Below, in pieces: positions 1 through 63,602 of a stretch of DNA of 63,602 nucleotides. A program made the position numbers and the translations under genes. The first letter of the stretch is position 1, and every line of letters starts with the position of its first letter. This DNA comes from Oscillospiraceae bacterium (GTDB lineage Bacteria; Bacillota_A; Clostridia; Oscillospirales; Oscillospiraceae), in the NCBI GenBank assembly GCA_017398105.1, contig JAFQHF010000008.1, positions 1-63,602 on the forward strand. The letters are read 5' to 3'. The notes under the pieces are model-generated. The model saw nothing but the letters and a program-made list of their open reading frames with translations. It was not told where the DNA came from and did not search any database.

Positions 1-69
1 CAGCTTCCAGTTGGAGCCACGGCGCTTATCGCGGCGGGCCTTGGACACTTTACACTTAGGGACAGCCAT
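1..69 (-). CDS. rpmF: 50S ribosomal protein L32, N-terminal part
   Basis: Only the first 23 codons lie in the window; the gene runs off the left edge. The visible start, MAVPKCKVSKARRDKRRGSN, is the conserved N-terminus of ribosomal protein L32, a small protein of the large ribosomal subunit. An AGGAGGTG ribosome binding site lies just upstream of the ATG at 69. It follows the DUF177 gene on the same strand by 45 bases, the usual DUF177-rpmF pairing of bacteria, so the two are probably co-transcribed from the promoter at 648-676. Confidence 0.93.
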   Translation of the reverse strand, partial: MAVPKCKVSKARRDKRRGSNWKL

Positions 70-114
70 GGTGACACCTCCTTGGTCAAACTGCTTTTAA
101 CAGCATAATTGGAT

Positions 115-615
115 TTACTTCTCAAGAAGCTGCTTCAAAGCAGCAAATCGGGGATCGAGCTCCTTCTGGCAATTGCAGGGACCGTCATTGAGATTCTTGC
201 CACAGCGGTGGCAGAGTCCCTTGCAGTCCTCCTTGCACAGCAGCTTGGAATCCAGATTCAGGACAAAGACTGTCCGCACAATATCATCCAGATCGGCGCT
301 GTCTCCCTCCAGAGGGAATACCCACTCATCTTCGTTCTCTTCGTTGGCCATTTCCGTAACCAGCACCACATCGATGGGAATGTTTACATCCCGGTCGAAA
401 TCAGATGCGCAGCGGTCACAGATGCCGTGGATGCAGGTGGTAATGGAACCTGTCATCACCAGAACACCGGCGGTGTTCCGAACCGTACCCTCAGCCAGAA
501 CAGGCTCGGACACGGGATAGCTGACGCCGTAGCAAAGATCACGCAGATCCACGCTGGTGGAAAAGGTGACCGATGCGCCGGGACAGTCAATGATCTTGGA
601 AAGTCCTAACAGCAT
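115..615 (-). CDS. DUF177 (YceD-family) protein upstream of rpmF
   Basis: A protein of 166 residues of the DUF177/YceD family, which is almost always encoded directly upstream of rpmF and has been linked to 23S rRNA or large-subunit biogenesis. The C-terminal half holds the family cysteine cluster (CKEDCKGLCHRCGKNLN, then a further CNC), which may bind zinc. I chose the ATG at 615 because AAGGGGG sits at good spacing before it; an in-frame ATG at 633 lacks a ribosome binding site. The middle is acidic. Function in this organism is inferred from family and gene order only. Confidence 0.85.
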   Translation of the reverse strand: MLLGLSKIIDCPGASVTFSTSVDLRDLCYGVSYPVSEPVLAEGTVRNTAGVLVMTGSITTCIHGICDRCASDFDRDVNIPIDVVLVTEMANEENEDEWVFPLEGDSADLDDIVRTVFVLNLDSKLLCKEDCKGLCHRCGKNLNDGPCNCQKELDPRFAALKQLLEK

Positions 616-647
616 ACTTTTCCCCCTTCTCACAGTCGTGCCTAGAT

Positions 648-676
648 ATTATATAGGGTAATTCACAATTTGTCAA
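648..676 (-). promoter_or_regulatory. sigma-A promoter of DUF177-rpmF
   Basis: On the minus strand TTGACA (671-676) and TATAAT (648-653) are separated by exactly 17 bases, a perfect consensus promoter. It reads into DUF177 and rpmF, as expected for a highly expressed ribosomal operon. Confidence 0.85.
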
Positions 677-840
677 ACACTTTTTTTACAAAATCTTTGG
701 AAATCTGCAAGAAAAAACACAGCATCTTGTGGTGCGCAGTATCGGATGGGAGAAATGCGGCTGTTCTAAACAGCCGGGGCGGGACATACCCTGTGATAAA
801 CCCATGGCAGGAAGGTTACCTGCCGGAACAGGAGGCTGCT

Positions 841-2304
841 ATGGATACGATCTATCAGGATATTGCCTGCCGGACGGGCGGGAATGTGTATATCGGCGTT
901 GTGGGCCCGGTGCGTACCGGAAAGTCTACGCTGGTCAAACGAATTATGGAAGAACTGGTGATTCCGGGAATTTCCGATCCGTACCGGAAGGAGCGGGCCC
1001 GGGATGAGCTGCCCCAGAGCGGTTCCGGGAAAACCATCATGACCTCGGAACCGAAATTTGTGCCGGAGGAAGCGGTGGAGATCTCGCCGGACGGTATGGC
1101 GAAACTCCGGGTTCGGCTTATCGATTCCGTGGGATATATGGTAGACGGCGCCGTGGGCGCGGAGGAGGACGGCACAGCCAGAATGGTCACGACACCCTGG
1201 TATGACCATGAAATTCCCATGACCCAGGCTGCGGAGCTGGGGACGAAAAAGGTGATGGAGCAGCATGCATCCATTGGTCTGGTGGTAACCACGGACGGTA
1301 CGGTGACGGATATTCCCCGGGAAGCCTATCGGGAGGCAGAGCGGAAAGCGATCCAGGATATGCAGAAAACAGGTAAGCCTTTCCTTATTATAATAAACTC
1401 ACGCAATCCGGCAGGGGAGGCGGCAAAGACTGTTCACAGGGAGATCCTGAAAGAGCATGGACTGGAGGCAATGACTGCGGACTGTCAGGCCTTGGATCTT
1501 GAGGGGATTGCGCAGCTTCTGAAGGCGCTGCTGTACACCTTCCCCATGCAGGAGCTTCGTGTATTTCTGCCCCGGTGGATGGATGCCCTGGAAGAGGAGC
1601 ATCCGGTCAAAGCGGCACTGTACCAGGCCCTGCGGCAGAGCGCGGAAGCGATCGGCACGCTGGGGCAGGCCCGGGAGGTTCTCAGCGGCCTGGGAGAACT
1701 GGAGCAGGTGCAGGAGATTGCTGTCCGGGATGCAGATCTGGCAGACGGAACGATCGGCTGTACCATCGCTCTGCCGGAGGGGCTGTATTATGAGATCCTG
1801 AGCAGCAAAGCGGGGCTTACCATTGAAAATGATGCCCAGCTGCTGGCACTGCTGATGGAGCTTGCCAGGATCAAGCAGGAGTATGACCGGATTGCGGACG
1901 CCCTGTCCAGTGTAAAAGCCACTGGCTACGGTGTGGTGCGGCCATCGGCGGAGGAAATGAAGCTGGAAAAACCGGAGATCGTCCGAAAGGGCGGTGCCTA
2001 TGGCGTAAAGCTGAAGGCCGGTGCGCCTTCTATCCATATGGTGCGGGTGGATGTGGATACGGAGATCAGCCCTATGGTGGGGGATGAAAAGCAGTCACGG
2101 GAGCTGATCAGCCAGCTGGCAGGGGAGGACCCGGAAAAACTGTGGCAGAGCAATATTTTCGGAAAATCCGTGTATGATATGATCCAGGAGGGCCTGACCG
2201 CAAAACTGCTGGGCATGCCGGAGGAGGTTCGGGGGAAATTCCGGGGAACGCTGACAAGAATTGTCAACGAGGGTGCCACGGGATTGATCTGTCTGATTTT
2301 GTAA
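841..2304 (+). CDS. spoIVA: Stage IV sporulation protein A (coat-basement ATPase)
   Basis: SpoIVA is a sporulation-specific ATPase that polymerises on the outer forespore membrane and forms the basement layer of the spore coat. The 487-residue product is close to the usual length (about 490). The start DIACRTGGNVYIGVVGPVRT followed by GKSTLVK is the SpoIVA Walker A region, and the extreme C-terminus (GLICLIL) is the hydrophobic tail of the family. I chose the ATG at 841 because AGGAGG lies 5 bases upstream and the homologous N-terminus begins there; the frame is open back to 670 without a good ribosome binding site. Expression is normally sigma-E dependent, but I could not pick a convincing sigma-E promoter. 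A CATACCCT at 785-792 is a possible -10 only. Confidence 0.95.
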   Translation: MDTIYQDIACRTGGNVYIGVVGPVRTGKSTLVKRIMEELVIPGISDPYRKERARDELPQSGSGKTIMTSEPKFVPEEAVEISPDGMAKLRVRLIDSVGYMVDGAVGAEEDGTARMVTTPWYDHEIPMTQAAELGTKKVMEQHASIGLVVTTDGTVTDIPREAYREAERKAIQDMQKTGKPFLIIINSRNPAGEAAKTVHREILKEHGLEAMTADCQALDLEGIAQLLKALLYTFPMQELRVFLPRWMDALEEEHPVKAALYQALRQSAEAIGTLGQAREVLSGLGELEQVQEIAVRDADLADGTIGCTIALPEGLYYEILSSKAGLTIENDAQLLALLMELARIKQEYDRIADALSSVKATGYGVVRPSAEEMKLEKPEIVRKGGAYGVKLKAGAPSIHMVRVDVDTEISPMVGDEKQSRELISQLAGEDPEKLWQSNIFGKSVYDMIQEGLTAKLLGMPEEVRGKFRGTLTRIVNEGATGLICLIL

Positions 2305-2311
2305 GGGAATC

Positions 2312-2340
2312 TTGACATCCTTCTTTGCAGCCGATACAAT
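2312..2340 (+). promoter_or_regulatory. sigma-A promoter of the PH-domain gene
   Basis: TTGACA (2312-2317) and TACAAT (2335-2340) with a 17-base spacer, beginning 8 bases after the spoIVA stop codon. It makes the downstream gene independent of spoIVA. Confidence 0.8.
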
Positions 2341-2368
2341 AAAAGAAAACACAAAGGAGGATCTTACT

Positions 2369-2770
2369 ATGTCCGTTACCATTGAATACCTGTGGAAAGA
2401 CCGCAAACGTTATTTGGGTCTGCCCCTGAGCTTTACCCGCTATTCCCTTTCGGAAGACCGGCTGTTTACCTCCGTGGGATTTCTGAATATCAAGGATGAT
2501 GAGATCCTTCTGTATCGGGTTCGGGATATTGACACCAGCCGCAGTCTGTGGCAGCGGCTGTTCGGCGTGGGTACTGTGACGGTGGTATCCTCCGACAAGA
2601 CCATGCCCAATCTGGTGCTGAAGAATATCAAAGACCCGGTATTCGTAAAGGAACTGATCCACAAGCAGGTGGAGGAGACCAAAATCAAGCGCCGGGTCCG
2701 CTTCGGGGAGATCATGACCACCGATGCCGACGCAGACGGCATTGATGATGAGATGGATGATGATGTGTGA
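2369..2770 (+). CDS. PH-domain (bPH_2/YdbS-YdbT type) protein
   Basis: A 133-residue soluble protein. The pattern of a Tyr-Ser-Leu strand (RYSLSEDRLFTSVGFLNIKD), an ILLYRVRDIDTSRSLWQRLF segment and GVGTVTVVS matches the bacterial pleckstrin-homology-like domain of YdbS/YdbT proteins, which usually sits at membranes and may help in protein-protein contact. Unlike YdbS it has no membrane helices here. The C-terminus is very acidic (DADADGIDDEMDDDV). The ATG at 2369 has AAAGGAGG 8 bases upstream. It has its own promoter and a strong terminator, so it is a single-gene unit. The biological role is unknown. Confidence 0.75.
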   Translation: MSVTIEYLWKDRKRYLGLPLSFTRYSLSEDRLFTSVGFLNIKDDEILLYRVRDIDTSRSLWQRLFGVGTVTVVSSDKTMPNLVLKNIKDPVFVKELIHKQVEETKIKRRVRFGEIMTTDADADGIDDEMDDDV

Positions 2771-2777
2771 TTTGATC

Positions 2778-2809
2778 GCAGGGCGGGATGATTTCCGCCC
2801 TGCTTTTTT
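2778..2809 (+). terminator. Rho-independent terminator after the PH-domain gene
   Basis: A perfect 9-base-pair GC-rich stem (GCAGGGCGG with CCGCCCTGC, 8-base loop) followed by six T. Confidence 0.9.
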
Positions 2810-2827
2810 ATGGAGGGAGGGAACCGG

Positions 2828-3247
2828 ATGCTTGACGGGATAATGATCTGGATACTGCGGCTTGCATGCTATGGTACGCAGCTGGCGGGACTGGCTGGGG
2901 TTGCCTGGGGACTGGCAAGGCTGGCGGTTCGAAAGAAAACCGAAAAGACGGTACCCTGCACGGTTCTGATCCTGCTGATGGAAATCCTGCTGGTCTTCCA
3001 TATTGCGTACCATCCGGCGGTCGTTGTGCCGGAGGAATATGAAGGCTATGTTTCCAGAGAGGAGATTGTCTCTTACAGCGCCGGATTCTACTCTGCCAAT
3101 ATCCCGATTTTTCCTGTCTGCGCCAGTGTGACCTATGCAGATGAAAATCGCACGGAGTTTACGATCTATTATCTGTTCTGGGGCAGCGTGGAAATGAGCC
3201 TTTCTGAAGATGGGGCCAATATGGACAGGCCGCTGATGATTTCATAA
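2828..3247 (+). CDS. Hypothetical membrane protein
   Basis: A 139-residue protein that I do not recognise. Two hydrophobic segments near the N-terminus (about residues 4-26 and 40-58) suggest a membrane protein. They are followed by a roughly 80-residue tail with alternating polar and aromatic residues that probably lies outside the membrane. The ATG at 2828 is preceded by GGAGGGAGG at good spacing. There is no obvious promoter between the terminator at 2778-2809 and the start, so it may depend on readthrough. Its relation to its neighbours is unclear. Confidence 0.6.
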   Translation: MLDGIMIWILRLACYGTQLAGLAGVAWGLARLAVRKKTEKTVPCTVLILLMEILLVFHIAYHPAVVVPEEYEGYVSREEIVSYSAGFYSANIPIFPVCASVTYADENRTEFTIYYLFWGSVEMSLSEDGANMDRPLMIS

Positions 3248-3276
3248 ATTCTTAAGAAAATAACATTACATAACGC

Positions 3277-3305
3277 TTTACCTGAAGGGAAAAACGTGGT
3301 AAACT
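3277..3305 (+). promoter_or_regulatory. Likely promoter of the yfhO-type gene
   Basis: TTTACC (3277-3282) and TAAACT (3300-3305) with a 17-base spacer, about 35 bases before the start codon. Both boxes are off-consensus, so this is moderate evidence. Confidence 0.5.
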
Positions 3306-3339
3306 ATAAAATACTTTGCAAAAACTCAGGGGGCGCAAC

Positions 3340-6093
3340 ATGAAACTGCCGCAGGGTAAAAAAATCAGATGGGATTATGTGAAACTGGCCTTTGCCATTC
3401 CCTTTGTGGGAATGCTGTTTGTCATGCTTATCAGCAAATATGAGCCCTTCGGCAAGTATTCCATGCTGTATTCGGATATGTATCACCAGTACTATCCCTT
3501 CTTTGTGGAGTTCCGCAATGCCATCCGAAGCGGTGACGGACTGCTGTATACCTGGAGCGTGGGTCTGGGCATGGATTATCTGGGCCTGATCTCCTATTAT
3601 CTGGCGTCGCCGCTGAATCTGCTCAGCGTGATCGTGCCGGAAATGTGGCTGCTGGAATATTTTTCTCTGCTGGTGCCGGTGAAGCTGGGCCTTGCGGGTG
3701 CCTTTTTTGCATATTTCCTGAAAAAGCTCTTTGGCAAGGATGATCTGTCCATTTCCGTGTTCGGCGGCTTTTACGGACTGTGCGCCTGGGCTCTGGGCTT
3801 TCAGTGGAATATCATGTGGCTGGACTCCTTTGCACTGCTGCCGCTGGTGGCGCTGGGAACGGTGTATCTGCTGCGGGATAAAAAATTCGTGCTGTATACC
3901 CTGAGCCTGTTCCTGTCGATCTTTGCCAATTACTATATCGGCCTGTTTACCTGCATCTTTGTTTTCCTGCTGTTCTTTGTGTATCAGATCTGCCGCTGGG
4001 GCAGCTGGAAAAAATTCTTCCTGGATCTTTGCCGGATCGCCCTTTTCTCAGCACTGGCCATCGGCATGACAGCGATCCTGGAACTGCCTGCTCTGGCAGC
4101 TTTGCAGACGACACAATCCAGTGTCAACAAATTCCCCACATCCTTCCGGCTGAATATCACATCGGATCATACCATCCGGGGCCTGCTGGATGCCATGCGG
4201 CAGGTGGCGGGCAATATGGGCGGCTCCATCAAGCCGAATTTCAAGGAAGGCCTTCCCAATGTCTACTGCGGTATCATCAGTGTGTATCTGATGTTTCTGT
4301 ACCTGGCATCCGGAGAGATCCGGCTGCGGGATAAGATCTGCGCCGTGGGACTGCTGCTGTTCTTCAATGTCAGCTTCATTATCCGGCAGCTGGACTATAT
4401 CTGGCACGGCTTCCACTTTACCAATATGATCCCGTACCGCTTCAGCTTCCTGTACAGCTTTGTGGTGCTGTATATGGCCTACAATGCCTGGCTGCTGCGC
4501 CGGAAATTTTCCACCAGAAAGCTGCTGGGTGCGGGTCTCCTGGCTGCGGCGGTGCTGGCCTGTTCTGAGGAGCTGACCGCAACCGTTCCGCTGGAGCTGG
4601 GTCCCTGGGAAGCGGATATTCCGCTGTACTTTATCTATAATCTGACCTTCCTGGTTTTGTATATGCTGGCCATGATGGTGGGCAACATCCGGGAAACGCT
4701 TCCGGAGGATGCCACGGAAAAGCAGCTGGCGGCAGCCAGGGCGGAGCAGGCAAGAAACCGGCGCCGGGCTAGCTGGCTGGTGCTTACCGTCATGGGTGTG
4801 GAGCTGATCGCCAATCTGATCTGCTTCGGTCTGTACTTTACCGGCACCGGTGTGTCCAACTATCCCAAGGGCACAGAAAAAACCGCTTCCGTGATCCGGT
4901 ACATGAAGGAACGGGAGAAGGGCAACCTGTTCTACCGGGCGGAAACCACCCATTCCCAGACCCTGAATGATGGTGCCCTGAACAATTACAACGGCGTTTC
5001 CGCCTTTACCAGCTCTGCCAATGTGAAAACCACATTGTTTATGCAGTCTCTGGGCTACGGTGCCAAGAATACCTATAACCGGTATCTGTTCGAAGAAAGC
5101 TCGCCGGTTGCCAATCTGTTCCTGGGATTAAAGTATATGCTGGAGCGGGACGGAAAGGATAAGACCAGTACCTTCTTTAAAGATGTGAATACCTTCGGAA
5201 ATACCACGCTGCTGGAAAATCAGGCCTACCTGCCCCTGGGCTTCCTGGCGGAAAATACGTTGGCGGATGTGGTTTTCGATACGGCCAAGGCGCCCTTTAC
5301 CTTCCAGAATGAGCTGTTCACCGGCGCCACCGGTATCAGCGGAAATGTCTGGCGTGTGCTTCCCGGTGAATATCTGAATCTGTCGGCCACAGACCTGACC
5401 ATTCTGGAAAGCAGCGGCGGATACTGCAAATACAGCGAGACCAAACAGAATTCCAGCGTGACATACAGCTATACAGCTCCCTGGGATGGCTTTATGTGCA
5501 TCCATCTGAATTTGCCCAAACGAAATGATTACTACGTCAGCATCAATGGGACGGAGCTGTACAAGGAGACCATCAGTCTGCCTCAGATGATCGCGGTGGA
5601 TGATGTGGCGGCCGGTGATCAGATTGATATCCGGATCGTCTGCGATGCCGGAGAAAACAGCACCATGACGGTTAATGCGGCCATTCTGGATCACGCGGTG
5701 TTCCGGCAGGGCTATGAGATCCTGAACACATCCACTCTGGAACTGACGGAGTTTGAATCCACCCGTCTGGAAGGCACCATCGCCTGTGACCGGGAGGGAC
5801 TGCTGTATACCTCTATTCCTCAGAACGGAAACTGGCATGTTAGCGTCGATGGCAGGGAAGCAGAGACGATCCTTGTGGGAGACTGCATGACGGCAGTGCG
5901 TCTGAATGAGGGAACCCATCTTGTTTCCTTTGAATACCGCAACGGGGCATTCTCCCTGGGCTGGAAGATCACTCTGGGCTGCGCAGCGGTGTTCGGGATT
6001 CTGATATGGGTGATCTATAAGCCGGAATTCCCTCCGAAAACCCAAAAAACAAAAAAGAAAAAGCATTCCAGGAAGGGAAAATACCAGAGATAA
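3340..6093 (+). CDS. YfhO-family multi-pass membrane protein
   Basis: A 917-residue protein of the YfhO family, GT-C-fold-like membrane proteins that in Bacillus take part in glycosylation of lipoteichoic acid or other surface polymers. The N-terminal 500 residues form about a dozen hydrophobic helices. Typical early motifs include the YSDMYHQYYPFF segment after the first helix and the GDGLLYTWSVGLGMDYLG loop. Residues about 530-880 form a large extracytoplasmic region, followed by a final helix (ITLGCAAVFGILIWVIY) and a very basic tail (KTKKKKHSRKGKYQR). The ATG at 3340 has AGGGGG upstream; an in-frame ATG at 3316 does not. It ends at a hairpin that is the first copy of a duplicated pair. 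Confidence 0.85.
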   Translation: MKLPQGKKIRWDYVKLAFAIPFVGMLFVMLISKYEPFGKYSMLYSDMYHQYYPFFVEFRNAIRSGDGLLYTWSVGLGMDYLGLISYYLASPLNLLSVIVPEMWLLEYFSLLVPVKLGLAGAFFAYFLKKLFGKDDLSISVFGGFYGLCAWALGFQWNIMWLDSFALLPLVALGTVYLLRDKKFVLYTLSLFLSIFANYYIGLFTCIFVFLLFFVYQICRWGSWKKFFLDLCRIALFSALAIGMTAILELPALAALQTTQSSVNKFPTSFRLNITSDHTIRGLLDAMRQVAGNMGGSIKPNFKEGLPNVYCGIISVYLMFLYLASGEIRLRDKICAVGLLLFFNVSFIIRQLDYIWHGFHFTNMIPYRFSFLYSFVVLYMAYNAWLLRRKFSTRKLLGAGLLAAAVLACSEELTATVPLELGPWEADIPLYFIYNLTFLVLYMLAMMVGNIRETLPEDATEKQLAAARAEQARNRRRASWLVLTVMGVELIANLICFGLYFTGTGVSNYPKGTEKTASVIRYMKEREKGNLFYRAETTHSQTLNDGALNNYNGVSAFTSSANVKTTLFMQSLGYGAKNTYNRYLFEESSPVANLFLGLKYMLERDGKDKTSTFFKDVNTFGNTTLLENQAYLPLGFLAENTLADVVFDTAKAPFTFQNELFTGATGISGNVWRVLPGEYLNLSATDLTILESSGGYCKYSETKQNSSVTYSYTAPWDGFMCIHLNLPKRNDYYVSINGTELYKETISLPQMIAVDDVAAGDQIDIRIVCDAGENSTMTVNAAILDHAVFRQGYEILNTSTLELTEFESTRLEGTIACDREGLLYTSIPQNGNWHVSVDGREAETILVGDCMTAVRLNEGTHLVSFEYRNGAFSLGWKITLGCAAVFGILIWVIYKPEFPPKTQKTKKKKHSRKGKYQR

Positions 6094-6123
6094 AAAAGGA
6101 GGAGCGGTTATCGCTCCTCCTTT
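6094..6123 (+). terminator. Terminator hairpin, copy 1 of a duplicated pair
   Basis: GGAGGAGCG (6098-6106) pairs perfectly with CGCTCCTCC (6112-6120) and is followed by TTT and preceded by A-rich sequence. It immediately follows the yfhO stop codon. The same 31-base unit is repeated at 6340-6370. Confidence 0.85.
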
Positions 6124-6339
6124 CAGCGTGTCGATAAACCTTCTGGCGCGGTAGCGCCTAAGGCTCCCTCAGATGAGGGAGCTGTCAGCGAAGCTGACTG
6201 AGGGAGAGAAAAAGTTTCAAGTATCACAATTTATTTTAGATTTTCAAAACTTTTAGGTTCTCTCCCCCAGTCACGGCTCCCGCCGTGACAGCCCCCTCTC
6301 AGAGGGGGCCTGCGCGCTAACATACCTTTTTCGACACGC
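6124..6339. mobile_element. Repeat element D between duplicated terminator hairpins
   Basis: A 216-base non-coding block bounded by the inverted termini GCGTGTCGA(T)AAA at the left and its complement TTTTTCGACACGC at the right, placed exactly between two copies of the yfhO/DUF1810 terminator hairpin. Its left terminus (CAGCGTGTCGA) matches the ends of elements A, B and C elsewhere in the window. The interior is different and holds a second inverted repeat (6162-6310). No open reading frame of note. I infer a non-autonomous mobile element that inserted into a terminator. Confidence 0.65.
6162..6310. repeat. MITE-like inverted repeat inside element D
   Basis: The left arm begins GGCTCCCTCAGATGAGGGAG and the complement of the right arm begins GGCCCCCTCTGAGAGGGGGC. 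The two arms remain alignable for about 50 bases, each containing its own small hairpins, around an AT-rich centre. This is the layout of a miniature inverted-repeat element; similar GGCTCCCTC-type repeats are familiar from gut Clostridia. Confidence 0.6.
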
Positions 6340-6370
6340 AAAAGGAGGAGCGGTTATCGCTCCTCCTTTT
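6340..6370 (-). terminator. Terminator hairpin, copy 2 of a duplicated pair
   Basis: Second copy of the hairpin at 6094-6123 (GGAGGAGCG, loop GTTAT, CGCTCCTCC), identical through stem and loop. The last codons and the TAA stop of the minus-strand DUF1810 gene lie inside this hairpin, so it overlaps coding sequence. Confidence 0.8.
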
Positions 6371-6779
6371 GCAGTATTTCCAGCGTAAGTGCGTCAGATT
6401 CTCCCCGGAAAAACAGATCCAGAACCTTCTGAAACAGAAAATCCCGGCTGACTGCATAAAACAGTGTCATACAGGAACACAGCTTCATGCTGTCGGTATA
6501 GCCGAAAATCCTCTGTGCATCCCGGCAGTCCTGAAAAATCAGGGCATACGTGATTTCACGAAGCCTGGAACCCAAAACCGGATGCTTCAGGTAGGCTTCT
6601 GCTTCTGCCCGGTCTCGAATGGCATAGTATCGGGCAGTGTCGCTGTATCCCAAACCGTGAATCTGCGGGAAAATATACCACATCCAGTGACTCAGCTTCT
6701 GCCCTTTCCGTACTTCCTGTAAAGCGCGGGAATAGACATGCTCCTGCGCCTGCAGAAAACGATCAAGCGTATGGTCCAT
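6354..6779 (-). CDS. DUF1810-family protein
   Basis: A 141-residue protein of the DUF1810 family: the start MDHTLDRFLQAQEHVYSRAL, the SHWMWYIFPQIHGLGYSDTA core and the LGSRLREITY segment are typical. The family is small, cytoplasmic and of uncertain function, sometimes described as calpastatin-like without experimental basis. The start ATG at 6779 has AAGGAAAG upstream. Its 3' end (KEER and stop) is encoded within the hairpin at 6340-6370. It lies downstream of mnmA on the same strand, 36 bases away, and is probably co-transcribed. Confidence 0.85.
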   Translation of the reverse strand: MDHTLDRFLQAQEHVYSRALQEVRKGQKLSHWMWYIFPQIHGLGYSDTARYYAIRDRAEAEAYLKHPVLGSRLREITYALIFQDCRDAQRIFGYTDSMKLCSCMTLFYAVSRDFLFQKVLDLFFRGESDALTLEILQKEER

Positions 6780-6815
6780 GATCCATCACTTTCCTTACTA
6801 TATAATAATATAGAA

Positions 6816-7874
6816 TCAGAGTGCCTCTGCAATGGTGCCGCCGCCGATGACCATGTCACCGTCATACAGTACAACTGCCTGCCCCGGCGTTACTGCCCGC
6901 TGGGGAGCATCAAATTCCACCCGGGCAGCGCCGTTTTCCTCCGGGTATACAGTGGCAGGCTGTTCCGACTGGGAGTGGCGGGTTTTTGCGGTGACCCGCA
7001 GCGGCTGCGTCAGATCAGGGAAGGGAAGCCAGTTCCAGTCCCTTGCACGCAGGGCAGGGGAGAACAGAGCCTCGTTGGGGCCTACGGTCACGGTATTTGC
7101 ATTCATATCTTTTTTGCAGACGTATACAGGAGCGCCCAGGGCAATGCCCAGTCCCTTGCGCTGACCCTTTGTATAGCGGACTGCACCCCGGTGCCGCCCG
7201 ACCACATTTCCTTCCAGATCCAGATAGTCTCCGTCGGGATAGGTTTTTCCGGTATAACGTTCCAGAAAAGCGGCGTAATCCCCATCTGGCACGAAGCAAA
7301 TATCCTGGCTGTCTCGTTTTCTGGCATTCAGGAAACCGTTTTCTTCTGCGATGGAGCGAACCTCTGCCTTGGAAAGGCCGCCCAGAGGAAATAGAATGTG
7401 GGAGAGCTGATGCTGGGTAAGACCTGCCAGAAAATAGGTCTGGTCCTTACTTTTGTCGGCAGCTTTATATAAAAGGTATCTTCCTGTGGTCTCATCCCGG
7501 CAAATCCGGGCATAGTGGCCGGAAATCACATAGTCAAATCCCATTTCCAGAGCCTTGTCCAGCATGGCGCCGAATTTCAGGTGCCGGTTGCAGCAGATGC
7601 AGGGGTTGGGGATCAGGCCCGACTCATAGGCGCAGACAAAATCGGAGATCACAGTTTCTTCGAACTCTTTTTGAAAGGGGAGGATCTGATGATCGATGCC
7701 AAGCTTTCGGGCAACGGCCAGGGCATCCAGCGCATCGTCGGCACCGCCGCAGGCATAATTATGGAGCCGCATGGTGCAGCCAACACAGAAGAATCCCTGC
7801 TTCTGCGTTAAAAATGCGGCAACGGAGCTGTCAACACCGCCGCTCATACCAATGAAAGCTTTTTTTTGTGCCAT
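6816..7874 (-). CDS. mnmA: tRNA-specific 2-thiouridylase MnmA
   Basis: MnmA transfers sulfur to U34 of Lys, Glu and Gln tRNAs using ATP. The 352-residue product has the PP-loop SGGVDSSVA near the N-terminus, the active-site region NPCICCNRHLKFG and the second catalytic cysteine in SQDICFVPDGDY, so the catalytic set looks complete. I chose the ATG at 7874 because AGGAGG is 8 bases upstream; the frame is open to 7913 without one. A consensus promoter (7904-7932) reads into it. The gene is followed by the DUF1810 gene. Confidence 0.95.
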   Translation of the reverse strand: MAQKKAFIGMSGGVDSSVAAFLTQKQGFFCVGCTMRLHNYACGGADDALDALAVARKLGIDHQILPFQKEFEETVISDFVCAYESGLIPNPCICCNRHLKFGAMLDKALEMGFDYVISGHYARICRDETTGRYLLYKAADKSKDQTYFLAGLTQHQLSHILFPLGGLSKAEVRSIAEENGFLNARKRDSQDICFVPDGDYAAFLERYTGKTYPDGDYLDLEGNVVGRHRGAVRYTKGQRKGLGIALGAPVYVCKKDMNANTVTVGPNEALFSPALRARDWNWLPFPDLTQPLRVTAKTRHSQSEQPATVYPEENGAARVEFDAPQRAVTPGQAVVLYDGDMVIGGGTIAEAL

Positions 7875-7903
7875 TGTGCAATCCTCCTGAACCTGTTGCT
7901 TCG

Positions 7904-7932
7904 AGTATAGCAATCCACCCCGGGAAAGTCAA
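7904..7932 (-). promoter_or_regulatory. sigma-A promoter of mnmA
   Basis: On the minus strand TTGACT (7927-7932) and TATACT (7904-7909) are separated by 17 bases. Confidence 0.8.
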
Positions 7933-8073
7933 TGCCGAAATCCTGCCAGTCAGCAAAGACACGAAAAGTTACAGAAAAAAGAAATAGGTTCGTTGGAATT
8001 ACCAAAAATGCTGTGCAAAATGTGTACAACCTGTTAATAAACGGCGGAATCGTAACAAAGCGGGAAAATAATT

Positions 8074-8090
8074 TGTAACAAAAATGTAAT
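8074..8090 (+). promoter_or_regulatory. WalR-type direct repeat upstream of the lysozyme gene
   Basis: TGTAAC, five bases (AAAAA), TGTAAT: an exact match to the TGTWAH-N5-TGTWAH box recognised by the WalR (YycF) response regulator of Firmicutes, which controls cell-wall hydrolases. It ends 17 bases before the -35 of the lysozyme promoter, an activator position. Further GTAACA half-sites lie nearby at about 8052. Confidence 0.6.
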
Positions 8091-8107
8091 TATTTTTCAA
8101 AAAGGTA

Positions 8108-8136
8108 TTGCATTTTGTAAACAGGTCTGTTATAAT
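8108..8136 (+). promoter_or_regulatory. sigma-A promoter of the lysozyme gene
   Basis: TTGCAT (8108-8113) and TATAAT (8131-8136) with a 17-base spacer. The -35 is imperfect, consistent with activation from the WalR-type box just upstream. The 297-base gap 7875-8171 otherwise holds the mnmA promoter and AT-rich sequence with no other feature that I can support. Confidence 0.85.
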
Positions 8137-8171
8137 ACCGTTACTTACAAAAGATAAAAGGAGTAAGAGCT

Positions 8172-11100
8172 ATGAAGAAGAGAATTGTATGCGTATTACT
8201 GACTCTGATCATGCTGATGAGCCTGCTGCCCGTTTCTGCGTCTGCAGCCAGCCGCTCTGTCAGCGAGAATGCAATCACGATTTTGAAGCAGCTGGAAGGC
8301 TATACCACTGCCTGCGCCGGTAAGGGCAGCACCTTTGGTTACGGCACCATCTGCACCAAGAAGGAAGCACACACCTACCATTCCGAAAAGGAAGCAGACG
8401 CTGCGCTTCGTGAAGCCCTGAAGGATCTGGACAAGGCTGTCAACAGCTTCTCCTCCAGCAAGGGCGCTGCCCTGACTCAGGGCCAGCACGATGCTCTGGT
8501 TCTGTTCTCCTTTGAAAACGGCACCGCATGGACCACCGGCACCGGTGATCTGCAGGCTGCTGTTGTCAACAAGCTGACCGGCAGCGATTTCCTGAACGCC
8601 ATCTGCCGCTGGGATGCCAGTGTCAATGACGACAGCCGCAGAATGATCGAGGCCAACATGTACCTGAACGGCGTGTACAACAGCACCCGTCCTTCCAACT
8701 ACATCCGGGTTCGCTATGATGCCAACGGCGGCAGCCTGAACGGCAGCTCCGAATATCAGTATTATGATGTGGCCTCCAAGCCCGCACCTCACCTGGTGCC
8801 CTTCATGGATCATTATAATACCTTCACCGGCTGGTACATTACCGATCCCAATTCCTACGCACATAACGTCCAGGTCACCAAGCTGACCGCTGATTTCCAT
8901 AATACGACCCTGACCGCACACTGGGCATACATTTACGGTGAGCCCGGCGATGTCACCGAGGGCTACTCCATCCCCAAGGCTGAGATCGCATCTCAGATCG
9001 TCTACAAGTACAACTCCACCAAGCAGGAGTTTGAGAAGATCAGCAGCACCACTGCAAACGATCTGCTGTTCGAAGGCATCCTGTATGCTGACAGCGTGCA
9101 CATCGGTGAAGACGGCATCAAGTGGGCAAGAGCCCAGGGCACTGACTACTGGGTAAAGGTAAAGGGCACCGGCTCCAAGGCCACTGCTGATGCAGATGCC
9201 AACATTGCCTACATCGATGTTACCGTTACCGTTACCAACTCCCGCGTGAATATGCGTGTCAACGCAAGCACCAGCAGCCGTCAGAACGGCTCCTACAAGA
9301 AGGGCGACAAGGTCCGCATCATCAACACCGCCAACGGCAGCGGCCTGCTGTGGGGCCAGGTTGCAGCTTCTGCCACCGACAATACGCCCATCGGCTGGAT
9401 CGCTCTGATGTACACCAACTTCGAGTCTGTCCGGGATTCTCAGGAAGCTACCACTCCTGTCAATAACTCCATTGCCATTGCCAAGGCAACCATTACCTAC
9501 AACGGCTACGTCAATGTCCGCAGCGATGCCGGCATGGACAACAAGATCGTCAGCGCCCTGCCCTTCGGCACGGAAGTTGACATTTACGAGACCAAGTTCG
9601 TCAACGGTCAGGAATGGGGCCGCTGCAACGCCGGCTGGTTCAGCCTGAAGTACGCAAGCGTTGAGCGCCTGAAGACCGACAACAGCTATAAGACCGACGT
9701 GGGCTTTACCTCCTATGTCTTTACCGGTACCCTGGAGCACCAGCAGCTCTATGTTGCTCCCGGCGGCGATCCCATCAACAGCTGGCTGCGCATTGATCCC
9801 AATGTTACCGTTACCAACCTGGTTGAAAAGGACGGCATCACCTGGGGCAAGATTCCCGAAGGCTGGGTCAAGGTCTCCTATGATGACGGTTCCGTGGCTG
9901 ATGTAAGACTGGACAGCGCAAAGTATCTGGTTTCTGCAGAGAGCCTGACCGTCCGCGAAGCTCCCAATACCGCAGCTCCCCGCGTGAATACCGTTTCTCT
10001 GGTGAAGAACGTTGAGTTCTTTGTCAACGTACACAAGCAGGTCGTTGTCTCCGGTGACAGCATCTGGGGCTATGCCACCAAGGCCGGCGAAGATGCAGGC
10101 ACCAGCAGCTACTACGGCTGGGTCAACCTGGCAAACAAGTATGTTACCCGCAACGGCATCCCCGCTGTGGACGGCGGCAATGATGCAGCTTCTTCCACTG
10201 CAATGATGGCTACTGTCGTTGGCACCAACAGCGTTAAGGTTCGAATCACCGGCGCTACCTACGGCAAGCAGATCGGCACTCTGTCCATGGGCACTACCGC
10301 TGCCATCATCGAAGAGAAGGACGGCTGGTACAACCTGGATATCGATGTGGACGGCAACCCCGAAACCGGCAGCTGGGTCTCCGGCAAGTACCTGGATATC
10401 CATCAGGGCACTACCGGCGGCACTTCCTCCGATAACGTCGCCAACGGCGGCAGCACCTCTTCCAACGGCGCGGTTGAGACCGGCCTGGGCATCGTTGCCA
10501 ACACCTACGCAGGCGTAAATGTCCGTACCGGCGCAGGCACCGGCTATGCTTCCAACGGCAAGCTGCTGCCCGGCACCACTGTTGAAATCATGGAAGTCGT
10601 CACCAAGGGCGCATCCAAGTGGGGCCGTACCGCTCAGGGCTGGGTCTGCATGGACTACATCACCATGATCTCCACCTATCCCGTTGCAGGCAGCACTGCT
10701 TCCGGCAACACCTCCGGTACTACCGGCAGCACCAGCACCGGCAGCACTGTGACCTCCAGCGAACCCGCAATCTACACCGGTACCGCCAATGGCACCGTTG
10801 AGGTCTACAAGACCACTTCCCGTAATTCTGAGGTTGTCCGTACTCTGTCTGACGGCTCTCCCGTCACCATGCATGAGATCCTGACCGTCTCTGAAGATGT
10901 TACTACCAATACTTCTACCGATAATGGCGGTTCCGTGACCACCACTCAGAAGGTTACTTCCTACTGGGCCCGCGTCAACGACGGCTACATCTACGCTCCC
11001 GGCGAAAATATCAACCTGGACACCGTGGACGAGCATACCTACACCATGACCGGTTCCAACTCCCTGAACGTCCGCAACAATCCCGGCACCAGCGGCACCA

Positions 11101-11726
11101 GTGTCCTGTTCAAGCTGGAAAAGGGCGACCAGGTCAAGGTCACCCAGCTGAAGATCGTCAACAGCGGCATCTGGGGCTTCATCGAGTGCGATAAGGGCAC
11201 CGGTTGGGCAAGCCTGTCCTACATGACCAAGGGCGCTGTTACCATCCAGCCCGAAACTCCCGCTCCTGAAACCACGCCTGTGGTTCCCAACACTCCCGCA
11301 CTGGGCAACGGCAGCAATGTCGGCGGCTTCGTGACCAACACCAGCGGCTACCGCTACACCGGTAAGGTCATCCGTGCCAATGAAGTGAACGTGCGTGCAA
11401 CTCCCTCCACCTCCGCGTCCAAGACCACCACTCTGTCCAACGGCCAGGCTCTGGTGATCTACGAAACCACCACTGCTGAGAACATGGCCTGGGGCCGCTG
11501 CGATGCAGGCTGGGTCTACCTGTACTACGTAGACCTGACCCCCGTGGTCAACGGCGCTGTGGATGCCCGTGTTGTCTACAATGAGAACACCATCATCTAC
11601 ACCGATGTCAATGGCTCCGGCGTGGCCGGCACTTACGCAAGAATGTCTGTCATCGATATCTACGAGATCGTTGGCAAGATGGCCCGCACCGAACTGGGCT
11701 GGGTCAACACCGACAACCTGCTGTAA
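8172..11726 (+). CDS. Secreted GH24-type lysozyme with InlB-type and multiple SH3 domains
   Basis: A 1184-residue exported protein. A signal peptide (MKKRIVCVLL to about ASAA, residue 26) is followed by a phage-lysozyme-like GH24 domain (about 30-170) with LEG (E42 as candidate acid) and the STFGYG motif. Residues about 175-255 match an InlB B-repeat (YDANGG, FTGWY, LTAHW). From about 350 to the end there are eight or nine SH3b-like units with the V(N/K)VR signature (near 355, 444, 590, 687, 780, 875, 963, 1070), separated by Thr/Ser/Gly-rich linkers. I expect peptidoglycan cleavage at the cell wall. Codon use is strongly biased to C-ending codons, suggesting very high expression. AAGGAG precedes the ATG. 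Upstream control looks WalR-type. Confidence 0.85.
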   Translation: MKKRIVCVLLTLIMLMSLLPVSASAASRSVSENAITILKQLEGYTTACAGKGSTFGYGTICTKKEAHTYHSEKEADAALREALKDLDKAVNSFSSSKGAALTQGQHDALVLFSFENGTAWTTGTGDLQAAVVNKLTGSDFLNAICRWDASVNDDSRRMIEANMYLNGVYNSTRPSNYIRVRYDANGGSLNGSSEYQYYDVASKPAPHLVPFMDHYNTFTGWYITDPNSYAHNVQVTKLTADFHNTTLTAHWAYIYGEPGDVTEGYSIPKAEIASQIVYKYNSTKQEFEKISSTTANDLLFEGILYADSVHIGEDGIKWARAQGTDYWVKVKGTGSKATADADANIAYIDVTVTVTNSRVNMRVNASTSSRQNGSYKKGDKVRIINTANGSGLLWGQVAASATDNTPIGWIALMYTNFESVRDSQEATTPVNNSIAIAKATITYNGYVNVRSDAGMDNKIVSALPFGTEVDIYETKFVNGQEWGRCNAGWFSLKYASVERLKTDNSYKTDVGFTSYVFTGTLEHQQLYVAPGGDPINSWLRIDPNVTVTNLVEKDGITWGKIPEGWVKVSYDDGSVADVRLDSAKYLVSAESLTVREAPNTAAPRVNTVSLVKNVEFFVNVHKQVVVSGDSIWGYATKAGEDAGTSSYYGWVNLANKYVTRNGIPAVDGGNDAASSTAMMATVVGTNSVKVRITGATYGKQIGTLSMGTTAAIIEEKDGWYNLDIDVDGNPETGSWVSGKYLDIHQGTTGGTSSDNVANGGSTSSNGAVETGLGIVANTYAGVNVRTGAGTGYASNGKLLPGTTVEIMEVVTKGASKWGRTAQGWVCMDYITMISTYPVAGSTASGNTSGTTGSTSTGSTVTSSEPAIYTGTANGTVEVYKTTSRNSEVVRTLSDGSPVTMHEILTVSEDVTTNTSTDNGGSVTTTQKVTSYWARVNDGYIYAPGENINLDTVDEHTYTMTGSNSLNVRNNPGTSGTSVLFKLEKGDQVKVTQLKIVNSGIWGFIECDKGTGWASLSYMTKGAVTIQPETPAPETTPVVPNTPALGNGSNVGGFVTNTSGYRYTGKVIRANEVNVRATPSTSASKTTTLSNGQALVIYETTTAENMAWGRCDAGWVYLYYVDLTPVVNGAVDARVVYNENTIIYTDVNGSGVAGTYARMSVIDIYEIVGKMARTELGWVNTDNLL

Positions 11727-11736
11727 TCCCAATTCC

Positions 11737-11768
11737 AAAAACACCACGGGTTACCCCGTGGTGTTTTT
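11737..11768 (+). terminator. Terminator hairpin of the lysozyme gene, copy 1
   Basis: AAAAACACCACGGG pairs with CCCCGTGGTGTTTTT around a TTA loop. It is followed at once by element A, and an almost identical hairpin (loop TCG) lies on the other side at 11947-11978. Confidence 0.92.
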
Positions 11769-11946
11769 GACTGTAGAAAGAGGCTTCGCAGAATTTGCCG
11801 CGGCAGCGGAAAACCTATTTCAATTATTTTTGGCCGCGGCGTGTACGTGGACAAAAATACATCTCAGGCTGCAAGTGTGCGAGTTGTGCGCGCAGCAGAC
11901 TGCAGAAAACTGGCGGAAAGCCCCGAAGGGGATTTTCGACACGCTG
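11769..11946 (-). mobile_element. Repeat element A (short form) between duplicated terminator hairpins
   Basis: A 178-base non-coding element. Read on the minus strand it starts CAGCGTGTCGAAAATCCCC and ends CTTTCTACAGTC, and it aligns over its whole length with elements B (36058-36408) and C (49269-49574). Compared with B it lacks a 123-base module at the point GAGTTGTG|CGCGCAGC. It is flanked on each side by a copy of the same terminator hairpin. It contains no credible coding sequence. I infer an insertion into the lysozyme terminator. Confidence 0.75.
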
Positions 11947-11978
11947 AAACACCACGGGTCGCCCCGTGGTGTTTTTTT
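11947..11978 (+). terminator. Terminator hairpin, copy 2
   Basis: AAACACCACGGG, loop TCG, CCCCGTGGTG then seven T. Stem identical to 11737-11768, with two loop bases changed. It now separates element A from the thyA promoter. Confidence 0.9.
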
Positions 11979-11980
11979 GC

Positions 11981-12009
11981 TTGCAAGGCTTCCTGTGTTA
12001 TGCTATGAT
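11981..12009 (+). promoter_or_regulatory. sigma-A promoter of thyA-folA
   Basis: TTGCAA (11981-11986) and TATGAT (12004-12009) with a 17-base spacer, starting two bases after the terminator T-run. Confidence 0.75.
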
Positions 12010-12038
12010 ATCCGAAATAACGAAACGGAGGAATTCCT

Positions 12039-12869
12039 ATGAGCAGAGCAGATGAACTTTATAAGCAGACGTGCCGGAAAATTCTGGAGGAGGGCTTTTC
12101 TGATGAAGGGCTGGATGTCCGGCCCAGGTGGGCGGACGGAACGCCTGCCCATACCATCAAGACCTTCGGCGTGGTAAACCGCTACAACCTGGCAGAGGAG
12201 TTTCCTATCATGACCCTGCGGCGCACCTACTGGAAAAGTGCGGTGGATGAGCTGCTGTGGATCTGGCAGAAGAAATCCAACCGGATCTGCGACCTGGGCA
12301 GTCATGTCTGGGATGAGTGGGCAGGGGAGGACGGCACCATCGGCAAGGCTTACGGCTATCAGCTGGGAATCAAGCACCACTATAAAGAGGGCGACATGGA
12401 TCAGGTGGACCGGGTGCTGTATGACCTGAAGCACAATCCTGCTTCCCGCCGGATTCTGACCAATATTTATAATTTCGAAGATCTGCATGAGATGAACCTG
12501 TATCCCTGCGCCTATTCCATGACCTTCAACGTCACCGGAAATAAGCTGAATGCCATTTTGAATCAGCGCTCTCAGGACATGCTCACCGCCAACAACTGGA
12601 ATGTGGTGCAGTATGCGGTGCTGACGCATATGATGGCTCAGGTTTCCGGACTGGAGGTGGGCGAGTTTGTCCACGTGATCGCGGACTGCCATATCTATGA
12701 CCGGCATATTCCCGCAGTGAAGGCTATGCTGGAGCTGGAAGGCTTTGAGGCACCCAAGTTCAGAATGGATGAAAGCATTACCGATTTCTATGCCTTCACC
12801 AAGGACTCCTTCAGGATGGAGGATTATAAATTCCACCCCTTTGGGTTTGAAATTCCTATGGCGATTTGA
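12039..12869 (+). CDS. thyA: Thymidylate synthase
   Basis: Makes dTMP from dUMP with methylene-tetrahydrofolate, producing dihydrofolate. The 276-residue protein shows the folate/dUMP-binding TLRRTYWKSAVDELLW segment, the catalytic cysteine in LYPCAYSMTFNV (about residue 157), the QRSQDM element and the ADCHIYDRHI segment near the C-terminus. GGAGG lies upstream of the ATG. The dihydrofolate reductase gene starts 9 bases after its stop, so the two enzymes of the thymidylate cycle are co-expressed. This is the classical ThyA enzyme, not flavin-dependent ThyX. Confidence 0.96.
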   Translation: MSRADELYKQTCRKILEEGFSDEGLDVRPRWADGTPAHTIKTFGVVNRYNLAEEFPIMTLRRTYWKSAVDELLWIWQKKSNRICDLGSHVWDEWAGEDGTIGKAYGYQLGIKHHYKEGDMDQVDRVLYDLKHNPASRRILTNIYNFEDLHEMNLYPCAYSMTFNVTGNKLNAILNQRSQDMLTANNWNVVQYAVLTHMMAQVSGLEVGEFVHVIADCHIYDRHIPAVKAMLELEGFEAPKFRMDESITDFYAFTKDSFRMEDYKFHPFGFEIPMAI

Positions 12870-12878
12870 GGTGGCAAT

Positions 12879-13358
12879 ATGGAACTGATTGTAGCGGTAT
12901 ATGATGACTGGGGTATCGGACGGGACGGCACACAGCCGATTGCCCTGTCTGCAGACAGGAAATTTTTCCGGGAGATGACCCGGGGGTGCATGGTGATTGC
13001 AGGCCGGAAAACCATTGCGGATTTCCCGGGACAGAAGCCTCTGCCTGGCCGCGTAAATGTGGCGCTGACCCGCAGTGCAAAAGAAATCCCCGGATTCACC
13101 GTTTGTACCAGCCCGGAGGAAGCTGTTGCGCTGGCAAAGATGGCGGAACGGGCCATGGTCATCGGCGGCGGCAGTATTTACCGGCAGATGCTGGCGTTTT
13201 GCGATACTGCCTATATTACCAAAGTCCATGTGACGCCGGAATCGGATACCTATTTTCCGGATCTGGATGCGGATGAGAATTGGTACATCGCGGAAACTCT
13301 GCAGCAGGGTGAAGAAAACGGCATTTCCTATGAAATGCTGCTGTACAAAAGAAAGTAA
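12879..13358 (+). CDS. folA: Dihydrofolate reductase
   Basis: Reduces dihydrofolate to tetrahydrofolate with NADPH, recycling the product of ThyA. The 159-residue protein has the N-terminal AVYDDWGIGRDG loop, the NADPH-binding VIAGRKTIADFPG and MVIGGGSIYRQML motifs, and the VHVTPESDTYFPD segment. The WGIG(R)DG loop and the ALSADRKFF helix deviate slightly from the common G-x-LPW pattern (here TQPIALSADRKFF), which may affect substrate or inhibitor fit. It sits 9 bases behind thyA with GAGGTGG as ribosome binding site. Confidence 0.92.
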   Translation: MELIVAVYDDWGIGRDGTQPIALSADRKFFREMTRGCMVIAGRKTIADFPGQKPLPGRVNVALTRSAKEIPGFTVCTSPEEAVALAKMAERAMVIGGGSIYRQMLAFCDTAYITKVHVTPESDTYFPDLDADENWYIAETLQQGEENGISYEMLLYKRK

Positions 13359-13388
13359 TCGGAAGGTATTTCCAGCGAACAACAGGAA

Positions 13389-13450
13389 CCGGAGGAACTG
13401 CTGGCGGAATGGACGTTTGGTCTCATTCCCGGGCAGATCCTCCGGTTATT
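13389..13450. terminator. Possible terminator between convergent folA and CPBP genes
   Basis: AACCGGAGGA and TCCTCCGGTT form a perfect 10-base-pair stem enclosing about 42 bases, followed on the plus strand by ATTTTCG. The loop is long, so termination is uncertain. Confidence 0.4.
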
Positions 13451-13470
13451 TTCGTATTGGGTTGGCTGCG

Positions 13471-14427
13471 TTATACAAACAGCAAAGACAGCATGTTGAA
13501 GATTCCCAGTGCAGTCATGGCGAGAATGCCTGTATTGGTGAAGAAGCATTTCAGACACCGACGGTCGATCCATTCGCTTTGCTGATACGCCCGGATTTCC
13601 CTTCGCTTCAGTATCAGAAGAATCGCGGCCACCACAGTAAAACCACCGAAAATTATGGTGTTCAGTGTATAATAGACCGCATCCGGCAAGCCTGCTGTCA
13701 GGCGTGTGAACAGGTCTGCCAGCACCAGATTGTTGAACATGTGCAGAAGAATCGACCAGCGGATAGAGTATTCCGCTGCCAGATAGCCGAGCACCAGACC
13801 CATCAGGACGGCATATGGCGTCTGCAGCAAATTGCCGTGGAACAGACCGAACAGGATCGCGGAGCACACGATCGCAAACCGCTTTCCATAGGGCTTCAGA
13901 CTGCGCAGCACATAGCCCCGGAACAGGATTTCTTCCGCAATGGGGGCGAGGAAGGATGCATACAGGAACATACTGAAGGTATCCGAGTCGCCGGAGACCG
14001 CTTCCAGCATCTCCATGGCCGATAAGCCAAACTGATTCAGAACCATCTCCAGCACGGAAACCCAAATGCTGTTCACAACCTGGGCACCAATACAGAAGCT
14101 TACCATACAGAAGAATATGAAAGGCTCCATGTTCTTGTCCCGGGCAAGGATTTCCTCTTTCCAGTATTGGCTGCCTTTCCAGGCAAGCAGGATGATGACT
14201 CCCGCCAGGATCGTCAGATTGTAGGGCCAGGCGTTGCCAAGAATGGCATCCATATCCAGCTGCCCGCTGAAATTCCCAAGCTTCCAGGATTGGAGCGTTT
14301 GCACTGCCATATCCAGATACATTCCCGCAAGGGTCAGCACATTCATCAGGATATAATAGGCCATCAGCACCCAGCCCACTTCCGTGAACCGGCGGCGCAG
14401 CCATTTGTTGATCTGTTTATCGGTCAT
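13471..14427 (-). CDS. CPBP-family intramembrane metalloprotease
   Basis: A 318-residue membrane protein with the CPBP (CAAX protease and bacteriocin-processing) signature: APIAEEILFRGYV (EExxxR), FGLFHGN and the HMFNN motif. These provide the Glu, His and Asn residues expected of the family. About eight hydrophobic helices are visible. The family includes prenyl-protein-protease-like and bacteriocin-immunity members; the substrate here is unknown. The ATG at 14427 overlaps the end of the upstream flavoprotein gene by 11 bases, so it is the last gene of a three-gene, translationally coupled operon. Confidence 0.88.
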   Translation of the reverse strand: MTDKQINKWLRRRFTEVGWVLMAYYILMNVLTLAGMYLDMAVQTLQSWKLGNFSGQLDMDAILGNAWPYNLTILAGVIILLAWKGSQYWKEEILARDKNMEPFIFFCMVSFCIGAQVVNSIWVSVLEMVLNQFGLSAMEMLEAVSGDSDTFSMFLYASFLAPIAEEILFRGYVLRSLKPYGKRFAIVCSAILFGLFHGNLLQTPYAVLMGLVLGYLAAEYSIRWSILLHMFNNLVLADLFTRLTAGLPDAVYYTLNTIIFGGFTVVAAILLILKRREIRAYQQSEWIDRRCLKCFFTNTGILAMTALGIFNMLSLLFV

Positions 14428-15997
14428 AGGCAACCCCCAGAATGGCTTCCGCCGTCATGATGCCGTCAATGGCAGCCGACATGATGCCGCCGGCATAGCC
14501 CGCGCCTTCTCCGCAGGGGTACAGGCCCCGAATTCTGGCCTGACGGGTATCATCCCGGAGAATCCGGACAGGGGAGGAGCTGCGGGTTTCCGGTGCCGTC
14601 ATCACGGCATCTGCTGCGGAAAAGCCCTTGAGCTTACCATCCAGCAAAGGCAGCGCCTCTGCAATGGCACCGGTAATGTTTTCCGGCAGAACCTGGTGCA
14701 GATCGCACCAGACTACACCGGGACGGTAGGTGGGCCCAATGGAGCCGGCACCGGTGCTGGGCTTTCCGTTCAGAAAATCCCCCACCAGCTGGGCGGGCGC
14801 ACGATAGCTGCCGCTGACATGGTACGCCCTTTCCTCAATCTCCCGCTGCCACTGCATACCGCCCAAGGCACCTTCGTAAGGGAACTGGGCAGGATTCACC
14901 GTTACCAGCAGGGCAGCATTGGCGTTCTCTCCATCCCGGTCTGCGTTGCTCATGCCGTTGGTGACGATTCGGCCTTCCTCGGAAGCTGCTGCCACTACAT
15001 GACCGCCGGGGCACATGCAGAAGGTATATACCGTGGAATTGTCCAGATGCTGCACCAGCTTATAATCTGCGGGGGGCAGCACCGGACTGACCATACCATA
15101 CTGGCTTTCGTCAATGGTGGTCTGCTTATGCTCAATGCGGACACCCATGGCAAAAGGCTTGGGCTCCATGGGAATTCCGGAAGCATTCAGCATTTCAAAG
15201 GTATCTCTTGCGCTGTGGCCAATGGCCAGCACCGCTGCATCGCATTCGATGATTTCTCCATTTTCCAGCTTCACACCGGTGAGCTTCTCCCCATCCATGC
15301 ACAGGCCCGTTACCTGAGTGTTGAACCGAATCTCACCGCCTAAAGCGATGATCCGCTGCCGGAGATTCTGCACTACATTAAGCAGCACATCGGTACCCAC
15401 ATGGGGTTTTGCGTCATAGAGGATGTCTTCCCGGGCACCGGCTTTCACAAACTGCTCCAGAATCCAGCCGATTCTGGGATTGTTCACGCCGGTGTTCAGC
15501 TTGCCGTCGGAAAAGGTGCCAGCACCGCCTTCACCGAACTGAACATTGCTTCGGGTGTCCAGTTCGCCGGTTTCGAAGAATTTCTGCACCTTCTCATGGC
15601 GGCTGGCGGCATCCTCACCCCGTTCCAGAACCAGAGGCTTCCAGCCTGCCATGGCAAGGATCAGAGCTGCAAACATACCAGCCGGACCGAAGCCGATGAC
15701 CACGGGGCGTTTTGCGTTGAAGGGGATATTTTTTGGGGCTTTATAGTAGGAAACTGGTGCAATGGTGGCCCGTTTGCAGCCGCTTTGCTTTAGGATTCGC
15801 TTTTCGTTGCCGTCCACTGCCACATCGATGGTGTAAATGATCCTGATGTCTGGTTTTTTCCGGGCATCCACACTGCGGCGGACGATCCTGAGCTGGCGGA
15901 TCTTGGAATTGGAAATGTGCAGCATCTGGGCTGCTTCAAACTGCAGCTGATGGGCGTTATGCTCCGGTGGGAGCGGAATATCCCGTAATCTGATCAT
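14417..15997 (-). CDS. FAD-dependent dehydrogenase-like protein (COG2509 type)
   Basis: A 526-residue flavoprotein with a short N-terminal RNA-binding-like or ferredoxin-like part (MIRLRDIPLPPEH, then ISNSKIRQLRIVRRSVDARK) typical of this family, a dinucleotide-binding GFGPAGMFAALILA at about 95-108, VQFGEGGAGTFSDGKL, and a C-terminal GAGYAGGIMSAAIDG FAD segment. Members are usually annotated as uncharacterised FAD-dependent dehydrogenases. AGGAGG precedes the ATG at 15997, which overlaps the stop of the upstream gene as ATGA. Function unknown beyond a redox role. Confidence 0.85.
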   Translation of the reverse strand: MIRLRDIPLPPEHNAHQLQFEAAQMLHISNSKIRQLRIVRRSVDARKKPDIRIIYTIDVAVDGNEKRILKQSGCKRATIAPVSYYKAPKNIPFNAKRPVVIGFGPAGMFAALILAMAGWKPLVLERGEDAASRHEKVQKFFETGELDTRSNVQFGEGGAGTFSDGKLNTGVNNPRIGWILEQFVKAGAREDILYDAKPHVGTDVLLNVVQNLRQRIIALGGEIRFNTQVTGLCMDGEKLTGVKLENGEIIECDAAVLAIGHSARDTFEMLNASGIPMEPKPFAMGVRIEHKQTTIDESQYGMVSPVLPPADYKLVQHLDNSTVYTFCMCPGGHVVAAASEEGRIVTNGMSNADRDGENANAALLVTVNPAQFPYEGALGGMQWQREIEERAYHVSGSYRAPAQLVGDFLNGKPSTGAGSIGPTYRPGVVWCDLHQVLPENITGAIAEALPLLDGKLKGFSAADAVMTAPETRSSSPVRILRDDTRQARIRGLYPCGEGAGYAGGIMSAAIDGIMTAEAILGVAYDR

Positions 15998-17205
15998 AGT
16001 ATTCCTCCTGCATGGTGTCCTGCCAGACGGCCGGAGCTCCATGCCCATTGTAGATTATAGCCGCCGCAGTCTCCGTCCACATCCAGCACCTCTCCGCAGG
16101 CGTACAGGCCGGGAACGATGCGGCTTTCCATGGTTGTATTGTCAAATTCCTTTGTCACGATGCCGCCTGCAGTCACCTGGGCAGAGTCCATGCCCATGGG
16201 CTCCGTCAGAGTCACATCAAAGGCTTTTACCGTCCCGGCAAGCAGCTCCAGGTCATAATCGGAAATTTCTGATACCATTCGGTTTGCGGAAATGCCCACA
16301 GCCTGAGTCAGTACCCGGCCCAGACGGTTATGGAGAATGCCTGTCAGAAGTTCCGAAGCAGGCAGACTGGTGGTTTTTCTGCGGAGCAGCTCCTTCATCA
16401 AATCCGCTTCCTCAATTTCCGGAAGGAAGTCCAGCCGGCACAGCCATTCGCCGCTGCCCTGGCAGGCATCCCGGGAAATCTCGAAAATCACCGGGCCGGA
16501 CAGACCGTATTCCGTAAACTGCAGCTCTCCCGTACTTTCCGTGAGAACAGCACCGTTATGGACAATGGCCGCATGGCAGTTGGCACGGACACCCTTCAGT
16601 CCCGTGACTCCGCCCCAGGCGGATTTCAGCTGTACCAGGGTGGGCCGCAGCTTGGTGCATTTATGTCCCAGAGACCGCAGCAGCTTGTAGCCTGCCATGG
16701 TGCCGCCCAGCTTTGTGCCGGCCAGACCGCCGCAGGCGATGATGAGTTTTTCGCATTCCACAGTCTCATCTCTGGATTCCACCCGGAAACCGGAGGCGGT
16801 TTTCTTCACCTTTTCCGCTTCAAAGCCCAGTTTTACCGTAATATTCGGCTTCTCCAGAGCAAACCGCAGCACATCCACCACGGAGTTGGCCTGATCAGAG
16901 TATGGATATACCCGTCCGGAGTTTTCCGCTACGGTAAACAGCCCCATGGAGCGGAACCAGGAAAGTGTTTCCTCCGGGCCGAATTGCCCGATGGCAAATT
17001 CTGAAAAGGCCACATCGTCCCCATGATAGCCGCCCCGGACCGCATGGAGGTTTGTCAAATTGCACCGGCCATTTCCCGTGGCCTGCAGCTTCCGGCCCAC
17101 CCGGGCCTGCCGCTCCATCAGGATGACCTGAATTTTCTCATTTTCCGCCGCAGTCAGGGCCGCAGCCATACCGGAAGCGCCGCCGCCGATGATTCCTATA
17201 ACCAT
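15994..17205 (-). CDS. NAD(P)/FAD-dependent oxidoreductase, HI0933/YhiN family
   Basis: A 403-residue flavoprotein of the HI0933-like family: N-terminal GIIGGGASGMAAALTAAE, the GNGRCNLTN motif, and the C-terminal GLYACGEVLDVDGDCGGYNL. The family is widely conserved and includes BaiN-type enzymes implicated in bile-acid reduction, but assignment to that reaction is not warranted here. It is the first gene of a three-gene operon with ATGA overlap to the next gene. A second HI0933-type gene lies at 57302-58534, so this genome has at least two paralogues. Confidence 0.87.
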   Translation of the reverse strand: MVIGIIGGGASGMAAALTAAENEKIQVILMERQARVGRKLQATGNGRCNLTNLHAVRGGYHGDDVAFSEFAIGQFGPEETLSWFRSMGLFTVAENSGRVYPYSDQANSVVDVLRFALEKPNITVKLGFEAEKVKKTASGFRVESRDETVECEKLIIACGGLAGTKLGGTMAGYKLLRSLGHKCTKLRPTLVQLKSAWGGVTGLKGVRANCHAAIVHNGAVLTESTGELQFTEYGLSGPVIFEISRDACQGSGEWLCRLDFLPEIEEADLMKELLRRKTTSLPASELLTGILHNRLGRVLTQAVGISANRMVSEISDYDLELLAGTVKAFDVTLTEPMGMDSAQVTAGGIVTKEFDNTTMESRIVPGLYACGEVLDVDGDCGGYNLQWAWSSGRLAGHHAGGIL

Positions 17206-17245
17206 AGTTTCGTCCTTTCCGCATACTTCCCATTATATTTTCATC

Positions 17246-17274
17246 ATTATACCCCATAAATCCAATTCACACAA
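17246..17274 (-). promoter_or_regulatory. sigma-A promoter of the flavoprotein-CPBP operon
   Basis: On the minus strand TTGTGT (17269-17274) and TATAAT (17246-17251) with a 17-base spacer. It is divergent from the promoter of the S4-domain gene, 11 bases away. Confidence 0.7.
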
Positions 17275-17284
17275 GAAAAACTTC

Positions 17285-17313
17285 TTTTCAGTTGGGAAAA
17301 GATATGCTATAAT
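17285..17313 (+). promoter_or_regulatory. sigma-A promoter of the YlmH-like gene
   Basis: Weak -35 TTTTCA (17285-17290), 17-base spacer, perfect TATAAT (17308-17313). The start codon is only 16 bases downstream of the -10, so the mRNA leader should be about 10 bases. Confidence 0.6.
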
Positions 17314-17329
17314 GCTTTCTGGTGATAGA

Positions 17330-18115
17330 ATGGATCGCAATAACATTGAAAAAATAGCCCGGACACCGGAGGACAGGCTGCTGCTGGCAAAGCTGTGGGA
17401 TAAGATCAACGCAGGCATGCGAAAGAATATTCCTGCCCATACCAGTTTTCTGTCTCCCAGAGAGCTGGAACTGGCAAAATATCTCTTTGGGGAACCGGAG
17501 GGCCTGTATGCTTTTGGCGGTTACGGGGATGCGGAGCGGAAAATGCTTATCTATCTTCCTGAGTATCTGGAAGAATCCGCTCTCTATGAAGAGGACAGTC
17601 CCTGCATCTGTCTGCGAGCTTCCTTTTATCAGGAGGACAGTCCCAATCACCGGGATTTTCTGGGGGCTCTGATGGGCGCCGGGATCGGACGGGAAACGGT
17701 TGGCGATATCTGTGTGGGAAATGACAGCTGCGATTTCTTTGTGACGCCGGAAATTGCGCCCTACATCCTGCAGAATTTTACTTCCGCAGGACGGACAAGG
17801 CTCCACCTGGAGCAGATTCCGCTGACGGATGCCAATATTCCGGAGCCGGAAGTGAAGGAAATCAGGGACACGCTGGCTTCCCTCCGGCTGGACAGTGTGG
17901 TTTCTTCCGGGTTCCGTATTGGAAGAAGTCTGGCAGCCCAGTATATTACGGCAGGAAAAGCCGCCATTGACGGCCTGCCCTGTGAAAAACCGGACAAGCC
18001 CATATCCGAAGGAATGAAAATTTCCGTACGCGGCCTTGGAAAAATCAAGCTCCAAAGCGTCAACGGACGCACCAAAAAAGATCGAATTTCGGTGGTGATC
18101 CACCGCTATGTGTGA
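17330..18115 (+). CDS. YlmH-like S4-domain RNA-binding protein
   Basis: A 261-residue protein resembling YlmH of Bacillus and cyanobacteria, which carries a C-terminal S4 RNA-binding domain. YlmH has been implicated in ribosome quality control and sits near division genes in many Firmicutes. The S4 part is clear: LRLDSVVSSGFRIGRSLAAQ, ITAGKAAIDG and GMKISVRGLGKIKL (about 185-245). The N-terminal half contains the family's FLGALMGAGIGRETVGDI motif. The ATG at 17330 has only a poor ribosome binding site and a very short leader. DUF896 follows after 10 bases. Here the gene is not next to ftsZ or divIVA. Confidence 0.85.
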   Translation: MDRNNIEKIARTPEDRLLLAKLWDKINAGMRKNIPAHTSFLSPRELELAKYLFGEPEGLYAFGGYGDAERKMLIYLPEYLEESALYEEDSPCICLRASFYQEDSPNHRDFLGALMGAGIGRETVGDICVGNDSCDFFVTPEIAPYILQNFTSAGRTRLHLEQIPLTDANIPEPEVKEIRDTLASLRLDSVVSSGFRIGRSLAAQYITAGKAAIDGLPCEKPDKPISEGMKISVRGLGKIKLQSVNGRTKKDRISVVIHRYV

Positions 18116-18125
18116 GGTAAATATT

Positions 18126-18329
18126 ATGAACATGAACGAAGTTATCGCCAGAATCAACGAGCTGGCAGCAAAGAACAAGACTGTAGGCCTGACTGATGAG
18201 GAGCTGGTCGAGCGCGACAAGCTGAGAAGAATCTACATTGACTCTGTCAAATCCAACCTGGTGGGTCAGCTGGAAAACACCTACATCGTCCGCCCCGACG
18301 GCACAAAGCAGAAGGTTCAGCACAAGTAA
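18126..18329 (+). CDS. DUF896 (YnzC-like) small protein
   Basis: A 67-residue protein of the DUF896 family: IARINELAAKNKTVGLTDEE, then ERDKLRRIYIDSVKSNL, a helical hairpin as in YnzC of Bacillus. The function of the family is not established. GAGGTAAA lies upstream of the ATG at 18126. It follows the YlmH-like gene by 10 bases and ends at a clear terminator, so the two form an operon. Confidence 0.9.
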   Translation: MNMNEVIARINELAAKNKTVGLTDEELVERDKLRRIYIDSVKSNLVGQLENTYIVRPDGTKQKVQHK

Positions 18330-18335
18330 TCATAA

Positions 18336-18371
18336 CCCGGATTGTGCAATTGCCAATCCGGGCTCTTTTTT
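18336..18371 (+). terminator. Terminator after DUF896
   Basis: CCCGGATTG pairs with CAATCCGGG (9-base loop), followed by CTCTTTTTT. Confidence 0.9.
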
Positions 18372-18434
18372 CCTCTTCCCAAAATCAGAATAATCTGTTA
18401 TACTGGATAAAATATGTGCATTTGGAGGTAGGAT

Positions 18435-20360
18435 ATGTCATTTCTGCCCATCAACAAACAGCAGATGCTGGAACGGGGCTGGGAAAGCTGTGATTTTGTC
18501 TATGTTATCGGCGATGCCTATGTGGATCACCCTTCCTTCGGCCACGCCATCATCAGCCGCATTCTGGAAAGCCATGGCTACAGCGTGGGCATTATTTCTC
18601 AGCCTGACTGGAAAAATCCCAAATCCATCGATGTCTTCGGCCGTCCCCGGCTGGGGTTCCTGGTTTCCGGCGGCAATATGGATTCCATGGTGAACCATTA
18701 TTCCGTTACCAAGCATAAGCGAAAGACCGATGCCTTCACCCCCGGCGGTGTCATGGGCAAGCGGCCCGACTATGCCACCATCGTCTACTGCAACCTGATC
18801 CGTCAGACCTATCAGGATGTGCCCATTCTCATCGGCGGTATTGAAGCCAGCCTGCGCCGTCTGGGCCATTACGATTACTGGTCGGAGTCCATGCGCCGGT
18901 CCATTCTGCTGGACAGCCAGGCGGATCTTTTGATGTATGGCATGGGCGAAAAGTCCATCGTGGAGATTGCCGATGCGCTGAATGCCGGCATGGAGGCAAA
19001 GGACATCACCTATATTGACGGCACCGTATTCAAAACTGCGGAGCTGGACGAAAGTCTTCCCACCATCGTTCTGCCTTCCTTTGAGGAGCTGAAAAACAAC
19101 AAGCGCAAATACGCGGAATCCTTCAAGGTGCAGTACGGCAACTGCGATCCCTTCACAGCCAAGCGGCTGGCGGAGCCCTATGGCAGGGAATACGTGGTTC
19201 AGAATCCCCCGCAGAAGCCGCTGACTACGGAGGAAATGGATGCGGTTTACGATCTTCCCTATGAGCGCACCTGGCATCCCAGCTATGCAAAGGCCGGCGG
19301 CGTGCCTGCCATTGAGGAAGTGAAGTTCAGCCTGGTGTCCAACCGGGGCTGCTTTGGTGCCTGTTCCTTCTGTGCGCTGACCTTCCATCAGGGCCGGATC
19401 ATCCAGACCCGCAGCCATGAATCCATCCTGAAGGAAGCGGAAGTCATGGTGAAGGACAAGGATTTCAAGGGCTACATTCATGATGTGGGCGGCCCTACTG
19501 CCAACTTCCGCCATCCTGCCTGCGAAAAGCAGCTAAGTAAGGGTGCCTGCGGCGGCCGTCAGTGCCTTTATCCAACGCCCTGTAAAAACATGAAGGCGGA
19601 TCACTCCGATTATATTGCCCTGCTTCGAAAGCTGCGGAAGATTCCCGGTGTTAAGAAGGTTTTCGTTCGCAGCGGTATCCGCTTTGACTATCTGCTGGCA
19701 GACAAAAAGGATACTTTCTTTAAGGAACTGGTGCAGTTTCATATTTCCGGCCAGCTGAAGGTGGCGCCGGAGCATGTGTCAGATGCGGTGCTGTCCCGGA
19801 TGGGAAAGCCCAGAAATGCGGTTTACAATCAGTTTGTGGACAAGTATTTTGCCCTGAACAGGCAGTACGGCATGAATCAGTATCTGGTGCCCTATCTGAT
19901 GTCCAGCCATCCCGGCTCTACGCTGAAAGAGGCCATTGAACTGGCGGAATACATCCGGGAAATGGGCTATAATCCGGAGCAGGTCCAGGATTTCTATCCC
20001 ACCCCGTCCACCTTGTCTACGGTCATGTACTATACCGGCCTGGACCCCAGAACCATGGACAGGGTCTATGTTCCCACGGATCCCCATGAAAAGGCCATGC
20101 AGCGTGCGCTGATCCAGTACCGCAATCCCAAGAACTACTACCTGGTTCGGGAGGCCCTTCTGGCAGCCCACCGGGAAGATCTCATTGGTTCCGGCCCCAA
20201 ATGCCTGATCCGGGCAGTCCCGCCCAAAGCGGGCGGCTGCGGCGCACCTCCTCCCAAGGCACCTGCCAAGGGAAAAACTGCAGTGAAAAAAGCACCTGCA
20301 AAACCCGTCACAAAAAAGAATACGGCTCCCCTGAAGGGAAAGCCGAAGAAAATGAGGTAA
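18435..20360 (+). CDS. YgiQ-family radical SAM protein
   Basis: A 641-residue radical-SAM enzyme of the YgiQ family, whose reaction is unknown. The iron-sulfur motif is [18 protein letters not shown] (CxxxCxxC), preceded by the N-terminal B12-binding-like half ([20 protein letters not shown]) and followed by the YgiQ-specific CxxxxCxxxxCxxxxC region ([15 protein letters not shown]). The last 50 residues are a basic Ala/Pro/Lys-rich tail ([16 protein letters not shown]), longer than usual. GGAGG precedes the ATG. A weak promoter (TTCCCA 18376-18381, TATACT 18399-18404) is possible. Confidence 0.92.
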
Positions 20361-20364
20361 TTAT

Positions 20365-20466
20365 ATGAGAATTAACACATGGCCCAAACTGATCGCCGCC
20401 CTGCTGGGAATCCTTGTGGGTTTCTACATTACGGATATTTTCGAATTTCTGAAGGGTCTGTTCTGA
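20365..20466 (+). CDS. Small single-pass membrane peptide, 33 aa
   Basis: An open frame of 33 codons starting 4 bases after the YgiQ stop, with GAGGTAAT as ribosome binding site overlapping that stop. The peptide MRINTWPKLIAALLGILVGF then YITDIFEFLKGLF has one hydrophobic segment with small residues and an amphipathic tail. The tight spacing and ribosome binding site suggest translation together with ygiQ. I know no family for it; translation is inferred. Confidence 0.45.
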   Translation: MRINTWPKLIAALLGILVGFYITDIFEFLKGLF

Positions 20467-20566
20467 AAAAACAGCCGCGCAACCAATTGTTGCGCCATGG
20501 TTGGTGGAAGCAACCGCGACCTTCTGATACACTTTTGGTGACACAAACCGAAAGGAGTAAGCTGAT

Positions 20567-20923
20567 ATGACCGGCAACCAAATCATCACCACCATTTTGT
20601 TCAACGGAATGCTTCTGTTTTTCTATGGCATTCCTCTGTATCTGGTTTTTCTGCTGATCAAAGCTCTGCACAAATATCTGCAGTCCGGGGAAGTTCGAAA
20701 AGAAAAAGCCGCTGCCTGCAAATCTCTGGGAGAAGCACTGAAGCATCACCGCATCCAGAAGAAAATGACCCAGGAATTCGTGGCGGAACACCTGGGTGTC
20801 AGCCGTCAGGCTGTCAGCAAATGGGAGACCGGAAGCTCCGATCCTTCTACCTCCAATCTTCTGGCACTGGCAAAGCTCTACGGTGTCAGTGCAGAAGAAC
20901 TGCTGCGGGAGGTACAGAATTAA
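20567..20923 (+). CDS. Membrane-anchored XRE-family HTH regulator
   Basis: A 118-residue protein with an N-terminal transmembrane helix (TILFNGMLLFFYGIPLYLVFLL, residues 9-30) followed by a basic linker and an XRE-type helix-turn-helix (residues about 50-110: MTQEFVAEHLGVSRQAVSKWE). Unusually the DNA-binding domain is C-terminal to the membrane anchor. AAAGGAGT precedes the ATG. Targets are unknown; there is no partner sensor gene next to it. The gene is followed by a series of hairpins (20946-21180). Confidence 0.75.
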   Translation: MTGNQIITTILFNGMLLFFYGIPLYLVFLLIKALHKYLQSGEVRKEKAAACKSLGEALKHHRIQKKMTQEFVAEHLGVSRQAVSKWETGSSDPSTSNLLALAKLYGVSAEELLREVQN

Positions 20924-20945
20924 ACTGCGGCCCATCTGATACTCT

Positions 20946-20978
20946 TTTTTATTTAAAATCTTCAATTTTAAATAAAAA
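20946..20978. terminator. Bidirectional AT-rich terminator hairpin
   Basis: TTTTTATTTAAAAT pairs with ATTTTAAATAAAAA over 14 base pairs around a CTTCA loop, so A- and T-tracts flank the inner stem in both directions. It lies just after the HTH gene. Confidence 0.6.
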
Positions 20979-21117
20979 GGCATCGCTTTTTACGCTGCCG
21001 ATTCTATGATTTTCAAAAAAGAAAAACATAGAATCCCGTCTCATACAGTTTTTGACGCACCTTCGGTGCTATAAAAAGCTTTTAAAGCTTTTTAACAAAA
21101 ACCAGTATGAAATATGT

Positions 21118-21180
21118 CGAGGGATCTGCCCCAGGAACGGACCGTTCTGGTCACATTCCGGTGCAGATCCCTCGGTTTTT
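21118..21180 (+). terminator. Long hairpin with T-tract
   Basis: CGAGGGATCTGC pairs perfectly with GCAGATCCCTCG around a 33-base loop that itself holds CCAGGAACG/CGTTCTGG, followed by GTTTTTATTT. It is a terminator in the plus direction and sits just past the convergent DUF1294 gene. Confidence 0.65.
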
Positions 21181-21183
21181 ATT

Positions 21184-21462
21184 TCAGGACGGGAAAATGG
21201 ATGCGGCGAACCAGATTGCCAGCAGGATCTGAACTGCCAGGATCACAGGGATGCCAAGCGTGAATTTCAGGTGCTTCGTCTTATGCCGGACAGTGTACAT
21301 GCCAATGAGGCAGCCGATGCAGCCGCCCAGGGCGGCTGCGGTCATGAGGGTAGCTTCCGGAATGCGCCAGAGATTTTTCTTTGCCTTATATTTGTCCACA
21401 AGCATAAGCAGAAAGCCAGCGGCATTGATTATAAGGAGGTATAGAAGGATCAGACGGATCAT
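21184..21462 (-). CDS. DUF1294 small membrane protein
   Basis: A 92-residue membrane protein of the DUF1294 family. Three hydrophobic helices and the motif MLVDKYKAKKNLWRIPEATL followed by GGCIGCLIGMYTVRHKTKH are characteristic. Function is unknown. I chose the ATG at 21462, which has AAAGGAAT upstream; the frame is open beyond it but runs through the start of the divergent lipoprotein gene. The two divergent starts are only 25 bases apart. Confidence 0.85.
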   Translation of the reverse strand: MIRLILLYLLIINAAGFLLMLVDKYKAKKNLWRIPEATLMTAAALGGCIGCLIGMYTVRHKTKHLKFTLGIPVILAVQILLAIWFAASIFPS

Positions 21463-21487
21463 GGTAATTCCTTTCGGGAGGGATAAT

Positions 21488-21973
21488 TTGAAAAAAATCG
21501 TATTTGCGTTGGTGGCGCTGCTGCTGTGCGGCTGCGGCGCCCAGGAGACTTTTGAGACCGTTTCCGATGAGATCATCCGTCCGGTGATGGCGCAGCCCAG
21601 AGAAATCTCGGTGCGCCTGCCGGACAATGCGGTGGCACCGGTATTGGAAAGCGACAGCCGGCAGGTCTATATGAGCGAGCAATATGAGATCGTCATCGAG
21701 CAGCTGGAATCCGGAGATCTGAATGCAACGGTGCAGACCCTCAGCGGGTATGAGACCGATCAGCTGACGATCATGCAGACCCAGTGGGAGGATGTGACCC
21801 GGTATGAATTCGTCTGGGTCAGCGCCGGGGAACGGGGAGACCGGCTGGGTCGGGCTGTCATTCTGGATGACGGTGCGTATCACTACTGCCTGTCGGTTCT
21901 GCGGGATGCGGCAACGGTGGAAAACTGCCAGGTGGTATGGAGCGATGTATTCCAGTCCTTTACGCTGATCTAA
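21488..21973 (+). CDS. Putative lipoprotein of unknown function
   Basis: A 161-residue protein read from a TTG start at 21488 with GGGAGGG 5 bases upstream. The N-terminus LKKIVFALVALLLCGCGAQE is a lipoprotein signal with a candidate lipidation cysteine in LCGC. The mature part is about 140 residues of mixed beta-like sequence with no family that I recognise. An ATG at 21461 would overlap the divergent start and put 9 residues before the signal peptide, so TTG is preferred. It is convergent with the WYL regulator, 6 bases apart. Confidence 0.6.
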   Translation: MKKIVFALVALLLCGCGAQETFETVSDEIIRPVMAQPREISVRLPDNAVAPVLESDSRQVYMSEQYEIVIEQLESGDLNATVQTLSGYETDQLTIMQTQWEDVTRYEFVWVSAGERGDRLGRAVILDDGAYHYCLSVLRDAATVENCQVVWSDVFQSFTLI

Positions 21974-21979
21974 AAACGG

Positions 21980-22957
21980 TCAATATTGGTTCAGCGCTTC
22001 CAGGCACATGGCTTTGCAGGCCTCCACCACACTGTGCGGATGCAGGATCTTTGCTTTGGCACCGAAGCCAATGACCCAGCTCAGGAACATGGGGGAAACG
22101 GCAACATTGACGGTGAAGACGAAATGATCCTCTCCGTCGGGAATCAGAAGGATATCCCGGCCGAACCGGTCGATGACCACATTGATCAAACTCCTGTGAA
22201 AGCGGAGCTTCACATTTGCTGTTTCACCGGAATACATCTGGAACAGACGGTTGGCGTGCTCCACCAGGGCCTTTCCGGTCAGCTCCGGGCAGGGAATGCG
22301 GGCTTCCTCCAGAGGCTGAATGTCACTCATGCGGTCCACCCGGTAGGAGGTCACACCGTGACGGGGGGAGAGGGCCAGCAGATAGCAGTTTTCGTTGTCC
22401 TGGCACAGACCGTAGGGACTGGCCTGGTAATCCTTGTCCCGGTATTTCCGCTTGCCGTCCAGGCCGTAGTCAAAATAGCGGAAGGTGATCTGCCGGTTTT
22501 CCGCAATGGCGTCCTGAATGGTATCTACATTATAATAAATGGTTTCATTCATACTCTTGACCCGGCCGCTGACCAGCACATCCCGGCGCATGAGCCGGGC
22601 ATCGTAGACACTGCACTGGCTGCACAGCTTCTCGATCAGCTCCCGGGATTTCTTTTCTGTCAGGAACCGGCTGGACTGAACCGCATCGATCAGCAGCTTC
22701 AGCTCCGGAATCTCAAAATTCCGGGAAGCAATATAGTAGCCGCCGTTTTTTCCGGGAATGGAAACAATATCAATGCCGTAATCCTGCAGCGCCGCAATGT
22801 CGGAATATACCGTCTTGCGGTCGCAGACAATATTGTGCTGCCGCTCCAGCATGGAAAGCAGCTCCGCCGCTCTCACCGGGTGATCCTGGTGGGAGTTTCT
22901 TTGTAAATAGTCCAGGATGTAGAAGATCTTCAGCTTTTGATTGTCAGACTTCGGCAT
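21980..22957 (-). CDS. WYL-domain transcriptional regulator
   Basis: A 325-residue DeoR-like regulator with an N-terminal winged HTH (KIFYILDYLQRNSHQDHPVR, then CDRKTVYSDIAALQDYGIDI), a WYL ligand-sensing domain (NRQITFRYFDYG... CQDNENCYLLALSPRHG... YRVDRMSDI) and a WCX-type C-terminus. Such proteins often regulate DNA-damage or defence genes by sensing nucleic acids or nucleotides. Here the divergent neighbour is endonuclease IV, a DNA-repair gene, which fits. GGAGGG precedes the ATG at 22957. A TATAAT-type -10 (22986-22991) is present but its -35 is weak. Confidence 0.88.
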   Translation of the reverse strand: MPKSDNQKLKIFYILDYLQRNSHQDHPVRAAELLSMLERQHNIVCDRKTVYSDIAALQDYGIDIVSIPGKNGGYYIASRNFEIPELKLLIDAVQSSRFLTEKKSRELIEKLCSQCSVYDARLMRRDVLVSGRVKSMNETIYYNVDTIQDAIAENRQITFRYFDYGLDGKRKYRDKDYQASPYGLCQDNENCYLLALSPRHGVTSYRVDRMSDIQPLEEARIPCPELTGKALVEHANRLFQMYSGETANVKLRFHRSLINVVIDRFGRDILLIPDGEDHFVFTVNVAVSPMFLSWVIGFGAKAKILHPHSVVEACKAMCLEALNQY

Positions 22958-23023
22958 GGATATCCCTCCTGCGCATATTTTTTCTATTATAGCACAGGAA
23001 AAAGACTGGCGAAAAGAGGAAAT

Positions 23024-23052
23024 TTGCATTTTGCGCAAGAATGTGCTATAAT
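23024..23052 (+). promoter_or_regulatory. sigma-A promoter of nfo
   Basis: TTGCAT (23024-23029), 17-base spacer, TATAAT (23047-23052). It is divergent from the WYL regulator; both -10 regions share the GTGCTATAAT sequence context, an inverted arrangement across the intergenic region. Confidence 0.75.
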
Positions 23053-23073
23053 AGCCAAAAAGGAGTGATGATT

Positions 23074-23904
23074 TTGGGTTATTTTGGCTGTCATCTGTCT
23101 GCCAGCGCCGGAAATGCCGGCATGGTGAAAACTGCCCTGTCCATCGGGGCCAATACCTTTGCTTTCTTTACCCGCAATCCCCGGGGAAGCAGGGCGAAGA
23201 AGGAAGACCCGGCGGATGCCGCAAAGGCGGTGAAGCTGCTGGAAGAACACAAATTCGGCCCCCTGGTTGCCCACGGTGCCTATACCATGAACCTGTGCAC
23301 CGCAGAGGCGGAGGCACGGGCTTTTGCGGCAGAAGTGCTGGAAGATGATCTGCGGCGGATGGCTGCACTGCCCGGGAATTTTTACAATTTTCATCCGGGC
23401 AGTCATGTGGGACAGGGAACGCAGGCGGGAATCGAATATATTGCCTCAGCACTGAAACAGGCTCTGCGGCATAGCTACCCGGTCAGTGTTCTGCTGGAGA
23501 CCATGGCGGGTAAGGGCAGTGAGATCGGCGGTAAGTTTGAAGAGCTGAAGGCAATTCTGGATGCTGTAGGCAATGCGGATATGGGTGTCTGTCTGGATAC
23601 CTGCCATGTGTATGACGGCGGTTATGATATTGTCGGAAATCTGGACGGTGTGCTGGCGGAATTTGACCGCGTTATCGGCCTGGACAGGCTGAAGGCGTTG
23701 CATCTGAACGATTCCAGGAACCCCTTTGCCAGCCACAAGGACAGGCATGAAAAGCTGGGGCAGGGAAGTCTGGGCCTGAAGACCTTCGAAGCCATCGTAA
23801 ATCATCCGCTTTTGAAGGACAAGCCCATGATCCTGGAGACCCCCAATGAACTCGACGGATACCGGGAGGAAATTGCGGTTTTGCGGGGATTGGAGCAAAC
23901 TTAA
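23074..23904 (+). CDS. nfo: Deoxyribonuclease IV (apurinic/apyrimidinic endonuclease)
   Basis: Endonuclease IV is a trinuclear-zinc base-excision-repair enzyme that cleaves DNA 5' to abasic sites. The 276-residue protein shows GCHLSASAGNAG at the N-terminus, FYNFHPGSHVGQG, VLLETMAGKGSEIGGKF, GVCLDTCHVYDGGYD, LKALHLNDSRNPFASHKDRH and LETPNE, which supply the metal ligands. I prefer the TTG start at 23074, 9 bases after AGGAG; an ATG at 23068 lies only 3 bases after it and would add two residues. Confidence 0.94.
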   Translation: MGYFGCHLSASAGNAGMVKTALSIGANTFAFFTRNPRGSRAKKEDPADAAKAVKLLEEHKFGPLVAHGAYTMNLCTAEAEARAFAAEVLEDDLRRMAALPGNFYNFHPGSHVGQGTQAGIEYIASALKQALRHSYPVSVLLETMAGKGSEIGGKFEELKAILDAVGNADMGVCLDTCHVYDGGYDIVGNLDGVLAEFDRVIGLDRLKALHLNDSRNPFASHKDRHEKLGQGSLGLKTFEAIVNHPLLKDKPMILETPNELDGYREEIAVLRGLEQT

Positions 23905-23990
23905 GAAATTGTTCATTTGACATATGGAGAAAAGTATGTCATTTTATTAGAAATATCATACTTTTATAACAAAGAAAGGACGGTGAGACG

Positions 23991-25715
23991 ATGGAAAGCT
24001 ATTTCGCAGAGCTGGCGGTGGATACAGCGGCGGTTGCCTCGGAGTATATTGATTTTCTGCGTCTGGCAATGCCGGTTCTGACATTGTTTCTTCTGCTGCG
24101 GTGCTGTCTTCCGCTGCTGACCTTCCGAAGAGAGCCGGAGATCTGGGCCTGGCTGAATATGGCAGATGGAACACAGATCCCCATTACCCACTGGGAAAAT
24201 GTGATTGGACGCAGCAAATCCAGCGATGTATGCATCCCCGTGTCCACAGTCTCCCGGAATCACGCGGTGCTGACCAGATACGATGACGGAAGCTGGACGC
24301 TTTCCGATGCCGGCTCCAAGGGTGGTACCTTTGTCAATGACCGGCAGGTGGAGATCTGCGCACTGACCCCCAGAGACCGCATCAACATCGGCGGCGTGGA
24401 GATGCAGCTGCAGCCAATTACGGTCCATCAGGAGATCCGGCAGGCACAGCTGCGAACCAAGGCTGCCAGCGGATGGGATTCGGTGACAAACCTGATGCTG
24501 CTGTCAATCCTGCAGCTTCTGATGCTGCTGGGCTTCCTGCTGAACGGACAGCAGTCCGACTTTATAAACATTATCCAGGGCTTTGGCGGAATTCTGCTGT
24601 GCCAGTGGCTGCTGTACATTTTCTACTGTATGATCCACAGAAAATCCTTTGAGGTGGAAACCATCGCCTTTTTCCTGTGCACCATGGGCATGGCAGCCAT
24701 TGCCACCGTGAAACCCCAGGAAGCCGTGAAGCAGCTGGTTGCCATGATCCTGGGCGTTCTGACCTTTCTGCTTCTTGGCTGGTCGCTGCGGGATCTGGAA
24801 CGGGCGAAGAAGGTGCGCTATCTGGCGGTGATTGCCGGTGTGGGCTTTCTGGTGATTACGCTTCTGTTCGGCACGGAGATTTACGGTGCCAAAAACTGGC
24901 TGATCCTGGGCGGTATGTCCCTGCAGCCCTCGGAGCTGAGCAAGGTCTGCTTTGTGTTCGCCGGTGCCTCCACACTGGACCGGATCATGACCAAGCGGAA
25001 TCTGATCCTGTTCATTGCTTATTCTGTGCTGATCTGCGGACTGCTGGCGCTGATGAATGACTTTGGTACGGCACTGATCTTCTTCTGTGCGTTCCTGGTG
25101 ATCGCTTACTTGCGCTCCGGCAGTATGGGCACCATTGCGCTGGCCATCACGGCACTGGGCTTTGCCGGTGTGATCGCGCTGAAGATCGCACCCCATGCCC
25201 TGCAGCGGTTTGCCACCTGGCGGCATGTGTGGGAAGATCCTCTGGTAGGCGGTTATCAGCAGACCAGAGCTCTGATGTGCATTGCGTCCGGCGGACTGTT
25301 TGGTCTGGGCCCGGAGGGAGGTCTGCTGCAGTATGTATTTGCGGCAGATTCGGATATTGTATTTGCCACGATCTCAGAGGAATGGGGTCTGCTGATGGCG
25401 ATGATGACGGTGATGTGCATCGTAGCCCTTGGCTTTTTCCCCATCCGGACAGCCAGAGTGGCCCGCAGCAGCTTCTATTCCATCGGCGGCTGCACGGCGG
25501 CAGCGGTACTGGTGATCCAGACAATTCTCAACTGTATGGGAACCGTGGATATCCTGCCCTTTACCGGTGTGACGTTCCCCTTCCTCAGCAACGGCGGTAC
25601 CAGCATGATCGGTGCCTGGGGGCTGCTGGCTTTTGTGAAGGCAGCGGATACCCGGCAGAATGCAAGCTTTGCTGTCCGTCTGAAAAAAGACAGGAAAGGG
25701 GGCGCAGCGGTTTGA
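23991..25715 (+). CDS. FHA domain fused to FtsW/RodA/SpoVE-type SEDS glycosyltransferase
   Basis: A 574-residue fusion. After one N-terminal membrane helix (about 25-43) comes a forkhead-associated domain (about 60-140) with the phosphothreonine-binding pattern IGRSKSSDV, VSRNHAVL and GTFVNDR. The rest (about 165-560) is a SEDS peptidoglycan glycosyltransferase with ten or so helices and the signature PFTGVTFPFLSNGGTSM near the C-terminus. SEDS proteins polymerise lipid II together with a class B PBP, here the next gene, whose TTG start overlaps the stop. The FHA part suggests control by Ser/Thr phosphorylation. Confidence 0.9.
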   Translation: MESYFAELAVDTAAVASEYIDFLRLAMPVLTLFLLLRCCLPLLTFRREPEIWAWLNMADGTQIPITHWENVIGRSKSSDVCIPVSTVSRNHAVLTRYDDGSWTLSDAGSKGGTFVNDRQVEICALTPRDRINIGGVEMQLQPITVHQEIRQAQLRTKAASGWDSVTNLMLLSILQLLMLLGFLLNGQQSDFINIIQGFGGILLCQWLLYIFYCMIHRKSFEVETIAFFLCTMGMAAIATVKPQEAVKQLVAMILGVLTFLLLGWSLRDLERAKKVRYLAVIAGVGFLVITLLFGTEIYGAKNWLILGGMSLQPSELSKVCFVFAGASTLDRIMTKRNLILFIAYSVLICGLLALMNDFGTALIFFCAFLVIAYLRSGSMGTIALAITALGFAGVIALKIAPHALQRFATWRHVWEDPLVGGYQQTRALMCIASGGLFGLGPEGGLLQYVFAADSDIVFATISEEWGLLMAMMTVMCIVALGFFPIRTARVARSSFYSIGGCTAAAVLVIQTILNCMGTVDILPFTGVTFPFLSNGGTSMIGAWGLLAFVKAADTRQNASFAVRLKKDRKGGAAV

Positions 25716-27085
25716 ACCGAGTTACCAAACGAACCTGGCTGATGAGCCTGTTTATGATCCTGCTGATGGCTGGCATGCTGCTGTTCCTGCTGGAATACGC
25801 AGCCGAATCCCATGAGTGGGTGGCATTCCCCGGATCACCCCACATTTACAACAACACCAATATCGGCTGCGGAACCATCACGGACCGCTCCGGGACGGTG
25901 CTGCTGGATATTACGGAGAGCCGCTCCTATGCATCAGACGAAGCCACCCGAAAATCGACGCTGCACTGGCTGGGTGACCGGAAGGGCTTCATCAATGCGG
26001 CGGCGGTTTCAACCTATGCCGGAGAAATGGCCGGTTTTGACAAGATCAACGGTGTCTATGCCTCCTCGGGGCAGGGGGGGCAGGCAACGCTGACCCTGTC
26101 TGCCTGGGCGCAGAATACTGCCCTGGAGGCCATGAACGGAAGAAAGGGCACGGTAGCGGTCTATAACTATAAAACCGGAGAGATTCTCTGCGCCGTCACG
26201 ACACCTACCTACGACCCGGATCATGTGCCGGATATCAACGCAGATACCACCGGTGTTTACAGCGGCGTATACCTGAACCGGTTTGTGCAGTCTGCCTATG
26301 TTCCCGGATCTATTTTTAAGATCGTGACCCTTGCGGCTGCCATGGACTGCGTACCCGGGATTGAAGAGAAGACCTTCCGGTGCTACGGTGAAATCAAGTA
26401 TGGAACCCAGGATGTTTCCTGCGAAAAGGCCCACGGAAGCCAGTCTCTTCAGGGCGCGTTTGCAAATTCCTGCAACTGTGCTTTTGCGGAAATCGCGGAG
26501 CTGGTGGGAAAAGACAATATGGTCCGGTATGTCAAGAAATTCGAAGTGACCAAGCAGCTCTCCTTTGACGGCATCACCACCGCAAAGGGAAAGTATGACA
26601 TTACAGACACGGCACCGGTAAGCTTTGCCTGGAGCTGCATCGGTCAGCATACAGACCTGGTAAATCCTGCCCGGTTTATGACCTTTATGGGCGCGATTGC
26701 CGGCGGCGGCATCGCTGCGGAGCCCTATATCATGGAGCGGGTGGAAAACGGCGGAGAAGTAACCTACGAAGCCGGAACGAAAAAGACCGGCAGACTCATG
26801 GATGCGCAGATCGCGCAGACTGTGAAGGACTATATGCGCAACAACGTGGAGACGGTTTACGGTGACTGGAATTTCCCGGGCCTGACGGTCTGCGCCAAAT
26901 CCGGCACCAGCCAGCTGGGCGGGGAACAAAATCCCAATGCTATGTTTGCCGGATTTGTGGACAGTGACGAATATCCTCTGGCATTTATGGTGGTGGTGGA
27001 AAACGGCGGTTACGGAAGCCATACCTGTGTGCCCATTGTGAGCAAGGTTTTGGGGGTCTGCAAGGCGGTTCTGGATGGGAAATGA
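25712..27085 (+). CDS. Class B-type penicillin-binding protein (transpeptidase)
   Basis: A 457-residue transpeptidase anchored by one N-terminal helix (about 10-28). It has the three catalytic motifs: SIFK (in YVPGSIFKIV), SCN (NSCNCAF) and KSGT (CAKSGTSQLGG). The pedestal domain is short compared with FtsI or SpoVD. I read a TTG start at 25712, overlapping the stop of the SEDS gene as TTGA, with AAAGGGGG upstream; an ATG at 25742 is possible but would cut the anchor. It should cross-link the glycan made by the SEDS partner. It could serve elongation, division or spore cortex; the gene order does not settle which. Confidence 0.88.
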   Translation: MNRVTKRTWLMSLFMILLMAGMLLFLLEYAAESHEWVAFPGSPHIYNNTNIGCGTITDRSGTVLLDITESRSYASDEATRKSTLHWLGDRKGFINAAAVSTYAGEMAGFDKINGVYASSGQGGQATLTLSAWAQNTALEAMNGRKGTVAVYNYKTGEILCAVTTPTYDPDHVPDINADTTGVYSGVYLNRFVQSAYVPGSIFKIVTLAAAMDCVPGIEEKTFRCYGEIKYGTQDVSCEKAHGSQSLQGAFANSCNCAFAEIAELVGKDNMVRYVKKFEVTKQLSFDGITTAKGKYDITDTAPVSFAWSCIGQHTDLVNPARFMTFMGAIAGGGIAAEPYIMERVENGGEVTYEAGTKKTGRLMDAQIAQTVKDYMRNNVETVYGDWNFPGLTVCAKSGTSQLGGEQNPNAMFAGFVDSDEYPLAFMVVVENGGYGSHTCVPIVSKVLGVCKAVLDGK

Positions 27086-27135
27086 GTTTTCCAGTGTGCT
27101 TTTGTATACATTTGTGCATTGTAGACAAAAAAAGG

Positions 27136-27167
27136 AAAAACACCACGGAGGAATCTGTGGTGTTTTT
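27136..27167 (+). terminator. Terminator of the SEDS-PBP operon
   Basis: AAAAACACCAC pairs with GTGGTGTTTTT around a 10-base loop. The stem resembles the lysozyme terminator at 11737-11768. Confidence 0.88.
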
Positions 27168-27171
27168 CTCG

Positions 27172-27200
27172 TTGACAAATGTCCTTCTCTGAGATACAAT
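27172..27200 (+). promoter_or_regulatory. sigma-A promoter of the liv operon
   Basis: TTGACA (27172-27177) and TACAAT (27195-27200) with a 17-base spacer. It drives the leader peptide and, past the attenuator, livJHMGF. Confidence 0.88.
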
Positions 27201-27234
27201 ACACCTACATTCAAAACAAAGGAGGAGCTAAGAA

Positions 27235-27387
27235 ATGGCTGCAAAGATCGCTTTCTGCAATACCATGAACCGCTGTGCCGCAGCGGCTTGTTCCTCTGAA
27301 CGAATTCGTCCCCTGGTAGACGCTGCCGTAGTATTGGTAGTGTCCATTTGTGTTGCCTGCCTGCGAATTATCCTGCAAACGGCGTGA
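27235..27387 (+). CDS. Leader peptide of the branched-chain amino acid transporter operon
   Basis: A 50-codon frame with AAAGGAGG at ideal spacing from its ATG. The second half, VDAAVVLVVSICVACLRIIL, is packed with Val, Leu and Ile codons, including several (GTA, TTG) that neighbouring genes use little. It lies between the operon promoter and a strong terminator (27411-27442) upstream of the BCAA transporter. This is the layout of an amino-acid attenuator: ribosomes stalling at these codons when Val/Leu/Ile-tRNA is scarce would free the overlapping antiterminator. It also has four Cys, so a separate function cannot be excluded. Confidence 0.75.
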   Translation: MAAKIAFCNTMNRCAAAACSSERIRPLVDAAVVLVVSICVACLRIILQTA

Positions 27388-27442
27388 CCGGGGATTTCTT
27401 CTGTATGGAGAAGCGGTTGCGCACGAGCGCAGCCGCTTTTTT
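27382..27442 (+). promoter_or_regulatory. Attenuator: antiterminator and terminator of the liv operon
   Basis: The terminator is GCGGTTGCGC (27413-27422) with GCGCAGCCGC (27427-27436), 10 base pairs with one G-U, then TTTTTT. The left arm can instead pair with GCGTGACCG (27382-27390): nine pairs, two of them G-U. That upstream segment contains the last sense codon and the stop codon of the leader peptide, so a ribosome finishing the peptide would cover it and favour termination. Confidence 0.72.
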
Positions 27443-27478
27443 ATAGTTTAGTCCATTTGAGAAAAGGAGAAATGAATT

Positions 27479-28663
27479 ATGAAAAAGTTTATCGCTCTGC
27501 TGCTGGCATGCCTGATGGTTATGGGTATGTTCGCAGGCTGCGGCGCTTCCGAGAAGCCCGCTGAGACCCAGGCCGCTGCTGAAGGCGCAGCTGCCGAAAC
27601 TGCCGGTGCAATTAAGCTGGGTATGTGCGGCCCCCTGACCGGCGGCGCTGCTGTGTACGGCACTGCTGTCCAGGCCGGTATGGAAATTGCTGTTGAAGAG
27701 ATCAACGCCAAGGGCGGCCTGCAGTTTGTTCTGAACAGCCAGGACGACGAGCACGACACCGAGAAGGCTGCCAATGCCTACAATGCCCTGAAGGACTGGG
27801 GCATGCAGATCATGGCCGGCCCTGTCACCACCGCTCCTTCCAATGTTGTTGCTGCTGAGTGCGCCAACGACGAGATCTTCATGCTGACTCCCTCCGCATC
27901 CGGTGTTTCTGTCATCGAGTACGGCGACAACATCTTCCAGATCTGCTTCACCGACCCCAACCAGGGTGTTGCATCCGCTGACTACATGGCTCAGAACAAC
28001 CTGGGCACCACCATTGGTGTTATCTACGACTCCTCCGATGTTTACTCCGCAGGTATCTATGAGAAGTTCGCTGCACAGGCTGAGGTCAACGGCCTGAACG
28101 TTGCCTGCGTCGAAGCTTTCACTGCTGACAACAAGGCTGACCTGACCACTCAGGTGACCAAGTGCAAGGATGCCGGCTGTGATGTGGTCTTCCTGCCCTT
28201 CTATGCTACCGAGGCTGCACAGGTTCTGACCTATGCTGATACCATCGACTACAGCCCCATCTTCTTCGGCTGCGACGGTCTGGACGGCGTTCTGACCGTG
28301 GAAGGCTTTGATCCCGCTCTGGCCGAGGGCGTTATGCTGCTGACTCCCTTCTCCGCTGATGCTGCCGACGAGGCTACCCAGTCCTTCGTTGCCAAGTATC
28401 AGGAGAAGACCGGTATCGTTCCCAACCAGTTCGCTGCTGACGCTTACGACGTTATCTACGCCATTGCTCAGGCCTGCGAAAAGGGCGGCGTTACCGCTGA
28501 TATGAGCGCTTCCGAGATCAATGCGATCCTGGTTGAGCAGTTCACCTCCATGACCTTCGACGGTCTGACCGGCGCCGGCATGACCTGGGAAGCAACCGGC
28601 GAAGTCTCCAAGGCTCCCATGGCTGTCGTCATCGAGAACGGTGTTTACGTCAGCGCAGAGTAA
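27479..28663 (+). CDS. livJ: Branched-chain amino acid ABC transporter substrate-binding lipoprotein
   Basis: A 394-residue periplasmic-binding-type protein anchored as a lipoprotein (MKKFIALLLACLMVMGMFAG then C, lipobox FAGC). The mature protein begins with an Ala/Glu-rich spacer and then GAIKLGMCGPLTGGAAVYGT, the N-terminal strand of the Leu/Ile/Val-binding family. It captures Val, Leu and Ile (substrate inferred) for LivHMGF. Codon use is strongly biased, as expected for an abundant binding protein. AAAGGAG precedes the ATG. It is the first structural gene behind the attenuator. Confidence 0.92.
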   Translation: MKKFIALLLACLMVMGMFAGCGASEKPAETQAAAEGAAAETAGAIKLGMCGPLTGGAAVYGTAVQAGMEIAVEEINAKGGLQFVLNSQDDEHDTEKAANAYNALKDWGMQIMAGPVTTAPSNVVAAECANDEIFMLTPSASGVSVIEYGDNIFQICFTDPNQGVASADYMAQNNLGTTIGVIYDSSDVYSAGIYEKFAAQAEVNGLNVACVEAFTADNKADLTTQVTKCKDAGCDVVFLPFYATEAAQVLTYADTIDYSPIFFGCDGLDGVLTVEGFDPALAEGVMLLTPFSADAADEATQSFVAKYQEKTGIVPNQFAADAYDVIYAIAQACEKGGVTADMSASEINAILVEQFTSMTFDGLTGAGMTWEATGEVSKAPMAVVIENGVYVSAE

Positions 28664-28698
28664 TCTGAAAGTCCATATTTGAGTGAATTACGGCGGCT

Positions 28699-28790
28699 GG
28701 ACAGGGGAAACCCCTGTCCGGCTTCCGTGCCATAATATACGCGACAGTCCATGAGAGGGACTTTGACGGAAGTCCTTGTCATAGACTGTC
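28699..28790 (+). other. Intercistronic double hairpin between livJ and livH
   Basis: Two strong stems: GGACAGGGG/CCCCTGTCC (28699-28719, loop AAA, no T-run), and a nested structure with outer GACAGTC(C)ATGA/TCAT(A)GACTGTC (28743-28790) and inner GGACTT/AAGTCC. They probably protect the 3' end of the abundant livJ message or give differential expression. Not a terminator by sequence. Confidence 0.55.
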
Positions 28791-28809
28791 GGAAAGAGAG
28801 GGAAAAGCT

Positions 28810-29691
28810 GTGAGTTTTCTGCAGTATTTAATCAACGGTGTCAGCATTGGCGCAGTATATGCCATTATCGCCCTGGGTTATACCATGGTTTACGGCATTG
28901 CCAAGATGCTGAACTTTGCCCACGGTGACGTTATCATGGTGGGCGCGTACATGTCCTACAGCGTTACCAGCTACTTGGGTCTTCCCACCGGCGTGGGTAT
29001 TCTGGTGGCTGTGGTGGTCTGCACGCTGCTGGGCGTCCTGATCGAGGGCCTGGCCTACAAGCCCCTGCGTGGTGTTCCCAGCCTGGCGGTTCTGATCACG
29101 GCCATCGGTGTCAGCTATTTCCTGCAGAATGCAGCGCAGCTGGTCTGGGGCAGTGCGCCCAAGAATTTCAAGAGCATCGTTACCATGGCTCCCATCGTTC
29201 TGTTTGACGGACAGCTGACCATCACCGGTGAGGTGATCTATACCATCGTTGCTTCCGTGCTGATCATGGTGGCACTGACCCTGTTCATCAACAAGAGCCG
29301 TATGGGTAAGGCTATGCGTGCGGTTTCCGAAGACCGGGATGCGGCGCAGCTCATGGGCATCAACGTGAATCAGACCATTTCCACGACCTTTGCCATCGGC
29401 TCTGCACTGGCAGCGGTTGCCGGTGTTCTGCTGTGTTCCACGGTTCCCACACTGATGCCTACCACCGGTTCCATGCCCGGTATCCGTGCCTTTACGGCAG
29501 CTGTTTTTGGCGGCATCGGCTCCATTCCCGGCGCTATGCTGGGCGGCATTCTGCTGGGTGTGATCGAGACCTTCTCCAAGGCATATCTGTCTACCCAGTT
29601 CTCTGATGCCATTGTGTTCCTGGTCTTGATCGTGATCCTGCTGGTGAAGCCTGCCGGCCTGCTGGGCAAGCAGATCCAGGAGAAGGTGTGA
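28810..29691 (+). CDS. livH: Branched-chain amino acid ABC transporter permease LivH
   Basis: A 293-residue inner-membrane permease with about eight helices. MVYGIAKMLNFAHGD near the N-terminus and AFTAAVFGGIGSIPGAMLGG near the C-terminus are family signatures, the latter close to the cytoplasmic coupling region. It pairs with LivM. The start is a GTG at 28810 with AGAGGGAAAA upstream. The gap to livM is 10 bases. Confidence 0.94.
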   Translation: MSFLQYLINGVSIGAVYAIIALGYTMVYGIAKMLNFAHGDVIMVGAYMSYSVTSYLGLPTGVGILVAVVVCTLLGVLIEGLAYKPLRGVPSLAVLITAIGVSYFLQNAAQLVWGSAPKNFKSIVTMAPIVLFDGQLTITGEVIYTIVASVLIMVALTLFINKSRMGKAMRAVSEDRDAAQLMGINVNQTISTTFAIGSALAAVAGVLLCSTVPTLMPTTGSMPGIRAFTAAVFGGIGSIPGAMLGGILLGVIETFSKAYLSTQFSDAIVFLVLIVILLVKPAGLLGKQIQEKV

Positions 29692-29701
29692 GGTGACGGA
29701 T

Positions 29702-30772
29702 ATGAAGAATATGCTGAAAAACAAAACAACCCGCACCGATCTGATGACCTACGGTCTGGTGATCGTGGCCTTCCTGGTGATGCAGGTGATGTATTCCGCG
29801 GGTATGCTGGGCAGCTCCGTCAAGGGCTTCCTGATCCCCATCTGTGTATACATCTCCCTGGCAGTATCCCTGAACCTGCTGGTTGGCATCTGCGGCGAGC
29901 TGAGCCTTGGTCATGCCGGCTTTATGGGCATTGGTGCTTTTACCGGTATCGTAGTGGCAGCTGTCCTGAAGGACGTGATCGCCAGCGATGTGGTTCGTCT
30001 GCTGCTGGCTATGGTCGGCGGCGGCATCATCGCCGGTATTGCCAGTGTGATCATCGGCATTCCTGTTCTGCGTCTGCGGGGCGACTATCTGGCCATCGTG
30101 ACCCTGGCCTTCGGCGAAATTCTGAAGAATATCATCGGCAATCTGTACATCGGCAAGGATGTGAACGGCATCCACTTTGCATTCAATTCCACCAGCCTGA
30201 TTCTGGGCGAGGGCGGAAAGAAGATCCTCTCCGGTCCTATGGGCGCCACCGGTGTGCAGAAGATCGCATCCTTCCCCATGGGCTTTGTGCTGGTGATGGT
30301 TACCCTGTTCGTGGTGCTGAATCTGGTCAATTCCAAGGAAGGCCGCGCTATTAAGGCTGTCCGTGACAATCGTATTGCCGCAGAGTCTGTGGGCATCAAC
30401 GTGACCGGATTCCGTCTGAAGGCCTTTGTGGTTTCTGCGTTCCTGGCCGGTATGGCTGGCGCTCTGTACGGCCTGAATTATTCTTCCCTGACTGCCTCCA
30501 AGTTCAACTTCAACACCTCTATCAATATTCTGGTGTTCGTTGTTCTGGGCGGCATGGGCAATATCATGGGCAGCGTTATTTCCGCAGCAGTGCTGTATGT
30601 GCTGCCGGAGGCTATGCGCAGCCTGGAGGATTACCGCATGATCCTGTATGCCATCGTTCTGATCCTGGTCATGCTGTTTACCTGGTCTCCCAAGTTTAAG
30701 GAATTCGTGTCCGTTGCCAAGGCAAAAGTGATTGGTCTTGTAAAGAAAGAGGAGGTGGGCACCAATGAATGA
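29702..30772 (+). CDS. livM: Branched-chain amino acid ABC transporter permease LivM
   Basis: A 356-residue permease, the partner of LivH. NLLVGICGELSLGHAGFMGI and LRLRGDYLAIVTLAFGEIL are typical LivM motifs, as is VLGGMGNIMGSVISA near the C-terminus. The ATG at 29702 has GAGGTGA upstream. Its end overlaps the livG start by 8 bases (ATGAATGA), which indicates translational coupling. Confidence 0.94.
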   Translation: MKNMLKNKTTRTDLMTYGLVIVAFLVMQVMYSAGMLGSSVKGFLIPICVYISLAVSLNLLVGICGELSLGHAGFMGIGAFTGIVVAAVLKDVIASDVVRLLLAMVGGGIIAGIASVIIGIPVLRLRGDYLAIVTLAFGEILKNIIGNLYIGKDVNGIHFAFNSTSLILGEGGKKILSGPMGATGVQKIASFPMGFVLVMVTLFVVLNLVNSKEGRAIKAVRDNRIAAESVGINVTGFRLKAFVVSAFLAGMAGALYGLNYSSLTASKFNFNTSINILVFVVLGGMGNIMGSVISAAVLYVLPEAMRSLEDYRMILYAIVLILVMLFTWSPKFKEFVSVAKAKVIGLVKKEEVGTNE

Positions 30773-31610
30773 ATATTCCAGAAAAATGGTGAAGGTTCCC
30801 ACCATGAACCTGCTCCGCGAGGAGGACATTGACAAACTTCCCGTTCTGGACGTGCGGAACCTGGGCATCGACTTCGGCGGTCTGACTGCCGTTGACGGCT
30901 TCAATATCACCATCGGACCTACCGAGATCTCCGGCCTGATCGGCCCCAACGGTGCCGGTAAGACCACCATTTTCAATCTGCTGACCGGTGTGTACCAGCC
31001 TACCCGCGGCTCCGTTCTGATCAACGGCATCGATATCAAGGGTATGCCCATCCACAAGGTCAATAAGCTGGGCATTGCCCGTACATTCCAGAATATCCGC
31101 CTGTTTACCGATATGACTGCCCTGGACAATGTTAAGGTGGGTATGCACAACGGCATCAAATGCTCCTTTGTGGAGAGCCTGCTGCATCTGCCCTCCTACA
31201 AGCGCGCAGAGCGGAAGGCAGACGAGAAGGCAATGGAGCTGCTTGATTTTATGGGTCTGGCAGAATTTGCCCATGTGAAGGCAGGCAGCCTGCCCTATGG
31301 TGTTCAGCGCCGTCTGGAGATCGTTCGTGCACTGGCTACCAATCCTTCCATCATCCTGCTGGACGAGCCTGCTGCCGGTATGAATCCCAGTGAGACGGCT
31401 GAGCTGATGCATCAGATCCGCCGTATCCGCGACACCTTCCACATCGCAATCTTCCTGATCGAGCATGACATGAATCTGGTCATGAATGTCTGCGAGGCTA
31501 TCGCAGTCGTGAACTATGGCCGTATTATTGCAAAGGGCACACCGGAAGAGGTTCGTGCCAATCCCGCCGTTATTGAAGCTTACCTTGGCAAAGAGGAGGT
31601 TGACGCCTGA
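30765..31610 (+). CDS. livG: Branched-chain amino acid ABC transporter ATP-binding protein LivG
   Basis: A 281-residue ABC ATPase. Walker A is GPNGAGKTT, the signature region reads SLPYGVQRRLEI (a common LivG variant of LSGGQ), and Walker B is IILLDEPAAGMNP. The first 25 residues (to about DKLPVLDV) are an extra N-terminal extension before the ABC fold. It energises BCAA import with LivF. It overlaps livM by 8 bases; the livF ATG shares its last base. Confidence 0.94.
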   Translation: MNEYSRKMVKVPTMNLLREEDIDKLPVLDVRNLGIDFGGLTAVDGFNITIGPTEISGLIGPNGAGKTTIFNLLTGVYQPTRGSVLINGIDIKGMPIHKVNKLGIARTFQNIRLFTDMTALDNVKVGMHNGIKCSFVESLLHLPSYKRAERKADEKAMELLDFMGLAEFAHVKAGSLPYGVQRRLEIVRALATNPSIILLDEPAAGMNPSETAELMHQIRRIRDTFHIAIFLIEHDMNLVMNVCEAIAVVNYGRIIAKGTPEEVRANPAVIEAYLGKEEVDA

Positions 31611-32308
31611 TGCTGAAGATTGAAGATATGCACGTGTATTACGGCGCCATCCATGCCATCAAGGGTATCTCCTTCGAGGTTGGTGAGGGCGAGATCGTGG
31701 CGCTGATCGGTGCCAATGGTGCCGGTAAGTCCACCATTCTGAAGACGGTCTCCGGCCTGATGCACCCCAGAAGCGGCTCCATCAGCTTCTGCGGCCAGGA
31801 TATTGCCCACACCGATGCTTACAAGCTGCTGCGTACCGGCCTTGCACATGTTCCCGAGGGACGCCGTATTTTCCTGCAGATGACGGTTCAGGAGAACCTG
31901 GAGATGGGCGCTTACATCAATAAGGAAGTTTCTCAGAAGGATCTGGAGATGGTCTTCAACTATTTCCCCCGTCTGAAGGAGCGCCGCAAGCAGATCGCCG
32001 GCACCCTGTCCGGCGGCGAGCAGCAGATGCTGGCCATGTCCCGGGCACTGATGAGCCATCCCAAGCTGATGATGCTGGACGAACCCTCCATGGGTCTGGC
32101 TCCCATTCTGGTGGATCAGATTTTTGAGATCATCAAGGAGCTGCACAGAAATGGCACCACCATCCTTCTGGTGGAACAGAATGCCCGTAAAGCCCTGCAG
32201 ATCGCTGACCGGGCCTATGTTCTGGAAACCGGTAACATCACCCTCAGCGGTACCGGCGCAGAACTGGCAAGCTCTGATGCTGTTAAGAAGGCGTATCTGG
32301 GCGGCTGA
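31610..32308 (+). CDS. livF: Branched-chain amino acid ABC transporter ATP-binding protein LivF
   Basis: A 232-residue ABC ATPase with Walker A GANGAGKST, signature LSGGEQQMLAMSRAL and Walker B LMMLDEPSMGLAP. The sequence HVPEGRRIFLQMTVQENLEMG is characteristic of LivF. Its start overlaps the livG stop by one base. The operon ends at the terminator at 32319-32349. Confidence 0.95.
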   Translation: MLKIEDMHVYYGAIHAIKGISFEVGEGEIVALIGANGAGKSTILKTVSGLMHPRSGSISFCGQDIAHTDAYKLLRTGLAHVPEGRRIFLQMTVQENLEMGAYINKEVSQKDLEMVFNYFPRLKERRKQIAGTLSGGEQQMLAMSRALMSHPKLMMLDEPSMGLAPILVDQIFEIIKELHRNGTTILLVEQNARKALQIADRAYVLETGNITLSGTGAELASSDAVKKAYLGG

Positions 32309-32318
32309 TAATATACTG

Positions 32319-32349
32319 AAAAAGAGATGTCTTCGGACATCTCTTTTTT
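32319..32349 (+). terminator. Terminator of the liv operon
   Basis: AAAGAGATGTC, TTCG tetraloop, GACATCTCTTTTTT: a perfect stem and T-run. Confidence 0.95.
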
Positions 32350-32412
32350 GCTTGCGGGGATTTGATAAATATTTGGCTTTGCGCGCATAGAATTCACGGG
32401 GAGGTGTTTTCT

Positions 32413-32562
32413 GTGTGTCGGAAGCATCATATGCAGGGCTGGTGCCTTGTCTGTACCGGGCTTGGACTGATATTGGGACATTGCCTGGAAAGCTGGCTGC
32501 TTTGCTGCGGCGGAGGGATCGGACTGATTTTTCTGGGGCTGTGTGTGATCCATCGAAAATAG
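32413..32562 (+). CDS. Small cysteine-rich membrane peptide, 49 aa
   Basis: A 49-codon frame from a GTG at 32413 with GGGGAGGTG 7 bases upstream. The peptide (MCRKHHMQGWCLVCTGLGLI, then a Gly/Leu-rich stretch with CC and C, ending HRK) is hydrophobic, has six or so cysteines and basic ends, and probably spans the membrane. I know of no named family. Translation is inferred from the ribosome binding site and composition. Confidence 0.45.
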   Translation: MCRKHHMQGWCLVCTGLGLILGHCLESWLLCCGGGIGLIFLGLCVIHRK

Positions 32563-32564
32563 CG

Positions 32565-32594
32565 GTCATATTTTGGCCTGGCGGAGAATATACT
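32565..32594 (+). promoter_or_regulatory. Possible sigma-E promoter of the DUF3794-LysM gene
   Basis: GTCATATT (32565-32572) matches the sigma-E -35 consensus, and AATATACT (32587-32594) matches 5 of 8 bases of the CATACAnT -10. From the ATA of the -35 to the -10 the spacing is 16 bases, within the sigma-E range. This is plausible because the downstream gene looks spore-coat related. Confidence 0.4.
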
Positions 32595-32629
32595 TTGGTA
32601 ACTATCGTGTGTGAAGGAGTGATCCGTGG

Positions 32630-34126
32630 TTGGATGTGAGCTTTAAAAAGGTTGTCTGTGACTGCCTGGATGCTGCAGTACGGGAAGTGCGCAGCACGGA
32701 GGTCACACAGGAAATCAAGCTTCCGGACAGTATGCCGGATGTGGGCAGGGTGGTATCAGCCTGGGGACAGGCAATCCTGCGGAGCAAGGAGTGGAACGCA
32801 GACCGCATTTCCATCTCCGGCGGTTTGATGGTATGGGTTCTCTACGCCCCTGAGGACGGCAGCACCGAACGATGCCTGGATACCTGGATTCCCTTTCAGA
32901 TGCAGTGGGAACTGCCGGAGGATACGGTACAGGGACAGATTCGTGTCCGGCTCCAGGTGCGGTTTGTGGACGGGCGCAGCATTTCTGCGCGGAAGATCAT
33001 GGTACGTGCCGGAGTTGCGGCTTTGACAGAAGCACTCGTCCCCGGGGAACTGCAGGTCTATACTGTGGACGGTCCGCAGAAAGAGGTGGAGCTTCTGAAG
33101 AATACCTATCCGCTGCGCCTGAACAGGGAAGCAGGGGAACGGTCGATCTTAATAGAAGAAGAACTGTCCTTGCCAGATGCGGCCCCGAAACCGGAGGCAC
33201 TTCTCTATTACCGTATGGAGCCTCGGGTGACGGATAAAAAGGTGCTGTCCAACAAAGTGGTATTCCGGGGAAACGGCAACCTGCATGTTCTTTACCGGAG
33301 CGAAGAGGGACAGGTACACAGCTGGGATTTTGACCTGCCCTTTTCCCAATATGCCCAGCTCAACCGAGAGCACAGCAGTGATGCCCAGGCGGATTTTTTG
33401 CTGAGTCCCACTGGCCTGGAACTGGAGCTGGATCAGGAGGGGATGCTGCGGGTCAAGGGCGGGATCGCGGCGCAGTATCTGATCAGCGACAAGCAGCTGC
33501 TGGAGCTGGTGGAAGATGCCTACAGTCCCGGACGGGAGGTGCGGGTATCTACGCAATCTCTGGAGATTCCAGTGGTTCTGGAGAACCGCAGAGAGAACCT
33601 ATACGCGGAGCAGACAATTGATGCTCCTGCCGATATCGCTGCAGATGTCAGCTTTCTTCCGGACTTTCCGAGACAGCGGCAGTCGGAGCATGGCGTGGAT
33701 ATCATCACACCGGGCACCTTCCAGATCCTCTATTATGGGGAGGATGGTTCTCTGAACGCAGCTTCCAGCCGGTGGGAAGGACTTCAGAAAATGAGTGCAC
33801 ATGAGGATACAACACTGACGGCAGCTGTACAGTATTCAGTGCCCATGGCTGTAGTTGGGAGCGGGCAGATCATGGTAAAAACGGAGATGCCGTTAGAGGT
33901 GACGGCAACTGCCCGGCAGAAGCTGGACATGGTTACGGATGTGGAATTGGGAGAAGTGCGCCAGCGGGATGCCGGTCGGCCGACCCTGATCCTGCGCAGG
34001 GCAGGCGACCAGCGGCTGTGGGATATTGCCAAGCGCAGCGGTTCTACGGTGGACACCATCCGCCGGATCAATGGTCTGCAGTCAGAACCTGCACCGGAAC
34101 AGATCCTGCTGATCCCGGTTTCGTGA
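32630..34126 (+). CDS. DUF3794 (SPOCS) and LysM domain protein, probable spore envelope protein
   Basis: A 498-residue protein with repeated DUF3794/SPOCS-type beta domains (EVTQEIKLPDSMPDVGRVVS at about 25-45; a second unit with EQTIDAPADIAADVSFLPDF at about 325-345) and a C-terminal LysM (about 458-498: RLWDIAKRSGSTVDTIRRIN). DUF3794-LysM proteins are typical of spore-forming Clostridia and resemble SipL, which binds SpoIVA to build the coat; spoIVA is in this window. The start is TTG at 32630 with AAGGAG 10 bases upstream. I therefore call it a SipL/SafA-like candidate, by inference. Confidence 0.8.
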   Translation: MDVSFKKVVCDCLDAAVREVRSTEVTQEIKLPDSMPDVGRVVSAWGQAILRSKEWNADRISISGGLMVWVLYAPEDGSTERCLDTWIPFQMQWELPEDTVQGQIRVRLQVRFVDGRSISARKIMVRAGVAALTEALVPGELQVYTVDGPQKEVELLKNTYPLRLNREAGERSILIEEELSLPDAAPKPEALLYYRMEPRVTDKKVLSNKVVFRGNGNLHVLYRSEEGQVHSWDFDLPFSQYAQLNREHSSDAQADFLLSPTGLELELDQEGMLRVKGGIAAQYLISDKQLLELVEDAYSPGREVRVSTQSLEIPVVLENRRENLYAEQTIDAPADIAADVSFLPDFPRQRQSEHGVDIITPGTFQILYYGEDGSLNAASSRWEGLQKMSAHEDTTLTAAVQYSVPMAVVGSGQIMVKTEMPLEVTATARQKLDMVTDVELGEVRQRDAGRPTLILRRAGDQRLWDIAKRSGSTVDTIRRINGLQSEPAPEQILLIPVS

Positions 34127-34133
34127 GCAGAAA

Positions 34134-34167
34134 AAAGCCGCATCGTTTTTTCGATGCGGCTTTTGGG
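34134..34167. terminator. Bidirectional terminator between convergent genes
   Basis: GCCGCATCG pairs with CGATGCGGC around a TTTTTT loop, with AAAAAA before and TTTT after. It serves the DUF3794-LysM gene (+) and the LRR gene (-), whose stop codon begins at 34168. Confidence 0.9.
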
Positions 34168-35886
34168 TTATACGGTTGGGTCGTAGTTGACGATGATATC
34201 GTGGTCTCTCAGAGCATCCACATTGGGGATCTGATTGCCGAATACATTGACCTGAACCAGGCAGAAACAGTCAGCCAGGGCATCAATATTCGTCAGCAGA
34301 TTGTAATCCATGTAGACATGGGTCAGTGACTGCATGTTTTTCAGACCGTCAATGGAAGCAAGGGCATTGTAGGAACCGTCAATGGTGGTCAGGGCACAGC
34401 CGTCAGGCCATGCAGGCAGGGCTTCCACCTTGTTGGAGGAGAAGTCAAAGACCTGCAGCTTGGTCAGTGTACGCAGTGCGGAGAGATCCGTGATGTCATT
34501 GCTGGCGATGCTCAGATTGGTCAGCTCGGTATTTCCGGCCAGCAGGGAAACATCGGTCAATGCGTTATAGTCCACGGAAAGATGCTCCAGCAGGCTCAGC
34601 TTTTCCATGCCGTTGATGCCGGGAAGCTGGTTATGGTCGGCCTCCACATGCCGCAGACGGATGCAGCTGCTCAGGGGGGCCAGGGAAATCAGAGAATTAT
34701 AGCTGACATTCAGCTTGGACAGGTTTTCCAGTCCCTTCAGCGCAGAAAGATCGGTCAGTGCATTGTGTTCCAGATTGATCTCTGCCAGGGTTGTCATATC
34801 AGACAGTACACTCAGGTTGCGGATGGTATTGTTGTTCAGATCCAGCATGGTCAGGTTTGCTGCACCTTCCAGACCTTCAATGGTGCTTAAGCTGCAGCTT
34901 GCCAGAGTCAGGCTGCTTAACGCAGGAAGCTGCGCGACGATGCTCAGCTCGTCCACATCGAATTTGCATCCGGAAAGATCCAGAATCACCAGCTTGGAAA
35001 GGTTGGAAAGATGATTCAGGCTGTCGATCGTTTGGTTCTGAATGGTCAGCTTGGTCAGGTTGGACAGAAGGGAAAGATCTGCAAAGCTGCGCACACCCTC
35101 CGGGGCGGTGAATTCTGTGACCTCCCACAGATCATCGGTGAATACCTTGTCATCCGAATCCGCGCCGATGCACTCCCGGATGGCGGCTTCCATTGTGGGA
35201 TCGGTGAAAACGACCTCCTCGATCACACCGGTGATGGTGTAGCCCAATACAGCAACGGGGCTGACCAGTCCGTCCTCATCAACGGCAATGGCGTAGATGG
35301 TGGTTTCGCCGGCAGGCAGGGTGATGCTGCCGCTGTAGTGGGAGCCTTCGATGGAGGGATAGGTGCCGTCCATGGTATAGAACAGGTACAGGGAATCGGA
35401 ATTCAGATGGATATCCATGTACTGACTGTAGTAACCGGGATCGTAGTCAGAACTGGGGGCAGCAGGCCGGAGTGCATCCAGCTGCTGCTTCATATCGGGG
35501 TCTCCCAGATTGTCCAGCAGATTGACAGCATCCAGAAGCTTGTCCTGCTCCACGTAGGTTCTGCACAGGGCGGTGTACAGCTCTACGGTAGGCGTGTTGT
35601 TAATGGCTTCGGTCAGGGTCACTTCAGCCTTGGTGTAATTGCCATCGTGCTTGTACTGATTGGCAAGTTCGATGGCCACGTTTTCGTCATGACCGGAAAA
35701 GCTGTAGGCTGCATCGTAGAAGAATGCAGACATGCGGGAATTGCCGTGCATATCCTGGAACCGGGCCTGACTCAGCAGGGAATCCCGGGTGAAATCCCGG
35801 TCATAGATGAACAGGTACCACACGATGCTGGCCAGGATCAGCAGGCCCATCATCAGAGGCACCAGAAAATGACTTAGTTTCTTCAT
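34168..35886 (-). CDS. Membrane-anchored TPR, CHB_HEX and leucine-rich-repeat surface protein
   Basis: A 572-residue protein. A membrane anchor or uncleaved signal (about 7-28) is followed by TPR-like helices (about 40-140), a chitobiase C-terminal-like domain (about 165-225: DGTYPSIEGSHYSGSITL, then AGETTIYAIAVDEDG) and about twelve internalin-type LRRs (about 270-560, pattern L-x-x-L-x-x-L-x-L-x-x-N). Such proteins face the outside and bind partners. I chose the ATG at 35886, with TGGAG 7 bases upstream. The promoter is consensus and carries an upstream WalR-like repeat. Confidence 0.82.
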   Translation of the reverse strand: MKKLSHFLVPLMMGLLILASIVWYLFIYDRDFTRDSLLSQARFQDMHGNSRMSAFFYDAAYSFSGHDENVAIELANQYKHDGNYTKAEVTLTEAINNTPTVELYTALCRTYVEQDKLLDAVNLLDNLGDPDMKQQLDALRPAAPSSDYDPGYYSQYMDIHLNSDSLYLFYTMDGTYPSIEGSHYSGSITLPAGETTIYAIAVDEDGLVSPVAVLGYTITGVIEEVVFTDPTMEAAIRECIGADSDDKVFTDDLWEVTEFTAPEGVRSFADLSLLSNLTKLTIQNQTIDSLNHLSNLSKLVILDLSGCKFDVDELSIVAQLPALSSLTLASCSLSTIEGLEGAANLTMLDLNNNTIRNLSVLSDMTTLAEINLEHNALTDLSALKGLENLSKLNVSYNSLISLAPLSSCIRLRHVEADHNQLPGINGMEKLSLLEHLSVDYNALTDVSLLAGNTELTNLSIASNDITDLSALRTLTKLQVFDFSSNKVEALPAWPDGCALTTIDGSYNALASIDGLKNMQSLTHVYMDYNLLTNIDALADCFCLVQVNVFGNQIPNVDALRDHDIIVNYDPTV

Positions 35887-35918
35887 AAAAATGCTCCATT
35901 TCAAGAGAATCTCAAAAA

Positions 35919-35947
35919 ATTATACAACATATGCGGAATAAAGTCAA
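35919..35947 (-). promoter_or_regulatory. sigma-A promoter of the LRR gene
   Basis: On the minus strand TTGACT (35942-35947) and TATAAT (35919-35924) with a 17-base spacer. Confidence 0.85.
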
Positions 35948-35961
35948 GTCCGGGGGAAAAC

Positions 35962-35978
35962 GTTACAAAATCCTAACA
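35962..35978 (-). promoter_or_regulatory. WalR-like direct repeat upstream of the LRR gene
   Basis: On the minus strand TGTTAG, five bases (GATTT), TGTAAC. This matches the TGTWAH-N5-TGTWAH box except for the G at the end of the first half. It lies 14 bases upstream of the -35, a position similar to that at the lysozyme gene. Confidence 0.4.
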
Positions 35979-36035
35979 TTTCGTGCATTTATGTTAACCG
36001 TAAGTTTCCAGAGAGAACAGGGATAACAGAAAACC

Positions 36036-36057
36036 GGCGCACCCAATTGGATGCGCC
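36036..36057. terminator. Hairpin flanking element B, copy 1
   Basis: GGCGCACCC AATT GGATGCGCC: 8 of 9 pairs. On the minus strand it is followed by GGTTTTCTG. Identical except for one loop base to 36409-36430. Confidence 0.7.
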
Positions 36058-36408
36058 GCAGATTGTAGAAAAAGCCTCGCAGAGTTTTCTGCGAAAGCAG
36101 AAAATAAAGTCCCAATTGTTTTCGACCGCGGCGCACCCCAGGGTGGCTTCTCTTGCCCTTTCAGGGCAATTCACCTTCTGTACGTGGGCGAAAACACTTC
36201 TCAGGCTGCAAGTGTGCGAGTTGTGTGCCAAAGGTTACGGGGCCCCATCAAGCAAATTGTGCTTGATGGGGAGAGGAGATGCGCAGATACAGGTGGAATT
36301 TTCTGCTTGCAGAAAATGCAACAGTGTATCTGATGCATCGACGAAGTGCGCGCAGCAGACTGCAAAAAAGCTGGAGGAAAGCCCCGAAGGGGATTTTCGC
36401 CACGCTGC
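36058..36408 (-). mobile_element. Repeat element B (long form) between duplicated hairpins
   Basis: A 351-base non-coding element. On the minus strand it starts GCAGCGTGGCGAAAATCCCC and ends in CTTTTTCTACAATCTGC. It aligns with element C over almost its whole length, with a few per cent mismatch by eye. It has a 45-base insertion relative to C (36134-36178) made of two hairpins, and a 123-base module (36226-36348) that element A lacks. It fills most of the 550-base gap between the LRR promoter and the tex gene. Confidence 0.78.
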
Positions 36409-36430
36409 GGCGCACCCAATCGGATGCGCC
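36409..36430. terminator. Hairpin flanking element B, copy 2 (next to tex)
   Basis: GGCGCACCCAATCGGATGCGCC, differing from 36036-36057 by one base in the loop. It lies 6 bases past the tex stop codon but has no T-run in the tex direction. Confidence 0.7.
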
Positions 36431-36436
36431 GTCTGA

Positions 36437-38578
36437 TTATTCCTTTACCTGCTTCATGGACAGGCTGATCCGGTGGCGCTTTTCATCCACGCCCAGAACC
36501 ACGACCTTCACCACATCTCCAACCTTCACCATCTCGCTGGGATGGCGAAGACGCTTGCTGCAAACCTCGGAAATATGCACAAGTCCGTCCTGATGCACAC
36601 CGATGTCCACGAATACGCCAAAGTCGATGACATTGCGGACGGTGCCGGTCAGTACCATGCCGGGTTTCAAATCCTTCATTTCCAGAACATCCTTGCGCAG
36701 AATGGGGGCGGGCAGCTCATCACGGGGGTCCCGGCCGGGCTTTGCCAGCTCTTTGGCAATATCCAGCAGCGTGGGTTCGCCCACGGCGCATTCCGCGGCG
36801 GCTTTGGCAAGGCCGTAGCGTTCCAGCTTATTCACCAAATCGGACAGGTTATCGCCCTTTTTGCAGCCCAGCAGCTCCAGCAGCGCCCTGGCTGCGGCAT
36901 AGGATTCCGGATGCACGCCGGTGTTGTCCAGAATTTCCTTGCTTTCCGGGATGCGCAGGAAGCCTGCGCACTGCTGGAAGGCTTTGGGACCCAGCTTGGG
37001 AACCTTCTTCAGCTGGGCGCGGCTGGTGAAGGGGCCGTTTTCCTCCCGGTAGGCAACGATATTCTTTGCGGTGGCGGCAGTCAGACCGGAGACCTGCTGC
37101 AGAAGGCTCCGGGAGGCGGTATTGGCATCCACGCCCACAGAATTAACGCAGTCCTCCACCACGCCGCCCAGGGCGGCATCCAGCTCCTTCTGGGGGCAGT
37201 CATGCTGATACTGACCCACGCCGATGGCCTTGGGATCGATCTTGACCAGCTCTGCCAGAGGGTCCTGCAGTCTTCTGGCAATGGACACGGCGGAGCGCAG
37301 ATTTACATCGAATTCCGGGAATTCCTCTGCTGCCAGTGCAGAGGCGGAGTATACGGAGGCGCCTGCCTCGTTGACGATCATATAGCTGGCATTGGGGAAG
37401 GAACGCAGCAGCTCCACCGTCATGGCCTCCGTTTCCCGGGAAGCGGTTCCGTTGCCGATGGCGATGTGCTGAACGCCGTGCTTACGCATCAGGCCGGACA
37501 GAACGGTGATGGCTTCCTGCTTTTTCCGCTCACTGAAGGTGGGATAAACCACGGAGGTGTCCAGCACCTTTCCGGTGGCATCCACCACAGCCACCTTGCA
37601 GCCGTTGCGGTAACCGGGATCAAGCCCCATGGTGACGAATCCCTTGACAGGGGGCTGCATCAGCAGAGGCTTCAGGTTCAGCGCGAAATTATGAATGGCA
37701 CCGGCATAAGCCCGGTCAGACAGTTCGCTGCGGACTTCCCGCTGAATGGAGGGGAAGATCAGCCGCTCATAGGCATCCTCCGCTGCAGAGCGGACAAAGG
37801 CGGAAACGGTCATCACCGGCTTCAGTGCGGCACGGCAGACCAGTGCCATGCCTTCGTTTCCGACTATGGCCACATTGGGCTTCAGAATGCCCTCCTTTTC
37901 GCCACGGTTCATGGCCAGAATCTGATGATCCAGCAGGCGGGAGATGGGCTGGCTGAAATCGTAGTACAGCTTGTATACGCCGTCCTCTTCTGCATCCTCT
38001 GCGGCCTTGCAGGTAAAGACACCCCGGCGCATGACCAGCTCCCGAAGGGACTTTCGGATGTCCGCATCATCGGAAAGATTTTCTGCAATGATGTCATTGG
38101 CACCCTGCAGGGCTTCTTCCACGGTGCTGACACCCTTTTCGGGGTCAACGTAGCTTTCTGCCAGGGTCTCGGGATTTTGGCCGTCCTGGGCGAAGATGGC
38201 ATCGGCCAGGGGTTCCAGACCCTTTTCCCGGGCCACGGAGCCCCGGGTGCGGCGCTTCTGCTTATAGGGCCGGTACAGGTCTTCCACCTCGGTCATGGTG
38301 GCGGCGGCATCGATGGCGGCGGACAGTTCTTCCGTCAGCTTACCCTGATTTTCAATGGATTTTTTCACTTCCTCCCGGCGGGCCTGAAGATTTCGCAGAT
38401 AAGTCAGACGGGTCTCCAGATTGCGCAGGGTAGTGTCGTCCATGGCACCGTGCATTTCCTTGCGGTACCGGGCGATAAAGGGAATGGTATTGCCCTCATC
38501 CATAAGGGCTACCACATTTTCAACATATTCCAGCTTCTGTCCCAGCTCCTGGGCCAGAATTTCAGTGATGGATAACAT
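36437..38578 (-). CDS. tex: Tex-family RNA-binding transcription accessory protein
   Basis: A 713-residue Tex protein: N-terminal helical region (IPFIARYRKEMHGAMDDTTL), YqgF-like RNase H fold (MGLDPGYRNGCKVAVVDATG, GNGTASRETE, VNEAGASVYSASALA), helix-hairpin-helix motifs (about 490-560, including SVGVDANTASRSLLQQVSGL) and a C-terminal S1 RNA-binding domain (about 645-713). Tex-like proteins bind RNA and affect transcription and translation fidelity. AAAGGAG lies before the ATG at 38578. It is divergent from the tRNA-Ala gene. Confidence 0.95.
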   Translation of the reverse strand: MLSITEILAQELGQKLEYVENVVALMDEGNTIPFIARYRKEMHGAMDDTTLRNLETRLTYLRNLQARREEVKKSIENQGKLTEELSAAIDAAATMTEVEDLYRPYKQKRRTRGSVAREKGLEPLADAIFAQDGQNPETLAESYVDPEKGVSTVEEALQGANDIIAENLSDDADIRKSLRELVMRRGVFTCKAAEDAEEDGVYKLYYDFSQPISRLLDHQILAMNRGEKEGILKPNVAIVGNEGMALVCRAALKPVMTVSAFVRSAAEDAYERLIFPSIQREVRSELSDRAYAGAIHNFALNLKPLLMQPPVKGFVTMGLDPGYRNGCKVAVVDATGKVLDTSVVYPTFSERKKQEAITVLSGLMRKHGVQHIAIGNGTASRETEAMTVELLRSFPNASYMIVNEAGASVYSASALAAEEFPEFDVNLRSAVSIARRLQDPLAELVKIDPKAIGVGQYQHDCPQKELDAALGGVVEDCVNSVGVDANTASRSLLQQVSGLTAATAKNIVAYREENGPFTSRAQLKKVPKLGPKAFQQCAGFLRIPESKEILDNTGVHPESYAAARALLELLGCKKGDNLSDLVNKLERYGLAKAAAECAVGEPTLLDIAKELAKPGRDPRDELPAPILRKDVLEMKDLKPGMVLTGTVRNVIDFGVFVDIGVHQDGLVHISEVCSKRLRHPSEMVKVGDVVKVVVLGVDEKRHRISLSMKQVKE

Positions 38579-38648
38579 GGGGATCTCCTTTGCAAAAAGT
38601 CTCGGCGGCTATCATAGCATAATTTTTGGGAAAAGAAAAGGGGAAATA

Positions 38649-38677
38649 TTGACAGGTAAATTTCAAAGCAGTATAAT
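38649..38677 (+). promoter_or_regulatory. sigma-A promoter of tRNA-Ala
   Basis: TTGACA (38649-38654) and TATAAT (38672-38677), 17-base spacer: a perfect consensus 13 bases before the tRNA. Confidence 0.9.
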
Positions 38678-38690
38678 GATCCATATTAAC

Positions 38691-38766
38691 GGGCCTGTAG
38701 CGCAGCTGGGAGCGCATTACATTCGCATTGTAGGGGTCGGGAGTTCGAATCTCCTCAGGTCCACCA
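38691..38766 (+). tRNA. tRNA-Ala(CGC)
   Basis: A complete cloverleaf of 76 bases with encoded CCA. Acceptor GGGCCTG pairs with CAGGTCC, the anticodon stem is TTACA/TGTAG with loop TTCGCAT (anticodon CGC, 38724-38726), and the T-loop is TTCGAAT. The G3:U70 pair (38693 with 38760), the alanine identity element, confirms the assignment. It reads GCG codons. Confidence 0.95.
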
Positions 38767-38770
38767 GGGT

Positions 38771-38869
38771 TAGATAAAAGATAATAGAGAATATGGAATA
38801 GATAATAGATATTGGCGTTGTATACAGCTGTTCTTGCACTATTCTCTATTCTTTGTTATCTTTTATCTA
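38771..38869. repeat. Imperfect inverted repeat upstream of the four-helix-bundle gene
   Basis: TAGATAAAAGATAATAGAGA with ATA at 38771-38793 matches, in inverse, TATTCTCTATT (38840-38850) and TTATCTTTTATCTA (38856-38869), split by CTTTG. The enclosed 46 bases contain further AATAGATAATAGATA-type runs. AT-rich compared with its surroundings. It sits between tRNA-Ala and the IVS-type protein gene. Confidence 0.7.
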
Positions 38870-38897
38870 TTATTTTTTACAGAAAACCGGTGACAAT

Positions 38898-39251
38898 ATG
38901 GCACAGGACAGTATTTTGCTGGAAAAATCCCTTCACTTTGCAGCACGTATCGTAAAACTGCACCGCTATCTTTCGAAGCAAAAGAAGGAAAACATAATTT
39001 CAAAGCAGGTTCTTCGCAGTGGAACCAGCATTGGTGCAAATGCCAATGAGGCAATTTATGGTGTAAGCAGGGCAGACTTTATTGCTAAACTGCATATCTC
39101 TCTGAAAGAAACTGCTGAAACGGAGTATTGGCTGAGATTGCTTGTATTATCGGATTATCTAACAGCGGAAGAGGGGGATTCTCTGATAGAGGAATGTCTT
39201 GCAATCAAACGGATTTTAATTGCTACCCTAAAATCTGCAAAACAGGAATAG
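38898..39251 (+). CDS. Four-helix-bundle protein (23S rRNA intervening-sequence family)
   Basis: A 117-residue protein of the S23/IVS four-helix-bundle family: the segments SLHFAARIVKLHRYL, QVLRSGTSIGANANEAIYG, ADFIAKLHISLKETAETEYW and ECLAIKRILIATLKSAKQ are the four helices. Homologues are found in intervening sequences of 23S rRNA genes and as stand-alone genes, and are related in fold to Avd of diversity-generating retroelements. The preceding AT-rich inverted repeat and lower-GC coding sequence suggest acquisition by transfer. The ribosome binding site is weak. Confidence 0.85.
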   Translation: MAQDSILLEKSLHFAARIVKLHRYLSKQKKENIISKQVLRSGTSIGANANEAIYGVSRADFIAKLHISLKETAETEYWLRLLVLSDYLTAEEGDSLIEECLAIKRILIATLKSAKQE

Positions 39252-39272
39252 AAGCTTGCCAATGAATAATAA

Positions 39273-39303
39273 AGCAGCCCAAACCGATTTGGTTTGGGCT
39301 GCT
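39273..39303. terminator. Bidirectional terminator
   Basis: AGCAGCCCAAACC pairs perfectly with GGTTTGGGCTGCT around GATTT, between the convergent four-helix-bundle and Ldh-family genes. Weak T-runs on both sides. Confidence 0.8.
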
Positions 39304-39315
39304 GTTTCTTTTAAA

Positions 39316-40425
39316 TTACTTCTCAAAAGGGAACTTGTAATCCAGTCCCAGTTCATCACGCAGGGCGATGATTTCCTTCTGGATGGTCTCGCCGACGGGA
39401 ACGCCCAGATCCTTGCGCTCCTGCCAGGACAGCCATTCCTTTTCGCCAGCGGTGTAGATCCGCTCGGCACCGGGGGCCTTGGTGGAACCCCGCAGGGAAC
39501 GCAGAATGTCGCCGGTGGTGTTCTGGAAGGTGTCCAGACCCATGAAGAACTCGGGGTTGATGACAAAGAAGAAGTGGCCCAGACGGTAGAAAGCGTTGTT
39601 GCCGTCTGCATCCTTGCCGGAAAGAGCCCTGGTGTGGGGGCCGCCTGCCAGCGCTGCGGACAGGATCTCCACGATGGTGGTGAAGCCGTAGCCCTTGAAG
39701 CCGCCGGTTTCTTCACCCAGGCCGCCGATGGGCAGCAGAGCGCAGTTGCCCTTGCGCATTTCTTTCAGGATCTCACCGGAATCGGTCATGGTGTCGCCGT
39801 CCTTGGTGACCACGAGACCTGCGGGAGTGGGCTTGCCGGAACGCTCGTAGAACTCGATCTTGCCGTTCTGGACGATGGAGGTGGCGCAGTCAAAGTTGAA
39901 GGGGAACTCTTCGTCGGTGGGCATGGTGAAGGTAAAGGGGTTGGTGCCCATCATGGGCTCCACGCCGAAGGTGGGGGCCACGGAGGGACGGGCGTTGGTG
40001 CCGGAGATGCCGATCATACCGGCCTTCTGAGCCATGGTGGTCCAGTAGCCTGCGATGCCGTAGTGGGTGGAGTTCAGGATGGTGCCGCCGGCCATGCCGT
40101 AGATTTTGGCCTTTTCGATCAGCATTTCCATCATTTTATGGGAAGCCACCATACCCATGCCGTTGTTGGCATCCATGACCACGGTGGTGGGGGTTTCCTT
40201 CAGAATGTCGATCTTGGTCACAGGCAGCAATGTGCCATTCTTGATGCGGTCCAGATAGATGGGCTTGAAACGGTTGCAGCCGTGGCTTTCGATGCCCCGG
40301 CGGTCAGATTCCAGCAGCACATCGGCGCAGATGGCAGCATCGGCTTCGGGAACGCCGTAGGCCTTGAACACATCGATCATAAAGCTGTTCATCAGGTCCC
40401 ACGCAACATAGGGTCTGGTTTCCAT
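39316..40425 (-). CDS. Ldh-family (malate/L-lactate/ureidoglycolate type) NAD(P)-dependent dehydrogenase
   Basis: A 369-residue member of the Ldh_2 oxidoreductase family, NAD(P)-dependent enzymes that oxidise malate, (S)-lactate, sulfolactate, ureidoglycolate or related 2-hydroxyacids. Family landmarks include SDRRGIESHGCNRFKPIYLD near the N-terminus, NSTHYGIAGYW, GTNARPSVAPTFG and GGFKGYGFTTIVEIL. The exact substrate cannot be read from sequence. Strong codon bias suggests high expression. GGAGGTAATGACCT precedes the ATG. A leader hairpin (40461-40491) lies between promoter and start. The divergent AEC permease may carry its substrate. Confidence 0.88.
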   Translation of the reverse strand: METRPYVAWDLMNSFMIDVFKAYGVPEADAAICADVLLESDRRGIESHGCNRFKPIYLDRIKNGTLLPVTKIDILKETPTTVVMDANNGMGMVASHKMMEMLIEKAKIYGMAGGTILNSTHYGIAGYWTTMAQKAGMIGISGTNARPSVAPTFGVEPMMGTNPFTFTMPTDEEFPFNFDCATSIVQNGKIEFYERSGKPTPAGLVVTKDGDTMTDSGEILKEMRKGNCALLPIGGLGEETGGFKGYGFTTIVEILSAALAGGPHTRALSGKDADGNNAFYRLGHFFFVINPEFFMGLDTFQNTTGDILRSLRGSTKAPGAERIYTAGEKEWLSWQERKDLGVPVGETIQKEIIALRDELGLDYKFPFEK

Positions 40426-40460
40426 AGGTCATTACCTCCAAAAGTGATTCTAGAATAAAG

Positions 40461-40491
40461 AGCAGAATGCGGGAAAACGACATTCTGCTCC
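40461..40491 (-). promoter_or_regulatory. Leader hairpin of the Ldh-family gene
   Basis: GAGCAGAATG and CATTCTGCTC pair perfectly over 10 bases around an 11-base loop. On the minus strand it follows the promoter by about 18 bases and is followed by TTTATT, so it may act as an attenuator or protein-binding site upstream of the coding region. Confidence 0.5.
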
Positions 40492-40508
40492 TTTTATTTA
40501 CCGTTATC

Positions 40509-40538
40509 AATATACCAAATGGGCGCAAGGACTGTCAA
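40509..40538 (-). promoter_or_regulatory. sigma-A promoter of the Ldh-family gene
   Basis: On the minus strand TTGACA (40533-40538) and TATATT (40509-40514) with an 18-base spacer. Confidence 0.75.
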
Positions 40539-40572
40539 TTGATTTTCTGTACGATTTCCTTCTGCAAAAATA

Positions 40573-40585
40573 CGGCATATTGCCG
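40573..40585. promoter_or_regulatory. Palindrome in the Ldh/AEC divergent region
   Basis: CGGCA TAT TGCCG, an exact 13-base palindrome located 7 bases upstream of the AEC -35. It is a candidate operator for a shared regulator. Confidence 0.35.
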
Positions 40586-40592
40586 AATCTGT

Positions 40593-40621
40593 TTGCAATC
40601 GGAAATACATGGCGCTATAAT
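40593..40621 (+). promoter_or_regulatory. sigma-A promoter of the AEC transporter
   Basis: TTGCAA (40593-40598), 17-base spacer, TATAAT (40616-40621). Confidence 0.8.
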
Positions 40622-40646
40622 TGGAAAAAAGAAAAAGGAGAAAACG

Positions 40647-41576
40647 ATGGATACAATTCTCAGAGTGCTGCAGGTGGTGGCGCCGATTTTTACGGCGATC
40701 TTCCTGGGAATGATCGCAAAAAAGAACGGGATGCTTACCCGTCAGGAGGTGCAGGGCTTCCAGCAGTTTGTGATGAAATTCGCCCTGCCCTGTGTGGTGT
40801 TTCAGTCCTGCCTGACGGCGGATATGGGCATGGAATCCTTGAGCAGTATGGCGATGGTGTTGCCTGCGATCGTGATTTCCAGCCTGTGGGCCTTCCGGGC
40901 AAGAAACAGGATGTTCCCATATCACAATCTTCCCATGCTGTTTTCCGCCCAGGAGACCGGTATGCTGGGCATTCCGCTGGTCATGATCCTGTTCGGTGCG
41001 GAGCATACCTACCGCATGGGTATTCTGGATCTGACCCAGGCAGTGATAGCCTATCCGGTGATCGCCATTCTGACCTCCGATACGGGTGAGAATCCCTCAG
41101 TTCCGGAGCTGGTCAAAAAAGTGCTGTCTTCGCCTCTGCTGATCATGAGCCTGCTGGGCCTGGCTCTGAATCTGACCGGTATTGGCGGGTGGATGGAAAG
41201 CATTGGCATTCGTGCCGTGATCACCGAATGCACGGGATTTCTGTCTCAGCCCATCAGCGCGCTGATGCTGTTCAGTGTGGGATTTAATTTCTCCCTGTCC
41301 GCAGAAAGCCGCGGGCCGGTATTCCGGATCACTCTGATCCATTTTGGGATGTTTGCGGTATTCTGCACCGTGATGCAGCTGCTGCTGTGTCTGATTCCCG
41401 GTGTGGATGTGGTGACACGCTGGATTCTGCTGCTGTACTGTGCGCTGCCTGCCAGCTATCTGTCTCCCGGCCTGGGCCGCAGTGAGGAGGACAGCATGAT
41501 GGCTTCCGGTGTCTGCTCCGTTCTGACCGTAGGATGCCTGCTGGTGGTCTGCATTATGGCGGCAATTCTTGTGTGA
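40647..41576 (+). CDS. AEC-family (auxin efflux carrier-like) permease
   Basis: A 309-residue membrane protein with about ten hydrophobic helices. VVAPIFTAIFLGMIAKKNGM followed by FQQFVMKFALPCVVFQSCL is the typical start of AEC-family permeases, and the two-halves layout is visible. Bacterial members include malate and malonate transporters, so a role in moving the 2-hydroxyacid handled by the divergent Ldh-family enzyme is a reasonable inference. The ATG at 40647 has AAGGAG 6 bases upstream. Confidence 0.88.
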   Translation: MDTILRVLQVVAPIFTAIFLGMIAKKNGMLTRQEVQGFQQFVMKFALPCVVFQSCLTADMGMESLSSMAMVLPAIVISSLWAFRARNRMFPYHNLPMLFSAQETGMLGIPLVMILFGAEHTYRMGILDLTQAVIAYPVIAILTSDTGENPSVPELVKKVLSSPLLIMSLLGLALNLTGIGGWMESIGIRAVITECTGFLSQPISALMLFSVGFNFSLSAESRGPVFRITLIHFGMFAVFCTVMQLLLCLIPGVDVVTRWILLLYCALPASYLSPGLGRSEEDSMMASGVCSVLTVGCLLVVCIMAAILV

Positions 41577-41646
41577 ATACAGAAGCTGTGAAGCTGCGGC
41601 TTGCGCTGTTTTGTATGCCTGGCTTTTTTAAGTCAAGAAAATCAAA

Positions 41647-41752
41647 TGCAGGGCGGGGGCTTGTCCCTGCCGGGCAGAATCGAAATCTGTGCGTTGCATA
41701 GCAAACGCACAAAAATCGTGGGTGCCCGGCGGAGACAGGCCTCCGTCCTGTA
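41647..41752. repeat. Nearly full-length palindromic MITE-like repeat
   Basis: A 106-base element whose arms TGCAGGGCGGGGGCTTGTCC and (complement of right end) TACAGGACGGAGGCCTGTCT continue through GCCGGGCA and GTGCGTTGC, so nearly the whole element folds on itself. It lies in the 325-base gap between the AEC gene and the BlaI promoter and has no coding potential. Confidence 0.6.
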
Positions 41753-41832
41753 ATATGTGATTGTAGTGCAGCGAGACCGAGACTTGTCTCTTTTTTGCAC
41801 CATTAAGTTTTTCTTAAGAGGGCTTCCTGGGA

Positions 41833-41861
41833 TTGACAAAACTGTCTACAAGTTGTAGAAT
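41833..41861 (+). promoter_or_regulatory. sigma-A promoter of the BlaI/BlaR1-like pair
   Basis: TTGACA (41833-41838) and TAGAAT (41856-41861), 17-base spacer. The first operator overlaps the spacer and -10. Confidence 0.8.
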
Positions 41862-41882
41862 ATAGTTGTCTACAGATAGTAG
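41846..41882 (+). promoter_or_regulatory. Two BlaI/MecI-type operators
   Basis: CTACA AGT TGTAG (41846-41858, perfect dyad) and CTACA GAT AGTAG (41870-41882, one mismatch), 24 bases apart centre to centre. These resemble the TACA/TGTA half-sites bound by BlaI, MecI and CopY repressors. One covers the -10, the other the start of the transcript, as expected for autorepression. Confidence 0.7.
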
Positions 41883-41901
41883 AACAAAGGAGGTAAGCTC
41901 T

Positions 41902-42261
41902 ATGGCAGATTACAGACTTGGCGAGGTGGAGTCCATCTTTGCCGATATCATCTGGAACAACGAACCCCTGACCTCACGCCGTTTGGCAGAACTGGCAGAA
42001 ACTGCGCTGAACTGGAAGCGCACCACCACCTATACCGTTCTGAAGCGGCTGTGTGACCGGGGGCTGTTCCAAAATCAGGGCGGTACGGTGACATCGCTTG
42101 TGAGCCAGCAGGAATTCTATGCACTGCAAAGCGAGAAATTTGTGGAGGACACGTTTTCCGGTTCTCTGCCTGCGTTCCTGACGGCTTTTGGCAGCCGAAA
42201 GAAGCTGTCCAATGCGGAGATCGATGAACTGCAGGCCATCATCGATGCTATGAGGGGGTGA
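41902..42261 (+). CDS. BlaI/MecI/CopY-family repressor
   Basis: A 119-residue winged-helix repressor: MADYRLGEVESIFADIIWNN at the start, then RTTTYTVLKRLCDRGLF as the recognition helix and wing. In this family a partner BlaR1-type membrane protease inactivates the repressor in response to a signal. Here that partner gene begins 4 bases downstream. AAAGGAGG precedes the ATG. The repressor's two operators sit in its own promoter. Confidence 0.92.
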   Translation: MADYRLGEVESIFADIIWNNEPLTSRRLAELAETALNWKRTTTYTVLKRLCDRGLFQNQGGTVTSLVSQQEFYALQSEKFVEDTFSGSLPAFLTAFGSRKKLSNAEIDELQAIIDAMRG

Positions 42262-42265
42262 GGAT

Positions 42266-44986
42266 ATGGTCGGTATCGTATCCCAGATTTTGAATATGAG
42301 CCTGACGGGCAGCATTGTGATTCTGTTCGTTATGGCGGCACGGCTTTTCCTGAAAAAGGCACCGAAGATCTATTCCTACGTCCTGTGGTCAGTGGTGCTG
42401 TTCCGGCTTTTGTGTCCAGTGTCTCTGCCGTCTCCGGTGTCGGTGCTGGAGCTGTTTCAGCCCCGGGTGGCGGAATCGGAGGGAGTCAGCTACTTCTCTT
42501 ATGTTCCGGTAGAAGATCTGATGGTCAGCACAGGGGCGGCCCTTCCTGCTGTGCAGGCAGAGCCGGTTTCCGTTCAGGAACTGCAGCAGACGGCGGACAC
42601 AGGCCCCAATGCCATGGAAGTGTTGTCCGGGATCTGGCTGGCGGGCATTTTCGCAATGGTGCTTTACAGTGGGTTAGTCTATATTCGGCTTTACCGGAGC
42701 CTAATGGGGGCGATTCAATGGCGGGGAAATGTGTGGCTGGCAGACCGGATACCATCTGCTTTTGTATTGGGTGTATTCCGGCCCAGAATTTATCTGCCAT
42801 CCGATCTTCCTATGGTGGAGCGGCGCTACATCATGGCCCATGAGCGGCACCATATCCGCCGGGGAGACCATATCATCAAGCTGCTGGCCTATGGAGCACT
42901 GTGCATTCACTGGTTTAATCCTCTGGTCTGGGCAGGCTTCCTCCTGGCAGGCAAGGATATGGAAATGAGCTGTGATGAAGCGGTGATCAAAAAGCTGGGA
43001 GATCACATCCGTGCGGACTATTGTCAGACGCTGCTGCGGCTGGCTACCCATCAGCGGATCATCTCCGGTACACCCCTGGCCTTTGGCGAGGGAGATACCA
43101 AGGGCCGGGTGAAGAATATGGCCAAATGGCGCAGGCCAAAAGTGTGGCTCAGCGTTCTTTGCATCGCTGCATGCATCTTCATTCTGGCAGTCTGTGCCCT
43201 GAATCCGGAGAAAACCTCCGGTGGGGAAGTGGTAACGGGAAATTTCCATGTCAATCTGCCGGAGGGCTTCCGCTCAGAAACAGAAGAAAATACGCTGACC
43301 TTCTATAAGGGAAGAAAGCTGGCCGGCGGTGTGTATCAGCTGCAGAGTCCGGATTTCCCGCTGCAGACAGGCGAACCCAATTCCGCAGAGGAATGGAATG
43401 CCTGGCAATGGGTGGAAGCTTTGGAGGTTCCGGAAAACGTGCCGGAAGAACGGCTGATGATGTCTGTGGAATATGTTCCCTATGGGACACTGTTTGCAGT
43501 TTATGGCAATGACGGCGCGGCGGAGACGATCCACTATTTCCGCACGGGAGACACGGTGGTGTATGACCTCTGGTTCGATGTTCGCGTTGTGACGGAAGAG
43601 GAGATGGAAATCATTCTGGATAACGCCCGGACGGAAAAGCCGGCACTGCCCGGTGGATATCCCTTCCAGTTAAACACGCTTCCGGAGGGCTATTTCTACG
43701 GCGTGGACGATGAAGGCAATACGGTTATTACCGATGGCAGTATGATTGTGGGCGGCATTATCCCATATACCATCCCGGAGGGTGTCTATGATGCCAACGA
43801 CCGGCATTTTCTTTGGCTGGAAGATGTGGGAATCCCGGACTTTGAGGATGAGACCCTGTATTATGCAGGGGGAATCTCAGCAATCAACTACGGCTGGAAT
43901 GCACGGTTTGACAGTCTTCCCATGGACAAAGAGCCGACAGTGAGCCGGGATCACACCTTCTATGTGGTAGAAAATATTGTATATGATATCTGGTTTGATT
44001 TTATGCAGATGGATCATGATACAAGCAGAGCTCTGCGGGATACCATGGGCTTTGTACATCCTTACGCGCAGGAGGTTGAACAGGAAATGCAGGCCCGGAA
44101 GGAAGCTCAGGTGTTCGACTCCTATCCCTTCCTGCTGAATGAGCCACCGGAGGGGTACCTCTTCAAGGCAACGCAGTCCGGCGCTGTGAAAATTACAGAT
44201 ACCAATAATGTGATCGTCGGCGCGGTTGTGTTCTTTGATATCCCGGAAGGGGCGCTGGACGAATACGATCCTTACTTTGACTGGCTGTGGGATGTGGGGA
44301 TTCCGGATCTGGAAAATGATGCCCTGGCCTGGTCCGGCAGCGGTTCCCTGTACGGCGACTGGGAAATTCACTTGGAGAGTGATGTGCCCCCAGGCATAGA
44401 GAAGACGGTAGACCGATACCATACCTTCTTTGTGGGGGAAACGGTGGTCTATGATGTTTGGCTTGATATGTTCCAGATTAACAACACCGACCGTAAAGCC
44501 ATTCTGAGCGCCCTGACCGGCTGGGATGGGGAAGAACAAAATTATATGGAAACGGAGCCCAGCCCGCTGCCGGAGAACGCGGTTCTCTATACGGACAGCT
44601 TTGAAAGTGACGATGGCACAGTGACCATCAACATTAACACGGCCATGGTTCCGGAAGCACTGGAAGTGGAAACCGGCATTTCACTGGAGAACTGCCTGAC
44701 AGCTATGGAACTGGAATTCCGCGCTACCAATGTGGATGACTACGGCCTGGATACCACGGCCTACGGCCATGTGGGAGCCAGATGCGAAGTGAATGTGACG
44801 CAGATCCGGGCTGGAACGTACCTGATCAGCGAAACCCAGTCCATCCCCACCATTGAGGTATGGGGAACCCGAAAGTACATCTTTACCAACGGAGATGAAC
44901 TGGGCGAGGAAATGGGGGAACTGGAGCTTCTGTGCATCAGCGCCCGGGATCAGAAAATTCTCAGAGTCTTTGGCCGGAAGGATTAA
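42266..44986 (+). CDS. BlaR1-like M56 metalloprotease sensor with a novel repeated extracellular region
   Basis: A 906-residue protein. Residues 1-310 form the M56 (BlaR1/MecR1) module: several membrane helices and the zinc motif HERHH (192-196) with CDEA (236-239). Residues about 325-765 contain three related units of about 145 residues beginning with (V/Q/L)N-x-(L)PEG(F/Y), followed by VVYD-x-W near their ends. The third and second are clearly duplicates (YPFQLNTLPEGYF; YPFLLNEPPEGYL). A last domain (about 780-906) differs. The beta-lactam-binding transpeptidase-like domain of true BlaR1 is absent, so the signal is unknown. No beta-lactamase or PBP gene adjoins. Confidence 0.82.
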   Translation: MVGIVSQILNMSLTGSIVILFVMAARLFLKKAPKIYSYVLWSVVLFRLLCPVSLPSPVSVLELFQPRVAESEGVSYFSYVPVEDLMVSTGAALPAVQAEPVSVQELQQTADTGPNAMEVLSGIWLAGIFAMVLYSGLVYIRLYRSLMGAIQWRGNVWLADRIPSAFVLGVFRPRIYLPSDLPMVERRYIMAHERHHIRRGDHIIKLLAYGALCIHWFNPLVWAGFLLAGKDMEMSCDEAVIKKLGDHIRADYCQTLLRLATHQRIISGTPLAFGEGDTKGRVKNMAKWRRPKVWLSVLCIAACIFILAVCALNPEKTSGGEVVTGNFHVNLPEGFRSETEENTLTFYKGRKLAGGVYQLQSPDFPLQTGEPNSAEEWNAWQWVEALEVPENVPEERLMMSVEYVPYGTLFAVYGNDGAAETIHYFRTGDTVVYDLWFDVRVVTEEEMEIILDNARTEKPALPGGYPFQLNTLPEGYFYGVDDEGNTVITDGSMIVGGIIPYTIPEGVYDANDRHFLWLEDVGIPDFEDETLYYAGGISAINYGWNARFDSLPMDKEPTVSRDHTFYVVENIVYDIWFDFMQMDHDTSRALRDTMGFVHPYAQEVEQEMQARKEAQVFDSYPFLLNEPPEGYLFKATQSGAVKITDTNNVIVGAVVFFDIPEGALDEYDPYFDWLWDVGIPDLENDALAWSGSGSLYGDWEIHLESDVPPGIEKTVDRYHTFFVGETVVYDVWLDMFQINNTDRKAILSALTGWDGEEQNYMETEPSPLPENAVLYTDSFESDDGTVTININTAMVPEALEVETGISLENCLTAMELEFRATNVDDYGLDTTAYGHVGARCEVNVTQIRAGTYLISETQSIPTIEVWGTRKYIFTNGDELGEEMGELELLCISARDQKILRVFGRKD

Positions 44987-44991
44987 CAAAA

Positions 44992-45017
44992 AGCGGCTCC
45001 CGAAACCGGGAGCCGCT
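44992..45017 (+). terminator. Hairpin after the BlaR1-like gene
   Basis: AGCGGCTCCCG pairs perfectly with CGGGAGCCGCT, loop AAAC, followed by GAATTT only. Likely terminator with a poor T-run. Confidence 0.6.
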
Positions 45018-45027
45018 GAATTTCTGC

Positions 45028-45056
45028 TTGTCAAACCTGTCACCACCTGATAAAAT
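45028..45056 (+). promoter_or_regulatory. sigma-A promoter of the MBL-fold gene
   Basis: TTGTCA (45028-45033), 17-base spacer, TAAAAT (45051-45056). Confidence 0.7.
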
Positions 45057-45086
45057 ATTGGAAAATACAACACAGGAGTGATCATT

Positions 45087-45905
45087 ATGGATCTGAATCG
45101 GTTTGCTGCGGAGAAACTGTCTGAGCATCTGTACCGCATTGTGGATGCCCTGGACGTGGCCTGCTATCTGGTGGTGGGCAGCGAAGGAGCCTGCCTGCTG
45201 GATACCTGCACCGGCGTGGGAAACCTGAAAGCTTTTGTCGAGTCTATTACAGAACTGCCCCTTACCGTGATCCTGAGCCATGCCCACATGGATCACTGCG
45301 GCGGTGCAGGCTGGTTTTCCGCCGTGCATATGCGGATGGAGGAACTACCGATCCTGAAAATTCATCGGGATATTTCCTACCGCTGCAGCTTCTTTAACGG
45401 CCATTTGGGTCTGCAGCTGCAGGAATCCGACTTTCTGGCGGTGCCGGAAACCGGCTACCGGGATATTCCCGAAGGAATGGCTTTGGATCTTGGCGGCGTG
45501 ACGGTGCAGATGCTTTCCTTCCTGGGGCATACGCCGGGGATGATCTGCCCTCTGATCCCGGAGGATCGTGCACTGATTATTGGAGATGCCTGCGATGATA
45601 ATGTGCTTTTGTTTGATGGGTTCTCTTCATCCGTTCGGGAGTATATGCAGAATCTGAAGCAGGTCAGAGCCATGGACAGCCGGTATGACCGGATTTACGG
45701 TAACCATGGTGTGTTTGAATTCCCAAAGGTATTGCTGGATAACGTTCTGGAATGCTGTGATCAGATTCTGAACCGCACAGATGCCCATATTCCCACGAAT
45801 ATGCTGGGGGCACAGATGTATTCCTGCTGCCCCATCGGGCCGGACACCCTGCGCCTGGACGGAAAACCGGGCAATGTGCTGTATTCGGAAGAAAAAATCG
45901 GATAA
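45087..45905 (+). CDS. MBL-fold metallo-hydrolase
   Basis: A 272-residue metallo-beta-lactamase-fold hydrolase. The metal motif is SHAHMDHCGGAG (HxHxDH), with further candidate ligands in FLGHTPGMIC, IIGDACDD and YGNHGVFE. This resembles the glyoxalase II/lactonase branch rather than true beta-lactamases, and no export signal is present. The substrate is unknown. I chose the ATG at 45087 with AGGAGTG 7 bases upstream; a GTG at 45078 is too close to it. It has its own promoter and terminator. Confidence 0.88.
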   Translation: MDLNRFAAEKLSEHLYRIVDALDVACYLVVGSEGACLLDTCTGVGNLKAFVESITELPLTVILSHAHMDHCGGAGWFSAVHMRMEELPILKIHRDISYRCSFFNGHLGLQLQESDFLAVPETGYRDIPEGMALDLGGVTVQMLSFLGHTPGMICPLIPEDRALIIGDACDDNVLLFDGFSSSVREYMQNLKQVRAMDSRYDRIYGNHGVFEFPKVLLDNVLECCDQILNRTDAHIPTNMLGAQMYSCCPIGPDTLRLDGKPGNVLYSEEKIG

Positions 45906-45908
45906 GCG

Positions 45909-45937
45909 AAAACCGCAGGCCGAAGCCTGCGGTTTTT
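45909..45937. terminator. Bidirectional terminator
   Basis: AAAACCGCAGGC, loop CGAA, GCCTGCGGTTTTT. It lies between the convergent MBL and antiporter genes. Confidence 0.93.
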
Positions 45938-45954
45938 AAACATTGTAAGTAAGA

Positions 45955-46929
45955 TTACAGGATGAACTGGCAGACGCAGAAGGCAATGTAGATGCCCAGC
46001 AGCAGCAGACCCTGCCAGCGGTGCAGCTTCTTGGTAGCCAGAGCGGGGAAGATCATCAGGGACATGACACCCAGCATCACGGGGATCTCGAACACCAGGG
46101 ACATATTCAGACCAGTGTTCAGCAGAGTGTTCTCACAGGGAACATCAAAGGGAGCCAGGGAGACGGCAACACCAGAGACCAGAACCAGGTTGAAGACGTT
46201 GGCGCCAATGACGTTGCCGACACCCAGGGAAGCGTGACCGCTTCTCAGAGAAGTGATGGTGGTGACCAGCTCGGGCAGGGAGGTACCCAGAGCAACGAAC
46301 AGCAGAGCAACAACGGTTTCGGGAACACCCAGACCGATGGCGATGATCTGGCCATGCTCAACCAGCAGGTCAGCGCCCACAGCGATGACAGCGGCACCCA
46401 GAACCAGCAGAACCAGCTCCATGACCAGCGTGCGGGGCTTGCCGCCCTCTTCTTCTTCCTCTTCGGCTGCATCGGGGTTCTTCAGACCGTTGCGGACAGT
46501 CAGAACGGTGTAGACAACGAAGATGCTCAGCATAACGAAGCCCATCCAGCGGGGGAAGGTGCCCAGAACGTAGGAAGCTACACAGTACAGGGCTGCGGAG
46601 ACAAAGAAGAAAATAGCGGGGGTCTTCATGGACTTGGTGTTCACGGGACCGGGGTTGCAGACGATGGAGATAGCGGCGATCAGCGCGGTGTTGCAGATGA
46701 TGGAGCCGATGGCGTTGCCGTAAGCCATAGCGCCGGAACCCTGGAGAGCACCGGTGGTGGAGACCATGACCTCGGGCAGAGTGGTGCCGATGGAAACGAC
46801 GGTTGCACCGACGACGATATCGGGCAGGTTGAAGCGCTTGGCAATGCCGGTGGCGCCGTCAACGAACCAGTCGCCGCCCTTGATCAGCAGAACCAGACCA
46901 ACGGCGAAAAGCAGGACAGACATGAGCAT
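45955..46929 (-). CDS. CaCA-family calcium(manganese)/sodium or proton antiporter
   Basis: A 324-residue antiporter of the YrbG/CaCA type: two inverted repeats each carrying the alpha motif, GATVVSIGTTLPEVMVSTTG (about 41-60) and LLFVALGTSLPELVTTITS in the second half, plus a central acidic loop (DAAEEEEEEGG). It expels divalent cations. A yybP-ykoY riboswitch in its leader argues for manganese or calcium-linked manganese homeostasis. Biased codon use suggests high expression. AAGGAG lies upstream of the ATG at 46929. Confidence 0.93.
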   Translation of the reverse strand: MLMSVLLFAVGLVLLIKGGDWFVDGATGIAKRFNLPDIVVGATVVSIGTTLPEVMVSTTGALQGSGAMAYGNAIGSIICNTALIAAISIVCNPGPVNTKSMKTPAIFFFVSAALYCVASYVLGTFPRWMGFVMLSIFVVYTVLTVRNGLKNPDAAEEEEEEGGKPRTLVMELVLLVLGAAVIAVGADLLVEHGQIIAIGLGVPETVVALLFVALGTSLPELVTTITSLRSGHASLGVGNVIGANVFNLVLVSGVAVSLAPFDVPCENTLLNTGLNMSLVFEIPVMLGVMSLMIFPALATKKLHRWQGLLLLGIYIAFCVCQFIL

Positions 46930-47002
46930 TTTGGGGATTCTCCTTCACATTTTTTTTATTTTACTGGCGTTTGGGCGCCAAAAAATACAAATAAATGATA
47001 TG

Positions 47003-47038
47003 AAAAAAACCTGTACAAATCCATCGGGACATGTCAGG
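47003..47038 (-). terminator. Riboswitch-controlled terminator of the antiporter gene
   Basis: On the minus strand CCTGACATGTCC and GGATTTGTACAGG form a stem with a small bulge, followed by TTTTTTT. The region can alternatively pair with CCATCGGATGTGAC just upstream (CCATCGG with CCGATGG), so a switch between two folds is visible. Confidence 0.65.
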
Positions 47039-47044
47039 TCGATT

Positions 47045-47168
47045 GCCAAGTCACATCCGATGGAGGCTGCACCATGAGTCTCGCAAATTAAAGCAAGCCA
47101 GGCGCGGAACGCCGGGGTTGTTGACTTGCTGCGCGGGAACCACGCTTGCTACTCCCTCATCGAATCTT
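47045..47168 (-). promoter_or_regulatory. yybP-ykoY manganese riboswitch
   Basis: On the minus strand the leader contains GAGGGAGTAGC near the 5' end and GCGAGACTCATGG near the 3' end of the aptamer, with TTAATTTGC just before, the conserved pieces of the yybP-ykoY element. This RNA senses Mn2+ and typically precedes cation exporters, exactly the situation here. Followed by the terminator at 47003-47038, so it is probably a transcriptional ON switch. Confidence 0.8.
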
Positions 47169-47218
47169 AACTGTATCTTTGATAATTCTTTGCTGAAACT
47201 TTAATAAATCTTAACTAT

Positions 47219-47247
47219 AATTTAACACGTTTCCACGGGAAAGTCAA
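47219..47247 (-). promoter_or_regulatory. Likely promoter of the riboswitch-antiporter transcript
   Basis: On the minus strand TTGACT (47242-47247), 17-base spacer, TAAATT (47219-47224). The -10 is weak. This predicts a leader of about 280 bases. Confidence 0.5.
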
Positions 47248-47344
47248 GGCTTCACCAAAAGAAAAAAGAAGGGAAAATGGCTGTGCCAATATGACAGCAT
47301 TCCGTTTTGCTGCCGTGCTACAATTTCAGCCGGAGGGGATACCG

Positions 47345-48310
47345 ATGAAAGCACTGCTTAAGGACATGGCTGCCGCACTGTTTTTCGGAATGATTCTGCC
47401 GGGAATCTTGCTGAATGTATCCGTTGAGATCCACGAGCGCAGGCAGGAAACCGGGATGGTGCAGGAAAGTGCGCGGACGGTGGTTCAGCCGGTGTATCAG
47501 CCCATGCAGCTGCGGCTGGGGGCAAATCTGACACAGATGGATCTGGATACCTATCTGGTGGGGGTGGTGCTGGCAGAAATGCCGGCTTTTTTTGAAACGG
47601 AGGCACTGAAAGCCCAGGCGGTGGCAGCAAGGACCTATACCCGCAAAGCAGCTGTAACCGGCGGAAAGCACGGGGACGGCAGCGTCTGTACAGACCCGGG
47701 ATGCTGCCAGGCTTATATTACGGAAGAAGCCTATTTCTCCCGGGGCGGTACACCGGAAGGGCTGCAGCGGGTGGCGGAGGCGGTGGCAGCCACCAGCGGC
47801 CAGACCCTGACTTACGGGGGTGAGCTGATCGAAGCCACCTACTTTTCCTGTTCCGGCGGAAGCACGGAAGATGCAGTGGCAGTCTGGGGTGCAGAGTTTC
47901 CCTATCTTCAGGCAGTGCCAAGCCCGGGGGAAGAAGAAAAGGCGCCCTGGCTCCATACGGTGCGCTTCACGGCGGAGCAGTTCCAAACGAAGCTGGGGGT
48001 ACAGCTGCCGGGACAGCCCTGCCAGTGGTTTGGGGTTCCCACCTATACGGAAGGCGGCGGTGTGGAACAGATTTCCATCGGTTCGGAAATCTACACCGGA
48101 ACCCAGCTGCGCAGCCTTTTGAATCTGCGTTCCACGGCCTTTACCCTGACGGCATCGGAGGATGCGGTGATCATCACGACCCGGGGATATGGCCACCGGG
48201 TTGGTATGAGCCAGTACGGTGCCGATGCCATGGCGGCGGCAGGGAAGACCTATGCACAGATCCTTTCTCATTATTATCCCGGCACAGAGCTGACGCGGTT
48301 TTCGCCGTAA
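47345..48310 (+). CDS. spoIID: Stage II sporulation protein D (peptidoglycan lytic enzyme)
   Basis: SpoIID is a membrane-anchored lytic transglycosylase needed for engulfment of the forespore. The 321-residue protein has an N-terminal helix (about 5-22), MDLDTYLVGVVLAEMPAFFE (with the family glutamate), ALKAQAVAARTYT, a cysteine-containing loop, YFSCSGGSTEDA and the C-terminal GYGHRVGMSQYGADAMA. All are diagnostic. I chose the ATG at 47345 with GGAGGGG upstream; an earlier in-frame ATG has none. spoIIM/P/Q partners are not nearby. Confidence 0.94.
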   Translation: MKALLKDMAAALFFGMILPGILLNVSVEIHERRQETGMVQESARTVVQPVYQPMQLRLGANLTQMDLDTYLVGVVLAEMPAFFETEALKAQAVAARTYTRKAAVTGGKHGDGSVCTDPGCCQAYITEEAYFSRGGTPEGLQRVAEAVAATSGQTLTYGGELIEATYFSCSGGSTEDAVAVWGAEFPYLQAVPSPGEEEKAPWLHTVRFTAEQFQTKLGVQLPGQPCQWFGVPTYTEGGGVEQISIGSEIYTGTQLRSLLNLRSTAFTLTASEDAVIITTRGYGHRVGMSQYGADAMAAAGKTYAQILSHYYPGTELTRFSP

Positions 48311-48314
48311 GGGC

Positions 48315-48343
48315 TTGACAGCCGAAAGCCTGCGTGGTATACT
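48315..48343 (+). promoter_or_regulatory. sigma-A promoter of the PadR-HAAS pair
   Basis: TTGACA (48315-48320), 17-base spacer, TATACT (48338-48343), starting 4 bases after the spoIID stop. Confidence 0.8.
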
Positions 48344-48346
48344 GCA

Positions 48347-48369
48347 AATACTTAGTGATGCTAAATACT
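48347..48369 (+). promoter_or_regulatory. Likely PadR operator
   Basis: AATACTTAG, TGATG, CTAAATACT: an inverted repeat with 7 of 9 matching positions, right at the transcription start and ahead of the padR-type gene. The typical place for autorepression. Confidence 0.5.
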
Positions 48370-48389
48370 ATGCGGAGGATGATGCATGT

Positions 48390-48737
48390 ATGGAAGACCG
48401 CTTTTCCCAGCAGCTGAAGCGGGGTGTGCTGGAGATGCTGGTGCTGCAGCTGGTATGCAGACAGCCAACCTATGGATATGAGCTGCTGCTGCATTTGAAA
48501 GAGAATTCCGGCGGCCTGTTCCAGCTGAAGGAGGGAACCCTGTATCCCATCCTCTACCGGCTGGAGGACGACGGCCTGATCGCGGCCAGCTGGAGTCAGG
48601 GCCAGGGAAGGACCGCACCCAAGAAAATGTATCAGGCCACTCCGGCGGGACAGGCGGAAAATCTCCGCCGACAGCAGATCTGGACGGAATTTTCCAGATC
48701 CGTCAATACCTTTTTGGGAGGAAACAGCCATGACTGA
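48390..48737 (+). CDS. PadR-family transcriptional regulator
   Basis: A 115-residue winged-helix PadR regulator: MEDRFSQQLKRGVLEMLVLQ, YGYELLLHLKENSGGLFQLK and EGTLYPILYRLEDDGLIAAS are hallmark segments. GGAGG lies 10 bases before the ATG at 48390. It overlaps the next gene, a HAAS-domain membrane protein, by 8 bases (ATGACTGA), the usual PadR-HAAS arrangement, in which the regulator probably controls the membrane protein. Confidence 0.92.
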   Translation: MEDRFSQQLKRGVLEMLVLQLVCRQPTYGYELLLHLKENSGGLFQLKEGTLYPILYRLEDDGLIAASWSQGQGRTAPKKMYQATPAGQAENLRRQQIWTEFSRSVNTFLGGNSHD

Positions 48738-49236
48738 GGCAGAAAAGAAAATGAAGAAATATACCAATGCCATCGAACGGCGGCTGAACCTGCCAAGAGA
48801 CGTCAGAGCCAGGGTCATGAGCGATTTTGTAACTGCTATTCAGGCCCGGCGTGAGGCCGGAAGGACGGATGCGGAAATCTACGCGGAGCTGGGAAGTCCC
48901 AAAAGGGCAGCGGCGGAGCTGAATGAGCAGATGAAGGAATTTGCCTACCGGAAAAGCCCCTGGCGTTTTGTCTTTGCCGGTGCGGCCATTGCTTCCGGCA
49001 TATGGCTGGTGCTGTATCAGGTTTTGCAGTGCTTTGGGCTGCTGCTGAGCACCTTTTCCTGGCAGCTGTTCCCCAATCCGTCGGCTTCCATCGGCATCAT
49101 CGGCGGTGCGGACGGCCCCACTGCGGTCTTTGTGACCCGGGCTCAGAGCTTTGACTGGGAAATGCTGCTGGTGGCAGCACTGATGATCGGCTGTATCTGG
49201 GCTTACCGGCGGCTGTGCCGGTGCAATCAGAAATAA
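48730..49236 (+). CDS. HAAS-domain (DUF1700-like) membrane protein carrying a GGADGPTA motif
   Basis: A 168-residue protein. Residues 1-70 form the HAAS domain typical of PadR partners (YTNAIERRLNLPRDVRARVM, then DAEIYAELGSPKRAAAELNE). Two membrane helices follow (about 78-98 and 143-160). Between them lies SIGIIGGADGPTAVFVTR, which matches the conserved motif of the beta subunit of sodium-pumping decarboxylases (OadB/GcdB/MmdB), although the rest of that protein is missing. The role of the motif here is unknown. The gene ends 5 bases before the hairpin next to element C. Confidence 0.8.
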   Translation: MTEAEKKMKKYTNAIERRLNLPRDVRARVMSDFVTAIQARREAGRTDAEIYAELGSPKRAAAELNEQMKEFAYRKSPWRFVFAGAAIASGIWLVLYQVLQCFGLLLSTFSWQLFPNPSASIGIIGGADGPTAVFVTRAQSFDWEMLLVAALMIGCIWAYRRLCRCNQK

Positions 49237-49241
49237 ATCTT

Positions 49242-49268
49242 GGGGCGCAGGAAAATCCTGCGCCCCTT
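49242..49268 (+). terminator. Terminator hairpin of the PadR-HAAS operon, copy 1
   Basis: GGGGCGCAGG pairs perfectly with CCTGCGCCCC, loop AAAAT, followed by only TT before element C begins. Repeated at 49575-49602. Confidence 0.85.
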
Positions 49269-49574
49269 CAGCGTGGCGAAAATCCCCTTCGGGGCTTTCC
49301 GCCAGCTTTTGCAGTCTGCTGCGCGCACTTCGTCGATGCATCAGATACACTGTTGCATTTTCTGCAAGCAGAAAATTCCACCTGTATCTGCGCATCTCCT
49401 CTCCCCATCAAGCACAATTTGCTTGATGGGGGCCCCGTAGCCTTTGGCACACAACTCGCACACTTGCAGCCTGATATGTGTTTTCGCCCACGTACACGCC
49501 GCGGTCGAAAACGGTTTTGGACTTTATTTTCTGCTCACGCAGAAAACTCTGCGAGGCTTTTTCTACAGTATGTT
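49269..49574 (+). mobile_element. Repeat element C between duplicated terminator hairpins
   Basis: A 306-base non-coding element beginning CAGCGTGGCGAAAATCCCC and ending GGCTTTTTCTACAGT and a few bases. Close relative of element B (36058-36408), in opposite chromosomal orientation, but lacking B's 45-base insertion. It contains several hairpins, among them CCCCTTCGGGG, TTTTCTGC AA GCAGAAAA and CCCCATCAAGCA/TGCTTGATGGGG. It occupies most of the 470-base gap before the nucleoside kinase gene. Short reading frames inside it have no ribosome binding sites. Confidence 0.78.
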
Positions 49575-49602
49575 GGGCGCAGGAAAATCCTGCGCCCCTT
49601 TT
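49575..49602 (+). terminator. Terminator hairpin, copy 2
   Basis: GGGCGCAGG AAAAT CCTGCGCCC then CTTTT. Same hairpin as 49242-49268, with a longer T-run. So the copy distal to the CAGCGTG end keeps the complete terminator. Confidence 0.85.
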
Positions 49603-49637
49603 CACATATAATTTACAGATTGTCTCCGGATCGGATG

Positions 49638-49666
49638 TTGCAAAACATCCAATGATTTGCTACAAT
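49638..49666 (+). promoter_or_regulatory. sigma-A promoter of the nucleoside kinase gene with overlapping palindrome
   Basis: TTGCAA (49638-49643), 17-base spacer, TACAAT (49661-49666). The -35 sits in the loop of the palindrome GGATGTT GCAA AACATCC (49633-49650), a candidate operator. Confidence 0.7.
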
Positions 49667-49708
49667 AAACAAAAGAATTTGTGCAAACCGACCTGAGGAG
49701 GTGCTTTT

Positions 49709-51412
49709 ATGTACTTGACCATCGATGGTATTCGCGTTCAGGCTCAGCCGGGGCAGAGTCTGCTGGAGCTGGTTCGGCAGCTTGGGCTGGATTCGGATTC
49801 CCTGAAAGACCGGCCGCTGGCTGCGAAGCTGGCGGGTGAGGTGTTCACGCTGAACTATATCCCTCTGCGGCAGAAGGATGCCCAGGCAGAGCGGCCCTCC
49901 ATCCGCCGGGCCATGGCGGCATCGGGCGGCGAGGTGCGTCTGCTGCGGTATCAGGACGCAGCCGGCAGGGAATGCTACATCCGTACAGCTCAGTTTGCCA
50001 TGTTTCTGGCGCTGCGGCAGCTGTGGCCCCGGGCCCGGGGCAGGATCAGCTGTACGCTAGGCTCCAGTGTATATGTGCAGGTGGAAGATGCACCCGGCTT
50101 TTCTGCTTCCGTGCTGAAAGGACGGCTGGCGGAAATCGTTTCCCGGGAAATCCCGCTGATCCGCCGCCGGGTACCGCTGAGCGCAGCCATTGAGCGCTGC
50201 CGCAAGGCCGGCCGGGAGGATAAGGCAAGGCTTCTGGCCTTGCGCAGTGTGGATTATTTTGACGAATATTTCTATGAGGACTTCGCGGATTATTATTATG
50301 GTGAGATGGTGCCGAATACGGCGTACCTGACTGTATGGGATATTCTGCCTGCGGACGGCGGCTTTGTGTTCGTCTATCCGGATGATGCCGATCCGGAAAT
50401 CTGCGCGAAGATGCCCTCCATGCCCAATTTTTTCAGCGTGTTCAATGAAGGCGAACGCTGGTGCAGCCTGATGGAGTGCGAAACAGTGGCGGATCTGAAT
50501 GCCCTGACTGCCTCCGGACGCATCCGGGAGCTGATTCGGGTCAACGAGGCCCTGCACGAAAAACGGTATTCCCAGGTGGCGGATATGGTCTGCGACCGGG
50601 GCGCAAAGGCTGTCCTGCTGGCAGGGCCCAGTTCCTCCGGCAAGACCACCTCTGCCAACCGTCTGGCGACCCAGCTGCGTGTCCACGGAAAAAAGCCCAT
50701 TCTGATGAGCCTGGACGATTACTATATCGACCGGGACAAAATCGCCCCGGGGCCGGACGGAAAGCTGGATCTGGAACATATCAATACCATCGACTGCGAC
50801 CTGTTCCGGCAGGATATGGCAAAATTGCTGGCCGGGCAGGAGGTGGAACTGCCCAGCTTTAATTTCCTCACCGGAAGCCGGGAATGGCGGGGACATAAAC
50901 TGCAGCTGCATCCGGATTCCGTGATCATTGTGGAGGGCCTGCACGGACTCAATCCTGCCATGCTTCCTGAGAATGTGCAGAAGAATCTGATCTTCCGGCT
51001 CTATGTGAGCCCGCTGATCCCGCTGAACCTGGATGACCATAACCGGATACCCACCAGCTATCTGCGGCTGCTGCGGCGGATCGTCCGGGACTATGAGACC
51101 CGCGGTTCCTCCGTGCAGCGGACGCTGGACATGTGGGACAGCGTGCGCAGGGGAGAGAAGCGCTGGATTTTCCCCTATCAGGAAAATGCGGATGTAATCT
51201 TTAACAGCTCCACCCTCTATGAGCTGGCAGTGCTGAAGAAGCATATTTTCCCTCTGCTGACGGCAGTGCAGCCGGAGGAAAGCTGCTATGAAGAGGTGCG
51301 CAATATTGTAAAGATCCTGAACTATGTCCGGGAAGCGGATGTGGATGACGAGATCCCTCCCACCAGTCTGGTACGGGAATTCATCGGCGGCAACAGCTTC
51401 TACCGAAAGTAA
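49709..51412 (+). CDS. Nucleoside kinase (TGS, ThrRS-SAD-like and uridine kinase domains)
   Basis: A 567-residue protein with the Clostridia-type architecture: an N-terminal TGS domain (about 1-65), a threonyl-tRNA-synthetase second-additional-domain-like part (about 90-230) and a uridine kinase/phosphoribulokinase domain (about 295-560). The kinase part shows Walker A AGPSSSGKTTSANRLA, LSLDDYYIDR, YDFDHP-equivalent LDLEHINTIDCDLF and IIVEGLHGLN. It probably phosphorylates a nucleoside (uridine/cytidine or threonine-linked role unknown). GAGGAGG lies before the ATG. Single-gene unit with promoter and terminator. Confidence 0.9.
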   Translation: MYLTIDGIRVQAQPGQSLLELVRQLGLDSDSLKDRPLAAKLAGEVFTLNYIPLRQKDAQAERPSIRRAMAASGGEVRLLRYQDAAGRECYIRTAQFAMFLALRQLWPRARGRISCTLGSSVYVQVEDAPGFSASVLKGRLAEIVSREIPLIRRRVPLSAAIERCRKAGREDKARLLALRSVDYFDEYFYEDFADYYYGEMVPNTAYLTVWDILPADGGFVFVYPDDADPEICAKMPSMPNFFSVFNEGERWCSLMECETVADLNALTASGRIRELIRVNEALHEKRYSQVADMVCDRGAKAVLLAGPSSSGKTTSANRLATQLRVHGKKPILMSLDDYYIDRDKIAPGPDGKLDLEHINTIDCDLFRQDMAKLLAGQEVELPSFNFLTGSREWRGHKLQLHPDSVIIVEGLHGLNPAMLPENVQKNLIFRLYVSPLIPLNLDDHNRIPTSYLRLLRRIVRDYETRGSSVQRTLDMWDSVRRGEKRWIFPYQENADVIFNSSTLYELAVLKKHIFPLLTAVQPEESCYEEVRNIVKILNYVREADVDDEIPPTSLVREFIGGNSFYRK

Positions 51413-51418
51413 ACAAAA

Positions 51419-51456
51419 AAGAGGCAACAGCTTGAAAACTGTTGCCTCTTGCTTTT
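51419..51456 (+). terminator. Terminator after the nucleoside kinase gene
   Basis: AAGAGGCAACAG pairs with CTGTTGCCTCTT around an 8-base loop, followed by GCTTTTG. A-rich on the other side, so it may also serve the convergent small gene. Confidence 0.85.
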
Positions 51457-51462
51457 GTCTCG

Positions 51463-51765
51463 TCAGACTGTAGGTGCGGGAGCGGGATAGCCCAGAACCA
51501 GGGAAACCACAACACAGATCACGATGCAGATGAATGTGGTCACCATCCAAAGGCTCCGTCTGCGGGTAAATTCACCGGTCAGGTACAGCCAGCCCACGCA
51601 TAAAAGGGAGCCGAACACGGCAATAATGGCGGTGATGACCTTCAGTACAGCCCAGCCGAAGGCGGCACATACCAGATATCCGATAAAGACCAGAACATCA
51701 AGCAGGATGATCTTGGTCATATTCTTTTCCATCTCACGATAACGGTTACGATTGCGTCTTGCCAC
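51463..51765 (-). CDS. Small membrane protein of unknown function
   Basis: A 100-residue protein with a basic N-terminus (MARRNRNRYREMEKN) and three hydrophobic segments (about 17-37, 40-60 and 73-93), ending GYPAPAPTV. I do not recognise a family. It starts with GTG at 51765 behind GGAGGG and has a good promoter, so it is likely a real gene. Nothing in its surroundings explains its role. Confidence 0.65.
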   Translation of the reverse strand: MARRNRNRYREMEKNMTKIILLDVLVFIGYLVCAAFGWAVLKVITAIIAVFGSLLCVGWLYLTGEFTRRRSLWMVTTFICIVICVVVSLVLGYPAPAPTV

Positions 51766-51798
51766 TTCTCATCCCTCCAGGATTTTTCTCGTATGCCT

Positions 51799-51827
51799 AT
51801 CTTAACACACCCAATCGAAAATTGCAA
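51799..51827 (-). promoter_or_regulatory. sigma-A promoter of the small membrane protein gene
   Basis: On the minus strand TTGCAA (51822-51827), 17-base spacer, TAAGAT (51799-51804). Confidence 0.65.
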
Positions 51828-51932
51828 TATTTTCTGATGGAAACCGCAAAATTTTCCCAAATACTTGCGCCAGGAAAAAAACGATGGTATAATTGACCCA
51901 AATATGTTCTGATGTTTGGAAAAGGAAATACT

Positions 51933-52736
51933 ATGGGAGAACCGCAATACCGTTTGGAGGGCATCGTCCATACCCGGTCGGAGGTCATGGAGGATTTTGA
52001 GGGCCCTCTGGATGTTATTTTTGAGCTGTTAAGCAAAAATAAAATTGAAATACAGGATGTGTCCATTACTGCCATCCTGGAGCAGTATCTGGCCTACCTG
52101 GAAGAAATGAAACGGCTGGATATGGAGATCGCCAGTGAATTTATCACCATGGCATCCCATCTGATGCTGATCAAAACCAAGATGCTGCTTTCCGCTGCCG
52201 AACAGGCGGAGGCGGAAAGCGAGCTGGATCTGCTGCGTCAGTCTCTGGTGGAGCGCAAGCGTAAGGAAGCCATGGATCAGATCCGTGTGGCGGTGGCCCA
52301 GCTGGAACCCAGGAATGAGATCGGCCGATGCCTGTTTACCAAGGAACCGGAGCCGCTGAAGCGGGAAAAAGGGTACCGCTATAAGCATGACGTGATCGAT
52401 CTTCTCCGGGCGCTGGATACCATTGCCGAGCGAAATGCACGGCAGCTGCCGCCGCCCACCATGAATTTCAAGGGCATCGTCGGCAAGGAACCCTATCCCA
52501 TCGGCAGAAAGACCGGTGAAGTGCTCCGGCAGCTGGTGCTGCGGGGCGTGGAGCGGCTGAAAAACCTGTTCAAGGGAAACAAAAGCCGTTCCGAGATCGT
52601 TGCCACCTTCCTGGCGGTGCTGGATCTGTGCAAAACCAACGCGGTGACCCTTGAGGACGATATCAGCGGCGAAAACCCCAACGTCCGCCTTCTGGACGAA
52701 ACGGAGAAAAAGGAGATGACCGAACATGGAATTTGA
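51933..52736 (+). CDS. scpA: Segregation and condensation protein A
   Basis: ScpA is the kleisin subunit of the SMC-ScpAB condensin that compacts and segregates the chromosome. The 267-residue product shows the N-terminal FEGPLDVIFELLSKNKIEIQ and ASHLMLIKTKMLL helices and the C-terminal winged helix (FKGNKSRSEIVATFLAVLDL). I chose the ATG at 51933, which has AAAGGAAA 8 bases upstream; an ATG at 51912 would add seven residues. scpB overlaps its end by 11 bases. Confidence 0.95.
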   Translation: MGEPQYRLEGIVHTRSEVMEDFEGPLDVIFELLSKNKIEIQDVSITAILEQYLAYLEEMKRLDMEIASEFITMASHLMLIKTKMLLSAAEQAEAESELDLLRQSLVERKRKEAMDQIRVAVAQLEPRNEIGRCLFTKEPEPLKREKGYRYKHDVIDLLRALDTIAERNARQLPPPTMNFKGIVGKEPYPIGRKTGEVLRQLVLRGVERLKNLFKGNKSRSEIVATFLAVLDLCKTNAVTLEDDISGENPNVRLLDETEKKEMTEHGI

Positions 52737-53289
52737 ACAGCTGCAGCGCGCCATTGAGGCCATCCTCTTTGCTGCCGGCGAGCGCATCGATATTTCCCGG
52801 CTGGCTGCTGTGCTGGAAACGGACCCTTCCGAAATCGAGCAGGCAGCGGATGCCCTTGCAGATACCTATGCCTTTGAACGCCGGGGTATTCGGATCATTA
52901 AGCTGGAAAAGGGCTATCAGATGGTGTCCTCCGGTGAGATGGCAGATTACGTCACCAAGGCGCTGGAAACCCGGAAGCCGCCCAAGCTGTCGTCTTCCCA
53001 GCTGGAGACCCTGACCATCATTGCCTACTATCAGCCTGCCACCAAGGCCATGGTGGAGCAGATCCGGGGCGTGGACAGCGCCTACTCCGTAGCGGCGCTG
53101 ATGAACAAAAAACTCATCGAGGAGGCCGGACGGCTGAACGTGCCCGGAAGACCCATTCAATATAAGACTACCCCGGATTTCCTCCGGACATTCGGCCTTT
53201 CTTCTCTGGAAGAATTGCCTCCCATTGATAAAATTTCCTTTGGCGAGCCCATTGAGCTGCCTCAGGAGCAGCCGGCGGAGGAATCCTGA
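52726..53289 (+). CDS. scpB: Segregation and condensation protein B
   Basis: The 187-residue ScpB subunit of condensin, two tandem winged helices. Typical segments: IEAILFAAGERIDISRLAAV, ALETRKPPKLSSSQLETLTI IAYYQP and RGVDSAYSVAALMNKKLIEE, ending GRPIQYKTTPDFLRTFGLSS. It overlaps scpA by 11 bases; DUF2953 starts at its final base, so this is a tightly coupled operon. Confidence 0.95.
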   Translation: MEFEQLQRAIEAILFAAGERIDISRLAAVLETDPSEIEQAADALADTYAFERRGIRIIKLEKGYQMVSSGEMADYVTKALETRKPPKLSSSQLETLTIIAYYQPATKAMVEQIRGVDSAYSVAALMNKKLIEEAGRLNVPGRPIQYKTTPDFLRTFGLSSLEELPPIDKISFGEPIELPQEQPAEES

Positions 53290-53930
53290 TGGGCTGGCTG
53301 ATCACCGGCGGCATTCTGCTCCTTCTTGCGGTGCTGCCGCTGGGTGTGAAAATACAATACGATGCCGATGGCTTTCTTCTGAAGCTGATCCTGGGGCCGA
53401 TTAAGCTGACACTGTTCCCCAGACCGAAGAAGGAACCAAAGCAAAAGAAGGAAACAAAGAAAAGCGAAGAACAGCCGCAAGGGAAGGAAAAACCCCTTCC
53501 CAAGCCGCCGCAGCCTCCCAAACAGGAAGCGCAGAAGAAGCAGAAGGGCGGTTCGGTTACAGACTTTTTCCCGCTGGTAAAGGTGGCGCTGGATCTTCTG
53601 AACGATTTCCGGCGGAAGCTGCGGCTGGATGATCTGTATCTGCGGCTGATCCTTGGCGGCTCCGATCCCTGCGATCTGGCTGTGAATTACGGAAAAACCT
53701 GGGCGGCAGTGGGAAATCTGATGCCGGTTCTGGAACGTATCTTCGTGATCAAAAAACGGGACGTGGAAGTGGAATGTGACTTCACCGCCTCCGAAACAAA
53801 AATCATTGCCCGGCTAGATATCACCATTACCCTGGGCAGACTGCTTGCCCTGCTGGCCGTCTTCGGCTTCCGGGCAGTGAAAGAATTCTTTATTTTACGC
53901 AACAAAAGAAAAGGCGGTGCTGTTACATGA
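53289..53930 (+). CDS. DUF2953-domain protein
   Basis: A 213-residue protein with an N-terminal membrane helix (about 2-20), a Lys/Pro/Gln-rich linker (about 45-85) and a C-terminal DUF2953 region (about 110-205: LDDLYLRLILGGSDPCDLAV, then YGKTWAAVGNLMPVLERIF). In Bacillus and Clostridia DUF2953 (YtfI) genes are next to the GerW/YtfJ gene, as here, and are linked to sporulation. It overlaps both neighbours by 1 and 4 bases. Confidence 0.85.
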   Translation: MGWLITGGILLLLAVLPLGVKIQYDADGFLLKLILGPIKLTLFPRPKKEPKQKKETKKSEEQPQGKEKPLPKPPQPPKQEAQKKQKGGSVTDFFPLVKVALDLLNDFRRKLRLDDLYLRLILGGSDPCDLAVNYGKTWAAVGNLMPVLERIFVIKKRDVEVECDFTASETKIIARLDITITLGRLLALLAVFGFRAVKEFFILRNKRKGGAVT

Positions 53931-54316
53931 GCCAGAAACTTCCCAATATGCTGGAAAATACCATCCAGAAGATCCGTGAAATGGTGGATGTGAATTCCGT
54001 GGTGGGTCAGCCCATCACTACGCCCGACGGCGTGACGGTGATCCCTGTCAGCCGGGTCAGCGTGGGCTTTGGCGGCGGCGGAAGCGACTTTGCCTCCAAA
54101 ACCAGTGAAAATCCCTTCGGCGGCGGTGTCGGCGGCGGTGTCGGCGGCGGTGTCAAGGTGACCCCTGTGTGCTTCCTGGTGGTCAAGGATGGCAACGTCC
54201 GTATGCTGTCCATTCCGGAGCCTGCAAACTCCACGACGGAGCGGATCGTGGAGATGCTGCCCGATACCCTGGATAAGCTGACGGCTTACTTTGAAGCAAA
54301 GAAGGACGCAAAGTAA
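53927..54316 (+). CDS. GerW/YtfJ-family spore protein
   Basis: A 129-residue protein of the GerW (YtfJ) family, found in spores and needed for normal L-alanine germination in Bacillus. The segments LENTIQKIREMVDVNSVVGQ, PDGVTVIPVSRVSVGFGGGG and VTPVCFLVVKDGNVRMLSI are diagnostic. The middle has GGGVGGGVGGGV, encoded by tandem GGCGGCGGTGTC-type repeats, a slippage-prone tract. It overlaps DUF2953 by 4 bases. Confidence 0.92.
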   Translation: MSQKLPNMLENTIQKIREMVDVNSVVGQPITTPDGVTVIPVSRVSVGFGGGGSDFASKTSENPFGGGVGGGVGGGVKVTPVCFLVVKDGNVRMLSIPEPANSTTERIVEMLPDTLDKLTAYFEAKKDAK

Positions 54317-54363
54317 GTATAAATCTTTTTTTACCTGGGTATCCTGTTTCCGGGTGAGAAAAT

Positions 54364-55446
54364 ATGAAACGATTTTACGCCACAGCGGCGGCTGCATTGC
54401 TGGCCGCCGCTGTGTTTTTGCCGATAAATGCCGGGGCGGTCTCTGCCCGCAGGGCCTATGTGCTGGACGCGGTCAGCGGGCGGGTGCTGTATGAAAGAAA
54501 TTCCCATGAGCAGAGTCTGATCGCCAGCACCACGAAGATCATGACGGCCCTGATCGTCTGTGAGCAGTGCAATGTACTGGACCGGATGCGCATTCCAAAG
54601 GAGGCTGTGGGCATTGAAGGGTCTTCCATGTACCTGCAGGAGGGCGAGATCCTGACATTGCAGGAGCTGCTGTACGGGCTGATGCTCTCCTCGGGAAATG
54701 ATGCAGCGGTTGCCCTGGCCATCTACTGCGGCGGCACGGTGGAGGGCTTTGCGGAGCTGATGAATGACAAGGCCCGGAATTTGGGGCTGAAGAATACCCA
54801 TTTTGAGAATCCCAATGGTCTGGACAGCCCAAACCACTACTCTACAGCCCGGGATCTGGCGGTTCTGGCGGCCTACGCTATGGAAAACCCCATTTTTCAG
54901 AAAACGGTTTCCACAAAAAACATCAAGATCGGGAGCCGGTATCTGACCAACCACAACAAACTCCTGTGGAGAGTGAAGGGGGCGGACGGTGTTAAGACCG
55001 GCTATACCAAAGCGGCCGGACGGATTCTGGTGTCCGGTGCCCTTCGGGACGGCCGCCGTCTGATCGTTGTGACCATTGACGACCCGGATGACTGGAATGA
55101 CCACGCAGCACTGATGGAAGAAGGCTTTTCCCGGTTTTCGGTGCAGCGGGTCATTTCGGCAGGGGAGTATGTAACTACCCTGGAAGTGGTGGGCGGAGAA
55201 AATCATAAGGTGGAAATTCTGGCAGCAGAAGCCTTTGACTATGCCCTGGCACCGGAAGAGCGTCCCCAGCTGGTCTATCCCGGCCCCGGCTTTGTCTATG
55301 CGCCTGCTGTGGAAGGGGCGGAGGCAGGCTTTGCCTACGTGCTGATCGAAGGCAGGGCTGTGGGTAAGGTGCCGGTGGTATTCGGCCAGACCATTGAGCA
55401 GAAGCAGGAAGAAGAGAAATCTTTCTGGCAGAAACTGATTTCGTGA
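54364..55446 (+). CDS. D-alanyl-D-alanine carboxypeptidase (DacF type)
   Basis: A 360-residue secreted low-molecular-weight PBP. A signal peptide (to about residue 24, AGA) is followed by the S11 peptidase with motifs STTK (ASTTKIMTAL), SGN (LSSGNDAA) and KTG (DGVKTGYTKAAG). A C-terminal PBP5-like beta domain follows (about 270-350). It trims the D-Ala from peptidoglycan stems. Its place beside scpAB and gerW matches the DacF/DacB-type gene of Clostridia, so a role in spore peptidoglycan is plausible. Confidence 0.92.
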   Translation: MKRFYATAAAALLAAAVFLPINAGAVSARRAYVLDAVSGRVLYERNSHEQSLIASTTKIMTALIVCEQCNVLDRMRIPKEAVGIEGSSMYLQEGEILTLQELLYGLMLSSGNDAAVALAIYCGGTVEGFAELMNDKARNLGLKNTHFENPNGLDSPNHYSTARDLAVLAAYAMENPIFQKTVSTKNIKIGSRYLTNHNKLLWRVKGADGVKTGYTKAAGRILVSGALRDGRRLIVVTIDDPDDWNDHAALMEEGFSRFSVQRVISAGEYVTTLEVVGGENHKVEILAAEAFDYALAPEERPQLVYPGPGFVYAPAVEGAEAGFAYVLIEGRAVGKVPVVFGQTIEQKQEEEKSFWQKLIS

Positions 55447-55449
55447 CCT

Positions 55450-55480
55450 TCAGGGCGGCTTGTCCGCAAGCTGCCCTGAA
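55450..55480 (+). terminator. Hairpin after the carboxypeptidase gene
   Basis: CAGGGCGGCTTG, loop TCCG, CAAGCTGCCCTG: a 12-pair stem with one G-U. No T-run, so it may be a weak terminator or RNA stabiliser. Confidence 0.45.
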
Positions 55481-55510
55481 ACTGCGTATGTATTGGGAGA
55501 AAAAAGCATT

Positions 55511-56212
55511 ATGACGGAACGTTTGCAAAAAATCCTCTCCGCCCGGGGCGTGGCCTCCCGGAGAAAGGCGGAGGAAATGATCCGGCAGGGCCTGGTCACC
55601 GTCAACGGTGTGCCGGCGAAGCTGGGAGATACTGCGGATGCGGAAATGGATGAAATTCTTGTGGAGGGCAGAACATTGCCGAAACAGGAAGGCTACATAT
55701 ATATTCTTCTGAACAAGCCCCGGGGCTATGTGACGACCCTGTCTGACGAAAAGGGAAGGCCCAATGCATCTCAGCTGGTGGCGGACTGCGGTGTCCGGGT
55801 CTATCCTGTGGGAAGACTGGACATGGACTCGGAGGGCTTGCTGCTGTTTACCAATGACGGCGCCTTTGCCAATGGGCTGATGCATCCGAAGCAGGAGGTC
55901 AAAAAGACCTATGAGGTCTGGGTGACCGGCTATGTGCCCGGCTGCGAGGTGCGGCTGTCCCGGCCGATTTCCCTGGATGGCTATACCATCCGTCCACCCA
56001 AAGTAAAGCTGATCCGGGCTGAGGGCGGGAAGGCAAAATTCCAGGTCACCATCCACGAGGGCCGCAACCGTCAGGTGCGCCGGATGTGTGAGGCGGCGGG
56101 AATGTACTGCACCCGGCTGCGGCGGATCAAAGAGGGAAGCCTGTCTCTGGGAGAGCTTCCGCTGGGAAAATGGCGGTATCTGACACAGCAGGAAGTGGAT
56201 GCCCTGCGATGA
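55511..56212 (+). CDS. rRNA pseudouridine synthase (RluB/RsuA family)
   Basis: A 233-residue pseudouridine synthase acting on 23S or 16S rRNA. An N-terminal S4 domain (ERLQKILSARGVASRRKAEE) is followed by the catalytic GRLDMDSEGLLLFTNDG, in which the Asp of GRLD is the nucleophile, and the C-terminal EGRNRQVRRMCEAAG. RluB is more likely than RsuA by gene order (next to scpAB in Firmicutes). I chose the ATG at 55511; its GGGAG is 12 bases upstream. Confidence 0.92.
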   Translation: MTERLQKILSARGVASRRKAEEMIRQGLVTVNGVPAKLGDTADAEMDEILVEGRTLPKQEGYIYILLNKPRGYVTTLSDEKGRPNASQLVADCGVRVYPVGRLDMDSEGLLLFTNDGAFANGLMHPKQEVKKTYEVWVTGYVPGCEVRLSRPISLDGYTIRPPKVKLIRAEGGKAKFQVTIHEGRNRQVRRMCEAAGMYCTRLRRIKEGSLSLGELPLGKWRYLTQQEVDALR

Positions 56213-56242
56213 ATTATTTCCTGCAATTTTGAAGGTTGTCTC

Positions 56243-56271
56243 TTGCAAATTTTCTGCTTTTTTGCTACTAT
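56243..56271 (+). promoter_or_regulatory. sigma-A promoter of the RpiR-family gene
   Basis: TTGCAA (56243-56248), 17-base spacer, TACTAT (56266-56271). Confidence 0.7.
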
Positions 56272-56315
56272 GGACGGTACAGTGAAAAAAAGAACCGGCC
56301 GAAAGGAAGAGCGCC

Positions 56316-57182
56316 ATGAATCATGATTTTTTAACCCTTCTGCAGGAGAAAGAATCCACTTTTTCCAAGGGACAGAAGCGGATCGCAAGATATATTACCG
56401 AGGCCTATGACAAGGCTGCTTTTATGACGGCCAACCGGCTGGGAAAGACCGTTGGCGTCAGCGAGTCTACCGTGGTTCGTTTTGCGGTGGATCTGGGCTT
56501 TGACGGCTATCCCAGTATGCAGAAGGCCATGCGGGAGATGGTGCTCAACCGGCTGACCTCCGTTCAGCGTATCGAGGTGGCCAACAACCGTTTTGGCGAT
56601 CAGGATATCGTCTCCATGGTGATTCACAGCGATATGGAAAAGCTGCGCCAGACCGGAGAAACTGTCAGCCGGGAGGAATTCCAGCAGGCGGTGAATGCCA
56701 TCATCAAGGCCAAGCGGGTCTATATCCTGGGTGTCCGCTCCGTTGCGCCCCTGGCGAATTTCCTTGGGTATTATCTGAATTATATGTTCAACAATGTCCA
56801 CGAGATCACCGGCACCAGCGCAGGGGAAATGTTCGAAAAGATCGTAGGCGTCAATTCTGAGGATGTGGTGATCGCGTTCTCTTTCCCCCGCTATTCCTCC
56901 ACAACCACCAAGGGCGCCCAGTATTGCCGCAGCGCCGGTGCTACCGTCATCGGCATCACAGACAGCAGGGTTTCCCCTCTGGGCAGCAATTCCGACCATG
57001 TGCTGATCGCCAAGAGCGACATGGTATCCCTGGTGGATTCTCTGGTGGCCCCCCTGAGCCTGGTGAACGCGCTGATTGTTGCCATTGCCGCCAGAAAGGA
57101 AAAGGAGCTGTCTCAGACCTTTGCCAATCTGGAGCGGATCTGGGACGAGTATGAGATTTACGAGAAGCAGAACGAAAAGTGA
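56316..57182 (+). CDS. MurR/RpiR-family transcriptional regulator
   Basis: A 288-residue regulator with an N-terminal HTH_6 domain (KGQKRIARYITEAYDKAAFM, then VSESTVVRFAVDLGFDGYPS) and a C-terminal SIS sugar-phosphate-binding domain (about 125-260: KAKRVYILGVRSVAPLANFL, VIAFSFPRYSS). These sense phosphosugars. No sugar-utilisation genes are adjacent, so its target is unknown. GAAAGGAAG precedes the ATG. Confidence 0.92.
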   Translation: MNHDFLTLLQEKESTFSKGQKRIARYITEAYDKAAFMTANRLGKTVGVSESTVVRFAVDLGFDGYPSMQKAMREMVLNRLTSVQRIEVANNRFGDQDIVSMVIHSDMEKLRQTGETVSREEFQQAVNAIIKAKRVYILGVRSVAPLANFLGYYLNYMFNNVHEITGTSAGEMFEKIVGVNSEDVVIAFSFPRYSSTTTKGAQYCRSAGATVIGITDSRVSPLGSNSDHVLIAKSDMVSLVDSLVAPLSLVNALIVAIAARKEKELSQTFANLERIWDEYEIYEKQNEK

Positions 57183-57189
57183 AATTTCG

Positions 57190-57284
57190 TTGACAGTTTT
57201 TGTATGCCTTCGGTATGATGTTAAACAATCGCGCAGCGATACCACAACTGTCAACTATCCACTGTACACTGTCAACTGCTTTGT
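57190..57284. repeat. TGACAGTT-type repeat, copy 1
   Basis: GTTGACAGTTTTTGTATGCC at the left, and GATACCACAACTGTCAAC and further ACTGTCAAC units at the right form an imperfect inverted repeat. The same pieces (GTATGCC, GATACCA, AACTGTCAACTG) recur at 59182-59287. Confidence 0.5.
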
Positions 57285-57301
57285 CTTTTGGAGGATTGCG
57301 T

Positions 57302-58534
57302 ATGAAATATGACGGCATCATCATCGGCGGCGGGCCTGCAGGCATGTTCGCGGCCATTACAGCGGCCCAAAGAGGAAAAAAGGTGCTGCTGCTGGAGCGA
57401 AATGACCGGCTGGGCAAAAAGCTGCTGATCACCGGCAAGGGCCGCTGCAATGTGACAAATGACTGCACCGGCCAGGAGGTGCTGCAGAATACGCCGCGGA
57501 ACGGACGCTTTCTGTTCAGCGCCATGACGGCCTTTCCTCCGGAAAAAACCAGAGAATTTTTTGAGACCCGCGGCTGTCCTCTGAAAACGGAGCGGGGAAA
57601 CCGGGTGTTTCCTGTCAGCGACCGGGCCCAGTCTGTTCTGGACTGTCTGCAAAATGAACTGAAGAAGCTGCGTATTCCCGTGAAGACCGCCAGAGTAAAG
57701 CAGATTCTGACTCTGGAAGGAAAGGTGATCGGTGTCCAGACCCAGAATGAAACGATTCTTTCCGATTGGGTGATCCTGGCCACCGGCGGCGCATCCTATC
57801 CCACCACCGGCTCCACCGGAGACGGCTACGCCATGGCGAAGGCTCTGGGGCATACGATTGTGGAACCTCAGGGCAGCCTGGTGCCTCTGGAAACCGAAGG
57901 CACGGACTGTCCCGAAATGCAGGGGCTTTCCCTGCGGAATGTGGGCGTGAAGCTGCTGAACGCCAAGGGGAAAGTGCTGTATAGGGACTTTGGCGAGCTG
58001 CTGTTTACCCATTTCGGCGTATCCGGCCCCACAGTTCTGTCTGCCAGCTGTCATTTAAAGGGAGAAAACTGCCGGCTGGTCATTGACCTGAAGCCTGCTC
58101 TGGAAGATAACAAGCTGGACGACCGGATTCAGCGGGATCTGGAGCTGTATAAGAACCGCTCCATGGAAAATGCGCTGACGGACCTTCTGCCCCGGAGCAT
58201 GATCCCTGTGATCCTGCGCCGGCTGGAAATCGATCCGCAGATGCAGGCCAATTCCCTGACCCGGCAGAAGCGGCGGGCAATGGTGGAGCTGCTGAAGGGC
58301 TTTTCCGTTGCCATCACCGGAAAGCGGCCGGTGGCGGAGGCCATCATCACCAGCGGCGGTGTGAAGGTTTCGGAGATCGATCCCAAAACCATGGAATCCA
58401 AAAAAGTTCCGGGGCTTTACTTTGCCGGAGAGATCATCGACTGCGATGCCTATACCGGCGGCTTCAACCTGCAGATCGCCTGGGCAACAGCCTATGCTGC
58501 GGGCATGGCCGCAGGCGGCGGTAAGGATGCCTGA
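57302..58534 (+). CDS. NAD(P)/FAD-dependent oxidoreductase, HI0933/BaiN-like
   Basis: A 410-residue flavoprotein of the HI0933 family: GIIIGGGPAGMFAAITAAQR, ITGKGRCNVTNDC, LLFTHFGVSGPTVLSAS and the C-terminal GLYFAGEIIDCDAYTGGFNL. It is nearer to the YhiN/BaiN branch than its paralogue at 15994-17205. BaiN was proposed to reduce bile-acid intermediates, but most relatives are uncharacterised, so the substrate is left open. The ATG at 57302 has GGAGG upstream; the longer frame back to 57200 runs through a repeat and is not used. Confidence 0.88.
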   Translation: MKYDGIIIGGGPAGMFAAITAAQRGKKVLLLERNDRLGKKLLITGKGRCNVTNDCTGQEVLQNTPRNGRFLFSAMTAFPPEKTREFFETRGCPLKTERGNRVFPVSDRAQSVLDCLQNELKKLRIPVKTARVKQILTLEGKVIGVQTQNETILSDWVILATGGASYPTTGSTGDGYAMAKALGHTIVEPQGSLVPLETEGTDCPEMQGLSLRNVGVKLLNAKGKVLYRDFGELLFTHFGVSGPTVLSASCHLKGENCRLVIDLKPALEDNKLDDRIQRDLELYKNRSMENALTDLLPRSMIPVILRRLEIDPQMQANSLTRQKRRAMVELLKGFSVAITGKRPVAEAIITSGGVKVSEIDPKTMESKKVPGLYFAGEIIDCDAYTGGFNLQIAWATAYAAGMAAGGGKDA

Positions 58535-58546
58535 GAAAAACAAGCA

Positions 58547-58575
58547 TTGACAAATCAAAGATTCTGTACTAAAAT
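58547..58575 (+). promoter_or_regulatory. sigma-A promoter of acpP
   Basis: TTGACA (58547-58552), 17-base spacer, TAAAAT (58570-58575). Confidence 0.85.
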
Positions 58576-58622
58576 AGCTTGCGAATAGTGCTTTTAAGAA
58601 AATTCATTAGGAGGATTGCTCT

Positions 58623-58844
58623 ATGTTCGAGAAACTCGCCAAGTATGCTGCCAAGCAGCTGGAGCTGGACGTGACTGAGATCACTCCTGATTCCACCTTC
58701 GAGAGCCTGGGCATCGATTCTCTGGACGTGGTCGAAATGATCATGGATCTGGAATCCGAGCTGGGTGTTGAACTGGAAATGGAGGATCAGAAGATCGCCA
58801 CCTTCCAGGAGCTGGCTGACTTCGTAGAATCCAAGCTGGCCTGA
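58623..58844 (+). CDS. acpP: Acyl carrier protein
   Basis: A 73-residue acidic acyl carrier protein. The phosphopantetheine site is GIDSLDVVEM with Ser33 as attachment point. It is the carrier for fatty-acid synthesis. It stands alone here rather than in a fab operon, directly upstream of the SRP RNA gene. AGGAGG precedes the ATG, and codon use is strongly biased, as expected for an abundant protein. Confidence 0.95.
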   Translation: MFEKLAKYAAKQLELDVTEITPDSTFESLGIDSLDVVEMIMDLESELGVELEMEDQKIATFQELADFVESKLA

Positions 58845-58873
58845 GCAAAAACAGAATACCCTTGTATAAACCG

Positions 58874-59178
58874 GACCGGCTTATAACAAGGTCGCACTAG
58901 TCGGGGAGATAGCGGTGCCCTGTACCTGCAATCCGCTATAGCAGGGATGAATCCCCACACCCGGATAAGTTTGAATATCGCCCGAGTTTCGTAAGTGGTG
59001 TTGAGAGATCGGTCTTGCGCAACGGGATCCCGTGAACCATGTCAGGTGGGGAACCAAGCAGCATTAAGCGGATCTTCCCGTGTGCCGCGGGGTTGCCGTT
59101 CTTGAGCTTACTGCGTTGCTTCCGGATATTCGGCTCGTTCAAATGTGGGTGTGCGATCTTGTTATGAGCCGGTCTTTT
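58874..59178 (+). ncRNA. ffs: Signal recognition particle RNA, large form with Alu domain
   Basis: About 305 bases. GACCGGCTTATAACAAGGTC at the 5' end pairs with GATCTTGTTATGAGCCGGTC at the 3' end, followed by TTTTT. The Alu domain contains CGGGGAGATAGCGGTGCCCT with GTACCTGCAATCCGCTATAGC (about 58898-58947), and the S-domain tip has GTCAGGTGGGGAACC, then AAGCAGCATTAAG (59041-59068), the Ffh-binding loop. It scaffolds the SRP that delivers nascent membrane proteins. ffs just before dnaX is the common Firmicutes order. Confidence 0.92.
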
Positions 59179-59181
59179 TAG

Positions 59182-59287
59182 CTGGCAGTGGACAGTTGAG
59201 AATGGACAGTGGTGAAGTCCTGCTGTTTTTGCGTATGCCGAAGAGATACCAAAACTGTCAACTGTAAACTGTCAATTGTCAACTGCA
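59182..59287. repeat. TGACAGTT-type repeat, copy 2
   Basis: Contains GGACAGTTGAGAATGGACAG at the left, GCGTATGCCGAAGAGATACC in the middle and AACTGTCAACTGTAAACTGT with CAATTGTCAACTGC at the right. It shares its parts and order with 57190-57284. It lies between the SRP RNA terminator and dnaX. Confidence 0.55.
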
Positions 59288-59303
59288 ACGAAGGAGGGTT
59301 TTT

Positions 59304-60938
59304 ATGTCAGCTTACCAGGCCCTATATCGTAAATACCGTCCTCAGACCTTTGATGACGTTTCCGGTCAGATGGCGGTGACCCAGACCCTGAAGACCCAGC
59401 TGATGTCCGGGCGGATGAGCCATGCGTATTTGTTTACCGGCTCCCGGGGTACCGGCAAGACCAGCTGTGCCAAGATTCTGGCGAAGGCCGTCAACTGCCT
59501 GAATCCCGATAACGGCAACCCCTGCAATTGCTGCGAAGCCTGCAGGGCCATTGATTCCGGCTCCTGCATGGACGTGCTGGAGATCGATGCGGCCTCCAAC
59601 AACGGCGTGGACAATGTCCGCGACCTGCGCGACGATGCCATCTATACCCCTTCCCAGGTGAAGATGCGTGTGTATATCATCGATGAGGTGCACATGCTGT
59701 CCATTTCCGCTTTTAATGCGCTGCTGAAGATCATTGAAGAACCGCCGGAGCATCTGCTGTTTATTCTGGCAACCACGGAGCTGCATAAGGTTCCGGCTAC
59801 GATCCTGTCCCGGTGCCAGCGGTTCTCCTTCCGGAGGATCTCCCAGGAGGACATTGCGGCGCGGCTGCAGTTCGTTGCCTACCAGGAGAATATCGACCTG
59901 GATGACAGCGCGGCCAGAGTGCTGGCTCGGCTGGCTGACGGCGGTATGCGCGACGGCCTGAGTTTGCTTGACCAGTGCGCCTCGGCCACCACCGGTGAAC
60001 TGACGGCGGAGCAGGTCTATGCCTGTCTCGGCATCGCCGGGGAACAGAAGTGCGGTGAATTGATGGGGTATATCGCCGCTCACGATACAAAAGCTGCCCT
60101 GGAGCTGTTCAACCGGCTCTATACCGAGGGCAAGGACTTAAGCGCCATGCTGGATGAGATGGCCTGCCTGACCCGAGATCTTCTGGTGATGAAGACGGCG
60201 GGCAATGCGGGGATCACCATGCTCTCCGGCGTTGCCTCGGACAAAGAGGTTCTGGAACTGACAAAGGCGCTGAGCAGCGGCGAGCTGGTTCGGATGATGA
60301 ATCTGATCCAGACGACCCTTTCCGGCTTTACCCGCTCTGCCAGCCGCCGGATGGATGCGGAGCTGTGCATCCTGGAGCTGTGCCAGCTGGAGCTGAGTCT
60401 GGATGCCAAGGCTCTGAATGCCCGCCTGACCCGGCTGGAGGAGCAGCTGAAGAGCGGCGCCTTTGTTGCGGCTGCGGCAGTGCCGGAGAAGAAGCCGAAG
60501 GCTGCCCCGGCAGATGACTATGACGATGACCGTCCTCCCATGCCCGGTGATGAAGATGCACCGCCTGCGGAAGACGAGCCGCCCCGTCCCCAGCCCAGCG
60601 AGGCCCCGGTGGGCTTCTGGCCGGAGCTGTGCGGTGCGGTGAAAAAGGAACTGAGGCCTCCGGTCAGCGGCTTCTTCAATCCCAGCCCCAATGCCCCTGT
60701 GCAAGGTGCGCTGGTAGGAGACGTGCTGGAACTGCGCTGCAGCGTGCCCTTCGTGGGCGAGACACTGGATGCTCCGGCTGTTCTGGAAGTGGTATCCCGA
60801 AAGGCCGGTGCCATGCTGAACCGACCGATCCGGACTGTAGTGGTGGATCTGAACAAAAAGCCCGCCGGAAACCCCCGGATGGAGCAGCTGATGAAATTCG
60901 GCCGGGATCACAGCGATATTGTAAAAATCAGAAAATAA
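59304..60938 (+). CDS. dnaX: DNA polymerase III subunits gamma/tau
   Basis: The clamp-loader ATPase, 544 residues. Walker A GSRGTGKTSCAKILA, the zinc-binding cysteines (CLNPDNGNPCNCCEAC), DEVHMLS (Walker B) and the ATTELHKVPATILSRCQRFS sensor region are complete (domains I-III to about residue 365). An acidic Pro-rich linker (about 395-435) and a C-terminal tau-type domain follow. AAGGAGGG precedes the ATG. It starts the dnaX-ybaB-recR cluster. Confidence 0.96.
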   Translation: MSAYQALYRKYRPQTFDDVSGQMAVTQTLKTQLMSGRMSHAYLFTGSRGTGKTSCAKILAKAVNCLNPDNGNPCNCCEACRAIDSGSCMDVLEIDAASNNGVDNVRDLRDDAIYTPSQVKMRVYIIDEVHMLSISAFNALLKIIEEPPEHLLFILATTELHKVPATILSRCQRFSFRRISQEDIAARLQFVAYQENIDLDDSAARVLARLADGGMRDGLSLLDQCASATTGELTAEQVYACLGIAGEQKCGELMGYIAAHDTKAALELFNRLYTEGKDLSAMLDEMACLTRDLLVMKTAGNAGITMLSGVASDKEVLELTKALSSGELVRMMNLIQTTLSGFTRSASRRMDAELCILELCQLELSLDAKALNARLTRLEEQLKSGAFVAAAAVPEKKPKAAPADDYDDDRPPMPGDEDAPPAEDEPPRPQPSEAPVGFWPELCGAVKKELRPPVSGFFNPSPNAPVQGALVGDVLELRCSVPFVGETLDAPAVLEVVSRKAGAMLNRPIRTVVVDLNKKPAGNPRMEQLMKFGRDHSDIVKIRK

Positions 60939-60966
60939 AAATTAACTGTAAGATAGGAGAATTACC

Positions 60967-61311
60967 ATGGCAAAAGGTGGATTCCGGGGTATGCCCGGCG
61001 GAATGAATCAGGCAGCTATGATGAAGCAGGCCCAGAAGATGCAGCAGGATCTGCTGCGGATGCAGCAGGAGCAGGAGAGCAAGACCTTCACCGCCAAGGC
61101 TGGCGGCGGCATGGTTGCAGCTACTGTCAACGGCAAGCATGAGCTGGTTGGCCTGGAAATCAATCCCGAGGCAGTGGACCCCGATGATGTGGAGATGCTG
61201 CAGGACATGATCATGGCAGCTGTCAACGAGGCGACCCGCGCAGCGGATGCAGAGGCAGCCAACAACATGTCCCGTCTTACCGGCGGACTGAATCTGGGCG
61301 GACTGTTCTAA
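60967..61311 (+). CDS. YbaB/EbfC nucleoid-associated protein
   Basis: A 114-residue DNA-binding protein of the YbaB/EbfC family: GMNQAAMMKQAQKMQQDLLR helix, then GGGMVAATVNGKHELVGLEI and VDPDDVEMLQDMIMAAVNEA. It is nearly always encoded between dnaX and recR. TAGGAGA lies 5 bases before the ATG. The gap to recR (121 bases) is widened by an inverted-repeat element. Confidence 0.94.
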   Translation: MAKGGFRGMPGGMNQAAMMKQAQKMQQDLLRMQQEQESKTFTAKAGGGMVAATVNGKHELVGLEINPEAVDPDDVEMLQDMIMAAVNEATRAADAEAANNMSRLTGGLNLGGLF

Positions 61312-61322
61312 GAAAACTGTAA

Positions 61323-61400
61323 TGTAGGGCGGCTTGCCCTCAAGCCGCCGCATATTCGAATGCAAGAGCAAACGGCGGCTTGAGGGCAAGCCGCCCTACA
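61323..61400. repeat. Perfect 28-base inverted repeat between ybaB and recR
   Basis: TGTAGGGCGGCTTGCCCTCA continuing to AGCCGCCG (61323-61350) is the exact reverse complement of 61373-61400, around a 22-base spacer. Within each arm GGCGGCTTG/CAAGCCGCC also pairs. It looks like a MITE inserted inside the operon. Confidence 0.75.
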
Positions 61401-61432
61401 AGTACGGATTTGTTTGAACGAAGGAGATTGCT

Positions 61433-62032
61433 ATGCAGTTTTTTCCTGCGGCTTTGCAGAATCTGGCGGATCAGTTTGCCCGGCTGCCGGGAATCGGCGG
61501 CAAGACGGCGCAGCGGCTGGCCTTCCATGTGCTGAGTCTTCCCTATGAGGATGCGGAAGAATTTGCCGAAGCGATTCTGGCGGCCAAAAACGAAGTGCAT
61601 ACCTGTCCCCGGTGCCAGAATCTGACAGACCGGGAGCTGTGTCCCATCTGCGATGATGATCTGCGGGATGAAAGTGTCATCTGCGTGGTTGCGGAGCCCC
61701 GTGATGTGATCGCCATGGAGCGTTCCCGGGAGTTCCGGGGCCAGTACCATGTGCTGCACGGCGTGATCTCGCCGCTGAACCACGTGACCCAGGATGATAT
61801 CCGGATCAAGGAGCTTTTGCAGCGCGTTGGCACCGGCCGGGTGCGGGAGGTCATCATGGCCACCAATCCGGACACCGAGGGTGAAGCCACCGCCATGTAC
61901 ATCTCCCGGCTCCTGCGGCCCATGGAGGTCAAGGTCACGCGCCTTGCCTACGGTGTGCCGGTGGGCAGCCAGCTGGAATATGCTGATGAAGTGACCCTGT
62001 CCCGGGCCCTGGAGGGCAGACAGGAAATGTAA
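61433..62032 (+). CDS. recR: Recombination protein RecR
   Basis: RecR works with RecO/RecF in loading RecA at gaps. The 199-residue protein has the helix-hairpin-helix (LPGIGGKTAQRLAFH), the zinc finger CPRCQNLTDRELCPIC, and the Toprim domain (VICVVAEPRDVIAMERS, ATNPDTEGEATAMYI). AAGGAGA precedes the ATG. Last gene of the cluster, with its terminator at 62035-62066. Confidence 0.96.
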   Translation: MQFFPAALQNLADQFARLPGIGGKTAQRLAFHVLSLPYEDAEEFAEAILAAKNEVHTCPRCQNLTDRELCPICDDDLRDESVICVVAEPRDVIAMERSREFRGQYHVLHGVISPLNHVTQDDIRIKELLQRVGTGRVREVIMATNPDTEGEATAMYISRLLRPMEVKVTRLAYGVPVGSQLEYADEVTLSRALEGRQEM

Positions 62033-62034
62033 CG

Positions 62035-62066
62035 AAAAAAGAGACTGCTGGTGCAGTCTCTTTTTT
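62035..62066. terminator. Bidirectional terminator after recR
   Basis: AAAAAAGAGACTGC, loop TGGT, GCAGTCTCTTTTTT. It serves recR (+) and the convergent EamA transporter (-). Confidence 0.93.
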
Positions 62067-62103
62067 AATGCGAAATGATAAATGCGAAATGCTAAATGTC
62101 TTT

Positions 62104-63000
62104 TTATCTGCGCACTTTACGTTTTTCCGGCAGCTGAGAAATCGCAACGGCGGCAAATACCAGCACGCAGCCAAGGATTTCGTGGCCTGCCATCCGTTCG
62201 CCCAGCAGCCACCAGCCGCCGATGACGGCAAAAACCGATTCCAGACTCATGATCAGCGATGCGGTGGTGGGCTCCAGGGATTTCTGCCCCACGATCTGCA
62301 GGGAATAGGCAAGACCCATGGACAGCATGCCCGCAAAGCACAGAGGACCCCAGCAGGCCAGAAGATTTCCCGTGTCCACGGTCTCCGTCAGAACCACAAA
62401 GGGAACAGAGATCACCGCAACGGTAAGGGCCTGCACGCAGTTTAACCGGAAGCCGTCCACATCGGCGGCAAAATGATCGATGCAGGTGATCTGCACGGCG
62501 AAGCACAGGGCGCAGCCCATCAGGTACAGGTCGCCCCGGTTGATTTCCGTGACACCCAGGCAGCTGATCAGATACAGGCCGCCCACGGCGATGAGAACGC
62601 TGAAGGCTGCCGTCCTGGGCACCTTCCGTCCAAGGAACAGACCCAGAATGGGAACCAGAACGATGTACATGGCGGTAATGAAGCCGGCCTTGCCGGCATC
62701 CGTATACACCAGTCCGATCTGCTGCAGGCTGGAGGCGCAGAACAGTGCGCAGCCGCAGATGGTGCCTGCCTTCCACAGCTGGGGATTTTTCCATTTGCCT
62801 GCCGACTGCCGGATAGAGCATTTTCCCAGATCCAGCACAAAGGAGCAGGGGATCAGAAATACCACCGCCAGCAGACAGCGGACCATCTGGAAGGTAAAGG
62901 GGCCGATCAGATCCATGCCGACGCTCTGGGCGATGAAGGCAAAGCCCCAGATCACAGTGGCAGCCAGAAGACTTAAGCTGCCTTTGAGTTGCTCTTTCAT
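62104..63000 (-). CDS. DMT-superfamily (EamA) transporter
   Basis: A 298-residue membrane protein with ten hydrophobic helices in two EamA halves. LAATVIWGFAFIAQSVGMDL at the start and GLAYSLQIVGQKSLEPTTAS, then LIMSLESVFAVIGGWWLLGE in the second half are typical. These export metabolites or amino acids; the substrate is unknown. The ATG at 63000 has GGTGAT upstream and a good promoter (63019-63047). Confidence 0.92.
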   Translation of the reverse strand: MKEQLKGSLSLLAATVIWGFAFIAQSVGMDLIGPFTFQMVRCLLAVVFLIPCSFVLDLGKCSIRQSAGKWKNPQLWKAGTICGCALFCASSLQQIGLVYTDAGKAGFITAMYIVLVPILGLFLGRKVPRTAAFSVLIAVGGLYLISCLGVTEINRGDLYLMGCALCFAVQITCIDHFAADVDGFRLNCVQALTVAVISVPFVVLTETVDTGNLLACWGPLCFAGMLSMGLAYSLQIVGQKSLEPTTASLIMSLESVFAVIGGWWLLGERMAGHEILGCVLVFAAVAISQLPEKRKVRR

Positions 63001-63018
63001 AAATAATCACCGCCGCTG

Positions 63019-63047
63019 ACTATAGCATAAATTGGCGGCAATTGCAA
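63019..63047 (-). promoter_or_regulatory. sigma-A promoter of the EamA transporter
   Basis: On the minus strand TTGCAA (63042-63047), 17-base spacer, TATAGT (63019-63024). Confidence 0.75.
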
Positions 63048-63053
63048 GATGCG

Positions 63054-63081
63054 TTGCTTTTTTTTCGAAGCGTGGTATACT
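63054..63081 (+). promoter_or_regulatory. sigma-A promoter of the last small gene
   Basis: TTGCTT (63054-63059), 16-base spacer, TATACT (63076-63081). Confidence 0.65.
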
Positions 63082-63133
63082 ATAGGCAGGTAATGCCTTC
63101 GGGCGCATCACGAATGATTGGAGAAACCGAACT

Positions 63134-63400
63134 ATGCAGGAGCTGTTTATCCCGACCCTTCACACCTTTGCCATGAAAAACATCTTTACCGGTTCCATGG
63201 GCCTGTTCCGCTTCCGGATTCAGCCCAATGTGGTGATGGCGACGCCGAAAGAGGTGGATTTTGAACAGAGCACCATTTTTGCGGAATACTGGCACGGCCT
63301 GTTCTGCTATGAAAAAAGCGAAATGGAAGGAAGCGAGACCTTCCCCATGTCAGAAGAAGGACGCCGGGATATGATCGCCTGGCTGAACAGCAAAATATGA
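63134..63400 (+). CDS. Hypothetical protein, 88 aa
   Basis: A short soluble protein (MQELFIPTLHTFAMKNIFTG at the start) that I do not recognise. It contains two beta-strand-like stretches (FRFRIQPNVVMATP and IFAEYWHGLFCYEKS) and a C-terminal helix. TGGAGA lies 10 bases before the ATG; promoter and hairpin on either side suggest a single-gene unit. The family is not known to me. Confidence 0.65.
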   Translation: MQELFIPTLHTFAMKNIFTGSMGLFRFRIQPNVVMATPKEVDFEQSTIFAEYWHGLFCYEKSEMEGSETFPMSEEGRRDMIAWLNSKI

Positions 63401-63408
63401 TGAAGAAA

Positions 63409-63432
63409 GGGCGGGGAATAACTTCCCCGCCC
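63409..63432 (+). terminator. Hairpin after the last gene
   Basis: GGGCGGGGAA, loop TAAC, TTCCCCGCCC, followed by TCAGACTTTCGAAAAAG rather than a T-run. This is the same situation as the CAGCGTG-side hairpin copy at element C. Confidence 0.6.
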
Positions 63433-63433
63433 T

Positions 63434-63602
63434 CAGACTTTCGAAAAAGTAGATTTACACGTAAAAGTTTACCAAAATGCACAGCACCCAAAGCCTCCCT
63501 TGTGTAAAGGGAGGTGGCTCGCCGTAAGGCGAGACGGAGGGATTGTGCAGAGAAATCTTACGTATTCGCATAGGATTACGGCGAAATTGAAACTTTGTAC
63601 TG
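63434..63602. repeat. Repeat block at the right edge (possible element E)
   Basis: Starts CAGACTTTCGAAAAAGT, resembling the D-type terminus (GCGTGTCGAAAAAGG), and contains the hairpins GCCTCCCTT/AAGGGAGG(T) and CTCGCC/GGCGAG at 63492-63536, the layout of the inner repeat of element D. The window ends inside it, so its right boundary is unseen. Confidence 0.4.

What the first reader, a model, noticed from the sequence alone, without database searches (positions are those of the whole stretch)
11737..11978. Element A sits between two copies of the lysozyme terminator: insertion into a terminator with duplication of the hairpin
Seen directly: the hairpin AACACCACGGG/CCCCGTGGTG occurs on both sides of a 178-base non-coding block, with identical stems and a two-base change in the loop. 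The same arrangement, with a different hairpin, recurs around elements B, C and D. A target duplication of about 30 bases that covers exactly one terminator suggests an element that recognises the hairpin or the DNA/RNA structure of terminators. The host gene keeps a working terminator after insertion, so the insertion is nearly harmless. Some insertion-sequence groups make long target duplications, but I do not know one with this terminator preference and this body.
Basis: partly seen in the sequence, partly recalled or inferred. Interest (0 to 1): 0.88.

Follow-up and report, generated by a model that had tools for sequence, protein, structure and literature searches.

The report
Transposons that duplicate whole terminator hairpins
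Short mobile DNA pieces in this genome and its relatives insert at palindromes, mostly the hairpins that end transcription, and leave a copy of the hairpin on both sides; they share their ends with one branch of a known transposon family.

Summary
Element A (11769-11946) lies between two 30-nt copies of one hairpin; B, C and D each lie between copies of a different hairpin. Orthologous sites without the element have one strong hairpin: 9 of 9 loci for A; for B 6 of 9, one interrupted, one none, one with two around another insert. In the genus of a relative, 45 of 61 genomes carry the end motif CAGNNTGTCGAAAA; 75 of 88 ends sit against a strong fold, versus 25% of random 40-mers. Full elements with such ends encode IS1182-family transposases. 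In 36 paired insertions the duplication is 18-34 bp and centred on the hairpin dyad: 26 exactly, all within 2 nt; in 17 of 21 full IS loci it is 20-35 bp, 16 exactly centred. Best reading: A-D are non-autonomous relatives of a palindrome-targeting IS1182 branch, with strand transfer at the feet of an extruded hairpin or cruciform (inferred). IS1272 of this family replaces hairpins; whole-hairpin duplication was drawn in 2017 as a hypothetical alternative. Verdict: new variant of a known kind.

The parts
11739..11768 (+). Element A, left target copy: hairpin just after the lysozyme/SH3 gene (8172-11726)
   Evidence: (family D7)
11769..11946 (-). Element A, 178-nt non-coding element; CAGCGTGTCGAAAA terminus read on the minus strand
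11947..11976 (+). Element A, right target copy, loop differs by two bases; terminator-like by consensus scan
6094..6123 (+). Element B, left target copy (hairpin after the yfhO-like gene; listed by the scan on the minus strand)
6124..6339 (+). Element B, 216 nt, different body, termini CAGCGTGTCGA...TTTTCGACACGC
6340..6369 (+). Element B, right target copy, identical to the left over 30 nt
36035..36058 (-). Element C, target copy (hairpin beyond the end of the tex gene, 36437-38578 minus)
36059..36407 (-). Element C, 349 nt, ends CAGATTGTAGAAAA and CAGCGTGGCGAAAA
36408..36431 (-). Element C, second target copy, 23 of 24 identical
49241..49268 (+). Element D, left target copy
49269..49572 (+). 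Element D, 304 nt, inverted relative to C and 96-99% alike over its two longest shared arms
49573..49600 (+). Element D, right target copy

Best explanation
Elements A-D are miniature non-autonomous elements (MITEs) moved in trans by transposases of one branch of the IS1182 family. SHOWN: ends of the CAGnnTGTCGAAAA type shared with full IS1182-type elements; insertion at palindromes of unrelated sequence; duplications of 18-35 bp centred on the dyad axis; a single hairpin at most empty sites. INFERRED: that A-D were moved by this transposase; that the palindrome is extruded as a cruciform (or a single-strand hairpin), which brings its two feet together; that the two 3' ends of the element attack opposite strands at the 5' feet of the stem, and gap repair copies the hairpin to both sides. 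The stagger would then be set by how far the stem is extruded rather than by a fixed transposase geometry. Because the target is usually terminator-like and is duplicated, the upstream gene probably keeps a terminator and the insertion would be nearly neutral.
For: Four window elements with four different duplicated hairpins. Single strong hairpin at orthologous sites: 9 of 9 for A, 6 of 9 for B; one full IS copy against 2 of 2 relatives, flanks overlapping by 20 and 24 nt of the palindrome. Ends abut strong folds in 75 of 88 against about 25% of 3000 random 40-mers. Symmetry: 26 of 36 exact, 36 of 36 within 2 nt, r 0.93, 0 of 100000 permutations as good; 21 full IS loci, chosen because hairpins had been seen beside them, gave 17 duplications, 16 exact, r 0.995 (L128 and L147 are in both sets). 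Watson-Crick pairing steps from 0.31-0.44 outside the edge to 0.58, 0.81, 0.86 inside. 4 of 4 transposases tested score 384-394 bits for NF033551 IS1182, cut-off 270. Five IS copies of at least 99.9% identity in one genome, 4 with palindromic duplications of 22-30 bp. The palindrome-duplicating transposases form one group in two trees (13 rows, 100/99; 22 rows, SH-aLRT 94).
Against: No whole genome of the window's organism is held, so its own transposase was not seen. Seven of 15 genomes chosen as motif-bearing had no PF13751 match, including G287, G281 and G310. Only 43 of 100 ends could be paired at all. Duplication length is not a clean function of palindrome length (r 0.28, P 0.098). Four of 21 full IS loci had no duplication but a different hairpin at each end (L148, L254, L311, L313), as did L145, outside that set; one end of L146 had no hairpin. 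At site B, L025 has two hairpins without this element and L046 none by the test used. The 10 inexact cases lean to one side (8 of 10). No experiment; cruciform and single-strand hairpin were not separated.
Confidence: 0.82

Rival explanations
1. The transposase reads the palindrome as two-fold symmetric double-stranded DNA through a dimer, without any extruded hairpin.
For: Also predicts dyad-centred duplications.
Against: Duplications from 18 to 35 bp at targets of unrelated sequence; a rigid dimer should give one spacing.
Confidence: 0.2
2. Targeting is not special; insertions elsewhere are removed by selection, so only those at terminators survive.
For: Terminators are plausible tolerant sites, and each window element leaves a hairpin on both sides.
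Against: Selection does not explain why the duplication is centred on the dyad to the base (16 of 17), nor why five copies of at least 99.9% identity, hence presumably recent, all have a palindrome at both ends.
Confidence: 0.05
3. The flanking hairpins are part of the element, for example terminal palindromes carried by the transposon.
For: Hairpins lie at both ends of the four window elements.
Against: Hairpins differ between copies of the same body, and 9 of 9 A-site and 6 of 9 B-site loci without the element have a single strong hairpin.
Confidence: 0.02

Closest known systems
IS1182 family of insertion sequences (NCBIfam NF033551)
   Same: Transposases of the full elements score well over the family cut-off; Pfam PF05598, PF13751, PF01609 in 2 of 2 scanned. 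Palindromic targets of some members are attributed to Siguier et al. by PMC4923244 (passages) and PMC5678879 (Discussion part 1); the Siguier papers were not read.
   Different: 17 copies with GGGGCTGT-type or similar ends in four multi-copy genomes (G563, G515, G404, G582) have no flank of 45 nt folding below -10.0 kcal/mol. One published member, ISCaa15, is tabulated with a 4-bp direct repeat (PMC3196728, passage).
IS1272 and TnSha1 of staphylococci
   Same: Same family; targets are inverted repeats or terminators of unrelated sequence (PMC4923244 passages; PMC5678879 abstract and sections).
   Different: IS1272 replaces or partly deletes the hairpin and leaves no duplication; here the hairpin is duplicated. 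An IS1272-like transposase (L314; identity inferred from size and fabI neighbour) groups with the non-duplicating rows.
Pathway b of the structure-dependent transposition model of Wan et al. 2017 (PMC5678879, Fig. 13 legend)
   Different: There it is a hypothetical alternative, not what they infer for IS1272; here it is the outcome seen in many loci.
Bacterial MITEs such as BOX, RUP, SPRITE
   Same: Short interspersed elements, of which SPRITE holds terminator-like sequence (review PMC10969869, passages).
   Different: None of the passages read describes duplication of a host terminator as target. Those elements were not tested here.

Membership tests
IS1182 family (for the full-length elements) | Transposase matching the curated family model | tested here: met
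   4 of 4 proteins over the cut-off
IS1182 family (for the full-length elements) | Terminal inverted repeats around a transposase gene | tested here: met
   L128 1520 bp, L147 1569 bp; ends paired in 17 of 21 loci
IS1182-derived MITE (elements A-D) | Same terminal inverted repeats as a full element | tested here: met
   CAGCGTGTCGAAAA and variants in A-D, same pattern as CAGTCTGTCGAAAA at both ends of L257; the two variable bases differ
IS1182-derived MITE (elements A-D) | Same kind of target duplication as a full element | tested here: met
IS1182-derived MITE (elements A-D) | Mobilised by that transposase in the same genome | not testable with these tools
   no whole genome held for the window; in 7 of 15 motif-bearing relatives no PF13751 match
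IS1272-type stem-loop replacement | No target duplication; hairpin lost on insertion | tested here: not met
   hairpin present on both sides

The most novel reading that the evidence does not exclude
A clade of IS1182 transposases integrates at four-way (cruciform) junctions: the target is defined by DNA structure alone, and the stagger is variable because it is fixed by how far the stem is extruded, so each insertion records in its duplication where the junction stood. IS1272-type replacement and this duplication would be two outcomes of one junction-directed reaction, split between two branches of the family.
Probability: 0.55. Interest if true: 0.78.

Novelty: new variant of a known kind. 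Interest (0 to 1): 0.67.

Why it matters
It gives a large natural data set for structure-directed transposition, proposed in 2017 from a few IS1272 insertions, and shows the duplication outcome at many independent sites. If right, it explains how mobile elements can multiply in compact genomes by copying rather than destroying the terminator they hit, and offers a way to map where palindromes extrude in living cells. It also warns that paired identical terminators around a short non-coding block can be a footprint of transposition.

Tried and rejected
Element C DNA had no match in phages or plasmids. A body-specific 19-base pattern was found in 1 of 200 family genomes and element C DNA in 4 of 11, so the A/C/D body is rare although the termini are common. 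Hairpin length by folding or by palindrome walk did not predict duplication length (r 0.29 and 0.28); the symmetry test replaced it. An apparent 1.5-kb element in L125 was a false pairing over host genes. Seven of 43 pairings were dropped by the strict end rule: L187, L193, L207, L081, L125 and window A and B. A first automatic end finder paired 2 of 33 IS loci, the rest not examined one by one. In the first tree 13 of 36 listed loci gave no protein to the ORF picker. The second tree had a changed list of 32 loci, none missing: 2 hairpin-labelled, 6 non-hairpin and 4 unlabelled loci of the first list were not carried over and 8 rows were added. The IS1202 group (recalled) was considered from its long duplications and dropped once IS1182 transposases were found. 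No structure prediction was run.

Literature limits: nine searches of a CC-licensed PMC library. Neither their listings nor the passages and sections read show whole-hairpin duplication by IS1182 elements as an observed result. ISfinder was not available and one review asked for was not held; my memory that ISfinder lists long duplications for IS1182 comes from no call.

Full report
Observation. Element A is 178 nt of non-coding DNA between the end of a lysozyme/SH3-domain gene and a thymidylate synthase gene. It is bracketed by two 30-nt copies of one hairpin that differ by two loop bases. B, C and D show the same plan with three other hairpins. A, C and D share body sequence; B shares only its ends. 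The ends are inverted repeats, CAGCGTG(T/G)CGAAAA on one side and CAGnnTGTnGAAAA-like on the other in C and D.

Empty sites. No genome of the window's organism is held. A search with the dihydrofolate reductase near A gave 80 loci, mostly metagenome assemblies titled Oscillospiraceae. Nine of the 80 align on both sides of the A site: 9 of 9 have one strong hairpin (13-18 paired bases) and no element, two of them with an additional weak, unrelated 8-9-bp fold. Nine align on both sides of the B site: 6 have one strong hairpin (one of these, L040, also a weak 8-bp fold), L052 has one interrupted hairpin, L046 none of 8 or more contiguous pairs, and L025 two similar hairpins around another insert of about 240 nt. 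The hairpins have diverged between species, so this is orthology of position, not a same-strain empty site. For one full IS copy in G499 (L283), 2 of 2 relatives have a single palindrome with both flanks continuing (left flank 80-82%, right 70-72% identical; flank matches overlap by 20 and 24 nt). For a second copy (L281), one relative has a single, different hairpin at that place, but only the left flank aligned.

Relatives of the element. One relative genome (G008) carries a close copy of A at a hairpin, with one target copy degraded. In its genus the motif CAGNNTGTCGAAAA occurs in 45 of 61 genomes; G287 has 31 occurrences against 0 for the reversed control pattern, G310 has 43 against 1; in many other genomes counts are no higher than the control. 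I fetched 80 regions of 9 of those genomes, chosen from the printed part of the list. Of 88 distinct ends with enough sequence upstream, 75 have 40 nt outside the end that folds below -12 kcal/mol, median -20.0; in 3000 random 40-mers from the same loci the median is -8.8 and about 25% pass. Of the 13 exceptions, by reading, four look like chance matches in genes, five are internal palindromes of a longer element in G310 and G285, and four are weak or unclear.

Target duplications. Of 100 ends examined (the 88 plus 12 others) 43 could be paired with a second hairpin copy; after a strict rule for the right terminus 36 remain. Lengths run from 18 to 34 bp, mean 26.8, s.d. 4.2. Measured from the dyad axis, left and right half-lengths agree: r 0.93, 26 of 36 equal, 36 of 36 within 2 nt, and none of 100000 permutations is as symmetric. 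Watson-Crick pairing across the site is 0.31-0.44 at nine positions outside the duplication and 0.58, 0.81, 0.86 at the first three inside. Length does not simply follow the palindrome: r 0.28, P 0.098; 27 of 36 are within 4 nt of the hairpin span, and most of the rest are cut inside a longer palindrome. By a simple count without a control, 28 of 36 sites have an A-rich or T-rich side as terminators do and 8 have neither.

The mobilising family. PF13751 transposases occur in 3 of 11 first relatives and 65 of 250 family genomes, 57 over the cut-off. L128 and L147 hold complete elements of 1520 and 1569 bp between duplicated hairpins. Four such transposases match NCBIfam IS1182 at 384-394 bits, cut-off 270. 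A wider search found IS1182 matches in 112 of 291 genomes, 32 over the cut-off. G499 has five copies at least 99.9% identical; four lie in palindromic duplications of 22-30 bp and the fifth (L280, the place of L254) has a different hairpin at each end. Plasmid-collection copies from Lactococcus, Cetobacterium, Sutcliffiella and Acetoanaerobium show the duplication; those from Peribacillus and Exiguobacterium have two different hairpins. Across 21 full IS loci, picked because hairpins had been seen beside them, 17 gave a duplication of 20-35 bp and 16 of 17 are exactly centred, r 0.995; L128 and L147 are in both data sets. Because of that choice, the 17 of 21 is not an estimate of how often the branch duplicates; the centring is the independent result.

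Two branches. In four multi-copy genomes with GGGGCTGT-like ends, none of the 34 flanks of 17 copies folds below -10.0 kcal/mol; but the flanks there look AT-rich, and one true palindrome in G499 also folds weakly (-3.0). In trees the palindrome-duplicating transposases are one group (23 rows, support 100/99, 32 rows, SH-aLRT 94), and an IS1272-like transposase from a Staphylococcus haemolyticus plasmid groups with the others. The labels were set by me from the ends, several non-hairpin labels rest on single copies, and one row (L295) is a very long branch.

Mechanism. A fixed protein geometry on linear DNA does not easily give staggers from 18 to 35 bp that are centred on the dyad. If the palindrome is folded into a cruciform, its feet meet at one junction whatever the stem length; attack at the 5' feet on opposite strands and gap repair duplicate the hairpin. 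Wan et al. drew this as pathway b, an alternative to the replacement they infer for IS1272 (PMC5678879: abstract, sections 21 and 22, section 29 part 1). Furi et al. report hairpins, several confirmed as terminators, as TnSha1 targets with partial deletion and no duplication (PMC4923244, passages). The present loci look like natural products of pathway b. Extrusion itself is inferred; a hairpin on single-stranded DNA would do as well.

Meaning for the host. At A both hairpin copies carry T-runs, but a consensus scan lists only the right one as terminator-like. At sites cut at the stem base, the copy next to the element may lose its T-run while the far copy keeps it; read-through was not measured. 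Two different hairpins around one IS (4 of 21, and L145) are most simply explained by recombination between IS copies, which was not tested. A published survey lists IS1182 among families over-represented in the ->IS<- arrangement of neighbouring genes (PMC9208149, passage), which would fit insertion at terminators.

Limits. The genomes are single representatives of species, many are fragmented assemblies, and 7 of 15 motif-bearing genomes show no PF13751 transposase. The library of papers holds only openly licensed papers, so priority in print cannot be settled here.

Noticed in passing
L025 4290-4690: The B-site orthologue has two similar hairpins around a different insert of about 240 nt; by eye it lacks the CAG...TGTCGAAAA termini. 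Perhaps an older or different element that used the same terminator.
   Followed up: partly
L227-L234 (G310), L237 (G285), L216, L217, L220: Several elements have an end with two facing terminal repeats close together (such as CAGTCTGTCGAAAA...TTTTCGACAGACTG, about 33 bp), so the end of the transposon can itself form a hairpin.
   Followed up: no
L254/L280, L311, L313, L148, L145: IS1182-type copies with a different hairpin at each end, as if IS copies had recombined.
   Followed up: partly
L160: The two target copies differ in the loop as exact reverse complements of each other, as if the hairpin top had flipped.
   Followed up: no
window 61323-61400: Perfect 28-nt inverted repeat (TGTAGGGCGGCTTGCCC...) around 22 nt, resembling palindromes that serve as targets in G008.
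   Followed up: no
window 27138-27167: A third hairpin, 80% identical to the A terminator copy; its surroundings were not examined.
   Followed up: no
window 58892-59156: Bacterial large signal recognition particle RNA gene (Rfam RF01854).
   Followed up: no
L308: The record called a plasmid of Acetoanaerobium noterae is 2.6 Mb long and may be a chromosome.
   Followed up: no
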